Shown: one piece after another, positions 1 to 64,000 of the stretch
Layout: each line of letters opens with the position of its first letter
Position numbering within the stretch: the first letter of the stretch is position 1
Position numbers and translations under genes: made by a program
Assembly (NCBI RefSeq): GCF_013426205.1
Contig: NC_089425.1
Coordinates: 2,294,001-2,358,000 of the forward strand
Direction of reading: 5' to 3'
Source of the DNA: Metarhizium brunneum
Lineage: Eukaryota > Ascomycota > Sordariomycetes > Hypocreales > Clavicipitaceae
DNA: 64,000 bases
The notes under the pieces: generated by a model
What the model was told of the DNA's origin: nothing
Database searches by the model: none
Seen by the model: only the letters and a program-made list of their open reading frames with translations

Positions 1-2919
1 CTGTTAAGAACGCTGCCACTGCTGCCGTCCTTGCCATTGCTGGCGCCATCAACGGCAATGCCTGCAAGGCTGCCCTCCCTGCCATCATGGAGTCCATCCG
101 CACTGCTCAGAAGTGGCCTGAGAAGATGGCTGCTCTGGACTTCATCGACGCCCTGATCAAGACTGCTCCCGCTCAGCTTGCTTTCCGTGTCCCTGACTTG
201 ATCCCCGTCGTCTCCGAGGCCATGTGGGACACCAAGAAGGAGGTCAAGGAGCGTGCCTACAAGACCATGGAGCAGATCTGCCAGCTCATTGTCAACAGAG
301 ATATCGAGCGCTTCATTCCCGAGCTCATCAAGTGTATTGCCAAGCCCGAGAACGTCCCCGAGACTGTTCACTTGCTCGGTGCCACCACTTTCGTCACTGA
401 GGTCCAGGAGCCCACTCTTGCTCTCATGGTCCCTCTTCTGGATCGTGGTCTTGCTGAGCGCGAGACTGCCATCAAGCGAAAGTCTGCCGTCATTGTCGAC
501 AACATGTGCAAGCTCGTCGACGACCCCAACATTGTTGCTCCTTTCTTGCCCAAGATGATGCCCGGTCTCCAGAAGAACTACGACAACTTGGCTGACCCCG
601 AGGCCCGTGAGAAGACCAAGCAGGCCCTGGACACCATTACCCGTGTCGGTAATATCGTTGACGGCAAGATCCCCGAGGTCCGCAACGATGGTGACATCAG
701 CGTCGTCCTCGGCAAGCTCAAGGAAATTCTCTCCTCCAAATATGCCACGTACCTCGAGAAGATGGGCCCCGTTGCCGAGTACATTGCTGCTATGGCTGGT
801 CAGCTCATTGACGAGAAGGAGAGTGAGAATGCTGTCTGGGTTGAGAACCTCAAGGCTTATGTCTCTGTCATCACCGGTATTGACAACGCCGAGGCTATCG
901 TCGACTCTCTCCGCAAGCGTGCCTCCCCCGGTGCTGCTGAGGAGGAGGCCGTTGAGGCCGATGAGGAGGAGGGTGAGGACCTTTGCAACTGCACCTTCTC
1001 CCTGGCCTACGGTGCCAAGATTCTTCTCAACCAGACTCACCTTCGTCTTAAGCGTGGTCAGCGCTATGGTCTTTGTGGTCCCAACGGTTCCGGAAAGTCT
1101 ACTCTTATGCGCGCCATCAACAACGAGCAGGTTGAGGGCTTCCCCAAGCAGAGCGAAGTCAAGACCGTCTTCGTGGAGCACGACCTGGACTCTGCCGATA
1201 CTGAGATGACTACCATTGACTGGACCATGAAGAAGCTTGGCGAGGCCAAGGTCGATGTCACTCAACCCGATGTCGAGAAGCAGCTTGTTGAATTCGGCTT
1301 TACCCCTACCATGATTTCTGGCGAAATCACCGCTCTCTCCGGTGGTTGGAAGATGAAGCTCGCCCTGTGCCGTGCCGTCTTCGAAGCTCCCGATATTCTG
1401 CTGCTCGATGAGCCTACCAACCACTTGGATGTCAAGAATGTCAAGTGGCTCGAGGACTACCTCACCAGCTCCCCTTGCACCTCTATCATTGTCTCTCACG
1501 ACTCCAGCTTCCTCGACAACGTCTGCCAGCACATCGTCCATTACGAGCGCTTCAAGCTTAAGCGCTACCGTGGTAACCTGGCCGAGTTCGTCAAGAGAGT
1601 GCCCTCTGCCAAGTCTTACTACGAGTTGGGTGCCTCTGAGATGGAGTTCACCTTCCCTGAGCCCGGTTTCCTCGAGGGTGTCAAGACCAAGGCCAAGGCC
1701 ATTCTGCGTGCCTCAAAGATGTCCTTCCAGTACCCTGGTACCTCCAAGCCCCAGATCAGCGACATCACTTTCCAGTGCTCTCTGGGCTCCCGTATTGCTG
1801 TCATCGGTCCCAATGGTGCTGGCAAGTCTACTCTCATCAACGTCCTGACTGGTGAGCTGATCCCCACCCAGGGTGAGATCTACCAGCACGAGAACATTCG
1901 TATTGCCTACATCAAGCAGCACGCTTTCGCCCACATTGATAACCATCTGGACAGCACTCCCTCTGAGTACATTCAGTGGCGTTTCCAGACTGGTGAGGAT
2001 CGTGAGACTATGGACCGTGCCAACAAGATTATTACCGAGGACGACGAGAAGGCCATGGACAAGGTCTTCAGAATTGAGGGTACCCAGCGCCGCATTATTG
2101 GCATCAACTCCCGAAGAAAGTTCAAGAACAGCTACGAGTATGAGTGTTCATGCGCCCTTGGTGAGAACGTGGGCATGAAGAACGAGCGCTGGACCCCCAT
2201 GATGTCTGCCGACAACGTCTGGTTGCCCCGTAACGAGCTTTTGGCTTCTCACCAGAAGATGGTGGCTGACGTCGATATGAAGGAGGCTCTTGCCTCTGGT
2301 CAGTTCCGCCCCCTGGTCCGAAAGGAGATCGAGGCTCACTGCGCCAACTTTGGTCTCGATGCCGAACTTGTTTCACACTCCCGCATGCGCGGTCTGTCAG
2401 GTGGTCAGCGTGTCAAGACCGTCCTTGCGGCCTGCTCATGGCAGCGACCTCACTTGATCGTCCTTGACGAGCCTACCAACTATCTTGATCGTGACTCTCT
2501 CGGTGCCTTGTCCAAGGCCCTGAAGAAGTTCGAGGGTGGTGTCATCATCATCACTCACTCTGCTGAGTTCACTAAGGATTTGACTGAGGAAGTCTGGGCT
2601 GTCATGGACGGCAAGATGACTCCTTCCGGCCATAACTGGGTTGCCGGCCAGGGCAGTGGTCCCCGTCTCAAGCAGGATGACGATGAAGAGGAGGACAAGT
2701 TCGACGCCATGGGCAACAAGATTGTCAGCACCAAGAAGAAGGCCAAGTTGACCTCTTCTGAGCTACGAAAGAAGAAGAAGGGTAAGTTGTCTACATATTC
2801 CCCCGTACCTAGCACAAGGGTTTTCTATCAGGGGCAGTTGATGCTAACCAGTAATTACAGAGCGTATGGCCCGCCGCAAGCGTGGCGAGGAGGTTTTCAG
2901 CGACGAGGACGATATTTAA
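1..2919 (+). CDS. Translation elongation factor 3 (EF-3), 5' end outside window
   Basis: Fungal EF-3 is a cytosolic ribosome-bound ABC ATPase that helps release deacyl-tRNA from the E site at each elongation cycle. The reading frame is already open at base 3, so the start and about 100 residues lie outside the window. In the visible part (945 residues) the order is HEAT-repeat region (about 1-290), ABC1 with Walker [10 protein letters not shown] (about 359), signature LSGGWKMK and Walker B DEPTNHLD, then ABC2 with GPNGAGKST (about 600), a long insert corresponding to the EF-3 chromodomain-like region (about 640-790), signature LSGGQRVK and DEPTNYLD. The tail is lysine-rich and ends EVFSDEDDI. 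One 3' intron is visible: 2782-2860 (GTAAGT...TTACAG); exons 1-2781 and 2861-2919. Without splicing the frame runs on into non-homologous sequence to 3200. Codon use is strongly C-ending, as expected of a very highly expressed gene. Confidence 0.97.
2782..2860 (+). other. 3' intron of the EF-3 gene
   Basis: 79-nt intron with donor GTAAGT, branch-like GCTAACC about 15 nt before the end and acceptor TTACAG. Removing it joins the lysine-rich tail to the short last exon ending EVFSDEDDI and a TAA at 2917-2919, the usual EF-3 C-terminus. Confidence 0.9.
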
Positions 2920-5141
2920 GCGCGTTCATACCCCAAAGTTGCTGTAATAATCTGACAGCGTTCCGCCGCCTTCTTTCACGACATTTTCTCCGTGTTTATC
3001 TAATTTTCCTTTGTACGGTAATGAGAGGGATGGCAAAAGTTTTCAAAAGTTGCGATGCGTCCTGGGATATGATTGGCATACTCGGGCCGCCAATAGAGGT
3101 GGCCTCCTACTTAGATGAAGACAGAGTGTGTGCCTACACCGATTTCTCGAAGCAGCGATGGAGGGACTGGAGGACCCCGACACACGTTGGTAGTAGATGA
3201 AAATCATGGCGCTCAGGATTGATGGTAAATGGTAGATAGACCCGAATAGAATTGTCAGTAACCATCAAAACAGTGACGGCGTGTCGTGACGGCGGTGCCT
3301 AATATGATGAGAATATCGCCTTGCGTGGGCGACGAATCGATGAGATTGGTAGGAAGATCAGTCTTCTCTCGGGGGTCGTCATAGCACACGGCGGTGCGAG
3401 TTTAGGGTATGTCTACCTTGTACCACAACTGCTTGCTTTGGTGATCTCGATGTCCTCGTTCATTTACCCTTTGTCTAATTTACTTGTCTAAGTTTTACTC
3501 TTTTCAGTAATATCCCTAGTGTTCTATTGTGGTTCTGCCACTTCCGTCGCAAAGCTGCCCGCTCCAACACATCCATTACACATCTGCCAGCGGGGGTCAT
3601 CACATAGGCTCAAGACGAGGTCCTACTCCAACGACTTTTTGCAAACTGGTGCATTGCTCCGCGGGCCTTGATCAGCTAGCCGTGCAAAGGCAAGGTCATC
3701 CTACCAATCCATTCCAGCTAGTCAATGGACTATTGTCTCGGCAGTTGCTGTCGCCGTCCCCCCCCCCAAAAGCCAAGTCGCGCCTCCCAGCGACCTAACA
3801 ACCCACGACATCTACACGGCAAACGCTCCTCAGATGCCTCCCGTATCTCGTAGACAAACACCCTGTCTTTCTATAACCTCGCCCACTCCTGTAAGCTAAT
3901 CACGACCCCCTGCCCGACAGCCCGGAGGGACAAAACCACCAACCAGTGATATTGTATTTCCCATCCAGCTACCCATATCCTCTCTCAGGACTATCAAAGC
4001 CCTCGCATCTAATCCCCCCTCCCCGAGCAGCCAATGGCACCGGTCTGATATCAGAGAAGGTGCTCACAGCCCGTATGTATACTGTGTACATGTCCCACGC
4101 ACGAGTTGCAACGCCCTCTCCATTTACGAACTAGTTTCGTAGCTGCCCGGCACGATGTCGACCTGCATATTATCGTGTCGTGTAAGAGCCACGGGCCTCC
4201 AAGACACGAGGGTTTCCCATAATTCTCCGCTCCGCATAAGGATTGACACATCCTTCTCATATGTGCACGTTGTATCTTGCGTCTTGGCGGTAACGCCAGC
4301 ATTGTCCCTTCATCCGGACATCGCTCGGCGATCGGCGTCGTGTGAGCTGCCTACACACCAAACCCGTGTTTAGTGCATCTTGGGTAAGGAGCCGTAACAT
4401 AAAGAACAAAACTATGACACATGGGTATCGCGCTCGTGAGGGGTAGCTGCGTTCTAATGGCATCCCTCTTATCGTCCATCTTCGTTTGGACGCGGTTTCG
4501 TCTCGAGAAATCCAAGTGGAGGGCCTGCATACGTCCTCGGACCGTTCGCTGAGCTTGGAATCGGCGGAGTTTCGCAGACTCTGGGGTCTTTTATCATTGC
4601 TATGGAGCACTTGCCAACAGGGGGAGGCGGGGAGGGGATGGTATACAAACGCACACCTGATGCAGTTTGAATCCGGGGAAGACAAGGGCGAAACGCGGAG
4701 GATAACCCTTGTCCAGAAGAGGACCTGAGTATTATATGATGTATGTCAGTCATGACTCTAGGGGACGACCTGTGCTGATGAGTTAATGGATAGCAGAATC
4801 AGTATAGAATTTGAGAAGGAAATTATCACTCTAATGACAAATATTTCAAGACACAAGACACAAGCACTGTAGTCATAAATTATTCAATTCGTCAACTTCT
4901 CGGGGTATATAATATGTACTTCCCAAGCCCACATAAACAATAGCGCCTGGAAAGTAGTCAGTTCTATCAGCCGTAATCTAAACTTGCGAGACGGTGCCTC
5001 CGTGGCAAACATCACAACATCTCATACAAGCCATAGTAATATCGACATTTTCAAATGGCGAATTCTATGTGCAACAAAAGTCTTCAAATCATGTCATCAA
5101 ATGAAGCTCAAAGCACGCAACCAACGACCAGAGAACAAGAC
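2920..5141. other. Gene-free spacer between the EF-3 and permease genes
   Basis: About 2.2 kb between two convergent genes. It presumably holds both 3' UTRs. Open frames here (for example 3529-3798 and 4257-4685) are short, have no recognisable domain and no start context or splice pattern. A C-run is at about 3757-3768. I see no RNA gene. Confidence 0.6.
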
Positions 5142-7000
5142 TTATTCATCCCTTTGGTGTGCTTTGTTCTTTCTATTGATGCCAACTAGGCGACCCATTT
5201 CAGCCCAGAAACCAACAGGCTCGTGCAGAAAACTGGCCTCGTAGCGGTCAATAGTCGGCCGCTCCCACACCAAGTCAGCCTCATGCGGCTTGACGAAGCT
5301 GGTGCGCTTGTAGAACTTCCAACCAAAGAAGAGAATGGGCGCCAGAATTTGCATGGTGTAGTTTCTGAAGAAGGTCTCAACATTCCAAGGGGTGAAGGCC
5401 GTGTATCCGTAGAAGATGACCACCAAAGTTTGAACGAATAGAGCAATATAGGCACAGTATGGCTGGAACCTCCCGTAGTATGGCATTGTCTTGCGATCAA
5501 TTCCCTGAGCCTTGCAAGCGCGGTAGTAGAAAATGAAAGTCACCGACATGCTCAAGTAATCGATGATACCACCGGCAGTGATGAGATCGACGAGCCATCC
5601 GACGACCTTTCTTGAACCGTTGCCGACCTGAAGGAAGGAGAGAAAAGGGAAGCACATGACCACGCAGAAGCAGTAGATTGGGACACCGTTGCTCCAGCAC
5701 TTTCGCAGGAAGGTCGGCGCACGACCTTCTAGAGCCAGGCCGTAAAGAGATCGAGTCGCGCAATAAGTGTAAGTGTTGCCGGCTGAGAAGATAGACGTGA
5801 ACATGAGGGCGTTCACAATGTGAGGCAGAACGTCAATTCCCATATTCTTCATAGCAATAACATATGGCGAGGCAGCGGCACTGGTGCCATCTGCCTCACC
5901 TTTCATGACTGCTTGGAGCGTTGGATCATTCCAGGGCACCACAATGCCAACACATAAGGCACTTCCGAGGAAGAAGAGACCAAAACGCCAGTATATCGTC
6001 TTAAACGCAGTTTTGATGTAGATTCTCGGGCGCTTGGCCTCGGCGGCAACCATGGAGACGTATTCTGGACCAACAACAGCAAAACCGGCGCTCCAAAGGG
6101 CACCGAGAAAGCCCTCGAAGCGGCCCACGGCGCCTTTGGTGTGATACTCGGCGAAGGCGCCAGGGTCATTCCAATATCGGAAGCCATAGCGGTCGTGTGA
6201 CGGGTTACCGCCAAGCATCGTCACGAATGTAAACATGAAGAGCATAAAGAGGAGAATAACCTTGCCTCCTGAAAGCCAAAACTCTGCCTCGCCGTAGGCC
6301 CGAACGGCAAGAATATTCAGTACACTAGAATCCACAAGAACAAATGTTTAGCATACGACCTCTCAGAAATTGGGGAAGGACCGGGGGATAGGCGAGAAAA
6401 GGATTATACAGCGAGGTGTGCGCATGCCGTTATGGCAGGGATGCAACGACGCCATTTCTTTTATTTTCTCCACGCCCGGTTGGAGCATAATTCTTACGCA
6501 TAGCAAAGAATAACGGCAATGCAGATGCCAGCAGTAGGTCCCGGTTTCGTGACTTCTTCGTTCCAGAAGGACAAGACGAGGTTCAAGGCGGTAATTTCAA
6601 AGGGAATCAAGAGAGCTTCGTAGATGAAGAAGTTCCAACCCGTCATGAATCCAAGGGCGTCATCTACCCAGTGGCCGGCCAGACGGATAAACCCACCAGA
6701 AACGGGCATGAGAACAGTCATTTCAGCCACTGAATTGTTAACGCAAGCGAGGACCAGAGGATAGAGAATGAAGGCAATGAGCAAGCTGCCAGGACCGCCT
6801 TTTGCCAGACCTGAACCGATACTGACGAAGAGCGCAGTACCAATGGAACCGCCAATGGCCACGAGCTGGATTTGGCGGTTATTGAGACTCCGGTGCAGAC
6901 CATCGGCATTATCGCCAGCGTAATCGCCGGCGAGTTCGCCCACCTCTGGAGATCCGGGGACCTCAATTTTGGAGCCCTTTTCCTCGTCGCTAGTCGCCAT
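5142..7000 (-). CDS. Amino-acid permease (fungal AAT/APC family)
   Basis: Plasma-membrane amino-acid:H+ symporter of the fungal YAT/AAT family. Two exons, 7000-6498 and 6324-5142, joined across a 173-nt intron (donor GTAAGA, branch GCTAAAC, acceptor TTCTAG), giving 561 residues, normal for the family. The N-terminus is a soluble acidic tail. It is followed by RSLNNRQIQLVAIGGSIGTA (TM1 with the unwound glycine stretch diagnostic of AAT permeases), then a membrane-rich core of about 12 segments. The second exon carries the GPEYVSMVAAEAKRPR segment seen in these carriers. The start at 7000 puts the LNNRQIQ motif at the usual distance. The substrate cannot be told from sequence. A long purine/pyrimidine-asymmetric promoter lies upstream (7230-7340). 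Confidence 0.93.
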
Positions 7001-7239
7001 GGTGGGCGAGTTTAAATCGAAATTGCCGGTTCGGGTGTCTTCTCAGCGAGAATTTTTCTCGGTATAGAATCGCAAATGAAACGCGTAGCTCATACGGGGA
7101 CGGACCGAAAGAGCGCACCTTTAGCCGGAAAGGGATCTTTGCAGTGGCGGAAGGATGTCAGACGTAGGAAGTGTAAGTCGATGATGTTGGAACACTCACA
7201 CGGCATCAAGAGATATGCGTGGTGTGTGGTGTGGTAAGG

Positions 7240-7345
7240 ATGAGGACGGAAGGAGGAAAGGAAAAGGAAAAGGAGGGGGGGGGGGGTGGTGAGATGAAGG
7301 AAGTGGTAAGGATGGAAGGAAGAAGGATTCGAGGAAAGAGTGAAT
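7240..7345. repeat. Polypurine tract with 12-G run upstream of permease
   Basis: On the plus strand about 100 nt are nearly all A/G, with a run of twelve G at 7275-7286. On the coding (minus) strand of the permease this is a CT-rich leader 240-345 nt upstream of the ATG. CT-rich tracts near transcription starts are common in filamentous fungi. The G-run could also form a G-quadruplex or triplex. Confidence 0.7.
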
Positions 7346-7695
7346 AAGACAAAAAAAACAGAGAGCTGAGGATGGAGGGGGGAGGCCAGGATGTATATAA
7401 CATGGGCAGTGAGACTAACGTCGAGTAAGTCACAACAAGACCAGACACAAGTCAACAATGACAGACCTCTGCTGCCGTACCGAACTGCAAGGACCATTCG
7501 ACAATGTCAAGGAGTGTGAGCGTCGAAGAGGGACTGGGACGGTGGACGACCATGTGGATCTGCAAGTGCTGCAGTTCGTGGAATCTTTGGAGTTTTATTC
7601 GTAGGTTTGGCATGGTCCCAAAGCGGAACCTAGACAAAAGCGTAGTTTGTGCTCGCGGAAGAGGGACGAGGCAGCGAACACAATGCAAGTAATAA

Positions 7696-7721
7696 TTGAG
7701 ACTTGAGACTTGAGACTTGAG
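7696..7721. repeat. TTGAGAC short tandem repeat
   Basis: Three perfect copies of the 7-mer TTGAGAC plus a partial fourth. No function visible. Confidence 0.8.
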
Positions 7722-10700
7722 GCTTTGGACTAATAATGGGACTTTACCACAGACCAAGGTACCTGGAGACGCTAATAAGAGGGCAGTGGAACGGAGTATT
7801 ACTACTCATTGTCGCGGGCATGCACTCGACGACGGGGCCGGACTAGGCTTGGCGTTTTTGGGCCTGTCTGTTTCTGCCGCACTGTCTACTTGGTACTTAG
7901 ACCGCCACCTGCGCCCCATGCAAGGTTTTGCCTGGGATGAGAACGAGCGAGGCAGGCGCAACAGGTGTAGCCGTGGAGCAGGGGGGTGGGTTAGCGGACG
8001 TGGAAAGGCGGGCCATGGGTCGTGACAAGGCAGGGCGGCTGGGGAAGGGGCTTGGGGGCGCCCGGGAGGCAATTTGAACAGCGCCGACTGGCTGAATCTG
8101 ACCTGTTGACCAGTTCGATCAGAACGGTGAAGACTCGTTTGCCCTCGAATATTACATAGTACATGCATCGGACAGACTGTAAGATTGCTGCAGTCGCCCT
8201 CAAATGTACAAAGTTTGGCACCGTAATTGGGTTGTCTATCACAAGTATTTGGCTTCTTTCTGTGCTGGGAGATCCCTTCCACTCCCACAACCCCCGTTGG
8301 AGCACGATGGTGGCGGGACTGGTCAACTTGGGCAGGGAAGACGTCCTGTTTCGCCGCCAGCAGCATCACTAGAGGGCAACACTGAATCTTGGTGTAATAC
8401 GGAGTATGATGGCAGAAATGGGCGTCAGGTAGTGTTGTGTGGTGCCGACACTGGCCGGGATCTGATCTCCGGTCATACCTGCATGGAAGCTGGCGATCCT
8501 GCCTAGTAGCCCTCTCCATTTTGCTCGTCATCAACAGAATACGTCACTGAAATCGGGTGACTTTGGTATCTCCAGAGAAGCGTTTCATAGGGTTTATAGC
8601 GATACTCGAGTACTGATTTCGATCACATCTGTGACCACCTGCATGCTGACATCCAACTGAACGGCTGTGGGTGTTATTCTGGAGAGAGGGGATGAGCCGC
8701 CCGCTGCGTTACCCAGGGCTGCCTTATTCATTAGTGACGGATCGATCGTCATGGCGCAGAATACCGGTAGCTTATATATGCTTCACCATGGCTAATAGTG
8801 CTTCGCGCTGCGACGGACATACCCAGGTGGTTTTCCCCACGTGGACCCTGAAAGGTCTTTGGAACCCTTTCGTTTGTTCTAGTGGTGTCATCATACATGC
8901 CATCGTCATTCCCTACCATCACATTTGAATTATAGGACGCCGATAGATGCAATACATCAGGTCGTCTGTGGCTCTAATGGCTCCAATACTTGGGCTCTAA
9001 TCAGTCGTTTGGAACATCAAGTCGTATACAGTCTTTGGCTCAAGATTGGTAAGGACCGTATTACATTACGCCCAACCGCTAACCCTGTAATATCAACAAT
9101 TAGTACCGAACCCTCGTCGACCAGAAGAACTTGTTTCATAAGGCTTGTGATGGGGCGGGGGCGTGACAAACACTCTGGGCATCCTTCCAATGCACAGGGA
9201 TGCTTATTACCTTGACTTCTTCTTTCCCTATCACGCGCAATAAACGGTGAGAGAAAGAGTTCTCAGCGAATGGGTAAATACAGCAAAGTGTCTATGCCAC
9301 TATTTGCTGCTGCCAAATGGCCACTTGAAACAAAACGGTGACACCGAAGAACGTGTGGCGATCTGCAAAACGGAGCCGCATCGAGGCACCTGCGGCCGAG
9401 GCTAATTTCAATGCTACCCAAGGCTCGGAAGGCTGAAAGTGAAGGGTTCCGGAGTCCGCGGTGGAGGCTGGTGAGGACGCCGAAACAGCAAGGGCCAAGT
9501 AAAAGTTGGGCGAACTGAAGTGTTGCGAGGCTGTACATGGATGTCGTTGGGCTGTTGATGTAGTTCAGGTGCACCCCCCGTATCGTACGGAGCACCTTAT
9601 TTTTCGATAACTCTAGAACGGTTAGGAATGGAAGGCACAACCCATCGTTGTTGACCATCGCCTAATAAATGTCGCAGTCCGTGCTAGCGGGCCAACAAGC
9701 AACCAGTTGACCAGCCGCCTTTTGTACACAATAGCTGGTGTCAATGGTTTGTTCAGACACTATTTTTGAACTGGTGCGAAACGGAATTGGCTTCGGCCAG
9801 CAGCCACAGTATGACCATTTGACCGACGGCCACAAAAGCGGCACCGTTGCCAGCTCAGCACTCACAGGGCTCTTCAATCTTTGACTGCATGCAGTCCAGT
9901 GTCCACCGCTGACGCTCTGCACTATGACGTCAGAAGATACGCGGGTCTTGGCGGCAGCTCCAGGCAGTTGCGGAGTACAACGAGGATAATTATTCGCACT
10001 GTACAAACCCCCCGCTGCAGGGATCAATTTGCATGCAGCCAACAAAGACTGGAATAACCCTTGCTCATGGACATTGTGCAGTGATTGGCGACCCTAGGCG
10101 AAAGTTAGATACTAGCACTTGAGGACCTGAGAGACACACTTCGATCTACGTTTGGGAAAGATTGCTCGCGTGAGTCGCAAATCCTCTTATCAACTTCAAG
10201 CAATTCTTGGCTTTCTCAAGCGACGTGGATGGGGGCGGGACACCAGTCAGCCAATTCATGACCCTTCCACGGATACTTAAAGCGACGACCAGAGAGAGAT
10301 ATGAGGTTCCGACCAAGAAAAAGTCATCAATCTAAAATCTGTCGTGATAGATGTTATGACACTTGAGCTCCCGGCCAATTGATATGCATTCTCTCTAGAA
10401 TCTATTGAAGCGACGAATTTTGCTGGCCTATCGCACTATGGTGAGTCGTATGATTCAACATGAGGTACATACATCAGGTTGCTGAATCCCTAGACAGAGA
10501 GTGGAACAACAGCCTTGCTGAAGGCTCGGGGCAATCGACGAAGAATGGCTGCTGTCGACCCACGCCACCATTCTTGCATTTGACACTAGTACTCCGTACT
10601 GAGAGTGGGACATCCACTTGTCATTGCTGCTAGGCAGAAGAAAGTGAAACTGGCGAGAGTTATGGACGCCAAGCCCAGGCTGGTGTTTTGTAGCGCCATT

Positions 10701-13023
10701 GCGGAGCCCCGTGAGGCGCTGGACTTGAGCATGGCCACGATTGCACGGCTGCCCGCGGGCAAACCAGGTTGCGTCACTTCGGGCTAATACTACCTTTAGA
10801 TAGTCATCTGATTCCCACCACGAGTCCGACTCCGTGCTCCATTTTCCACGATCGACGGCCGGGCCGGTAGCAACACTCTCGCCTCGGCAAAGGGACTCGT
10901 CCGATGTGAACCAGCTTGAACGGAATCGACTCAGGCTCGAATTCCAAAACCCTGTAGCAGAGAGCATTTAGAATGTCTTGAGCCGGCAAGCCATTGGATT
11001 CAACCCAAGCCTTGACGGAGGCCCGCGAGGTTGGGCGGCGCTTTCACGAATAGACAGACCAGTTGTTTGTAAATTGTTGTGTTTTGGCGGCAGGCCTGGC
11101 TGAACATACATAATCCGAGTTAGCAGTGTCACAGCTGCGACTGCAATACACGAATAGCTCATGGACTATGTATTTATTTATAGAACAGAACAAGGTGAGG
11201 ACTTGGACATACGGTTGAGGGTGAATCCCATGATGATGGGCATGTTTGAACGTTTGAAGCCCTCGGTACACGTAGACGGAATGCAACCATGCATACTTGG
11301 TAGAAGCACGGTTGCTATGTCTTCGAGCCCGCTGAATTGAGGGATCTACTACAATATGTAGTACGTCCATGGCGCTGCATGCAGGTGCCTGGAGGTGTTG
11401 TTGACATACCTTGCATGGCAGGCTAGCATAGGATCTCAACGTGGTCCTTACTCGACGCTATTCTCATACTAAAGCTTTAGGCTTAAAAAAGCCACCAATG
11501 GCTGAAATTCTCGCATCATCTTGACTCCTTGAGCATTCTCGGGGAGGCACGGCTTCGCGACAGAGATATGGACAGTACAACGCGCGAGTACTTGGTGATG
11601 ATGCGCGGAGTGCAGTTTCTGAAAATCGCCCATCTCGGCCTCACCAGAGGAAAGAACTAACTTGCAACAGAGATTCGTGCAAGCGGATATTACCAAACCT
11701 GTAGCAAACCTACAAGAAGGGAGGATTGATGAATGGCAATTTGAGTCTGACGAAACCACGCTATCCAAGGTCGTCCGTCTTTAACGGCATTATGACCAAG
11801 TTAGTTGGCAAACAAAGAAGCCACAAGCGACGAGAGCAGAAATACAGTTGAAACGAAAATGGCAGTGGTTCTATTCTCGGGCCCACCTTTACGTTGCGTC
11901 CAATTTATGACGGATGTTTGGGCGAACAGATAACTCGCGCGCGGTGGTGTTTTGGTGGAATGGCACTATGTCTGGCGAATGAATGGTCAGCCCATGAACG
12001 CATGAGGCCATGCCAGGAAAACATTGCGGGGCCAGGCACACTGATCAATGACAAACGGGAGGCAATTTTGGGGAGAAAATTTTTTAACGCTTCAGCCAAG
12101 AATATTTCCGTTCCCCAATGGCAGCAAGCATATTAAACCGAGCTGTGGGCCGAGTCATTTTCTGGGCGATACGGTTTTGATGCGGGACGACTCAAGCAGT
12201 GGATGCAGAACCCTGTCATCACGCTCAGTCTATCCAATAAACTTGCCCCAGAGCGATATTCTTTTCTTTCTCTCTCTCTCTCTCTGTCTTTTGGCCTGTG
12301 TACTCCGTAATGTTATTAGTCTCTTCTTCTTCTATTTGCTGTGACTGCTTTCAAGAGATGAGGACAGCGCACCAGGATCATTGTGGATGCGACCTTTGGA
12401 AACGCTTGGTCTTTTTTTTTTGCCTCATTCTTTAAAAGCGAGGCAGTGTCCAGTATGTACATATGTACATCTCAGGCCGATATTGCTAAGAGTCGATTTT
12501 AGTGTGATCAGTGGTGTGAGACAGGTTTGTAAATTGTGAGGGTCGAGGTTGGTTTAATACATACATACATGGAGGGGCAAGTGAAGATTTAAAAATTTGT
12601 GCCCCGCCCCCACTATGGCACATGGTAAAAAATGTCTGGTCTCACTCGAGCAGGATGAAAGCAACACGGCGAGGAAAAGCACACTACGGACTATTCCCGT
12701 AGAAAAGTATAGTGCTGAAGAAAATGACACCATTTATTATTTATTAATTTTTTTAAAGAAAAAAAAAACAGACGAAGCAGGCCCCGGGTTAAATGCTTTG
12801 GTGCCACAACTGTAGAAATCTCCATGTGACTGACGATGCCTCCAACGAGGTCGAATTTTCTTGACCAACTCTTCCCCTCCATCACTTCAGCTACTTCATC
12901 AGCAAGAAAACGGCTGCCACGCGCAAACCTCGACCCTTCAATCGCCAAAACCTCCCATAAACAGCTCTCACTCTGATTTGACGGCAGACCTTCAACTTTG
13001 ACAAAGACGGGGGGAGGCGAAAT

Positions 13024-16000
13024 ATGGCGGCGCATAGCCCGGACCCGGCGGCCTGGAAAATGTCAGCCTCGTCCTCACATCACGATGCCGCCACGAATCT
13101 CTCTATCCTGGCCGAGGGCCAAACAGCAGCTCGTTTGATCCAAGCTCATGTAGCCGAAGTTGCCAGTTCGCCACGGCAAAAACAGCCCGCCGCGCCATCT
13201 ACTGTCGATATCTCTGCCATTCCTTCTCGGGAGAGTCTGTATGTGGGCCTGGCTGCTCTTGATATCTTTCTTCAAGCGAACGTAACCGGGCCCGTGGTGC
13301 CTGCGGACAGGCTTGCGTTGATCCAATCGAGATTCAGCAAGGCTTGGACTGCGCCGTTATCCGCTGATACAGACCAGTCTGCCGCTCTGACGCAGTTGCA
13401 TAAAGCCTGCTTGGCTCATCTTGAGGTTGATGGTGTCTCTCCTTACAGCCACATTCCTCACCTTGAGCTCTTCTCTCTGGCTAGATACGTTTTCAAATCG
13501 GTCCTAGCTAGCGAGACCATGACCTCCGTGGACGTTTATTTCCAAGATGAAGAAAGTCGCTCTGTCAAGTATAGCCTGTCATGGATCAGACTTCGCATCA
13601 ACATCTGGCATTACAAACTACTTACCCAACCTAGTCTCGGCCCTGGGTCTAATTTCACAAAGAGCTCGCAATGGAGCGAGGTCCCCAGCTTGGTTTCTAG
13701 AATATTGATCGACATGGACACGGTCCGTGACCAAATAGCCGGCAACGAAGTGTGGTCTGAAGCAGGTTCATGGGGCCGCGAAGACAAGGCCTACTTCTTA
13801 GTTGAAGCTGCTAACAACTACATCCTCCTTGGACGCCATGGAAAGGCCAAGGATGCTCTCGAAGAAGCCGCTCAACTTACCGGACTGAAGTACGCCCTGT
13901 CCGGCGCTCTTGGCAAGCGAACTAAATTTCAAGAGAACAGTGTCAGTCAGCTGGTTGTCCTTGCCCGTAGCAGCACTGACCAGGATCTCATTGAAGAGGA
14001 TGGAGGTGATGAGGAAAAGGCAAAGCCAGACGCGCTGAAGCTCAACGACGACACTCTCTTGGAGGAAATACAGTTTTCAACCCATCATGACAAGGACGGA
14101 TACAAGGAGAAGGAATTGCCGCCTTCCTTGGCAGATGTATCCCCGGATAATCAACCCCAGCTTGCCCCCCTTGATCAAATCATACTTCTCACAGAGGCAA
14201 CTCTGAAAGATGCCTTCTCACCCGTTGATACTCTAACGTCACAGGAAATACTACCCTACGCTGTTCGAGTCCTCGCCGATAAATCCACCAACTGGCAAAT
14301 TTATACACAGGCATTGCTCGTGCGATCACGGATTGAAGTCCACCGCAGCAGGACGGTAGAACGTGGTGTATTGCAACTGCAAGCTGTGGCAGACCAGGTT
14401 CTTACAGACACAAATGTCGAAACCGAACTCACTAAAGAGTCCGACGAAAGGACAACAAATGAGAGCGACGTGCCGGCTATTCAAGTCACCGCCCCTGGCC
14501 ACGAAAATGCGGTTCCATCACCCAAGGCCCAAGTTCCTACATCCTTCTTACCCGCTCCTAAAGCAACTGAATCGGCTCCCGCTCATGTTCGTCTCCGGTA
14601 CATCGATGCCCTGTCTACACCACCCCGTTGGCATCTTGAATCAGAGCTCGCCTACGCGTGGGCTGGAGTGGGTTCTCTTACCTCCGCCCTCGAAATATTC
14701 AAGCGCTTGCGGCTTTGGGCGGAAGTTGCCCTGTGTTATGCCAGCGCTGCCGCCTCCGAGGACGAGGACGGCCGTGGCAGTGGTGGTGACGAAAAGGCAA
14801 AGTCTATTGTTCGCTGGAGATTGTTCCACCCCACAGCCGAAGATGCTTCTGCAACATCTGATCCAGACGACCAAGATGTTGAAGACGTCATGCATCTCAA
14901 GGCAAGCAGCTTCGAGGGCCCCGAACGAAGTCCTCCACCGCCCAATGCCGCCAGACTCTGGTGCATACTAGGAGATCTGGAAAACAATCCCAAGCACTAT
15001 GAGCAGGCATGGATCATCTCTAAGCAGCGGTATGCTAGGGCCCAAAAGTCTCTCGGGGAGTACTACCTCGCGCAGAAAGACATGGTAAAGGCTCGCGAAG
15101 CCTACAAACTAGCCACCTCTGTTAATCGACTAAGCCCCGACCTCTGGAGCCGCCTTGGTGATATTAGCCTTCGCCTGGGACAATTTGACGATGCGGCAGA
15201 GGCATACAGCCGCTCTATAGGCACTGCTAATGACGTGGCTGGCGGTGAAGATGCCAGAACCTGGAGCAATCTGGGAAGTGCCTTGTGGAGCTTGTACTGC
15301 GAAGTAACTGCCGAGAAAAAGGGCACAGTTCCAGCAAACAATGAAACCAAAGCCGCTGCTCGCGCAGATGACGAGGAGGAGGACGACGTCCTAGAGGATC
15401 CAGGAGACAAGTCTCGCGACCCTGCCACCTTGTTATCCAAATCCCTAGCCGCCTACAAGAAAGGCGCGTCCATTGCCCACGACAACTGGCGAATCTGGGA
15501 CAATGTCCTCACGCTCGCTGCTCGAATGCAGCCCTCCGACGTGCCAGACATGGTCCTGGCCTTCACCCACATCCTGCGAATCCGCAAGACCGAAGACGCC
15601 ATCGACGCCGACGTTCTCACCGCCCTCCTCCAGGACGTAGTCATCTCCAAAGAAAAACCTGCCGGAACAGGCATCTACGAGCCACCGCGAGGATCCAGGG
15701 AACGCCTGGTCACGCGTCTCCTAGAAGAAGAGATCGTGCCACTCATCACGCACCGCGCCGAGCTATGGTCCCTTCTGTCTCGTCTTCGCACATGGAGAAG
15801 GGACTATGCGGGCGCCATTGATGCGTCTGAGCGCGCGTGGAGAGCAGCCGTGGGGTCGTCTGGCAGCGGTCTCTTGCCAGGCGAGGTGGCTGCGGACTCG
15901 GCAGATTGGACAACAGATCTGAAGGGATGGACAGAGGTGGTCAAGCGAACGGATGAGCTTGTATCCATTTTGGAGAACTGGGCACACGACGTCGACACGG

Positions 16001-16134
16001 TGGGCAGTAAATGGAAAGGCAAAGCGCGCAGTGCAATTCGTAGCGTCATGAGCCGCGGAAAGGAGAATTGGGAGGGATCAGAGGGTTGGAATACGCTGGA
16101 AGCCCTGATGGAGGGATTAAAGCTCTCGAAATAG
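13024..16134 (+). CDS. TPR protein, Emw1/TTC27 family
   Basis: Single-exon gene of 1036 residues. The family (yeast Emw1, human TTC27) is an essential or near-essential tetratricopeptide protein; the yeast member is linked to cell-wall integrity and the human one to RNA-related functions. Visible features: a long helical N-terminal half, two acidic low-complexity inserts, a conserved block around LESELAYAWAGVGSLTSALEI (about 538), and TPR units at about 660-735. There ALGEYY/AYKLATSV and a canonical LWSRLGDISLRLGQFDDAAEAYSRSI repeat can be read. The protein ends in a basic helix. A second in-frame ATG lies at residue 13 (13060); I keep the first because of its ATATGG context, but the second could be used. 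The length exceeds the human protein because of the acidic inserts. Confidence 0.85.
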   Translation: MAAHSPDPAAWKMSASSSHHDAATNLSILAEGQTAARLIQAHVAEVASSPRQKQPAAPSTVDISAIPSRESLYVGLAALDIFLQANVTGPVVPADRLALIQSRFSKAWTAPLSADTDQSAALTQLHKACLAHLEVDGVSPYSHIPHLELFSLARYVFKSVLASETMTSVDVYFQDEESRSVKYSLSWIRLRINIWHYKLLTQPSLGPGSNFTKSSQWSEVPSLVSRILIDMDTVRDQIAGNEVWSEAGSWGREDKAYFLVEAANNYILLGRHGKAKDALEEAAQLTGLKYALSGALGKRTKFQENSVSQLVVLARSSTDQDLIEEDGGDEEKAKPDALKLNDDTLLEEIQFSTHHDKDGYKEKELPPSLADVSPDNQPQLAPLDQIILLTEATLKDAFSPVDTLTSQEILPYAVRVLADKSTNWQIYTQALLVRSRIEVHRSRTVERGVLQLQAVADQVLTDTNVETELTKESDERTTNESDVPAIQVTAPGHENAVPSPKAQVPTSFLPAPKATESAPAHVRLRYIDALSTPPRWHLESELAYAWAGVGSLTSALEIFKRLRLWAEVALCYASAAASEDEDGRGSGGDEKAKSIVRWRLFHPTAEDASATSDPDDQDVEDVMHLKASSFEGPERSPPPPNAARLWCILGDLENNPKHYEQAWIISKQRYARAQKSLGEYYLAQKDMVKAREAYKLATSVNRLSPDLWSRLGDISLRLGQFDDAAEAYSRSIGTANDVAGGEDARTWSNLGSALWSLYCEVTAEKKGTVPANNETKAAARADDEEEDDVLEDPGDKSRDPATLLSKSLAAYKKGASIAHDNWRIWDNVLTLAARMQPSDVPDMVLAFTHILRIRKTEDAIDADVLTALLQDVVISKEKPAGTGIYEPPRGSRERLVTRLLEEEIVPLITHRAELWSLLSRLRTWRRDYAGAIDASERAWRAAVGSSGSGLLPGEVAADSADWTTDLKGWTEVVKRTDELVSILENWAHDVDTVGSKWKGKARSAIRSVMSRGKENWEGSEGWNTLEALMEGLKLSK

Positions 16135-16777
16135 ACGTGTCCTCCCTCCAGAGGAGAAGACAAAGGATGAAGGGTGGATGGGGAATGGTCATCAAAGACG
16201 GAGAAATACGGAGACGTCTCGAGGGCAAATGATGCTGGTGCGATGATTTGTGTCAAACGACCCCAACGATATAAATGGATACATAAACCCCAGAGCCAAC
16301 AAGAGTGGCGTATTATGACGTGAAAACAAGTCCTTCTTCCTCGCGTCTTGTGACTGCATGCGTCCTTTGATTGTCAATGTACGTTTGTGCATCACCCAGT
16401 ACCTTTAACATAAGACGCCGTATTAATTCAAGGTGTGAACATTTTCCATGTCAGTTTGACAACGCTTCTGCCCCTATTGAGGCCTTCAATTGCTACCATA
16501 TTTTGATAAAATGGCTCCTACACGCTGTACAAATCTTCATCACCGCTCTCATACCTTAGGTATTTAGTTTTCTCCTGCATCGTTGAAACCACGCATTCAA
16601 AGCCAGAACAGGTTGTCTCCAAACAGATGCAACAGCAGCAGTTTCGCAAACCACAGTTGCCTTCATCCCAAATTGCTGCCTCCAGCGAAGCTAATCATTT
16701 GACACTCAGCGTCTACGTTCAAACAAGGATTTTTTCCTAGGCTCGGCGTTCCTTCGAGAAGTAGAAGAGTGATGTCT
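16135..16777. other. Convergent spacer
   Basis: 643 nt between the convergent TTC27-like and GYF-protein genes, presumably the two 3' UTRs. No coding or structural signal seen. Confidence 0.6.
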
Positions 16778-19700
16778 CTATTTCTTGCCCTTCTTTCGGC
16801 TTGGAACTACCTTAAAGCCAGCGCCTTGGATTCCGGCGTCGGCGTCTTTAGGCTGGGCACTTCCGCTTCGCTTTGCGACTTCACTCCATCCACCTCCAGC
16901 CGCGGCTGTTTTCGCGGCTTCTCCTGGTGACTGTTTCTCTACAACACCCTTTTCAGCCAGCTTTTTTCGCCGCACATATTCAGCAGCGAAGCGATTGCCG
17001 TCCATTGTGGTAGAGCTGGCGTAGACGGCATCTGCAATTATGCTCGAGTCGAGAGGGAACATATTCAAGTCGGCTTGGAGCGAAGTTACTGTGACAGTAG
17101 GGTTAGTCCGAGACCTCGCCAGCACGATGTCTGCTCGTCTTGCACTGGCAGCGCATTGGGACTTACAATCGCACTTGAGACCTCCTCTGGACAGCTCTCG
17201 CACCGTCCATTTGTTAAACTCTTCCATTGCTACATTGGCCGGCTCAGCCTTACCACCGACGCTGCCAACAGTCGAAGCCGGCTTGCTGATAGGTCTACCA
17301 GGTGTTGGAGCTTGTGCCTTGATATTAGAGGAGCTTAGAGACCGTGGAACTTGGGCGGCCGCTGGTCCGTTTGGTACCTTGACCTTGCCGCCGGCACCAA
17401 CGGTTGCCCAACCGGCAATGGATGGGCTTGCAGCCTGTGGTAGAGATGGAGAAGGTAAAGGATTAGGCTTGCCCGCGAGATTGGCATAGCTCTTGGAAAC
17501 ATTCACCGGCATCCCGGATTGACTAGCAGTATCCTTTGCTTTCTGTTTGCGAAACTCCTCCTCACGTTGAATTTCGGCCAATGTTTTCTTACTACTAGCA
17601 GAGCTAGATGTTGTGGGCCCAGAAGATGTTCCCTTGTTGGTCCCCGGCTTGGTCCACGGGCTAGAGGCAGATACAGGAGAGCCGTGTCCCCAGGTGCTCG
17701 TGGCAGGAAGACCCGCGGCAGCGGCAGCAGCGGCCTGCCTTTCCTTTTCTCGCATCAGGGCAGCCTCCTGCTCGATTGCAGCCTTGCGGAGGGCGGCGGC
17801 GGCTTCTTCAGCTTTCGCAGCCTTGCGAGCCTCAGCTTCTTGTATCTCTTTCAGACTGGGTCCCTTTGTCCCCTCTTGGCCTGGCTCCTTTGCCCATGGA
17901 GCCAGGGGTGGGGGTTGAGCCGCATCTGGAGTACCGCTTTGAGATCGGCTATATTGCTCAGGTAGGTTGGATCGTGCTCGTTGAGCTGTCGGCGCGGGCA
18001 GAGGTGTAGCGGATGAAGGAGGAGGAAATGGCATTGGCATGTCGGGTTCCACTGGCTGGACACTTGCAGCAGCAGCAGCCTGTGCCTTCTGCACCTGTTG
18101 GGTGAGCGACAAGGTGCCATCCTCAGAAATCTTCTTTTTCCCCTTCCCGCCCCGAGTAGGATGCTGAGGGGCGGAAGTGTCGAGGGTAGTGTCAACAGCA
18201 GAACTAGTCTCTTTCTCGCTTGCCAACTCAGTCAGCCGCTCTGCGTCATGCTGTGCACGCAATTCCTCAAATTCCTTCAGCCTACCACGGAAGCCCTCCT
18301 GGTCCTCGGCAAGTTGTTCGGTATCAGGAAGGCTTCCCCTAAATCCTGCGTCTGCGGCTTGCTGCTGATCATCCGTTACCTCGTCACTAGCACCACGCAT
18401 ACTTGCAAGAACCTCCCGCTCAGCCACAGATAGACCGACTAACTCGTCCACTCTAAAGGGGTCTCCGTTTCCCAAACTACCTCTCCCGGCAGTCTGAACC
18501 CCTGTTTGAGTATCCGGAAAAGAACCATGCTGCGGAGCGGCAGCTCCAATGGGCTGTTGCTGGGGGGCAACACCAATGGGTGACGTCATGCTGCCGAAGC
18601 TTGGCTGGCTTTGCAGACTGTGAGCGCTGGAATGATGCTGGAGCCCGGGGCCTGGCATTGGGAACTTGGGCATGGTCTGCTGGCGCATCATATACTCTCG
18701 CTGCTGGGCCATCATATACTGTTCCTCCTGCTTTCTTCGTTCAAGGTTATTCTGCTCCTCCGCCGTCAGCGTTCTACCAAAGCTGGGGAACACTCCGCTC
18801 AGTGGCGGGATGACACCACCACCTGTCGTTGGATTGAACGGGCCGCCTTGAGGAGCTGGGCCATGTGGTATACCGATTTGCGGTACCAGAAATGGTTCGC
18901 GTGAGTTGCCAATGCGGCGTATCAACTGACCAAGGGGTTCGAAATCTGAATCCTCAATCTTCTTGACTCGAAGATCAGGGGTAAAGAAGTTGGCCTTGTA
19001 CCAATCGTTCATTTCTAGTCCAGTAAAAGGTCCCTGCATGTGCCCTTGAGGATCAAGATACACCCACCTCATCCTATCAGGCATAACCATCTGTCTCGTT
19101 TGAGTTCCAGAAGGGTCTGCACTTCCTTGGGCACCACCGAACGGAATACCACCAGTGACTGGCGTGAATGATTGAGATCCTCCGACCCCAACTTGTTGGA
19201 CATTGTCAGGCGCACTAAAGCCTGTATGCGATCGACCACTGTCGCTTGATGGGAACAATTCTTCGAAGACGCCCCTGTTGGGTCGCATAGGGCTTCCGGT
19301 ATCCCGTACTGGGCCAGGCAAATTGCCTCGGCCAATAGCTCCTAGGGGGTGGCCCTGCAAGGTGTCGTTCATGCCATGCTCTTGATCATGTCCTTGCATT
19401 TGGGCCTGCATCGCCGTAGGGAAGAGCGACCCAAGCTTGCTGCCACGGCCAATGCTTCCTGCGCCAAGACTAACACCAGGGGCTCCAAATACGTTACCTA
19501 GATTGGACAGGCCTGGTGACTGTATATCTCCAACTGGACTGAACAAAGAACTGCCAAATGGATTGCCAAAGCTGGGCCGTTCTCTGTCCGGCGTTCCTGT
19601 AGATGGCCCGGCCGGAGCTGGCCACCCGGACAAACCTCCCAACGGATAACCTTTTGCGCCAACGCTGGAAGTCTGACTGCGGTCACTACCCTCGAAATTA

Positions 19701-21587
19701 GGCGCACCGAATCCCCTGGATATAGACCCGAAGGTGGCTGGTGGTTCGTTGTGTCCTGCTGCCAGGGGTTGCTCGCCAGCACCGGTTTCCGCTTCATCAT
19801 GTTCATGACGCTCCGCAGGAGGGCTGCGATAAGGATTGGTTTCTGAAGGACTGGCGGGTCCGTCGTGCCCTGGCTGGAGTCCAAGATTGAGCCCTGACAT
19901 CCCAAAGTCGCTTGTTGAGCCTTTCACAGGAGTGCCAAGTACACCTACGCGACTGACATGGGAGTGCCCAGCCGAACTGGTGTCTTGTGCGCCACCCAGG
20001 ACGGCACTTCCAGACAATTCGTCGTCACCAAATGGGTCAGTATCAGTACGAGGACGTGATCGCCAGGAGTGCTGTGATGGAGGGTTTTGGGTGTCGCCAG
20101 ATTTGGCAACATTGTTATCCGAAGTATCCTTGGGAATCAAATGAGCTAAGCGACTACCACTCGCACCAGGCGCGGCGCCGCCAGCCCTCCTGTCCCCAAT
20201 CGCGGATGAGGACGGCATTGTAAAGTTGCCAAAACCGCCACCCGCAGGGGTCGTTGGGTTCGAAGAAGGCCACATGGATATCATCCCGGCACTACCGGCA
20301 GTATTCGAACGCATCAGGTTCCCAAAGGGCAGCTTAGTGGTAGACTCTCGCGCAGCTGCTGCGTCGGTTTCGCCGTCATCTGGCTCAGACTCTCGCAAGT
20401 CATTGCTTCTCCGTTGCGTCCATGGCGAGGAATCCTCCCGAGAAAACCTGTTCGCTGTAGTTGGTGAAATAAGGGCACCACTGAATGGGTTCGATTCAAT
20501 AGTTTCGCGTCGTCGGGTTCCCGGTCGCGTAGCGGATGAGGGAGATATGACCCCAAACGAGTTTCCGGAGCCCTGGGAAATGGAAGCCTTCCGGCCATTC
20601 ACATTTCCCTGATGGCCGTCTTTGTTTTGCGTTGGGGGTTTCAGAGGCGAGTTGATCTCGGTAGAAAAGGCCTGAATCAGAAAGAATGACATTAGTCCGC
20701 TGCGAGACAACACAAAACGCAAGCGATTGCCTCAGTCGGAAAGCCTACCTCCTTTTCCTCTGTCGAAAATTCGTGCAAGCCCATGGGAGCAGTATGTCCA
20801 TCATGGTCCCAGCAGGCACCGGGTTCCTGTGGAACATTACTGTCGTTGGTCTTTCCCCAGCCCCTTACATTGCCGCCATTAACGTGTGTCGGGTCCCATC
20901 CTGGTATAAAGAGGCGTGTCGCATCATCACCTGGCTTTTGCGACCGATAGAATCCCAACAGATCATCCTTGGTGTATCGTGCAGGTCCAGCGTCGTAATT
21001 TGAGGGCAGCACTGGGGTTGTGTCAACGGGCATTGGTTGCTGGACGGCGTGGTCGGTCGAGGGAGCTGACTGTGAAGCTTGGCCGATGGGGGTCGTTGAG
21101 GAGCGTCGGAGAGTGAGGGTGCCATTAGCAGACCGGCCGTCTCTGCGCGACCTAACCAGAAGAGTTAGCGATAGTTGCGCAAATTGAATTTCGCTTATAG
21201 CTTCAAGATGATTGTGAAGAGATATACGATAGAAGCTGGGCATCAGGCGGCATCCGCACTGACCACACGTGCCCATCGATCTGGGAGACGCGGTGCGTTG
21301 AAGTATGCCGCGAAAAAAAAAGGGTAAATAAAATGAAATTGACATGGTGCCATTGCCGCAAGGGAAGCGTCTCCAAGATAAAATTCAAACAATATGGTCA
21401 TTACAGAAACATCAAGCATGGAAAATGCGCAGGCATCGGCGGTGGAGGAAAAAACAATGGGCAAATATCGAACTCACCAGTCACCTCCAGCAGCTCCCCT
21501 TCCATCTCCTCTGCCGCCCCTCGCATCCCGATTCGCATTCTGACCAGCTGCAGCCGAGGCAAAGCTGGAAGGAAGATTGGACGTCAT
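16778..21587 (-). CDS. GYF-domain protein, Smy2/Syh1-like
   Basis: GYF domains bind proline-rich peptides; yeast Smy2/Syh1 act in mRNA surveillance, translation and COPII-linked processes in the cytoplasm. Four exons: 21587-21478, 21151-20749, 20671-17167 and 17088-16778, giving 1442 residues. The first exon (36 codons plus 2 nt) is rich in Gly/Arg. The second carries a conserved block GPARYTKDDLLGFYRSQ. The GYF domain lies at about residues 704-760 (WVYLDPQGHMQGPF ... MNDWYKANFF). Around it are long Ser/Pro/Gln/Gly-rich disordered stretches, and at about 1105-1150 an Ala/Glu/Lys/Arg-rich coiled coil. A conserved C-terminal block contains MFPLDSSIIADAVYASST. Introns are 326, 77 and 78 nt, all GT-AG. 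The last one has no in-frame stop. Confidence 0.9.
17089..17166 (-). other. Frame-preserving intron in the GYF-protein gene
   Basis: 78 nt (26 codons) with donor GTAAGT, branch GGACTAAC and acceptor CACAG, and no in-frame stop. Splicing turns an out-of-place Cys/Arg-rich stretch into a continuous run leading to LTSLQADLNMFPLD. Read-through would add 26 residues, so an ORF-only annotation would miss this intron. Confidence 0.8.
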
Positions 21588-23298
21588 ACTGTTCTGCACC
21601 CACGGGTCGTGTGTTGTGTGTTGTGCTAGAAGGTCGCGCCTCGTTAAGGGTTTGTTTCTTTCGTCCGTGTTTGTGGTGGACGAAATGTCAAAAAGGGCGG
21701 ATGGGTGAGTGTGGGTGTAATACTGATTGTACAAGTAGAGGTCGATGCAGAAGATGCTTTCGGAGCGATTAAGCAATGCAAAAGTACGCGTAGAGGGCTG
21801 GCGGTGAATTCGTGTATGGCATACAAAGCGTAAGGTGGAAGTTGACGGAAAGCTAGTCGAGCTGTGAGGCTAGTAGGTGGGAAAAACCTGAGGTTTGGGC
21901 AAAAGGCAAAATTGCAATACGGAGAAGTCGAGGTGCAGCCACTTGGTGCCACTTCCATGGCGTCGACGCAGGTTGGCAGGCGCCGGAAGACAGCGCTGCC
22001 AGTGTGCAGACACTGACCAAAGTGACGGGGATGGCGGGCCAAACACAAGTGGCTGGATTTCAAGTCCACCACCAGCTCTCCAAGTCCTTTGAGTGGCTGG
22101 AAGTTGGGAGGCATGCAACGCTAAGCCGGAAGAAGCCCCTCCGATCTTTAACCGACGCCGCTTCGTGAGGGCTGAATCCTAACGTGGAGAGCACTTGAGC
22201 ATATGTGCAAAATGGCAGGCAATATGCGTGCAGAGCGCGTGCTTCAAGGTTTGCGCGTACCAGGTCCTGTATTAGGTTCTCAAGCGACTCACGCGGGTGT
22301 AGGGTTGGACGTTTAAGCTTTGATACCAGGTCACTACCTCAGCAAGAATAAGTTTATACACACTCGAGACGAGAATCCACTTTTGCAACTCTGCTTTTGT
22401 AACGGAATCTTATGTTTGCCTTTCCCAAGGCCCCAATTAGTGGTGAACTCTGGCCGTGTTTTTGACTTCCAGTGCCCGGGGACGTTCTTCCAAAGCCCTT
22501 GATGGACGCTTAACATCAAAGTCAGCTACCATGTCTAGCGTATAATTTTTTGGGGGCATTGATGATTCTTAGAATGGGGATCACGAGGCATCGTGTCCAC
22601 GTTTTGTGACCCTTCGGGAAGCGTGATTGCACCGGAGAAGCCAGTTTCTACGCTACATGGTGGCTGCACGTTGATCTGGTGGATTTTAATCTTATATACC
22701 ACTAGTGCTCTAATGCATGTTTGGTTGAAACCGATCGATTAGTCACACGACAGCTTCATTCAACAAAATATGTCAAATCTGTGAACCCAGAGCCTGTGGA
22801 CAGATCTTCCGTCTTCTGCAAGTTATGTTGGTTAGGCTGTAAATCGTTTCTGTTGACGACTTTCCAATGGAAGTGGAGGGAAGATTTCAAAATGCTGGAG
22901 TAATTGAGTCGAAAGGGCATGTCGTACAGAAACCTGCCAAAGTGAATCCTTGAATGACGTACTCCTGAGTCATCTATTGCCAGTTTCAACACAACCATGC
23001 TACTGTGATGGGCATGGCGAAAATGGGACTGAGATATGGGTGCTAACTGTGACAAACGGGAGGGATGTCTGACGGATTTGACTTTGCCCAGGATCTACCT
23101 AAAGCAGAGTGATGCATATCTCAATCCGCATTGCACAGATGGGTACAAAGTGGATTAAGCAAAGCCGGCCTGATGAGCTGGAGGTAACCAGAACAGAAGC
23201 CCGGGATACTGAAACTGCTCTAGAAGGTTTCAGCATAGGCTTTCGTGCAAAGCTGTTCGTCCTAGGATAAATGACGTGTCCGTCCTAACAGGCAGTTC
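21588..23298. other. Spacer upstream of the GYF-protein gene
   Basis: 1.7 kb between the 5' end of the GYF-protein gene and the 3' end of the Pop4 gene, both on the minus strand. It should hold the GYF-protein promoter. Open frames such as 21644-22114 (minus) have no support. No RNA gene or repeat seen. Confidence 0.55.
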
Positions 23299-23979
23299 TT
23301 AAAGATCGGGGAGAAAGTGCTGCTTGAATTTTCTGTTGGCGCGGTCCGCGGAACGAAGCATCAGTTGATCCCCCAAGACTTCAAACACAAAGGGTTTCGA
23401 ATCAGAGGCCGTTTGGGTCGTCTCGGGCCTAACTTCAATACGGAATGTCGTTCCTTCTTTGGGGATAATTTTGATGCCCTTCTTTTCAGTGATTATCTCG
23501 ATAACGAACTTGCGATCGCGAACAATGATGCCCTTCAAGCCCACACGTCCCGGACATCGGCTTCTAACGACCTCAGTAAGCGCACCATGGAGTTCCGCGC
23601 TGGCCAACTTGGCCGCTGCCTCGGGGCCACGGCGGAATATATCACGCCCCAAAATCTCCCTCGCATAGCCTTGCCATAGTTCGTAGAGTGGCTCATATAT
23701 GCTGTATTTCTGACCGTCCTTGGGGATGTCGTACAGCCCTAGCTTCCGCCGTTCTCGAGATGAGAGAGGCTTCGGACGGGCCTTGCTCCTTGCCTTTTTT
23801 TGGTCCCGAATCTTTCTCCGCGCAGTTCGAGCATTGACTGCGGCGGGCGGGGGGGAAGATGGCCGAAGATGTAGAGCACGGTGTAGAATTTTTTCATTGT
23901 AGATGCGGTTGACACTATCTGGAGAATGGGCTCTGGCAAGAAGATCTTTCGTAAGCTGCTGGGGGGTTGTTGCCGCCAT
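23299..23979 (-). CDS. POP4: RNase P/MRP protein subunit Pop4 (p29)
   Basis: Single exon, 226 residues. Pop4/Rpp29 is a protein subunit of nuclear RNase P (5' processing of pre-tRNA) and RNase MRP (pre-rRNA processing). The N-terminal half is basic and likely RNA-contacting (about 45-80, many Arg/Lys). The C-terminal half is the Sm-like Rpp29 fold, recognised by LYELWQGYAREILG, LHGALTEVVRSRCPGRVGLKGIIVRDRKF and the GTTFRIEV strand block. It ends RKFKQHFLPDL as in other fungi. The start codon gives the length expected for the family. It is divergent from the acyltransferase gene, with 662 nt between the two start codons. Confidence 0.93.
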   Translation of the reverse strand: MAATTPQQLTKDLLARAHSPDSVNRIYNEKILHRALHLRPSSPPPAAVNARTARRKIRDQKKARSKARPKPLSSRERRKLGLYDIPKDGQKYSIYEPLYELWQGYAREILGRDIFRRGPEAAAKLASAELHGALTEVVRSRCPGRVGLKGIIVRDRKFVIEIITEKKGIKIIPKEGTTFRIEVRPETTQTASDSKPFVFEVLGDQLMLRSADRANRKFKQHFLPDL

Positions 23980-24641
23980 ATTTGCTGGCCCGTGACAATT
24001 ATCGCAGACTCATGCACAGATGGAAGATGTCAGGAATTGTATAATGTCGTAAAAGCGTCGTTTTAGCCTCAGCGGGCTTCGAGGAGGCGTGGTGTGACTA
24101 TGCAGATATCTGGCTGCTGGGCAAGAAGATTGCTGATAGATGGCTTCCCCGACATTTGTGATCTTTTCAAGTTTCTTGATCAGTCAGGCCTGGTCCGCGT
24201 CTGCCCCACATGTAGCGAACCAGTCGGTTCAATGCTTGAGGTTACAGGCCAGCAGTGCTCAGCCACAGGCGGCTCGGTTGCTGCTACGCGGGGCCACCAG
24301 CGGCCAACTTGGTCAAGTGGCAGATGCATGTGTCTAGATGTCCATGTCGGCACCTGGGATTCTGGCCCAAGCTCCCACCAATGGTTTCACATGTTGGCCA
24401 TTCCCTCGGCTGGTCGTGCAATCAGCCAGCTTCCCCCACAATAGTAGTATTATCCTGGCCGCTCGCTCTCTCGCTGTTAGCTTCTCATCTCCATTCCATG
24501 CCGTTCAGAGCATCAACGTTTGTGGGGGATGCCGTACTGTTCGAGCCTGCTGTTTGATCCTTAGCATCTCGCTTCAGCCATCGGCGCCCGTGGTACCATA
24601 TATTCCTTCTCAATCTCGCGCCGTCCATCGCCGGCAGAAGC
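23980..24641. promoter_or_regulatory. Shared promoter between Pop4 and acyltransferase genes
   Basis: 662 nt between divergent start codons; by position it must contain both promoters. I do not see a clear TATA box. Confidence 0.5.
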
Positions 24642-27272
24642 ATGCCGCCCAACGACGAGCCCGCCGATGCTGGCAGCAGCTCTGCTCCCGATCTACAGAT
24701 TCTCGGCGATGAGATCACCCTGCAACCTAGTGGCTATGTTGAGCCGGAGGGTGGCCATGAGGGCAAGGAAGAGGCATTGCTGAACCAATTTGCCTCGTTC
24801 CGCGCCGAGCCTTTACAGTACCGCGACACCTACATATCCCATGAGAGTTGGCGACATGAGCTGAAGCACAGACTGACTGGTCGTACTGTAGATTCCTTCG
24901 AGAAGTGTCATTGTATGTTTCGGGTCAGGGCTGGCGAGCATATAACAACGTCATTGGTCAACCGGCCTTTTATTCCGGCTTTTCAGAGAATATGAAGTCA
25001 ATGGTTCTGTCAGCACCACTGCTTCAGGAACGCATCACAAAGCTTGCAGAGGACAGGGTCGCCGTTGAAGTCAAGGAAGGACTAATAAACAAGGATGACA
25101 AAGACTTTGGAGTAAAGTGCGCCCAGAGGCGAAACGCTCTCGAGAATGGGCTCCAGGAAGTCGCAGATAAGATGACCGACGACATGATCTGCAAAATGGA
25201 AAGCAAGCCATTTATTCGAGGGGCCTACTACATGGCTACCCAGCTTTTGACCAGAGCCTATCACCAAGGAATCCACGTGTCCAGCGAAGAAGTTTTGCGC
25301 CTACGAAAGGTTGCTGACTTTGCTGCCAAGAAGAAACAGAGTATCATCTTCCTACCCAGCCACCGATCTCACGTCGATTACGTCTCGCTGCAGCTCATTT
25401 GCTATCGCCTCGGCTTAACATTGCCTATCGTCGTTGCCGGAGATAATCTCAACATCCCGCTCCTCGGCAGCTTCCTGCAGCATGCTGGTGCCATGTGGAT
25501 CAGGCGATCATTTGGTGACGATGCCTTATATACCACGTTGGTTCAGAGCTACATCGACACCTTGCTCCAAGAGGGCTACAACTTTGAATGTTTTATTGAA
25601 GGAGGCCGCTCTCGCACCGGGAAGCTATTGCCGCCGAAATTCGGCATTCTGAGCTTTATTCTTGACAGCATTCTATCTGGGCGGGTTGATGACGCAATTG
25701 TTTGTCCCGTCAGTACTCAGTATGACAAAGTCATTGAAACCGAGGGCTATGTCACTGAGTTGCTTGGAGTACCGAAAAAAAAGGAGAATTTGGCAGACTT
25801 CGTTTCTGGTGGCTCGTCTGTTCTTTCATTGAAGCTTGGTAGAGTGGATGTCAGATTTCATGAGCCGTGGAGCCTGCGCAAGTTTGTTGATGAGCAGTTA
25901 TCTCGCCTTCCGTCTATTCCCCCTGGCTTAGACACCGAACACCACAAGCCTGACGTGAGAGCCGCTCGTGAAAAGATTTTGAGGACCATGGGGTACAAGG
26001 TGCTAAGTGACATCAATGCTGTGTCTGTCGTTATGCCAACTGCTCTCATTGGCACAGTTCTCCTTACTCTGCGTGGTCGTGGAGTTGGTTTACAAGAGTT
26101 GATCCGCCGTGTTGAATGGCTCACTGCCCGAATTCGTGCCAAGGGAGGGCGTGTTGCTCACTTTGGAAACGCGCCCACGTCTGAAATTATCAATCGTGGT
26201 TTGGATGTGCTTGGCAAGGACCTTGTCGGCATTGTCAATGGCCTAGCTGAGCCGACCTTCTATGCGGTTGACCGCTTCCAGCTGTCGTTCTACCGAAACA
26301 TGACGATTCATTTGTTCATCTATGAGGCCTTGGTTAGTGCGGCAATGTACATGCATGTCAAACGTGGTGGTGGGCCTGCTATGCAAGACATCTCATACAC
26401 TGAACTGAAGGACCAAGTCTTCTTCTTGTCCTCTTTGTTCCGCGGCGAATTCATTTTCGGATCCGATGGCCTTGTCACAAACTTGGACAACACTCTCCAT
26501 GGTCTCGAGGCAGACCATATTGTTCGACTCGATCGAGATCAGAGCGGCACTGTCACCACAATCGGGCTGTCCGTGGAAGAACGCAAGGCAGGCCGCGAGA
26601 ATTACGACTTCTATTGTTTCTTGATTTGGCCGTTCATAGAAGCCAGCTGGCTTGCGGCTGTCTCGCTGATGGGCCTATCACCACCACCTGGGAGTAATGG
26701 AGAAATCTGGGTTGAGCAAAACAAAGCACAGAACAGCGCTCAGCTAGTAAGTGATTGAGTAGAACTGGCATCTTTATGATACATGTACACTAACTAACTC
26801 TGAACAGTTGGGTAAAACTCTCTACCACCAAGGAGATTTGTCGTACTTTGAAGCCGTGAACAAGGAGACCCTCAAGAACTCATACACCCGTTTTGAGCAA
26901 GATCAAATCATTCACGTAGTCAAGTCCAAGGACCCCAAGATCCCGCCTAGGATTCAACTCGATCCAGAATGGCGGCCGTCGCGAGACCCCAAAACCGGTG
27001 CCCTCGTTGCTGCAGGTAAACTTTGGGATTTCACGGAAAAGATTGCTAGTTCACGACGAGAGGGCAAGAATCGACGAGACGGGGCCACGGTCAGTGTGCG
27101 TGTGCTAAGATTGACCGACCAATTGGGGGCCAAGCTATTCGCCGAGGCTGTGGACGGCGAGAAGCAGGGGAAGAACAAAGTTCCCAGTCGGCTCAGTGTC
27201 GAGGAACAGGAGGCGCACAAGAAGGATGTGCGGAGGAGGAGGAAGAAGCTGAACCAGCGGGCACATTTGTAA
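24642..27272 (+). CDS. Glycerol-3-phosphate / DHAP acyltransferase (PlsB/GNPAT family)
   Basis: Acyltransferase that acylates sn-glycerol-3-phosphate or dihydroxyacetone phosphate, the first step of glycerolipid or ether-lipid synthesis, at a membrane. Three exons, 24642-24817, 24892-26746 and 26808-27272, give 831 residues. The first junction uses donor GTACCG and branch CTGAC. It restores the conserved FLREVSLYVSGQGW run, which is broken in a simple reading. Catalytic block I is HRSHVD (H216, D221; the HX4D motif), block II GAMWIRRSFGDD, block III FIEGGRSRTGK (about 292-302) and block IV VCPVSTQYDKVIE. The C-terminus is basic (RRRRKKLNQRAHL). Overall similarity is to the DHAPAT/GNPAT branch rather than yeast Gat1/Gat2, so a mitochondrial or peroxisomal site is possible, but no clear targeting signal is visible. 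Confidence 0.92.
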
Positions 27273-27509
27273 AGATATGAATATGTATATTTGTACAACC
27301 AGAAAACGTCTATATACCCATAAATATCAACGCTTTTGCATGCCACGTCTTGGTCTTGACGTCGCTGAACCCCGCGCAAAGTATCCAAGCCCCGAGCCAA
27401 AAAGAGCCGACTCAGACATGAACAAAACCGCTGCCCTCTTTATAATGTACAACAATAGCAGCGGCTAAACCGCTATAGCCGCTGATGGATCCGCGCCGTA
27501 GAAGACAAC

Positions 27510-28640
27510 TCAAGTTGATTTAGGCGGTAGAATGATATTGTCAATTAATCTGACAGCAGGGCCACCGGAATGGCCCAGATCCTCGCCCTCATACGGCTCT
27601 TCTACAGGGGACATTCGCACCGCGCCGCTCAAAACAGCACCCCTTGCCACATCGACGGCATCAACCTCGTGCAAAGAATCCGGGTCGGCGAGGGAAATGT
27701 AATCGACTTCAAATTGAGCCCGTTCACTTGGCTTCATGTCCATCTGCGCCCTGAGCATCATGGCGCAAACATGCTGCGCAGCGCCAAGGATGGTGGCGCG
27801 ATCGGTGTGTCCTCCGCGGTAGGCATTTTCAGCAGCTCGCAGGGCAGTATTAAGAACGATGGCGACATCGCGACGGCGAGTGCCGAGGTAGACGTTGCGT
27901 GAAGCCATGGCCAGGCCATCAGTCTCGCGCTCGGTCGGGCAGACGACCACCTCCGTAGGCACCATGAGGTCCTTGACCATGCGCCGGATGACAACCGTCT
28001 GCTGGACATCCTTCTGCCCGAAATACACGCGCTCCGGCTGCACGATGTTGAAGAGCTTCATGCAGACCGTGGCGACGCCCCTGAAGAAGGTAGGCCGGCT
28101 GGCGCCCTCGAGAACCTCGGCCACGGGCGTGATGGTGACAAAGCTCCCCTTGCTATCGACGGCCTGTCCGGGGAACCCGGAGGGGTACATCTCGGGCGTG
28201 GTCGGCGCAAAGATGGCGGATATGCGTCCGAGATTGGCCCCGTCATCAGCCAGCTCGCGATCGAGCTTGGCCAGCGCAGCGGTGTCGGTCTCCCACGTCA
28301 CCGGGTAGGACGACAGGTCCTCCTGGACGCCGAACTGGGCCGGGTTGACATAGATGCTCACGACAACGTGGTGGTTTTCCTTGGCCGCGGCCCGGATCAA
28401 GGCAAGATGACCCTCGTGGAGGGCTCCCATGGTGGGAACGAGCCCTACGCTGCGATAGTTGACCGTGTGCGGCCTCCTCCATCTCCGGACCTGCTCGACC
28501 GCGCGGAGCACGCGAATAGGCGAGGACGGCACGGTCTCGACGGCCGTCCGTAGTGACCTTGACCACATGTATGGCGACGGGCCACGCCGCGGGCCATGGG
28601 CAGCACGTGCCCCGATCTGAGGCGCTACCAGACGCTGCAT
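27510..28640 (-). CDS. Pantothenate synthetase
   Basis: Condenses pantoate and beta-alanine with ATP to make pantothenate (vitamin B5), precursor of coenzyme A; equivalent to bacterial PanC and yeast Pan6. Single exon, 376 residues. The HIGH-type nucleotide-binding motif is MGALHEGHL at 71-79. It is followed by VVSIYVNPAQFGVQEDLSSYP, the substrate loop FGQKDVQQTVVIRRMVKDL and the second ATP motif GLAMASRNVYL. The roughly 60 residues before the core are Arg-rich and may be a mitochondrial targeting peptide. A second Met at residue 25 is an alternative start that would shorten this. There is an insertion around 125-150 relative to bacterial enzymes. Confidence 0.93.
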   Translation of the reverse strand: MQRLVAPQIGARAAHGPRRGPSPYMWSRSLRTAVETVPSSPIRVLRAVEQVRRWRRPHTVNYRSVGLVPTMGALHEGHLALIRAAAKENHHVVVSIYVNPAQFGVQEDLSSYPVTWETDTAALAKLDRELADDGANLGRISAIFAPTTPEMYPSGFPGQAVDSKGSFVTITPVAEVLEGASRPTFFRGVATVCMKLFNIVQPERVYFGQKDVQQTVVIRRMVKDLMVPTEVVVCPTERETDGLAMASRNVYLGTRRRDVAIVLNTALRAAENAYRGGHTDRATILGAAQHVCAMMLRAQMDMKPSERAQFEVDYISLADPDSLHEVDAVDVARGAVLSGAVRMSPVEEPYEGEDLGHSGGPAVRLIDNIILPPKST

Positions 28641-29794
28641 TGCAGTGGGAAAGCCGAGGGGGAAGGAAAGCGACAGTGTGTGAGGCGGCGCGGGTGGAGG
28701 GAAATTACAAGAGAGGGGAAAAGCGTATTTTCCATTTTCGGGGCCGCAATGGCCTTGAAAAGGAGTCTGTTCGTGATGGTTTCTGCTGCGGAGATTTGGG
28801 GACGCCGGAGTTTTCGATGGGGAATGAGGGAAAAGGCGGATGAGTCAGCAGCCTCAAAGTGAACCACGGGAGCGGTGCTGCGACGCCGTGGTGTTGGAAT
28901 GGTAGGGCGTTGGATAAAAAAAAAATGAAAAGATGAAAAACTGAAATGTGCTCCGGGCCAAATGATGGTGTTATATACCCGGCTCGCAGTCCAAATCTAT
29001 TATGAATTGATGAAGAGTCTGCGGTGAAAACCGATTGTTCTGTCGTGCACAAGGGACGTGGTGGGTAGAACAAGGATGACGAATGGCTTTGAACTGTATT
29101 GTTCTGAGCTGGGAAGTTGGCTGCCTAAAGTATTCATGCTTGCTCCCGGCACTTGATAATCTCGCTAGTTTTACAAGACCATTGTGTTTTCAATTGATTG
29201 TTGAGAAAATAGAGTTGGAAGTGGAAAGCATGCCACGTACTTAGACATATCCGCCGCACCAGTCATGGTGACGAGGTACGAACCTCTGCCGTAACAAACA
29301 GGAAATTAATGACTGCGGGTCATGGACAGGGGGGTCAAAATCTTTGAAAAATCACTCAGCGTTATTGTTCCTAGTGCCGAACTTGGACTATGTCAGGTCT
29401 GATCTGCGCGGAGAGCAAGGGCCTCTTTGTGAGTGCCCGTGGGCATAATTGTAACCCTAACCCTTAAAGCCAGGCTACATGAACAAAACGAGCGGGCAAA
29501 CTTTGCTGTCAGGCAAGAATTCGTGCTTTGACCCCTTTTCTACCCCATCCTTTTCGAATATTTGAAACTATTAGTCATTCATAAGAGTGTTCAATTAAGA
29601 AGTGGGAGATTGTGCTCATTAATCTGCGACATCTATCAATTCTATCGATAGTATAATATAGAATTCCCTCCTGCGCCAACACAAAACTTCATATTCCCAA
29701 TTCCCAATGCAGTCATTAGAGTATTCTATTCTAAACCAACCCAATTCCGAGCATTAATTAAATTGCAGAGCCGCAATTATGAAGCATGTTATAC
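28641..29794. other. Spacer with promoter of the pantothenate synthetase gene
   Basis: 1.15 kb. It has an A-run near 28918-28926 and, at 29452-29466, TAACCCTAACCCTTA, two telomere-like CCCTAA units that may be chance. No gene seen. Confidence 0.55.
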
Positions 29795-31724
29795 TTAGGC
29801 CATGCCGCCACCAGTCATACTTCCCTGCTTCAGCTTCGACCATCGAGTGAAACAGCCGATGAGAGTGGCGATTCCAGTGGCCGCGATGCACATGGCAAAA
29901 ACAACTTTAAGACCAGCCATGTAGCCGGCAATGACAAGAGGCTGTTGGTCCGCAGGGAATGCGTGTCGAATCTCAGTAGCGCCAGTGAGGACAAGGGTTC
30001 CCAGGTCAACTTGGGGTGCGTTCTTGAGAACGTGGTCGACCATCTGATTGATGAATGCAGCCTGGCTTCCAGAGACGAGATAGGCACCTCCAATACTTTG
30101 GAAGACTAAAAAATTTCACTGGTTAGTCATTGGGGGGGTCCGCGTTGGAAAAGACAAACGTCGCAAAGGCACTTACAGAGGAGCATGCCGGTGGCCGAGG
30201 CAAGATCTTCAGGGGGAACTGAGCCCTGAACAGCAATCATGGGAATCTGGAAAGCGGTTCCCCAACCAAGTCCAGCGACAATCTGGTATCCGATCCATGC
30301 ACCGGTAGAAGAGTCGACGTCGAGCATGTACAGGAGACCAGCGCCGACGGTGGCAACGGCGCCACCCCCGAGGAGCATGGGCTGGTATCGGCCCGTCGCA
30401 GATACGTAGGTGCCACTGAGAATGGTAGAGATTGTGACAGCAACGATGAACGGCAAGTTGCGAACACCGCTCATGGTTGGGTTCGTTCCATGGACGGACT
30501 GAAAGTAGATGGGGATGTAGTAGATGGCGGCGAAGAAGCCGCCGGCAAAGATGAAAGCAAAGGCGCTCATGACCCAGTTGGTGCGTTCCCTGGCGAGTCT
30601 AGGAGGAACCATGGATCGCTCGCCCTGGAAGTACTGCAGAGCAGCCCAAGCCGCCGTGATGGCGACAAAGCCAACGAGAAGGCCAATGACAACAGACGAG
30701 TTCCAGGCGTGGGCAACACCGCCATACTGCACAGCAAGGATGTAGGTGACGGTGGCGCCCATCATCAAGACAATACCAAGAGGGTCCATCTGCAAGAACT
30801 TTTCCAAGTGAGTTGCCTTGACGGGGACAGCACTCTTGGGCGTCTGGAAGAAGACCAAGATGACCAGGGCGGAGAGACCTCCGATGGGGAGGTTGATGTA
30901 GAAACACCATCGCCAGCTGACGTTGTCGGTGAATGCGCCGCCCAAAAGAGGGCCAATGACACTGGCGAATCCATACGAAGCACCGAGGATGCCGGTAAAG
31001 GCAGGCCGCCGCTTGGGAGGAGCAGAAAAGGCGATGATGGTATAAGCGCCAGCTCCGAGACCAGCGGCGCCGACACCAGCAATCGCGCGTCCAGCAATGA
31101 GGGCCTCTGCGCTGGGGGCAGCACCGCAAATGACGGATCCGAGCTCAAAGATGAAGATGGCGACGAGGAAGGATGTCTTTAGTGGGAAGTACTTGTAAAC
31201 CTTGCCCCCTATTCACGATGGACTTAGCAACTTTTGCGACTAGGATGAAGACGGGAACGACGTACATGTTGACTGCATAGAACCAACCGTCATGAAAAAG
31301 GCAGCACCATACCAGCCTACTTTATCAAGGCCCTTGAACTCGTCGGTGATTTTAGGAATGGCGGTGGCAACAATGGTCTACATGTAAACGTGTCAGTGGT
31401 GTTTCGACAAGCTTGTGGAAACAAGGAGCAGCTAAATGCGCGGCTTACCATATCAAGAGACAGAAGGAAGACGCTCATGACAAGGGCAACAACGATGAAG
31501 ACCATTTTGATACCAGAGGGATACTCGATATCGTCAGACGCATCGTCGGCCACGGTGGATGACACATCGTCATGTTTCTCTTGTATATTATTAGCACGCC
31601 TTTCGTCCTCGCCGCCACTCGAGTAATTGGCCTTTTCCGATGCTTGGTCCCCGGCGATGGTTGATGCTGAAGAAATAGTTCGATCCGAACCCTTTGGGAC
31701 CGCTAGGCCCGTAGCGCTGGTCAT
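29795..31724 (-). CDS. MFS drug/toxin exporter, DHA2-type (14 TM)
   Basis: Predicted plasma-membrane H+ antiporter exporting small toxic molecules. Four exons: 31724-31449, 31377-31266, 31208-30177 and 30105-29795, giving 576 residues. All three introns (71, 57 and 71 nt) are GT-AG and each junction restores conserved sequence. Across junction 1 the DHA2 motif D1 is formed ([17 protein letters not shown], about 90-106). Junction 2 gives [11 protein letters not shown]. Junction 3 gives [20 protein letters not shown]. Antiporter motif C is GPLLGGAF (about 205). The first 70 residues are a hydrophilic Ser/Asp/Glu-rich cytoplasmic tail. The start is the first ATG in frame. Relatives are often in secondary-metabolite clusters or act in drug resistance, but no cluster genes are next to it here. 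Confidence 0.92.
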
Positions 31725-33572
31725 TCTGGGCAATATTTTGTGTCGTCCTAGGTTCTATGCTGAAAGACGAATACGCAGTGGGAGAAGAGAAGAAGAGACT
31801 GAAGAGTGATACATATATATATCTTCATAGAACAAGGTCCCCGGTTATCCCAAGTCTTCGATGAAGCGAGCGGAATACTGAAGGGAGTCGACACGGTGGT
31901 CCCCAGACATACATATAGGCAGAAAACCGACGACGATATCCAGTTCCCCCTCCTGCGTGGACCATGACCCCGGCGGTAGCAAGTTGCAATCTACCATGAC
32001 TCACTGATAATCACATAGACAGATCCGGAGAGATGATGCGGTTAGCCATGCGGAGTTTACGACCCATTGAAGATCCCAAGGCCTAGCGGTGCTTATTCTC
32101 ACAGCACGGCCATGACAACGAGACAAAATTTGGACAGCCTAATAACCACGCAACAACCGGCGCTTATGAGCCATAACGGGATGTGTTAGTGCGGTGGATA
32201 CACACCATTACTCTGTACAATGGACATTTTGCCATTCCCAGGGTACCATGAGTCCATGACAATCATGGGTGGCCAGCCACATGCAGCTTGCCCGGGTGCA
32301 TCCCCGACCTGAGACTGTTCGATTCGACGGCGCCCTGGCGAACCCGCCAAGTCCGCAGGGCTGATTGTGTAAGCCGCCTAATTTAGCCTCAAGCGAGCGA
32401 GTTCCAACATGTTACCAAGCAAGTCCGCCAAGACGGGCAAAGGAAGGCCTTGTTTGATGGAGCTCGCAGTTGATGTTGCGCCGGCCAGATATCGCCAACC
32501 AGACAGGGTTCTCGCGCTCCGATTGCCGCAGCTTTCTGCTCCTTTGGATTCGCTGCTTACGCCGTGCTCTGTAGCTTGTCGCTCATTGAACGCGGCGAGC
32601 CGACATCAGTCATGACGGTGATGTGAGCGTCAACATGGCTCATGATGAGTGGGTGGGTGAGGTTGCGGTGAGACGGACATACACAAGTTACATAACTTGC
32701 ATAACGCCCATTCCCATTGCATAACGGCTCCTGGTCTGCGCTGATGTCGTGTGCCGGCAATTACGGACTTAAGCATGTTGCAAGTCTGGTATGCTTATTC
32801 CCCTGTCCCATCTTCAGACAAGCCCTCACAGATCTGCCACACGGCTGCTTCACGCCATTCCCATATCTCGGGCGTGCCCACGGGACTTGTACCGAGTGGC
32901 TGAGAGACTATCGGACAAAATGGATTCGGCGGAGTTTGCGTGATCCGCTGTCCGCACCCCTTGGTCGCGTCGCTCTTCGCATCGTCGCAAGTTTTCCAGC
33001 GCTAGATTTGACGAGCTTGCAACCGTGGTTCATGGGAGGGATACCCATCTGCACCCATCTACGCGCAAATGCTGTTCAAAGGAGAAGGATTTTGGCGTGG
33101 ACCAGCCCCGGCCATCAATGCTCTGCGTCGCCATCGCCAGTACTGAAGACATCGCAAGTCTACGAGCTCCCGACCAAGCAGGCTTTTTCAAAAAAAAAAA
33201 AAAAGGTTTCGCTAATCTTTTGTTTTGTTTTATTTTTTGCTCGCAGTGCCTCGGGACTGGCTCAGCCCCCGGATTTCGGCCCCGTTTACCCCGGGTTTGC
33301 GCGCCGATAAAGCTCGTTAGATCTATATACACCGTCATTTTGTCTCAAGCCATTGAGCCTTTATACCTTTCTCTTGTGCATGTATAGTCTCTATTGACAG
33401 TCTACTGCCCCCAATGCAGCTCGTCGCTTGGCATCTCCAGGTCCCATCTAGGAAAGAGACACAACATTGAACCACATTTACCCCGCCTGCTCCTTCATCG
33501 GCCATTCCCTACATATCAAACTCCAACTTCACCTATTCCCAAGTCGAAAAGTTCTCCGTCTCTGTAGGAACA
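31725..33572. promoter_or_regulatory. Divergent promoter region between exporter and aldehyde dehydrogenase
   Basis: 1.85 kb between two divergent start codons. It contains TATA-like ATATATATAT at about 31811-31820 (87 nt upstream of the exporter ATG) and a poly-A run at 33189-33204. No coding signal seen. Confidence 0.55.
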
Positions 33573-35280
33573 ATGAGCGCCCCGTCCATCCAACTAACAG
33601 CTCCAAACGGGGTAAAATATACCCAGCCTACGGGCCTCTTCATCAACAACGAGTTTGTCAAGTCAAGATCCGGAAAGACCATCACGTCTCTCGACCCCGC
33701 GTAAGTGCATCACGCGTTTGTTCAGCAGAGACTACAAGTTGACATTTCAAATCATGGCAATCTGACCCAGACTTTCTCTTGCAGTACTGAAAACGAAATT
33801 GCTACCGTCCAGGCCGCTGGCCCTGAAGATGTAGACGACGCTGTCAAGGCTGCCCATGCGGCGCTGAAGCACCCCTCGTGGAAGCAGATGCCTGTGTCCG
33901 ACAGGGGCAAGTTGATAAGCCGTCTTGCGGACCGGCTGGAAGCACAAAGGGAGTTGTTTGCTACGATTGAAGCCTGGGATAATGGTGAGTTCGCTGTCAC
34001 GTCGGCCGTATTTCCGTCCTCTTCATCACCCACCCCGGGCCTTCAAAATACAACTCGCACAAATGTCCCACAGCTATTCACCCAGCGTGCTAACACCAAC
34101 TCTAGGCAAAACGTATGCCGAGGCTCTCAGTGTCGATTTGGAGGAAGCCATTGGCACATTTCGCTACTATTCTGGCTGGGCGGACAAGATCTCGGGCCAA
34201 ACCATTCCCACCACTCACCAAAAGTTCGCCTATACCATCCGTCAACCCATTGGAGTTGTCGGCCAAATTATTCCTTGGAATTACCCGTTATCGATGGCTT
34301 CTTGGAAACTCGGGCCAGCCCTCGCGTGCGGAAACACCGTTATTATCAAGGCAGCCGAGCAGACTCCCCTTAGTATTCTTGTTCTAGCCTCATTGATCAA
34401 GGAGGTCGGCTTCCCGGCCGGCGTTGTCAACGTCGTGAATGGATATGGAAAGGATGCAGGAGCGGCCATAGTCGAGCATCCTCTAGTGGACAAGGTCGCC
34501 TTCACCGGTTCTACAGCCACTGCCAGACACATCATGAAGATGGCTTCCGCTACGCTCAAGAACATTACTCTGGAGACGGGAGGAAAATCGCCTCTCCTCG
34601 TCTTCGCAGATAGTGACTTGGAGCAGGCTGTAAAATGGTCTCACCTCGGAATCATGTCCAATCAAGGCCAGATATGCACGGCCACGTCGCGCATCCTGGT
34701 CGAGGACAGCGTCTATGATCAATTCGTCGACCAATTCGTCCAGCAGACCAAGACGGTCAGCAAGGTTGGCGACCAATGGAGTCCTGATACATATCAGGGC
34801 CCCCAAGTTTCCAAGCTGCAGTATGAGCGAGTTCTCGAGTACGTTGAAGCCGGAAAGGCCGAGGGTGCGAGACTTGTGTGTGGTGGGAAGCCTCTCCATG
34901 CTGACACCAAGGGATTCTTCATCGAACCTACCATCTTCACCGAGGTCAAGGACAGCATGCGAATTTACCGTGAGGAGATTTTTGGTCCCGTCGTGGTGAT
35001 TAGCCGGTTTAATTCGGAGGAAGAGGCAATTTCTCGAGCCAACGACTCCACCTACGGCCTCGGAGCTGCCGTCTTCACCAAAGATCTTGAGCGTGCGCAC
35101 CGGGTTGCATCTGAGATTGAGGCGGGTATGGTTTGGGTAAATAGCAGTAATGACGGTGATCCAAAGGTTCCTTTCGGAGGTGTCAAGCAGAGCGGCATTG
35201 GGAGAGAGCTTGGTGAGGCTGGTTTGGAGGCCTACAGCCAGGTTAAAGCCGTCCACATCAACATGGGTAATCGACTTTGA
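33573..35280 (+). CDS. Aldehyde dehydrogenase (NAD(P)+)
   Basis: Oxidises aldehydes to carboxylic acids. Three exons, 33573-33700, 33785-33984 and 34106-35280, give 500 residues, the standard class 1/2 length. Introns are 84 and 121 nt with donors GTAAGT and GTGAGT. Conserved features: PWNYPL (Asn of the oxyanion hole), Rossmann glycine motif FTGSTATARHI, general base Glu266 in LETGGKSP, catalytic Cys300 in GQICTATSR, and the late motif EEIFGPVVVISRF. The tail AVHINMGNRL is like that of fungal AldA/Ald cytosolic enzymes. No targeting peptide is visible, so it is probably cytosolic. The annotated start lies inside a normal family N-terminus (LFINNEFVKSRSGKTITSLDPA). Confidence 0.95.
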
Positions 35281-35605
35281 GTGAAATGGCTGTGGGGGAG
35301 CCAAGAGCCAAGTCAAAGTGACAAATAGACATTCTTCATGGTGCATCGCCTTGACAAATTATTGGGCATGTCACATCGAGGCTGCCCAAGCCTCCGGACC
35401 CACGTCACGAGCGCCAAAGCCACACAACCCGAGACAGTCGTCTTATGTAGGTCTATCCCATATCTTGGCGAAGACTAGGCCGTAACATGCGCGGCGATCG
35501 TGACCGGATACGACTGGTTTCAGTAGTATAATAAGGGCCCTGATTACGCTGCCCCAAATTGATTTCACAGCTCCACTCAAGCTCTGGCAGCAGCAATCCA
35601 CAGAG
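35281..35605. other. Short spacer downstream of aldehyde dehydrogenase
   Basis: 325 nt. It holds the 3' UTR of the dehydrogenase gene and the promoter of the following gene. Nothing distinctive seen. Confidence 0.5.
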
Positions 35606-36268
35606 ATGGACGTTGAGCCACCTTCATACAGCGAAGTCACCACCGATGGGGAGTATCTTCTTCCTCCAGCGACTCTGCGAATAAGCGGCCATGTCATCTA
35701 CTCTGATAAATCTGCCACAGAGCCGCTATATGAGCTCTCACATGAGCTGATCCATCTCCGCGATACAACAAGAAGCATAACCGTCAAGAGACTGGATACC
35801 ACTATCAAGCCATCTTCCTCGTCAACAGGACCACTCTCTCACGCTGTCACACAAAAACGCCATATATATGACCTGAAACATCCGGGCATCATCACCGGTC
35901 CAGTATTCTTGTACAACGCTGAATCAGTCTCGCGACATAGTCTTTGCTCTTTTGGGATGAGCACGTATCGGCCTCGGTTGTTCTCGTCGGCGAATGGATT
36001 CCGAGTACACCGCGCTGGAAAAGGGCTAGGCCACCAGGTTGTTGTCCGGGGATTGCTATTTTCAGCAGTGTCAACCAAGGCCAGTGCGGTCAAGTACGAA
36101 TGGTCGGATGAACGGGGAGAGATTCTTGCACGCGAGTTGAATTCTGCACAAGGCTGCAAACTGTTCATTACCAAGGAGATGAGCGTGAAGAAGAGAGATG
36201 CGCTGGTGACAGCGTGGGTGCTAAGGACGTGGTGGGAGCTCGCACGGAGCGGGGAGTATGAATTATGA
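35606..36268 (+). CDS. Conserved-looking protein of unknown function with N-terminal PPSY motif
   Basis: Single exon, 220 residues. I do not recognise a named family. It begins MDVEPPSYSEV; PPSY fits the PPxY consensus bound by WW domains of Rsp5/Nedd4-type ubiquitin ligases. The rest alternates predicted beta strands (ATLRISGHVIYS, PLYELSHELI, SITVKRLD, RHIYDLKHPG, HQVVVRGLLFSA, KYEWSDERGEILARE) with a C-terminal Trp-containing segment that looks helical and hydrophobic (DALVTAWVLRTWWELA). The strand-rich body suggests a Tubby- or LURP-like beta barrel, but that is a guess. Composition and a full-length frame with balanced residues argue that the gene is real. It is in tandem after the aldehyde dehydrogenase. 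Confidence 0.75.
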   Translation: MDVEPPSYSEVTTDGEYLLPPATLRISGHVIYSDKSATEPLYELSHELIHLRDTTRSITVKRLDTTIKPSSSSTGPLSHAVTQKRHIYDLKHPGIITGPVFLYNAESVSRHSLCSFGMSTYRPRLFSSANGFRVHRAGKGLGHQVVVRGLLFSAVSTKASAVKYEWSDERGEILARELNSAQGCKLFITKEMSVKKRDALVTAWVLRTWWELARSGEYEL

Positions 36269-36387
36269 CAACATGTCTGCATTATACCATTGACGTTGGC
36301 ATTGTTTCGTACATGTGAACCATGTTATGGGCTATGGTTTTGTATCGCAGTGTTTGCCTTTGGGGCCGTGCCTTCGCTTTGCGTGCT

Positions 36388-37824
36388 TCAGTACATGTCC
36401 CAGAGACTCACTTTGCCATCCTTGGCCCCAGCCGCAACCCAATGAGCTGCCTTGACGCGGTGAATTCGTCTATCTTGAACAGACAGTCGACTCACATCAA
36501 TAGCGTCATCAGCTTGCTGCACCTCGCAACCGACTTGTGCCTCTCTGTCCGTGTCGACAGTTTGCGAAGTCTCTGGTCCCACATCCGAGAAAGTGACGGC
36601 GTAAGCACCGTCCTTGTGCCACTTCAGAACAGCCAGTTCTTTGAGGCTCTTGCAGGAGTATAGTCGAATCTTGGAGTCCCACCCAGCAGTTGCGAAGATT
36701 GCTCCGTCAGATCGGACCTCGAGACTCTGTTGCCCCGAATGTTTCGTATTGGTTACTTTTCTCGGATGTTTCCACTCTTCCAATACAGCATCGTGGTCTT
36801 TCCCCTTTGCATATTCTGGTTTTGAGGTACTTGAAAGAAGAGAAATATTTTGTTTGGGGTCCTCGTCGATTTCTTCTATAACTCGCTCAGAAGGATTGAA
36901 TGGCTTGGCCACCTCTTGCGGGGCCGTCGGGATCGGGTGTTTGGCAACAATGGCATCTGCCCCCGATGTAAAGAAGCATTTCAAGTCTGGCCGGAGGTCT
37001 AGGGATAGAATGGGTTGCGAATGTGCCTGTGTCCTGTATGTCGTGATCCAACTCCCCTCAGGAGTCAATCGGTGAACAGACGCATATCCATTTTCAAAAG
37101 CAGCAACCAACGTCAGGCGTTTCTCAAGGTGAGCCAGGGACAGGCTCATTGCCATGCCATTTTTTGGTCCCGGTTGGACTGTGTAGGCACGCGTTTGTGA
37201 TGGCAATGTATATATATCAACCTATAATGTTAGTGTATGACGTGATGATACGAGGGGAAGGGACAAGGACATACAGATTCTGATGCGAGAGTGTTTGGAA
37301 CAGCTACCAGAATTTCGGGAGATGTTCCAAGAAACGGCGAGTATTGAGAATCTTCTAACGGACAAGCTGCGAATGAGCAAAAGTTCATCGTATTTACTTC
37401 CAGTAGATGAACCACCCAGGGACGACGTCTTTCGACATCCACACCATCCAACGGCAGGACTGTGCTTAAGCCACTCTCATCTTCTCTCGCAATCTTCCAA
37501 ACAATAAGTTTATGATCTCGACCATGTCTTCAGCAGTGTGAGCGAGCCATGCTTTCCAAAAACGACTTATAAAAGACACAAGGGATACCCGCGAGCCACT
37601 TACGTGATAAGCTTGTCTTCTCCCCACCCTCGTACTCCCAGTATTGCATTCTCATGTGCGCGCCAAACAGCCCGAGGTCTCATAACGGTAAGATCCCATA
37701 GCACCACGAAGCCTTCGGAATCTCCCGTCACAAGCCGCTCATTCTGCCTGATGAATGTGGCTGCATGGACGGCGGCCTTGTGCCCACGGAGGATGAACTT
37801 GGGAGACGGGACAGGGCTAGCCAT
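36388..37824 (-). CDS. WD40 protein, ASTRA-associated protein 1 (Asa1)-like
   Basis: Asa1 is a WD-repeat subunit of the ASTRA complex (Tra1/Tti/Tel2 chromatin and PIKK-assembly factors) in the nucleus. Three exons, 37824-37604, 37527-37275 and 37221-36388, give 435 residues. Junction 1 (donor GTAAGT, acceptor CTGAAG) joins a split WD repeat into [13 protein letters not shown]. Junction 2 (donor GTATGT, branch CACTAAC, acceptor TATAG) gives [14 protein letters not shown]. The WD repeats start [16 protein letters not shown] ... GFVVLWDL and end [18 protein letters not shown], the C-terminal signature of this family. The long internal spacer with [10 protein letters not shown] is also seen in fungal Asa1 proteins. 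It is convergent with the PPSY gene, the two CDS ends lying 119 nt apart. Confidence 0.87.
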
Positions 37825-39254
37825 TGCTCAGCCTTCATATGTGGATCAGACCGGCGGGTTTTGAGTGCTGTCTCGGATGCATAATGCACTCTAAAATATT
37901 ATCAAGTTTCGTTTCGCCAGCGTAACGGAGTCTTGGATACTTTGTAAGCTGGCTGTGGAGGGAGACTGAGAAGCAAGAGCAGTTTGGTGACCGACTCCAT
38001 CGATAAACGTCACGTGCACGCTTCAACCACGACTGGTAACTTTCAATCTTTGACCGACCACCTTGGCTTTTTGCGACTTCTTACAACAGCACCGAAAAAC
38101 AAAGTAAACTCCACGATACGGCGATGCCACACAAGAGTCTTTCTACCCCCACTAGGTTCATGCCCACCAATTTCTGATGCTATAGCCTAGGCGTGTGCTC
38201 CGTACCATAGACGGTATTCTCACAACGCACAAGACCCTGCGCTGCAAAGGGTCCAATCGTGGCAGCAAAACCGCTCCCAACCTCTGCAAGGATACGGAAA
38301 TCGATGTGATACGTAATGTCGATATACCCCATTAGCTCTCTGAAACTCTTTGACGAATGGCAAGCCGTTGCTAGCGAAAAGGCCGTGGGCTCATTTGCGC
38401 AAACCGTGTGACAAGAAAAACTCAACGTGGCCCGGCGTAGGGTCATGGGACTCATGACAGAATATAGGGTTTGAAGAACCGAGGACTTGACCTGTAGCGT
38501 GCGTTTTATGCTTTGATGTGTTGTAAATCTGAGACATTCACCTTGTACGAGAACGGCGGTGAGACATTATGGATAAGCACCGCTAGCATCCCCCAATGCA
38601 TCTATGATGTGCAGAACGAATGATATCAACCGTTACCATTTTAACCTATAACCCAATCTAGAGTCACCAACAGCCGGTATTGGCTGAGGACTTTTGCACG
38701 TTTCTCCTTACTCCCCTGGCGGCAAAGTGTGGCTTAATCTCAAGGCAACTCAACCAGCACAATTGAGACAACTCGCTACGAGGCCAATAGTATTCAGGGC
38801 TCTGTCCTTTTACAGCATCATTCTATATTTTCCATGACACTCCGTCATTAATATGCAGGCGAATGGCAAGGGGATTCTTGGTGCATCAGCCACATGTACA
38901 CGGAGAGTCCGGGCCAGATCGAGTGTCTCTGAACCCGCATCTCGATCTCGCATTTGTGCCACGGCCAAGATCCCACGATATAGATTCAGTGGTCTCTTCA
39001 GATTACCGGTAGCACCGGACTACTGAGAGACCTCAATGCTCGACGTCATAAATGATTCCATATCATATTGACGATGCTGCATTTCCGTAGCGGTCAAGTG
39101 CGCATGTATAAGGCTTGCCCAGCATCCTGGCTCAATCATTTTGGGAAAAAATAAAAAATAAATCAAGTTAAAAGAGTTGGTGCTCTTCAGAGAGTCTATT
39201 CGCTTTCCCTAGAACCATATCGGGTCTATAGACAGTGGCATCGACGTAAGGGCA
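37825..39254. promoter_or_regulatory. Promoter region between Asa1-like and Zn2Cys6 genes
   Basis: 1.43 kb between divergent starts. A 91-codon open frame (38455-38180, minus) has no domain and I do not call it. Nothing else seen. Confidence 0.5.
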
Positions 39255-41479
39255 ATGGCAAAGCTTAGGAGAGTTCGAACAGGCTGTCTTACATGTCGCG
39301 AGCGGCATCTCAAGTGCGACGAAGCAGTTCCGGACTGTATCAACTGCCGCAAAAGCGGACGGAATTGCAAACGAGGCCTCCGGATCAGCTTCCTTGATAT
39401 AACAGTGCACAATCCGACGCCGCAACGGTGTTTGGGCGTTTGTCAAGGTAAATTCGGAACCCAGGCGCCCTTCATGCCGCAATCTACTGATTACACCATG
39501 GTGAGAAGCCGTTGAATTCTGCGACGAGTCCCGTCTGATCGCCTCAGAATATCGAGGCGGGTTACAGCGCTATACCGATGTGCGTGCGGAGAATAAAGAG
39601 ACCACAAGTCCCGATAAACAGAACCGATTTGCCACAGATTTACACTTACCCGATCCCACAGGCCGTAATGATATTCAGGCTCAACTTTCTGCGCAGGCAC
39701 AGCTTTCTGTCAAGACAGAAGACAGCAGCAGCTTCCTTAGCTACCCAAGCCGCCATGCCAGTGCATCGGCTGCCATCTGGCCGCCTGCGACGAAAGTAGC
39801 AGGATACAGGAACCAGAAAAGCTTTATAGATCGGATGGACTCGTCGTGTGGAGAAGACTGGTCTATAACGCAAGTGTTCTATTCAGACGAGCTTCCGATT
39901 CACACGCCCTCTAGTTTGGGGGACACTAAGAGAGCATCGTTAATCTGCCACGGGCCGACCAAGAGCCATGACTGGAGTTCGGAAACGCCAGCGATGAAAA
40001 GGGAGCCAAAGTTATATGGCAGCAAATACAGCGACGATATGATGGAGTTCATCGCAACTCAGGACGAACTCAATTACCTACAAGCCTTTGCCGATGGTGT
40101 CGGCGTGTGGATGGATTCACTCAATAGCGGCAACCATTTCACCCAGGTGATTCCATGGCACGCACTTAAATCATCTCTTCTTCTAAACTCCCTGATGGCG
40201 TGCGGCGCAAAGCACCTCTCCTTCAGCAAGCCCGGATTAGAAGACAGGGCCATTGAACTCTACAACACGGCCACAGCACAGCTCGTTCGAATGCTTCAAA
40301 ACCCAGAGAGAAACGTCGTCGACTGCACAACGGCATCCATTTTGCTCAACGTATACGAGGCCATGTCGCACAAGCCCATACATCGAATGAGCCACATGGT
40401 TGGGGCCAGAGCCCTCATTCGAGAGTGCGGATGGAATGCTGCCAGCACGGGTATCCCGGCAGCATGCTTCTGGCTGAGCATCGGCATGGAAGTCCTATCC
40501 TGCTTGTCCATGAACTGGGCGGTAACCTGGCACCCTGACGATTGGGGACTCGATCTAGACTGGAGCCACGATAACGACCTGGACGGCGGCGACTCTCAGA
40601 CGTGGGTTCACAGGTCGTTTTATATCCTGGCCAAAGTTGTCAACTTCCGAGCAACCTCCTTGACATATCCTCCCTCTGATCCGCACAAGCACCAATCCAG
40701 GCTCTCTGACCGTCTCACAGAGTGGCAGGCGCTGAAGCAGCTCTGCGACGACTGGAGCAACTGCAGTCCCAGGTCGATGCGGCCGGTTGGCTACTTGGCT
40801 ATGAGTGGTTCAAGTGAGCCGTCGGCGTTTCCGAAATTTTGGTCAGTGGCAATCGCCGACCTGCATGTGTGCAGTGAGCTAACATCATCAGTCTAATAGG
40901 CTGGCGCAGACGTCGGCAATGCTGGGTAGAATATTCTATCACACGGCCCAGTGTGTTCTCGCCCAGGTAAATCCAATAGAATCATCAGAACAGTCGCCAG
41001 AAATGAAGGAACTTCAGCTGCATCACGCTCGTCAGGTCATGGGAATCGTGGCAAGCGATCGTGATCGAAGTGTCATGACAATCGCCCTCCAAGCAGTCAA
41101 CGTTGCCTTCTTATCATTGGTAAGCCCAGAAGAACGACAAGAAGCTTCTTCGATTCTTCACGAAGCCCGGACGTCCGGCGCAAACACAAACTCAGAAGCA
41201 CACAAGATGGCGTGCCAATGGCGCATGGCAGTGATGGAATTGTCAGAACTAGAGTCGGCCTCGGGGGTGTCACTTCCCTGCGAACAATCTTGGTTTAGGG
41301 CTGCAAACATGTCAAATTCCACCTCGTGGGAATTTACCAGTCACCAAAGTTCAAGGGCTGAAGCACCGATTGACAACCCTCTCGAGTCGGCCTATTTTGG
41401 TCACGTAGATCAACCATACAAAACGTGGTATCAACCAGTATGTGGGAATGATTTCCAAGCATTCGGTTTTGGGATGTAA
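39255..41479 (+). CDS. Zn2Cys6 transcription factor
   Basis: Nuclear DNA-binding regulator of unknown target. Three exons: 39255-39447, 39506-40841 and 40900-41479, giving 702 residues. The binuclear zinc cluster is at the N-terminus with Cys11, 14, 21, 28, 31 and 38 (CX2CX6CX6CX2CX6C) preceded by KLRRVRTG. It is followed by SFLDITVHNP, typical of a large subfamily of fungal regulators. Junction 1 (donor GTAAAT) restores DESRLIASEYRGG. Its acceptor is a tandem pair, GAG at 39505 or AAG at 39508, both in frame and differing by one residue. Junction 2 (donor GTCAGT, acceptor AATAG) gives FPKFWLAQTSAMLGRIFYHTA. The C-terminal half is the helical fungal-specific transcription factor region. It is convergent with the TTC1-like gene 220 nt away. 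Confidence 0.88.
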
Positions 41480-41699
41480 AATGATTTGCACATTGGTGTA
41501 TTTCAGGGAGCAATGTACATGTTGTGCAGCTTATTTCTTGACCGTGTTGTTATTTGCCCCCGTTGTATGAATCAAATTCTAGCTGTTTTGTGGCTGAGCT
41601 TCAAGCAGCATGTGCCATGCACAAGGTGCCTTTGTGTGAATCTCTGCCAAGGGTATCAATGGTTCTGTATGCGGTGATGCTATTTGCGGTAGGTCCGGG

Positions 41700-42658
41700 C
41701 TAGGACGACTTTGACGACTCCCCTCCTGATGTGAAATTCATGCTGTACCCACCAGTCTTGCCGTCCTTGGCCATCTGAAAATTGTCGGTACTTAGCCCGA
41801 AAGGCTTCAATATGCCGTCGCCGAGCGTCTTTAATTTCCCCCACATTTCTGACATTTCCTTCTCTTGCGCGGCCTTTGTTCGAGGGGGCAGTGTCTTGAG
41901 TTGACTTTGGACTGTGCGCAAATCTGCAGCTCCCAAGCCAGGCATAGTCGATAGTGTCTTGTAGTCCTCCTCTGCACCTGCGAGGTGTTGCCAACCCCCA
42001 GCTTCTGAACGAGCCCGGGCACGCCGCAGCAAAGCCTTGGTGCGGATTCTCCGAATGTCGGCTTTCCTCGTTTCAAGGAACGAATTCTGGGGCGGTGATG
42101 GTGCAGGAGCAGCACGGGATGCACCGGAACTGATGATCTCGTCGTCAACACCATCTGGGTCTGTGAGTGAGGCTTCGCTCGATTCCTTGTCGCTTGAGTC
42201 CGACTTTTTCAAGTTGCTCATCGAGTTGCACAGACCCGGGTCTGTCTTTTCCAGCTCCACCAGTCCGTCCAATGCTTTGGAGGCAATCTTGATAGCTTCT
42301 GTCCACTGCTCTGTCTGTAAGTGGCAGGCGGCCATGTTGCTTTGGATAACGGCACGTTCATAATGCAGGTAGTTGGGGCATGACAATATGGCATGCTCGT
42401 ACTTGGCCAGTGCATTCTCATAGTCCCTCGACGAGTACAGGGCGTTTGCTTCCGCCTTGATTGAATTTGACTCGGCAACCAATGCCTTCCACCGGGTGCA
42501 CAAATGCATGTTAGTATGTGAGGATCATGAGGCTGGCAAGCAGGCAGACACGTCGAGCGGTTCAGGGTTGGGCTCACCTGCTCCTCCTCGACCGAGAACC
42601 TGACTATCTCCGGCACGGTGCCAACATCTGACGGGTCATGGCCTGCCGATTCTGCCAT
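41700..42658 (-). CDS. TPR protein, TTC1-like
   Basis: Two exons, 42658-42578 (27 codons) and 42485-41700, give 288 residues. The intron of 92 nt has donor GTGAGC, branch TACTAAC and acceptor GGAAG, and phase 0. Three TPR-like helix pairs are seen. They begin SIKAEANALYSSRDYENALA, then YERAVIQSNMAACHLQTEQWTEAIKIASKAL, and, after an acidic/Ser-rich insert, KALLRRARARSEAGGWQHLAGAEEDYKTL. The C-terminus contains LKTLGDGILKPFGLSTDNF, a signature of TTC1 and related co-chaperone TPR proteins. Likely a cytosolic Hsp70/Hsp90 co-chaperone-type adaptor; partners are not visible. Confidence 0.87.
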
Positions 42659-43105
42659 GTTCAGCGAGCGCAACAGAGATGTTACAGATGCAGAAGACAA
42701 AGGGCCGGGTTAATTGGAAAGCCAAGTGGAGACTGGCGACGGAGGGGGCAGAGAGTGAGAGGAGTCAATGAGAGGAAGAGAAAACGCAGAGCCTCCATGT
42801 CTCAGCTGTGGCCACAAGCCGGTCAATAGTGGAGCACCGTGGATTGAAAACTTGCATCAGAAAAGGGTACATGGTGGAAGAGACGCAACCTGCATTGTTC
42901 ATAGACATAGACCGGAGGCCAGTAGACTTGAAATTTTTTGAATTAATTCGCTCCCATGTTATAAACCCTGTTCCCCCCCGACTTGTCAATTTTCTTGCGT
43001 CGAGACCAGCCGTTCGTCCCAACTTCCTACGTGGTTCGCTCCGTGAATCGGTGGTTCTGACCAACCTCTCTGCTGTAGATGCACGCATAGTCCTCCTCGA
43101 GCACC
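42659..43105. promoter_or_regulatory. Divergent promoter between TTC1-like and HAD genes
   Basis: 447 nt between two divergent ATGs. No distinctive element seen. Confidence 0.5.
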
Positions 43106-44040
43106 ATGGCGCCTAGAACAGAGTAAGTGTATCACACCCTTGCACCAGCACATTTCTTTTCTTCTTCTTCTTCTTCGATACGCCTCCTGTGGCAAGGAGG
43201 GGGGAAACAAGCGGCGAACATTGGGCTGACACCAATCCAAGTTTCCCTCCTGTTCGGGCCTGTCTCTTCGACATGGACGGCCTGCTTCTTGACACGGAAG
43301 ATCTTTACACGCTGTGCGTGAACCTCGTCTTGGACAAATATGGACGGCCCCCGCTTCCCTGGTCCGTCAAGGCCAAACTCCAAGGTCGTCCCGGTCCGGC
43401 AGCCACCAAGATCTTCTCCGACTGGGCAAAGTTGCCCATCAGCACAGAGGAGTACATGGCCCAGCTCCATGTTTTCCACAACCAAGTGTTTCCGACTACC
43501 AAGCCGCTCCCCGGAGTCGTCGACTTGCTCACCAAGCTGTCGCACCCGGACATCGAGAATGTCCACATTGCCTTGGCGACAAGCTCTCACAAGAGCAACT
43601 ATGAGCTCAAAACCGCTCACCTGGGGTACCTTTTGTCCAAGTTTCCAGATCACCGCCGTGTGCTTGGCGATGACGCTCGGCTGCAATCCGGTCGGGGCAA
43701 GCCACTTCCAGACATTTTCTTGCTGGCCCTGAAGACCATCAACGACTCCCTTCCAGCTGGCGAGAAGCCCATCACGCCCGAGGAATGCCTCGTTTTTGAG
43801 GACTCTGTCCCGGGCGTCGAGGCTGGCCGAAGAGCCGGGATGAGAGTGGTCTGGGTTCCACACGAAAAGCTCAAGGAGGAGGTTGCGGGCAGAGAGGAAG
43901 AGATTCTGGCCGGTCGTGCTGGAGAAGCTGGAGAAGTCGACATGCACCAGGTTGGTGAGATTGGGGACGGGTGGGCCGAGGAACTGACCACTCTGGAGGC
44001 GTTCCCATTCAAGAAGTATGGCATTGTTGTCCCTTCTTAG
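43106..44040 (+). CDS. HAD-superfamily phosphatase, Gs1/HDHD1-like
   Basis: Predicted small-metabolite phosphatase of the beta-PGM/pseudouridine-5'-phosphatase group in the cytosol. A 17-nt first exon (43106-43122, MAPRT plus 2 nt) is joined over a 119-nt intron (GTAAGT ... CCAAG) to 43242-44040, giving 271 residues. The splice produces RTDFPPVRACLFDMDGLLLD. The nucleophile and general acid are Asp16 and Asp18 in DMDG; motif II is ATSSHKS, motif III Lys is in GRGKPLPDIF, and motif IV is EDSVPGVEAG. A simple reading would start at an in-frame codon inside the intron (43189); the short first exon is preferred because it removes non-conserved residues. The C-terminal tail after 235 is an extension typical of fungal members. 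Confidence 0.88.
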
Positions 44041-44450
44041 CAGAAAAATCTTGTTGCATTTCTTGATCTAAACTACTGAATGGCATGTTCTGACGATATC
44101 TTTTTTTTTCTCTCTTTTGGCAGTCTTCCCATTGTTACATACATCAAGGCATGCTGAGCATCCATCGATGCGGTGATTTAGAACACATCCTCGACTCTAC
44201 GCACCGTGAACTAGAAGCTGTTTTGTACGACCACCGCTGCAGTGTCGATTTGGTTTAATTCTATGTGAGAAGCCAATATTTGATCTATGTCTTAATATAC
44301 GTCGAAATAAGGTACAGTGTCAAAAAAAAAAAAAGGAGGGAAAAAACAGAGATTCTATCGTAATACAGCCCCGTGTCTCCTACACAGTAGATCCCTCCAT
44401 CCGAATAGACATTCCAATAAGCCTTGAACGGTCATCTCTGCCCCAGTCTG
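44041..44450. other. Convergent spacer
   Basis: 410 nt between the HAD and bZIP genes, presumably both 3' UTRs, with T-run (44101-44109) and A-run (44322-44333) tracts. Nothing else seen. Confidence 0.55.
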
Positions 44451-45407
44451 TCAACTCCCATAACCAGCCAAGTACATGGACCCTTGCATAGGTGGCTGCG
44501 TCGAGCCTGCATAAACCGGTGCCAGCGACATTTCAGCGTTTGTGGTCAAAGGAAACGGTCCATCCGAATACTCTTGATTGGCGCATCCGCTCTGTGCCAA
44601 GGGTATAACTTTGTCTCGTCGTAACTGCAATGCATCATGGGATGCCTCATTCGCAAACTCAACGGCTCCCAAGTCTGCAACCGGAGCTGGAATGGGCGCC
44701 AGAGCACCCTCAGTGGCATTTCCCACCGGAATGTACGATGCCGGGGTCGTCCCTATGGACGAAACGCTCGAACAGCCCGTGGACGCTGATGTCGCAAGTT
44801 GCGGCGCCCATGCAGCACTACGCGGGACGTTGAGATATGTCAATGATGGGTGCTGGTATTGCTCCCCGTGTTGGACGTGGCCAGAATTATGCTGGCCCGG
44901 GACCGAACGCGGGGGGCTATAATTTGTGTCATTTCTGGAACTGTAATCTGCCTCTTGTTTGCTCGTCAACGAGGCATCCGGTATCATCATTCCTCGGGGA
45001 GCGCATGCAGGAGGCCTGGGACAGCCGACAGCGGCAGACGCACGGAATTGTCGCAGTTCGGTCTCCAAAGCCTCATTACATCGTAATAAATGCTGGAATT
45101 CTCTGTTGAAATCCCTACTTCGGAGGCGGCGAACCTCGTGCTCTAGACGAGCGATATGTTGTTTGGTCCTTGCTCGAATGGCCCTCTGAGACTCGCGGTC
45201 GTTGGCTCGCTTCCGCTCCAGTTGAGCAGAGTTCAGATTCGATGCTGTTCTTGAAGCTAGGAGATGATTCAGACCGTCGTGTTAGCCGCTGTGCCATGAG
45301 TTGTATGACGGTGGAAGCGTATTGCACTTTGTGTCAAGGGATGGTTCACCTTTACTCTTGGCTGTTCTGGTTCCAGAATCAGATGCATTGGAGGTCGGTG
45401 TTGACAT
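44451..45407 (-). CDS. bZIP transcription factor
   Basis: Two exons, 45407-45356 and 45256-44451, give 285 residues; neither exon start is visible as a plain open frame. The intron is 99 nt (donor GTAAAG, branch GCTAAC, acceptor CTCCTAG). The basic region is residues 31-54 (LERKRANDRESQRAIRARTK), a pattern common in Sordariomycete bZIPs. An imperfect zipper follows with heptad positions L55, L62, F69 or L74, L81. The remaining 200 residues are Pro/Ser/Ala/Gln-rich and likely disordered activation sequence without a recognised domain. Targets are unknown. It is convergent with the HAD gene. Confidence 0.83.
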
Positions 45408-47492
45408 CGTGACTACGCTGACGCCTTGGTAGTCTGCAAGTTTCAGCTTGTCGGGACAGGGCAGGGCAGACAGAGTGAGTTATTACAATGAGCGTGCGGC
45501 GAAACCGACGTATGGCGCCGCATTGAGATCAACTCAAGCAGTTCCTATGCATCTAGGAACGGGTTAGAAGCCAAAATAAATGGGTTCTGGAAATAGCCGA
45601 TCCTGGGACGCGCATCTTGCGATGGTAGAGAGGGAGTAAGAGTCCTCTAGTAACCACGGCAAGAACCTAACCATCCTTTGTGAGATGAATTATTTAAACA
45701 TGTACGCTTCGCATTGTCCTGTGAATTTTTTATGAAACTACGGCTGAAGTTGAGTTCCCAAATACTCAACATGGCGGCACGACGGACATTCAAGCAGTAC
45801 CCTACCCTACCCTACTCAATACTCAAATATGAGAACTCGAAGAGATCGAGGAGATTGCTAAATTGCTTTATCACTCGTCTATTCACCGGGATGAGCCTGC
45901 CAAACCACCGGCTCATGCCGAAACGAGTCTCGGGGCGTCCGCGCGGTCTCGACGGGCTCTAGAATAAGCATTCCCCATGATGTCATTTCCCTTGGGTCTT
46001 CGTTCGGCACAACATAGTCGAAGCCGCAATATGTCTATACTCCATACGCATATGCAGGGAGCCCCGAAACGCAAATACTACATACGGCGAGCATTCTTGT
46101 AATGCCTGGCGATACGGAACCTCCAGTCCGAGGTGCCTCGCTGGCTGAAAATAGTGATCAAGGCTCACGCACAACCCGCGTCTTGACTCTTGAGTCCATG
46201 TCAGCGTTGGGGCCTCTAAACCCCACCCATTCACGCCATCTATCCTACTGGGGTTAACGTACGGAACCTCGTATTTTAGAGTTGATCAACGAACCCGGTC
46301 ACACAGCCAGGTGAGCAGAAGTAATGACTAGCATGCAGCTGCACCTAATATATGCATATGCATACCTACATTGAACTAATTTAACCTTGCACCGCTCTTG
46401 TTGAGCGGTATTTCCCGCCTCAGACCTGTCAGATAAACTATAGACATCAATTATAAAATGGGGTCATTCTCTCTTACAATCTCAATGCTGCTCAGCCGGA
46501 TTGATAGTAGTGGATCCTGTTTCCTAAAGAGGGCATAGTGCAGTTGCGTGTTTATCGGGTTGTTCTTTCCATCGAGCAAAGACCCAATGCCAACAAAACT
46601 CGCCCTTCATTCCAACATGGTCTCACTTGCAAGCTAAACCGTCAATGCATCAATACAACCAAAGATTCCCGAGCACCCAGGTCCACAATGGATTTACCGA
46701 AAGAGGAGGGAAAAAGCAAAAAGCACAAAAAGCACAAAAAATGGGTCAACTCTGTAATACATACGGAGTAGCCATAGGGCGTCCCGGAACACAGCATAAT
46801 CGGAAGAGGTCGCAAATCAGCGACTCACAATTTCACAAACAGCACAAGCCGCGAATCTATGACCCGACGCTCTTTTCGTAAAAACCGGCCGTATGGGGCG
46901 GGGCCCGAAGCGAGGAAGCATTTCGAAGACGTAAGGTGAACATCTTCCTGCGCCCGAGTGGCCTAACGTAGCATCGGCCTGAGCGATATACCAAGGATCT
47001 TCCAACACAGGCATCTTGGCGTCACCGTACGCTGTCCCGCGTTTTACAAGGGTAAATCCTTGTTTTCAGCGGGCTGTAGGGCCTTGGTTTCCTACTTGGT
47101 CACTGAAGATGCTTAATCGGTTAGCTCCCATGCAAATATCTTGCCCAGGTTTCTCCTTCTTACAGATTATATCCCAGAAGTTACCGGTGACGGGTGGAGA
47201 TGTCCGGATGGGCGCCGGCAACATCAATCGATGTCTGAACACACCAGTGGGGCCGGGAGACATGGACTGTCTGATGCCATTATGTGCCGAGATTGCTCAC
47301 TCGGCCAATGTTGTGAGTGTCTCGGATGGTTTGTCCTCCTCGCTCATGTCTAGTCCAGCCATAAGTATCCGGGGCCTGCCCTCTGGTGAGCCGTCTGGCC
47401 CTGTCTCCTAACTGAATTTTTGCCGTCACCATCAAAAGCAAATTCAGCACCTTGACCTTTGCCGTGAGACTTCGTGTCGATACCTCTGCACC
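45408..47492. other. 2-kb spacer upstream of flavoprotein gene
   Basis: Contains a short TACCC tandem repeat (about 45798-45814), a TACGGAGTA motif at 46762-46770 and an AAAAAGCACA direct repeat (46726-46741). Open frames are short and unsupported. Confidence 0.5.
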
Positions 47493-48836
47493 ATGTGGTT
47501 CGGTGCTGTTACCGTCTTGTCCGTGCTGCCATGGCTGGCCTCGGCAGCACCCGTGACTGATACCAAGCCCAAGATTGACTATGATGCAATCATTGTGGGA
47601 GGCGGTCCGTCTGGGCTGGCTGCTCTGAGTGCCTTGGCACGTGTTCGTCGCAATGTCCTGCTGGTAGACTCGGGCGTATACAGAAACGGCCCTACAAGAC
47701 ACATGCACGATGTTTTGGGTTTTGACGGTACGGCTACACACCATCAAGTATTTCCGCCGCTTCAGATGACGGCTTTGCTAACTAAGAGGGGTTCAACAGG
47801 TGTTCGACCTGCATACTATCGCTGGGCAGCCCGAGAGCAAATCTCCCATTATGACACTGTTTCCATGACCAACGGAACCGTGACCAACATCACCGCCCAG
47901 GAGAACAACACCTACTTTACCGTAACCGGTACTTACCAGGACAACGAGGAGAAGACTCTGACGGCCCGCAAGGTCGTCCTCGGCACTGGGCTCAAGGACC
48001 TCCTCCCCGACACTCCCGGTCTCATCGAGAACTGGGGCAAAGGAATCTACTGGTGCCCCTGGTGCGACGGCCACGAGCATGCGGACCAGTCCATCGGTCT
48101 GCTCGGTCCCCTGACAAGTGTCCCGGGTACGGTTCGCGAAATCCTCACTCTCAATAGGGACATCATTGCCTTTGTCAATGGCACCGACACCCCTTCCAAC
48201 CGTGAAGCCACCGAAAAGGACAATCCTCGCTGGCAGGATTACCTGAATCTACACAATGTGACGGTTGAGAACCGCACTATTGCCTCAATAGAGCGCCTGA
48301 AGAATGGCTCCAACCCCAATGCCGACCCCAGCCTGCCTTCGTACCCGGAGTACGATCTGTTCCGTGTCCACTTCACCGACGGGGACTCCGTCACCCGGGC
48401 CGCCTTCCTAACCAGCTTCAAGCACAAGCAATACTCAAACGTCGGAGAGGAAGCCGGCGTTGTATTGTACGGCGAGAAGCTAGGCGTCGACCCTACAAAG
48501 GGTCTTGTCACCAACGTTCCTGGAATCTACGCCATTGGCGACTGCAACTCAGACAATTCGACCAATGTACCGCATGCGTTGTACAGCGGGAAGCGGACCG
48601 CCGTCTTTTTACATGGTGAGCATGCCCTCCCTCCTCTGCAGAAATTCGGAAGGAAGGAAAATTACTAACTCATCGGGGTGACAGTGCAATTAGAAAGGGA
48701 GACTGCTAACGCGGAGCTGGCTGGCTTGAACAAGACATTGCATACACGAAGTCTTCACGAGGAGGTTCGTTCTCTTTGGGATCACATGAACGGCGGCAAG
48801 GACGACTTGTTATACGCCGGGCCTTTCGAGGAATAA
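47493..48836 (+). CDS. Secreted thioredoxin-reductase-like FAD oxidoreductase
   Basis: Pyridine-nucleotide-disulfide oxidoreductase fold of the low-molecular-weight TrxR/GliT group. Three exons, 47493-47727, 47800-48615 and 48685-48836, give 400 residues. The N-terminus MWFGAVTVLSVLPWLASAAP is a clear secretion signal. The FAD motif GGGPSG is at about 36, the redox pair CPWC in WCPWCDGHEH at about 167, and the second FAD motif GIYAIGDCN near the C-terminus. At least nine N-X-S/T sequons support passage through the ER. Intron 1 is 72 nt, has no in-frame stop, and would be missed by frame-only annotation; its removal gives FDGVRPAYYRWAAREQ. Intron 2 (GTGAGC...GACAG) leads to a charged C-terminal helix. 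An extracellular enzyme with an active-site disulfide could act on thiols or on small disulfides; the substrate is unknown. Confidence 0.88.
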
Positions 48837-49471
48837 AATTTCTGCACGTGGGCTTTTTGTATATGATATGACACGGCATTGTTAGTTACAGGTGCCCAGT
48901 ACCAAGGTGGAATTTGGCATTTTAACCTATAAACCAGCGTAATGAGATTTTTTGACTTATGAATCCTGAATGTCAAGGCTCATGCCTTTTGGAATGTGAG
49001 GTTGGGTCTGTTTCATTTTTATTGTTTTACTAATTACTTATCCCCATCGATTGATGATTGCAATACAAACTAGATGGTCGACTGCTGAGATGCTCACACT
49101 TTCTGTATCCGTGTCTGGTGAACGGTCTTGCGAGACCAGTTACCCTGAAGCAGAATACAGCAAAGGGTCGGTGACGTCATGAGGTGCCCTCATCTGAACG
49201 CGGGACGCAGCGTTTGAACTCTGTCTGGAAACTGCTGCCACTTCCAAGCTGCCGCACACTGGTTGTCTATTTCATTCGCCGAGGGCGACTATCTCCCTTA
49301 AGTACGATCTAATAGACTAAGGCTAAGCAGTTGATCCCCGGCTACTTGTACGTGCGGGGAATCTATCGGCCCAAAATAGCCAAACAAACAAGCTCTTGGT
49401 CTTGGTGCTTACCAACACGACCTCCAGGTCAACTAGTCTCGTGGACAAGAAGACGGCCAAACAACGGCACC
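48837..49471. other. Spacer between flavoprotein and TENA-like genes
   Basis: 635 nt with the 3' UTR of the first and promoter of the second gene. The frame of the second gene is open upstream to 49331, but the context CACCATGG at 49472 fits initiation better. Confidence 0.5.
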
Positions 49472-50266
49472 ATGGCAGACTCCCAACGCTTCTCACTTAC
49501 CAAAACCCTCCTTTCATCCGACGCCGCTGGCTTCCGGCAGGCTACCCAGTCGACCTTTCTCCAGCGAGCAGCCGAGGGCAAGGTCCCCAAAGACACTCTG
49601 GGGCAATGGCTCGCCAACGACCGCCTCTACATCTTGGGATACATCCGAGGAATCGGCAAGACGCTAAGCTTCCTGCCCCTCCCGGAAACGGTGCCGCCGC
49701 CGTCACAAGGCAGCAGAGAAACAGCTACCACCCGTCTCCTAGACTGGCTCATCGACGCCGCGACCAACATCCGCCGTGAAGAAAAGTTCTTTGTCGACAC
49801 GGCACGCAAGTTCGGCATCAGTGTCAACCTGCCCGCCGACGAGGACGGCCACGTCCCCGACAGCGCCAAGCTGGAAGGCCTGCGGCGCTTCGAAGCTCTC
49901 TTTGGCGGGCTTGGCCCCAGCGCCAGCGCCACCCTGCCGTGGCTAGAGTGCGCCGTCGTCTTCTACGGGACGGAGAAGTGCTATCTGGAGGCGTGGACGT
50001 GGGCCAGGAACCGCCAGCGCGAGCTGGGTGAGCTGGAGGGCGGAGATGCCGATGGCGGGGCCTTGCGCACCGAGTTTATTCCAAACTGGACTGGCACCGA
50101 GTTTGCTGCCTTTGTCGACCAGCTTGGCAAGATCGTGGACGATGCCGTTGTGGAGTGCACCAGAGGCGCGGGAGACGAGGTTAGAAATGAGCTTGTTGAG
50201 CGGTCGTTGGCCAAGTGGCGAGAGCTGCTGGCGGCCGAGAAGGCTTTCTGGCCGGCAATGGAGTGA
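49472..50266 (+). CDS. TENA/THI-4-like heme-oxygenase-fold protein
   Basis: Single exon, 264 residues. The family includes TenA thiaminase II (thiamine-pyrimidine salvage) and proteins of the same all-helical fold with other or unknown roles. Seen: SLTKTLLSSDAAGFRQATQSTFLQRAAEGKVP at the N-terminus, the LGQWLANDRLYILGYIRGIG helix, and the late motif FYGTEKCYLEAWTWAR, where TenA proteins have a conserved Tyr/Glu/Trp pattern. The start at 49472 is chosen for its strong CACCATGG context. No classical catalytic Cys can be pointed to with certainty, so the enzymatic role is open. The left direct repeat begins about 170 nt downstream of the stop. Confidence 0.85.
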   Translation: MADSQRFSLTKTLLSSDAAGFRQATQSTFLQRAAEGKVPKDTLGQWLANDRLYILGYIRGIGKTLSFLPLPETVPPPSQGSRETATTRLLDWLIDAATNIRREEKFFVDTARKFGISVNLPADEDGHVPDSAKLEGLRRFEALFGGLGPSASATLPWLECAVVFYGTEKCYLEAWTWARNRQRELGELEGGDADGGALRTEFIPNWTGTEFAAFVDQLGKIVDDAVVECTRGAGDEVRNELVERSLAKWRELLAAEKAFWPAME

Positions 50267-50438
50267 TGATGGTACGTGCCCTGTCCTGTGCTTTATCATG
50301 CACGGTGCCTGGAAATGGCTGTGAGGCTTTGGAAACAAGCCGGAGATGATGTGATGGTGGCCTGCATCATGAAAGGGAGGGGCGCCAGGCGCCAATTCTA
50401 CTCCGCGGTTCCTTGGAGTGGACGGCTGGGCGGATATG
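50267..50438. other. 3' flank of TENA-like gene up to repeat
   Basis: Short untranslated stretch; nothing distinctive. Confidence 0.4.
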
Positions 50439-50930
50439 CTTGGCGTCTTGGCGTCGAGGTTTGTTTCCTTTTAATGTTCCTCCCAGCACGACGCACGGGT
50501 TTTCATGCACGGCCTGTATCTTGTAATCTCGAGTCTCTCTGTCCTGTTTGCGAATCGTCATCTGACGAGTGTGCCAGTGTACTGCTTGCAGAGAGAACAA
50601 CACAGCTGCAGATCTGGAACTGCTGTTTTCCCCCGCTTTGTCTCTTGTTTCTTTCAAGTTGTGCTAGTGTGCCTCGGCTTATTCTTGCAATGCCAAGCAC
50701 GTAAAGTCACCCTGATCGTATGGCCAGTACTACCACTCCCCAAGGCTCATATTACATGCATGGAACTTGTTCGCCGGGAATGCCGGGGTGAAGTCGCATG
50801 TGCACACTTACACAAAGGGGACGGACCACACATTTGGGGGTGCATCACGACAGACGCTTCAGTGTTTCGGCGATGATTGCAGGCCAGGCTTGGAGCTGTG
50901 TGCTGCAGCAGCGGGCACAATAATAATAGT
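50439..50930. repeat. Direct repeat, left copy, flanking the island
   Basis: Begins GCTTGGCGTCTTGGCG and ends at GCGGGCACAATAA. It matches, in the same orientation, the sequence at 55715-56176. The best-conserved part is about 50634-50930, including GGGGACGGACCACACATTTG and CACGACAGACGCTTCAGTG. The 5' part is interrupted in the right copy by an AT-rich stretch. Most mismatches that I can align by eye are transitions (roughly 18 against 6 transversions). No terminal inverted repeats or coding capacity for a transposase seen. Confidence 0.8.
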
Positions 50931-50984
50931 AATAGCGGACGCGGTGCTTCCTCCGCCGGGTTAGCGGCACGCTTATTCAGGATT

Positions 50985-51185
50985 AGCGCTAATAGATAGA
51001 TCTATTTATTATATTACGTATATAACTTTAATAACTCTCGCAATATGTATGAGGGTTAAAGAGCTATTTTTTTTACCTTATCTTTAAACCTATTTTTACT
51101 TAATATAACTTAAGAGTTATAAATATACTTTTATTATACTTTATACTTTATATTAAGTAATTATATTCATTTTTATACGTAAGAT
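50985..51185. repeat. AT-rich tract at left edge of island
   Basis: About 200 nt that are very AT-rich (TATA, TTAA and TAAT runs) in an otherwise near-balanced window. Such tracts in ascomycetes are often remnants of repeats mutated by RIP (C-to-T). Confidence 0.65.
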
Positions 51186-51440
51186 CTGAGTGAGTTCACG
51201 AACGGGAAATATAGTGGGGCGTGGTCCGATTAGAGTCGATGGCGAGGTATCCGTTGTTGGGAGCACTACTCCGTACCAATTGGTAACCCCACCACTGCAA
51301 GTTACCGCCGCATTGTACATTAGTCCGCCCCGCGCACAAAATTATATTATTTTCCTCGTCATCCAAGAGCTCCGTCTTCGCTGATCGCAACTATCTAACT
51401 GTGCTGTTCTCTGCTTCGACACTGTCTCACATTTTGAAAC

Positions 51441-54006
51441 ATGCCGATCACTGCGATCCTAGGCTCCCAATGGGGTACTTACAGCCCTGTCATCGCTTAG
51501 CACCAGGCATGGAGATCTGCTAACGCGAGCCTGCTTTTCTAGGAGATGAAGGGGTTTGTCTGCCTTCACACGCGATATTGAACCTCTTCTGACGAGCGTG
51601 GCCGACAGAAAGGAAAGCTGACCGACATCCTTGCCACCAACGCGCAACTCTGTGCGCGAGCCGCCGTGAGGACGATCCGATCCGCATAGGAAATGTATAC
51701 TGAGATAGAGATGTAGGGCGGTCATAACGCAGGGCATCAAATTGTGTGAGCCGAGACGGATCTGTGTAGGGGTATTGGAGTGGTCTTGCTGATTCTGGAA
51801 TAGTACCGGGGGTGTGTCGTACAGGTATGCAGTCACATGGCACCGTCAGAGGTGATGGAGAATACTTACTCACCTAGTTTCCACCTTCTTCCTTCTGGTC
51901 TCATCAACCCGAATTGGTAACTCATTCGATTCACTGCTTTGGTGTTGCAGGACTGATACTCATCTTAGCTTGAACTTGATTGGTTCAGGTGTTGTTTTCC
52001 ATGTGTAAGTCGCCGCGGGCCCCCGGGGAGGAGGTCTAGTTCTATCAATTGGCAAATTGACTTCCTTTAGCCCATCATTCTTCAGCGAGCTCAAAGAACT
52101 TGATGAGAAAGGCCTCCCCCGAGTTTACGATCGTATCCTCGTCTCGGACCGGGTTCATATTAACTTGGACCTTCACATTGCTGTCGATGGCCTTGAAGAG
52201 GCTGAGCTTGGAGGTGAGTAGTCAGTCTACTTAGTACGCGAAACACCCCCCAGCAGCTTCTGATGTCGCATTCTAGAGCAAAAAATTGGAACCACAGGCC
52301 GTGGAATTGGCCCATGTTACAGTACAAAGGCTGCAGTAAGGACTACACCAAAGCGACGATAAAACAACACTAAAATCTGCTCAACAGCGAACTGGAATCC
52401 GATTAGCAGAGGTTTTCAAAGCCGAGCTGTTTGAGTCAAAACTTCGGCGACTTGCATCAGGCTTCGCCAAGAGATACGGGGACTTGCTGAGGTAAGAGTC
52501 AGCTCATTGCGGAGTATGCTGCCCATTCTGACACCATCATCAAACCAGGTATGACGTTGAGGACGAAATCGCCCGTTTTAGAGAATACCGTCCGAAGCTT
52601 GCCGGATTCGTCGTCGATGCCGTGTCCTTCATGCGGTCTGCGCAAGAGAAGAACATGAACATTCTTGTGGAGGGTGCCAATGTAAGAGCTCTCTTCTTTA
52701 TAGAAGTACCGCGCTGATCTATTTGGTGGCCTGAGCAAATGTGCCTGCGCAGGCCCATTGCTCGGTCTGCCTAGACAAAGGCCTTGATGCTAGATCTCGA
52801 CGTTGGATCATATCCGTATGTATTCTAAAGCTCTATCAACCAGATGTCAGGCATTAACAGTGAACAAGATACGTGACAAGTTCTACCACAACCGTGGCAG
52901 GCATTATTGGCGGGTTGCACCTTAATCCACGTGGCCTCACAGAAGTGGTCGGGGTGATCAAATCCTGTACGCTCCATCCATTTTCACCCGGCTGAAAACA
53001 ACATCTTTCCAAGGAGTTTTGGCCGCTAGTGGCTTTTTTACCCATATATTTGCTTGTATATACTAATAAGAAACAGATACGACACGAGTTGGGATGGGCA
53101 GTTTCAAAACGGAAGATCTTGGAGAGTTAGTCATTCAGCCTACAAAATGTGTTTAGTTGCTAATCATATGCGGCAGAGATGGCACAAAACTCCAGGAACT
53201 CGGCAAAGAATGGGTACTTATTTTTTCCCGAACTTATTTTAATAGTGCTAATTGTGTCAAGGGGACGTCCACTGGTCGACGGCGTCGTTGTGGTTGGTAA
53301 GTTTCTCAGATATTCGAGACTTGTGACGAGAAAGTCTTGGCTAATTCAGATAGGCTCGGTACATGAAATCGCTTGCCCCAGTCTAATATATTCTTCCCGG
53401 TATTATTAACATAGATTTTGCAGATCTTGTGGTCCTTCGATATAGCACAGCTATCAATTACTATACAGCACTTAACCTAACTAAGGTGATTGAATATCTC
53501 TGTTTATGTTCGCCCTTTTGGTCGAACAGCGGCTGACTCGCTTCACCTCTAAAGCTGGACGTGCTGGATACATTCGAGACGATTAAGGTCGCTGTGGCGT
53601 ATAAGGACCCCGAATCCGGTGAAGTTCGTTTACAGATGTCTCCTATAGAGTTGCCAGCAGATACTAACTAATCTTGCAGGAGTTGGCTTCGTACCCTACG
53701 GATCCCGATATTCTCGATCGAGCTCATGTGGTTTATCATGAGATGCCGGGATGGAAGAGACCGACCACAAACGTGAAGACCTTTGATGATCTTCCCAAGC
53801 AGGCGCAGGACTATGTCGAGGTAAGAACCATATCATTGCTAGGGGGCAGTGTCATTAACTGTTGTTGCTAGTTCATTGAAAGCTTTGTTGGAGTCAAGGT
53901 AAAATTACAATTTAGAAGGTTGATTTTAACATTTTGATATATTAACATTAAACAGGTAAAATGGATTGGTACTGGCCCTGACCGGGAGAGCATGATAGAG
54001 AAATAG
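51441..54006 (+). CDS. Adenylosuccinate synthetase, exceptionally intron-dense copy (22 exons)
   Basis: GTP-dependent enzyme converting IMP and aspartate to adenylosuccinate, first step from IMP to AMP; cytosolic. Exons: 51441-51474, 51543-51553, 51609-51665, 51717-51745, 51804-51824, 51878-51916, 51969-52004, 52071-52213, 52277-52335, 52388-52491, 52549-52681, 52781-52815, 52869-52966, 53077-53125, 53177-53213, 53262-53296, 53354-53358, 53424-53485, 53555-53623, 53680-53820, 53872-53898, 53956-54006. They total 1275 nt and 424 residues without a stop. The P-loop-like GSQWGDEGKGK has Asp13; GGHNAGH has His41, both at E. coli numbering. IMP/Arg loops [18 protein letters not shown] and [13 protein letters not shown], guanine-contact NLTKLDVLD and C-terminal [10 protein letters not shown] are present. 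All 21 introns (48-110 nt) are GT-AG, most with CTAAC/CTGAC-like branch sites. No simple frame exceeds 65 codons here. It is not a pseudogene on this reading; the weakest calls are exons 5, 15 and 17. Confidence 0.85.
53354..53358 (+). other. 5-nt micro-exon (GCTCG) of the adenylosuccinate synthetase gene
   Basis: Between introns 53297-53353 (GTAAGT ... GCTAATTCAGATAG) and 53359-53423 (GTACAT ... TTTTGCAG). Inclusion joins TG + GCTCG + AT to encode Trp-Leu-Asp, exactly the conserved GWLDL of this enzyme family. Skipping it gives an in-frame TGA. Confidence 0.72.
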
Positions 54007-54284
54007 GGGCCTGATCTCTACGTTCCGGTGTGCTTTCCTGTGTGGCCGACGGGTACATAGCTAGGGTATGTAGATCAGTCAGGGCCCTGGTCTTATACCT
54101 GTGGAGGTTTACTGAAAGAGTCAGTGAGCTCTATAAAACTAGCTGGAGCGTTGAACTCGCCACTTCCATGAACGCAAGTGGCCGAACTCTTTATCGACCT
54201 CTTGCCGTATATTGGGACACGACCTAATCGAAAGTTGAGAAATGCTCGTGGAGTCGTAGTAGCAAATCATTCTCTTTCTTTCGT
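54007..54284. other. Convergent spacer inside island
   Basis: 278 nt between the two convergent island genes; presumably the two 3' UTRs. Confidence 0.45.
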
Positions 54285-55430
54285 TTATCTCAAGTGGTTG
54301 GTGTTGATGTGTAGGGCACAGATATAGACCAAGGGCGTCGGTGATTGCTGTCGTAATCGGTCGATATTTTTCTTCCAACAACGGAAGGGTCTCGCAATTG
54401 GTGCCCCGGTCTCGGTATGAGTGGACATACAGGGTCCAAGTCTGACCAAGGGAAGCCTGTCACCTGCCTCGATTGCGAATTTGATAGCGTCACAGTTGTA
54501 CCAGGCATCTGACTTGAAGTTGCGAATGGACTTGTGGGGCAGGCGCTTCCTCCCGAGGCTAATAGTGTCTTCCTCTTCAACCTTGGTTTTGCTGAGAACC
54601 TCACAGAACACCGCAGCAAGCTCCTTGACTGATTTTGTCAAGCAACAGCGAGATAGTGGCTCCTGGGCAAGTCAGCACATCTTACCTGTTGAAGGCCATG
54701 CTCGCTCTGCAAGTCCGCTGCTGCTTTCGCATCCAGCACGCGGCATGACATCAGGGCATCGAGTAAGCCGGACACGACCAGTAGCTTCACTTGCCGCCGC
54801 ATTGCATGCAGCACATCGATCGCACGCTGGTCTGTTTTGAGTAACTCAATAACGTCTTCCAAAACTCCCACCGACAGGTAGCTCCATTTCCCACGGAGCG
54901 GTTAGGATATTGGACAAGGAGACTTCGTCACACAGGCTGACCGACCAGATTTTCCGGGATAGAATGATCCCTGGTCCAACTCCTTCGACGAGCCTCCGAA
55001 CTTTCTTGGGTGCGCTTGACGATGGCATAGAACCTGCAAGAGGCGACCACCAATCAACAGGATGAGCAAAGAAAGGATCGCAGGTCTCATACACATGCCA
55101 CTGCTCCTCTAGGGCGTTGAGGGGCACTTCTGTTCCCTCTTTGTAATCTTCAGAGTCAAACTTGCCTTCGATGAACTCCTCCAACCCGCGCTGGTAATAT
55201 TCTGGGGGATGGACAATCCCACCGGAGAGCTGGATCTGGTCCTCGACATCAATATCGGTGCCAAGGTCGCCGTCGAGGTCACAGTCAAGATCAACATCCT
55301 CAACGCTGGAGACGTCGGTGTCTGAGTCGCCTCTAGGCTCATCCGACTCGAAGGCTTTGTAAATATCCTCAGACATGTATGGGTCATCTGAATTGTCCAC
55401 ATCAACGAGAGACTGCCGACGTCGTGCCAT
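54285..55430 (-). CDS. Unrecognised island protein, three exons
   Basis: I do not recognise a family. Proposed exons 55430-54934, 54881-54686 and 54623-54285 (343 residues). The first donor (GTGTGA at 54933) could instead be GTCGGT at 54945, shortening it by four residues. Branch CCTAAC lies before the first acceptor; the second intron is GTAAGA ... TTGACAAAATCAGTCAAG. The N-terminal 75 residues are very acidic (about 25 Asp/Glu) with a basic MARRRQ start. Then come PPEYYQRGLEEF, EQWHVYETCDPFFAHPVDWWS, a Leu-rich helical middle (VGVLEDVIELLKTDQRAIDVL) and a C-terminal domain with SDAWYNCDAIKFAIEAGDRLP. No signal peptide or membrane segment. It is convergent with the adenylosuccinate synthetase gene and shares its island. 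The coordinates of introns are inferred from frame continuity only. Confidence 0.6.
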
Positions 55431-55714
55431 GCGGGAGAGAGACCGTGACGAGGAGGCATGATGTAGCGATGTATCAGATAGGCGAGAGAAGAGAGAGAAA
55501 GCCGTAGGCGTCCGCGACGAAATGCAGCAGACACACCGCTATTGAGCTCCAACGCGAGCGCCATATTGGGAGCCTTTTTGGGCTTTGGTCAAGGTGAATG
55601 TGGACGATGTGGTTTCCGTCGAGAGCCTTTTGGTCCCAAAATGGGCCGAGGTACCGTAATGTACTTTGTGGTACTTGGGCACGGCGGGGCGGCGTGCACT
55701 AGGGTATGTTTTTA
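55431..55714. other. 5' flank of island protein gene
   Basis: Promoter side of the minus-strand island gene. Contains GGTACCGTAATGTACTTTGTGGTACTT-like GTAC-rich sequence. No other feature. Confidence 0.4.
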
Positions 55715-56176
55715 TTGCCTGGCGTCTTGGCGTTGAGGTTTCCTTTCAATACTTGATGTTCCTTCCAGGACACACGGCTTATATTTTACACTTTTAAGTT
55801 TCTTAATAAAGTAGTATATTTGTAAATTATTATTTAATAAGTATATTAATATATTACCTATAAATAAGATAATACCATTGTAAATTTAAAACTATGATCC
55901 CCCCCTTTATCTCTTGTTTCTTTGCGCTAGTATACCTCGGCTTGTTCTTGCGATGCCAAGCACGCAAAGTCACCCGTCGTGTAGCAAGTACCACTCCCAA
56001 GGCTCGTGTATGGAACTTGATTGCCGGGAATGCCGGAGTAAAGTGGCATTAATGTACATAAAGGGGACGGACCACACATTTGGAGGTGCGTCACGACAGA
56101 CGCTTCAGTGGCTCGGCGATGATTACAGGCCAGGCCTGGAGCTGTGCGCTGCTGCATCGGGCACAATAACAGTAGT
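55715..56176. repeat. Direct repeat, right copy, flanking the island
   Basis: Same orientation as 50439-50930. Starts GCCTGGCGTCTTGGCGTTGAGG; after about 75 nt it is interrupted by an AT-rich stretch and resumes at about 55907 (CTCTTGTTTCTTT) up to CGGGCACAATAA. The distance between copies is about 5.3 kb. No further copy is seen in the window. Confidence 0.78.
55785..55895. repeat. AT-rich tract inside right repeat copy
   Basis: About 110 nt almost wholly A/T (TTATTTAATAAGTATATTAATA and similar), replacing GC-balanced sequence present in the left copy. It looks like a mutated remnant or a replaced segment. Confidence 0.65.
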
Positions 56177-57047
56177 ACCAACAACATTGAATTAACATGC
56201 GCAGAGAGTCTGGGCCTGGCGCCTGTCCAGTGTGCCATGCCAGTCAGTACACCAGCCACTTTGACTGTGATCAATTGGGTCAATGAATAATGCGTCGGCG
56301 GCCCACTTCAATCAAATGCCTGGCTAGTCACACTTGACTGGACATGCAGCACCAGACCACCAGACACATGTGTGTGCAGTCTGCCGTGCTGTGCTGTGCC
56401 TCGCCATCGAATAGCCACAGCCATTTTTATCCCGCCTTTGATGCGGCCCCCCGTCAACAAGTCTAGAAAGCTCTGTCGCATTCTATCCGCACATGTGCAG
56501 CCCGAAACGGCCCTCCCGACATGTCCCTCCAGGTCCCCCAATGACGACCCCCTCTCAAAGGCGGCGCAGTCGCGCGCAGGCAAGATGCAAGTCCTGTCCG
56601 GTGGTCCCTTGCTGCGCCACCATCGACGCTCAAGTGCTGCGTTTCACCGGGCCACCAGCAAGGCGCACTTTGTCCAAGACGTCTTCTGGTGCCCCAGACC
56701 CGGCGAACACAGCCCTACGCTACCATCATTGATGGCTAACGTGCTGCCGTCATAGGTTGACGCGAGGCCGATGAGCAAGGCAGTGGCCGCAGCTGCGTAG
56801 GACCCCGGCCAGCCAGTGCTTGGCTTACGCTCCCCCACTTCGTCCATCGCTTGAGTGCGTGCTTTGTTCACGGCTTTCGGCTTTCTGTCAGATGATATTT
56901 AAGTTGGCCTTGTCCTCCGGGGGCGCTCCTTCCATTTCCTCTCCCCATCTCACTCACGCATTCCTCTTGCCTCTTCCCATCAAACATTCATCCATCTCGA
57001 CAACGTCCATACCACCACAAACGTCCCTTACCACCCATACAGCCACA
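56177..57047 (+). promoter_or_regulatory. Promoter region of the glycine-zipper protein gene
   Basis: 870 nt. ATATTTAA at 56895-56902 is a good TATA box about 150 nt upstream of the ATG. It is followed by a long CT-rich leader (56930-57040), the usual arrangement in strongly expressed fungal genes. Open frames between 56372 and 56755 look spurious. Confidence 0.6.
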
Positions 57048-57719
57048 ATGTCCAACCAGGGTTACTACAGCGGCGGCGGCGGCGGCGGCTATCCCCAGCA
57101 GCCCACCTACGGCCAGCAGTCCGGATATGGTGGCCAGGAAGGCTACGGCCAGCAACAGGGCTACGGCCAGCAGGGCAGCTATCCCCAGCAGGTAAGAAAG
57201 AAAGGCAACGCCAAACCTGCGCCGTTCCAACAGTCACATCAACGGACTCTAACAAATCTCTCATAGCAGCAGTACAGCCAGCAGTCGGGCTACCAAAACC
57301 AGTACAACCAACAACAGCCATCTTACGGCCAAGGCCAACCCCAGCAGGGCTACAACAACCAGTACGGCAACCGCGGCCACTCGCCCCAGCCGTCCCAACA
57401 ATACGGCCAGTCTGGCGGTGCCGCCGCCGACTACGCTGCAGGCGCTCCGCAGGGCCAGTATGCCACTGGTCCCACTGGCCCTGGCGGCCCCGGCGGCCCC
57501 GAGGGCGCTGTAGGTCCCGATGGTGAGCGCGGTCTCGGCGCCACCCTCGTTGGAGGCGGCGGCGCCGCCTGGGCTGCCCACAAGGCCGGCGGCGGATTCC
57601 TGGGCACTGCCGGTGCCGCCATTGCCGGCGCCATCGGCGCGAATGTCCTGGAAAACGCCTTCGACAAGAAGAAGAAGAAGAAGCACGGCAGCCGTGGCCT
57701 TGGTGACGACTCTGATTAA
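57048..57719 (+). CDS. Q/G/Y-rich protein with C-terminal glycine zipper
   Basis: Two exons, 57048-57191 and 57267-57719, give 198 residues. The first 125 residues are low complexity, built of GYGQQ/YPQQ/YNNQ repeats like prion-like or RNA-granule proteins. A collagen-like run GPTGPGGPGGPEGAVGPDGERG follows. Then comes a hydrophobic Gly/Ala segment (LGATLVGGGGAAWAAHKAGGGFLGTAGAAIAGAIGANVLE) that fits a glycine-zipper 2TM-type domain, and a Lys-rich end. Such proteins are found in many fungi and are often stress-induced; molecular role unknown. The intron (GTAAGA ... TCATAG) has a tandem TAG/CAG acceptor that would add or drop one Gln. A TATA box and CT-rich leader suggest high expression. Confidence 0.85.
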
Positions 57720-58230
57720 GCGGGGGCATATGATGAATTTTTCATTTTTTTTCAGGCGAGATTGACGGGAATTTTGTAATATGATTTTACGGCTTTTTAT
57801 TGTTCTCTCTGGTAGATACCATGGACAGGATGGAAAGAGGACAACACGATTTATGCACTTGGCCCCAACGAAACTAGTATACGATGCACTCGTCTCTTTG
57901 TGACTGTCACCGACACCCCTGTCAGTAGTCATCTTTTGTCGTACGCGGAAAGGTCTAAGCGATAAATAGCGCTGCAATTACATAACTTAGAATAATTGTT
58001 AAGAGCCGCGCTGTAAGCATTTAAACAGGTTGCATGAGTATTTCACCATGGCGTAGCATTCATCGCCACGTGCACCGTCTGGTTTCCCAATTTGTCTGTT
58101 GGGGTATATTTGAACACCCATCCATGCACAAGTCACATCTCACAAAAGGCATGGTCATGGCACACAAAGCTTCATTAGGTCGGTAAACGCAGGCCGTATC
58201 GAAAGAACAAGAAAAAATAGAGACGAAGCC
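57720..58230. other. Convergent spacer
   Basis: 511 nt between the glycine-zipper and carboxylate-transporter genes. No gene seen. Confidence 0.5.
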
Positions 58231-60601
58231 CTAATTGTGATGAACAGAAACCCTCTTCTCCTCATCATCTTCAATGTCACGGGCCTTGCCACCACTATTC
58301 TCATGTAAAACGCCGGCACGGCCAACAGTCTCAACTCCAACGGCCTCCTTGGCATCCCGGTCGTGGCTGACGTCGAATTTGCGGCGCAGATGCTCGGGTC
58401 CGAGAAAGGTGAGCAGCAGGGTGTATGCGTAGACGCAGCCCATGAAGATGCAAATGACCTTGCCGTACTCGTAGCGCTTGACGCCCTTTTCCGAGGGCGG
58501 CAGCGGGAAGCGCTCCCCGAGACGGGCCTCGATGGTGGACGAGGCAGACGAGACGAGGTTGCCGAGCTGGTAGGCGGTGCCGACGACAAAGGTGCGAAAG
58601 GCGCCGGGCGACAGCTCCATGAGGTGGATGGGGATGACGCCCCAGGCGCCCTGGACGCAGAACTGCTGGAAGAAGGCGGCGGCCATGATGGACTTGTCGC
58701 CGACGAAGCCGTAGGGGTACAGCAGGGCGCCGCCAACGATGCAGCAGAGCACGATGCTGAAGCGGCGGCCGACCGACTGGCTGCAGAAGCCGACGACGGT
58801 GCCGCCCGTCATGGCGCCCAAGTTGGCGACGACCTGCGTCACCGTCACGGCCGTCTTGCTGAAGCCGAGCTGGTTCTCGAGCATGGTCGGGTACAGATCC
58901 TGCGAGCCGTGGCTCATGAAGTTGAAGCCGGCCATGAGCAGCACGAGGTAGGTGAGCAGCAGCCAGTGCCGCCGCAGGGCCACCTTGCCCTCGCTGATGA
59001 AGACGGCGCCGGCCGACTTGCCGACGTGCCCGGCCTCGTTGCGCATGCGTTCGCGCTCCTGGAACACCTTGGTCTCGGGCAGCATGAAGCGGATGGCAAT
59101 GAAGATGACGGGGGGGCAGGCGGCGAACCAGTACAGAGGGCGCCAGGTATGAGACGTGGTGTCGACGAGGCCGCGGGCAAAGGCGGCGCAGAGGAGGTAG
59201 CCAAAGGCATACTATAGTATGAAGGCGAAGAGAATGTCAGCCCAAGAAACTGAACGATTGTATGCACGGTTTGTGGTTTTGATAATAAGTATTCGACCAC
59301 CCGGTGGTGGAGTTGAGTGAGCAGCGCCGCAGGGGTCTGAATACTCGACTTCCCCCCACTATTGCCGGGGGGGGAAGGAATCCATTGATCTTTTAGGAAG
59401 GGGCACTGGGGACGGGGGAGGGGGAGCGGATAAAAAACACCACAAGCACCATGGGCAATGATACGTACGCCTTGCTGCAGGATACCGCTCATGAGACCGC
59501 GCGCCTCTTCAGGGAGGTCTTCGAGGGCCGTCGCGGCAGCGTTTCCGTAAAGGCCGCCCATGGCAATGCCAAACAGGGCGCGGCATGCGAGGAACTGGGA
59601 GTATGTCTGGCAGAAACCAGTGCCCTAAGAAAGATACGTTAGCGAAATAGTCACGCATGGGGTTTCGATCATCTGTTTCTATCATCACAGATGATGTCTC
59701 TCTCTTCTCTCTTTTCTTTCCCTCTTTCCGTTTTCCTCCCGCGTTTGCGCACTTGCGCCTACCCCAGAGACGAGGCCCAAGCCATCTGGAACATGGCTGC
59801 GAGCGCCAAGGTGGCCAAGTCGGGTGGCTCCCCGCGCCGCGCGCCCAACAGCGCCTCCTCGCTCCATCTTCTCATCTCATCTCATCTCAGTCTTGGCAAG
59901 CCCTACCAAGATGGGGACCAATGCAACGATCTGCAACGAGCACAACGTGTTCAACGCCGTCAAGTGTGGGTTTGACAGTTTGCATTGTCTCAGTGGTCTC
60001 GATGCACCATGGTGTGTGGCAAGAGGGATTTTTTCCTTCTCTTTCGATTCTCATCGATGAGCCGTCCTAATCTCCTGCAAACATGGCCACCGCACGCAAA
60101 AATGGCAAAGGGTGAAGGGGGTTCATCGTACCAGCTCAAGAACAATAAAGAGTAAGTTGTTCACAATGAATGGCCACCGACGGCCGTATCGATCGCTGGC
60201 AATACCAAACAGGATGGATCCCACAGATCGGAACATGAGAACCAGCGTGATGCCCCATGTGATGTCTGTGGCGGTTTTGCCAAATTCTTTCGACAGGTCA
60301 GAGACGGTCAGGGAAACCGTAAAGAAGTCAAAGGCATCCCACGTCTGTCCACTTTTGTCAGCACTAACTTGGCCCAAGGCATGCATGGGAAATTTTCAGC
60401 TCTCACCCAAGCAGAAAAGGCCAGGGCAAAGAATGCCCATTGTTGCGCGTCGAGCATGCGAACCAACTTCCACGGGTTGGGAACGGGCAACATGGGTGGT
60501 TTGAGGGTTGAGAATCTCGTCGCAAGATACTTGCCGGCCGACATGCCCTCGTGAGGCGCCGCGCCTTCATTTTCGGCGCTCTCGCCACCGTGTTGTCCCA
60601 T
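58231..60601 (-). CDS. JEN1-like carboxylate (lactate/pyruvate) transporter, MFS
   Basis: Plasma-membrane monocarboxylate:H+ symporter family. Four exons: 60601-60407, 60344-60132, 59624-59469 and 59211-58231, giving 514 residues. The JEN signature NXXSHXSQDXXPT is present as NFMSHGSQDLYPT (about 284-296). Also seen: AWTWDAFDFFTVSL at the first junction, DRYGRRWPFIVN (MFS motif A), RALFGIAMGGLYGNAAATALED and the third-junction product QQGYAFGYLLCA. Each junction falls exactly where homologous sequence is continuous. Two introns are long for this window (507 and 257 nt). The C-terminus after 455 is a hydrophilic charged tail, as in yeast Jen1, where it is subject to regulated endocytosis. Such genes are usually glucose-repressed; I did not identify a repressor site with confidence. 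Confidence 0.9.
59625..60131 (-). other. 507-nt second intron of the JEN1-like gene
   Basis: Donor GTACGA, acceptor TTTCTTAG. It is about seven times the usual intron length here. Contains a CTCAT tandem repeat at 59871-59890 and CT-rich sequence at 59697-59746. It has no recognisable exon, and flanking exons are continuous in relatives (LELGTGFCQTYSQF). Confidence 0.75.
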
Positions 60602-61911
60602 GGCGACTCAATTGATGGTTGATGTGATGAGAAGATTTGAAGTTCTCAGATTCTGGTGGTAAACGATAGGAAAAGGGGAAGATGAGAGGAAGAAGGAAGA
60701 AGAAATGGTCGACTGGGAGGAAGAAAAAGAAGAAGACGACGACGACGAAATGGCCAGCACAAGCCACTTGCAGATCTCGCGTCAAGCATCAGGGAGAGCC
60801 GGCTAATATACCATCATTATGCCGTCAACAAGAGCGACGGGCTAGGGACAACAGCTCCCAGTTAGCCTGGCCCAAGTGTCTCCGACGCCGACTGGCATGA
60901 CTTGGGATCTTGCTTCTGCCGTCTTGTGATTTGACTGGGGTATCACAGCTTCAACGTGTTTTCGACTGCCCACATCTTCAAGTGCCCACACTCCGTCGCA
61001 GCTCCGCAAGCGCCACCCTCCATCTCCAAGCATCTCTCCCCCCAACAAGGCATGGAAAACCGGGGTAAGCCTGGCCTTTCGCCAATCGAGCTCCATGGTC
61101 TAGAGTGGCCGTAAGCAGAGGGGGCCACAAAAAGACTAATACTAATACCATCGTAAAGGTCTTGCAGCGTTTCGAGAGAACGGCCGAAGGGGCCCAGCAA
61201 GGACGAGAGGCTTCAGAAGAAGGGACGCCCCAAACGCCCAACTGCATCACCATGGTCAAATCCGGTTCGCAAGTGCAAATGCCGTGTTGAATTCAGTTCA
61301 GCCGGTTACGACATTGTTCCAACTGCAAATTGCACTCTGGCCGTGTCCATGGCAGCTCTTGAGTCTTGCCCCTCGTTGCCAAGGTCCATAGCCCTCGGTT
61401 TGATGTTGGCGACTTGACAACTGGCCGAATCGCGACCGGTCCTCCTCGGCCAACGATTATTTCCACGGTCCATGGACGACAGGCCATGTCCAAGGGCCCG
61501 GTTCCGGAATGCGGCACTTGATGAGTTGGCTCTCCAGTCTCCACCGCACGACACATGTAGGACGTCTCGCCCGTGGTCTATTCTAAAGTTTGTACTGGAA
61601 GTGACGAATATGCAAACCTTGAGGCCTAGCGGTGTAAGAAGCACAGAGTCACATGACGCAACGCAACAAGGAATACCATGCTACCATGGAACTCCTTTTG
61701 GCGATAGACTTTGATGTCGCGCGGCCGGCATCAGAGCATGTACTTACTGTACATACATGTGTACGAAGTATCAACCACAACTCATCGTGCTGGTCCTTTT
61801 CCTTTGCTCGGCCCCGTCTGTGGATCCCGATGAACGATGCAGGCAGCTCCGACTACGCATGGATTACCCGCAACAACACGAGAAAGCCATTCGGCCCCTG
61901 ACAACACGGTC

Positions 61912-61935
61912 ATCAATGGATCAATGGATCAATGG
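61912..61935. repeat. ATCAATGG tandem repeat
   Basis: Three perfect 8-mer copies followed by a near match. No function visible. Confidence 0.8.
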
Positions 61936-62527
61936 ACCAAAGTTCCATAGTTTGTGGTTCTGGCCCACGCTCCAATAAGCCTAAGTCTCAAGCTTCAAGC
62001 CCCGAACATTGAAGCCATGTCGTCGACACGCCCGCTGTGACCCCCTCGGTGAGGCGTCGATTCATCAAGTCTTGGAATCCTAGCCCCAGGCTATCTCGGC
62101 AATTCTCTGCCGGCCCGAATCCACCACCAGGTGCCTCCCCTGCCATTAGCAATGTCTTGGCCTTTTGCGAATTGTGTTTTGAGGCCGAGTACTCCGTACG
62201 GAGGGAGGATGATGAGATGGATTCCAGCGGCTCGCAAGATTGCCAGCCCTTATAGCCGACGGGCCACAGCTAGTACTGGTAAAGCCTGCTGTTTGATCCG
62301 GTTTGATGCAGTCAGTCACGGCGCTACGGAATGCCATTGACAAATTCATCCTCAAGATGAAAGCAAAGGTCGGCAATGACGGGGCCTTGCGGCTGATTTC
62401 CCGCCCGCGAAATTTCTCCTGCGTGGCGTCGCAAGGAGGATGGCGCCGGCTAGTCTCCTGCCTCACCTCCTCTAACCTGTTTGATTATCCAGCCAGAGTA
62501 AATGGTGATGCGCCACCTGCACACGCC

Positions 62528-62582
62528 TCTTCTTCTTCTCCTTCTTCTCCTTCTTCTCCTTCTTCTAGTTCTTCTTTTTCTT
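62528..62582. repeat. Pyrimidine microsatellite (TTCTTCTCC units)
   Basis: About 55 nt of C/T triplets with several TTCTTCTCC units; a typical hypervariable simple repeat. Confidence 0.85.
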
Positions 62583-62842
62583 GTCCGGCCTATGCGCATC
62601 TGGTGGAGACAATCCGGACAATTATCCGCCCTTTGAGACTAGTTAGGCTACGGACATGGGCCGAAATTCGAACCCCCGATGCCATGAGCGCGAGCGCCAA
62701 TTTTGGTTGTGTCCGTTAACATGATCAATATCTTGGGTGCCGCCTTGGATGCGGCATGCATGGCAAACCCGACGACATGGGGACTGCAACATGCACACGT
62801 GAACCACCCAGGCTGAGCATCTCACAGTTACCGAGTTTGCCT

Positions 62843-62877
62843 ACTTTACCTAAAGTACCTAGGTAGGTACCTAAGTA
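62843..62877. repeat. Cluster of TACCTAGGTA-type palindromic units
   Basis: TACCTAAAGTACCTAGGTAGG followed by TACCTAAGTA: overlapping inverted and direct units of (T)ACCTA/TAGGT(A). Such motifs recur in intergenic DNA of many Sordariomycetes. Confidence 0.7.
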
Positions 62878-63692
62878 GTGCATTGCTTGGGAGAACGGCT
62901 GTCTGTGCAGAAATGGCCAATCTACAACAATTGCCAATTCTGGCTCCAGCGTAGGATTGGGAACGGGATGCTACGGGATCAACTTGGGCCTTTTCTCAAT
63001 GCTGGGGCCAGGGGAGGCCCCCATGGGGGGAGCATGGCTACTCCAGTCTGTTTGTACGGAGAAGCGTCATGCCTGGTCCTTCTTATTGGCAGGCTCGAGT
63101 CAGCTGGTCGTCGTCACTGAGTAGTAGTACTCCGTATTACTAGTCGCTATTCCCTCCATCCGGAGCGCCACAAACCCCCGCGTTCGGAGTGGGTGACGCA
63201 GAAGATCTGGACATGGATCTATCAATGGTGAACTAGGTGTATGCATGTACTACATACATATGTACGTACTGCTACTAGTACAACAGAGGAGATCCCGGGC
63301 CGACAGGTCCGACTAGACCATAGGGGCGCATGAAAATACCCTTTTCATTAATTGACCCTTCCATTAACCAACAAGCTGTCAACTTCCAATCTTAGCGCCC
63401 GACGCAGGGACACGACTTGATGATCACTGCCTTCCGGCTCATTCTCGTCGCCATCTCCTCACGGCCGCCGCAGGTAGCCGACGAGATAAGGCGACAGCAC
63501 ACGAAATCAAATTGGATAAGTATTGAAAAGAAAGAAAAAGCCAACCACCCCCCAATCATGCAAGTTCCTACTCCGTACACACGGGCCCAACCTACCTTGA
63601 CTTCTTTACTTCCCATACCCAGCTAGCTGTTGGCGCAAAACGTCGTCGATCCGCCTCCCAGTCATTTCCATCCGCCGCCACGACACATCACA

Positions 63693-64000
63693 ATGACAGC
63701 AGCACGCTACACCCAGAGGTACGTATCCCGGTCGGGTACATTGGATGAAAATAGCGACTCCATCTATGCAGCAAGACCCGAAGCTCCAAGAGCATGGCCC
63801 AGATAAAAGAGTAAACGAATGTATTAAGAAACGGTTGACAAACTAACATTCGTCTAGTAATCTCCTGACAAATAAGTCCAAGTCAAGACATCATGCATTC
63901 CCGTATGTCGTCTCGTCGGCATCCATTTTAACGACCCCTATTGTGACTGTGCATATAACCATTCCAAATCCCTGCAACGCCGCCCCCCCCTACCTAATGA
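63693..64000 (+). CDS. Possible 5' end of a gene leaving the window
   Basis: ATG at 63693 in context CACAATGAC. Exon 1 63693-63718 (MTAARYTQ plus 2 nt) has donor GTACGT. An intron ends at 63857 (branch AACTAAC, acceptor CGTCTAG). Exon 2 63858-63902 reads SNLLTNKSKSRHHAFP and has donor GTATGT; the following intron runs to the window end. The splice sites are good and frames match, but the visible 23 residues are too few to name a family. Confidence 0.4.

Follow-up and report, generated by a model that had tools for sequence, protein, structure and literature searches.

The fungal adenylosuccinate synthetases (AdSS, or ADE12; PF00709), represented by the rice blast enzyme MoADE12 (PMC9330342) and by the solved chain 5i33, are the closest described counterparts of the gene reported here, which resembles them in length and in catalytic and substrate-binding residues. 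It is unlike this reference in that the Pyricularia oryzae row belongs to the other deep group of the tree described below, in that Metarhizium brunneum carries a second intact paralogue, and in its 21 introns; the word "intron" is absent from the main text of the MoADE12 paper (PMC9330342). A second related system is provided by the AdSS homologues in biosynthetic clusters of Hypoxylon, which are likewise duplicates of a housekeeping enzyme, whereas no cluster backbone was found around the present gene (PMC12616698). No duplication of AdSS in Metarhizium was evident in the literature searched. Regarding intron content, a study based on an orthologue set gives a mean of 0.47 introns per kb for Pezizomycotina and a reconstructed 7.6 introns per kb for the fungal ancestor (PMC8476143). 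The window analyzed here is a stretch of 64,000 nucleotides (C4:2294001-2358000) of the M. brunneum ARSEF 4556 genome, all of which (7 contigs, 37,771,916 bases) was searched; its AdSS gene is referred to as the C4 copy, and that on contig C1 as the C1 copy.

The structure of the C4 copy was obtained by spliced alignment of the window DNA to an independent protein, P0002 of Nemania diffusa, and reads as follows.

51441..54006, + strand: AdSS gene, C4 copy, 22 exons, 21 introns, 424 aa (spliced protein-to-DNA alignment)
Exons 1-11, + strand: 51441-51474, 51543-51553, 51609-51665, 51717-51745, 51804-51824, 51878-51916, 51969-52004, 52071-52213, 52277-52335, 52388-52491, 52549-52681
Exons 12-22, + strand: 52781-52815, 52869-52966, 53077-53125, 53177-53213, 53262-53296, 53354-53358, 53424-53485, 53555-53623, 53680-53820, 53872-53898, 53956-54006
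53354..53358, + strand: 5-nt exon GCTCG, which completes Trp-Leu-Asp in the conserved motif CGWLD

The alignment is gap-free from 51441 to 54003, is followed by a TAG stop codon at 54004-54006, and scores 1859; as a rough control, the AdSS protein P0224 placed on a region with a decayed AdSS fragment alone scored -7. The complete 22-exon, 21-intron gene of 424 aa proposed in the preliminary description is thus reproduced to the base, and its estimates of 58 nt per exon and about 16 introns per kb agree with the measured 57.95 nt and 16.5 per kb. All 21 introns are of the GT-AG type, with lengths of 48-110 nt, and 10 of them are not multiples of 3. Near their 3′ ends, 14 of the 21 introns carry a CTNAY branch-site motif, fewer than the 19 of 21 that do so in the C1 copy; in addition, the C4 copy has several poor donors, e.g., GTACAT and GTAAAA. 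The GC3 value of the gene (0.518) is low, yet inside the 0.50-0.72 range of six window ORFs. Two relatives of 424 aa, P0003 and P0007, occur as single open frames on contigs of 1566 and 1575 bases, which would most simply be spliced mRNA. In the C4 pre-mRNA, the 21 short introns would be removed in vivo by the ordinary spliceosome.

The CGWLD motif that depends on the 5-nt exon is intact in 23/25 Logan-only rows and in 188/259 other rows among those fetched from databases; some of the 71 non-Logan rows without it carry true substitutions or truncations, and many look mis-spliced. The earlier suggestion that this gene is hidden from annotation holds in part: the M. robertsii counterpart (P0001) is annotated, but its model contains a wrong stretch after residue 43, and many models of the family are without the motif. 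Gene models in this family (P0001, P0124, P0127, P0170, and others) are often wrong at short exons, and P0124, the annotated M. brunneum C1 protein, omits a 36-nt exon and is wrongly spliced in the vicinity of the 5-nt exon.

Judged by its sequence, the C4 gene is an intact-looking adenylosuccinate synthetase (PF00709). Three exon stretches of the locus exceed the cut-off in the PF00709 search of the genome, and the spliced protein aligns with AdSS family members over its whole length. The catalytic and substrate residues were checked against E. coli PurA, mouse AdSS (1iwe), and 5i33, the Cryptococcus enzyme. The equivalents of E. coli Asp13, Lys16, Asn38, His41, Thr128, Thr129, Arg143, Arg303, Arg305, Lys331, and Asp333 are all kept, in agreement with the earlier reading of Asp13, His41, and the IMP and GTP motifs as intact; Gln224 is Asn, as in mouse, and both M. 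brunneum copies have Ser for Thr300 and Thr for Ala299 (E. coli numbering). The product would accordingly be predicted to convert IMP, Asp, and GTP to adenylosuccinate.

The preliminary description had read the intron density as the mark of a basidiomycete-like or otherwise intron-rich origin, and had expected an intron-poor AdSS elsewhere in the genome. A second AdSS gene was indeed found, on contig C1, and it is equally rich in introns.

C1:5759045-5762197 (L008:2546-5698): AdSS gene, C1 copy, 22 exons, 21 introns

Alignment of the two proteins, which are 72.4% identical, shows 19 introns to coincide in both position and phase and another to be offset by 1 nt, leaving one intron private to the C4 copy (after residue 177) and one private to the C1 copy (after residue 132); with sites assumed to be uniform, the chance of 19 shared sites is 6e-38. 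The GCTCG exon is likewise present in the C1 copy, and both copies contain 16.5 introns per kb, whereas the loop at residues 140-147 (E. coli numbering) is altered in C1. Because 19 introns are common to both copies, the intron density is older than the C1/C4 split, and because both paralogues share it, it is no sign of foreign origin. Derivation from a basidiomycete or another intron-rich eukaryote, to which the density alone would point, has a negligible probability, and such a donor is ruled out by the introns common to the C1 copy and by the position of the gene among Sordariomycetes in the tree, where both copies lie. It had also been proposed that the gene would simply be native if the same introns recurred in other Hypocreales; in essence such sharing is what was found, though between two copies of one genome. 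Furthermore, a recent burst of intron copying, as by introner-like elements, was rejected, since the best intron-intron scores, both inside each set of 21 introns and from one set to the other, stay in the range of shuffled sequences.

Searches of the genome with PF00709, P0114, and P0224 revealed two intact AdSS genes, at the C4 locus and at C1:5759.0-5762.2 kb, and no intron-poor copy. P0114 and P0224 also match one weak place near C1:6296.3 kb, which was rejected as a third functional AdSS because it is decayed and contains stops.

C1:6296290-6296724 (L009:4791-5225): dead third AdSS copy, a decayed fragment containing stops

This fragment sits between an ORF with a Sas10/Utp3 domain and an EMP70 ORF, and its 12 best rows all fall in the group that holds both M. 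brunneum copies rather than in the M. rileyi type. An AdSS of the Claviceps/M. rileyi type, for which about 85% identity would be expected, was not found in the genome with the M. rileyi query P0224: its five best stretches, 52-64% identical, all lie in the C1 and C4 genes, and a short stretch of 79% over 24 residues is also in C4. The rows P0213, P0214, P0225, P0228, P0229, and P0235 are full-length open AdSS frames that share 74-80% identity with the Sordaria protein; their contigs, at 2.3-8.9 kb, are long for simple transcripts, and some genes of the Sordaria type may have few introns.

The AdSS tree comprises 97 rows, in which Sordariomycete AdSS mostly form two groups: the first, of 26 rows, includes Sordaria, Pyricularia, Claviceps, and M. 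rileyi, and the second, of 66 rows, includes both M. brunneum copies. The C4 copy joins M. robertsii (100/96), then Nemania diffusa with P0003 (100/100), followed by Fusarium decemcellulare with Thelonectria (100/99) and Sarocladium (100/97), so that the row of N. diffusa, a member of Xylariales, nests inside Hypocreales rows; SH-aLRT is weak at two nodes near C4 in this 97-row tree (Nemania with Metarhizium 100/73; Thelonectria 91/15). Constraining Hypocreales to exclude Nemania was rejected with p 5e-8 for a group of seven rows and 0.0013 for one of five, both groups being named after the tree had been seen. The C4 protein is 97.4% identical to that of M. robertsii (a partly mis-spliced model), 96.0% to Nemania, 92.3% to F. 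decemcellulare, and 90.8% to Sarocladium, and the C1 protein is 96.7% identical to one of Xylariaceae FL1651. As a yardstick from the other type, M. rileyi is 83.5-84.1% identical to Claviceps of the same family and 70.4% to that protein of Xylariaceae FL1651 which falls in the M. rileyi group. The 96% match between Nemania and C4 suggests either lateral spread or a contaminated Nemania record, and the latter could be the case, the protein being from a single 44.7-kb contig. Taken together, the identities and the tree favor lateral movement, and for the transfer raised in the preliminary description there are thus signs, in the sense of some lateral transfer. A rival reading, in which the paralogy is simply ancient, losses were numerous, nothing was transferred, and the Nemania row is a contaminant, is considered unlikely: it accords with the two deep groups, in each of which Xylariaceae FL1651 has one member (P0080, P0245), and part of the pattern could come from an ancient paralogue that evolved slowly and was lost many times, but cross-order identities of 96-97% exceed the 83.5-84.1% seen within one family for the other type. 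The C4 copy is most likely a working, laterally acquired AdSS.

The two copies differ at the loop on the IMP side, which bears on which of them is the main enzyme. In all 28 rows of the C1 clade in the 97-row set, Ser stands at E. coli Lys140 and Lys at Arg147, two active-site residues of the E. coli enzyme for which the literature searched gave nothing relevant, whereas the other 69 rows keep Lys140 in 66 cases and Arg147 in 68. A further 80 prokaryotic homologues (by bacterial or archaeal titles) and 80 viral-contig loci, 35-46% identical and used for residue counts only, keep Lys140 in 80/80 and 78/80 and Arg147 in 79/80 and 69/80, respectively. Of the intact copies found, C4 alone thus has the usual loop, and it is possible, if somewhat doubtful, that it serves as the main AdSS after loss of the Claviceps/M. 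rileyi type, and that the C1 copy does something else or serves other conditions; the failure of P0224 to find more than two copies and a relic agrees with this. Against it, the loop tolerates shifts: in the C1 clade an Arg follows one position later, and in rows of the Fusarium graminearum kind the Lys comes one position earlier. Lys in place of Arg147 also occurs in 8/80 viral-contig rows. In addition, C1-type rows are common (110/284 fetched rows by motif) and include proteins of F. fujikuroi named "probable ADE12", so that this type is probably a genuine AdSS. Both M. brunneum copies may work. As was first supposed, the C4 copy may be an "extra" beside a housekeeping gene elsewhere, although the unusual loop of C1 and the failure to find the Claviceps/M. 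rileyi type make this uncertain.

The C4 copy lies in a repeat-bounded island, as the preliminary description had stated, in which direct repeats enclose approximately 5 kb holding the AdSS gene and a second gene.

50437..50931, + strand: left flanking direct repeat, approximately 0.5 kb, three blocks
55716..56177, + strand: right flanking direct repeat, three ungapped blocks 71, 86, and 90% identical to the left repeat
54285..55430, - strand: second island gene, approximately 343 aa, three exons, spliced by hand

A search of the genome with the left repeat found no third place for it. The second gene matches no Pfam family above the cut-off and has weaker matches in the genome at C4:654544, C4:792913, C2:210543, and C6:4150651.

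The surroundings bear on the proposal that a second AdSS is kept for tolerating a natural AdSS inhibitor, produced by the fungus itself or by a neighbor. Such a role is rather improbable, despite the AdSS homologues known from Hypoxylon, where biosynthetic clusters were mined for resistance genes (PMC12616698), the patchy records across orders, and ABC transporter ORFs on C1 (L011:7202-10000, L008:1-1614), which lie upstream of the C1 copy on the same strand and end 0.9 kb from it. In C4, Asp13, His41, and most residues of the Asp loop keep their canonical identity, and a search for backbone domains of polyketide, peptide, or terpene synthesis was negative in 46/46 window ORFs of >=150 aa, in 13/13 listed ORFs of the next 20 kb rightward, and in 22/26 listed ORFs around the C1 copy, although intron-broken genes could escape it. 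A biosynthetic cluster around C4 was accordingly rejected for the window and the next 20 kb, within the same reservation for intron-broken genes. No link between AdSS and Starships was found in the literature searched.

Overall, we consider it likely that the C4 gene is a working AdSS of an anciently intron-packed Sordariomycete lineage, brought to its present place in a 5-kb segment and belonging to a subtype that has moved between species. This Sordariomycete lineage would have been packed with introns already before it split into the two paralogues of M. brunneum; the C4 copy would then have arrived inside the 5-kb segment together with the second gene, a direction and route of transfer that we infer; and its patchily recorded subtype would have moved between fungal species, probably across orders too. 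These results correct the tempting inference from extreme intron density to foreign origin, and illustrate that a 5-nt exon is often missed by automatic gene models. The remaining puzzle is why one gene family holds approximately 16 introns per kb, as compared with the 0.47 and 7.6 per kb given for Pezizomycotina and the fungal ancestor in the orthologue study (PMC8476143). Furthermore, the locus provides a concrete case for testing the displacement of an essential housekeeping enzyme by laterally spread fungal paralogues. Tentatively, the inherited essential AdSS may have been replaced in the Metarhizium lineage of M. brunneum and M. robertsii, so that AMP synthesis would run on two laterally spread, intron-packed subtypes, of which the C1 type has a remodeled loop on the IMP side, perhaps selected by compounds that target AdSS.
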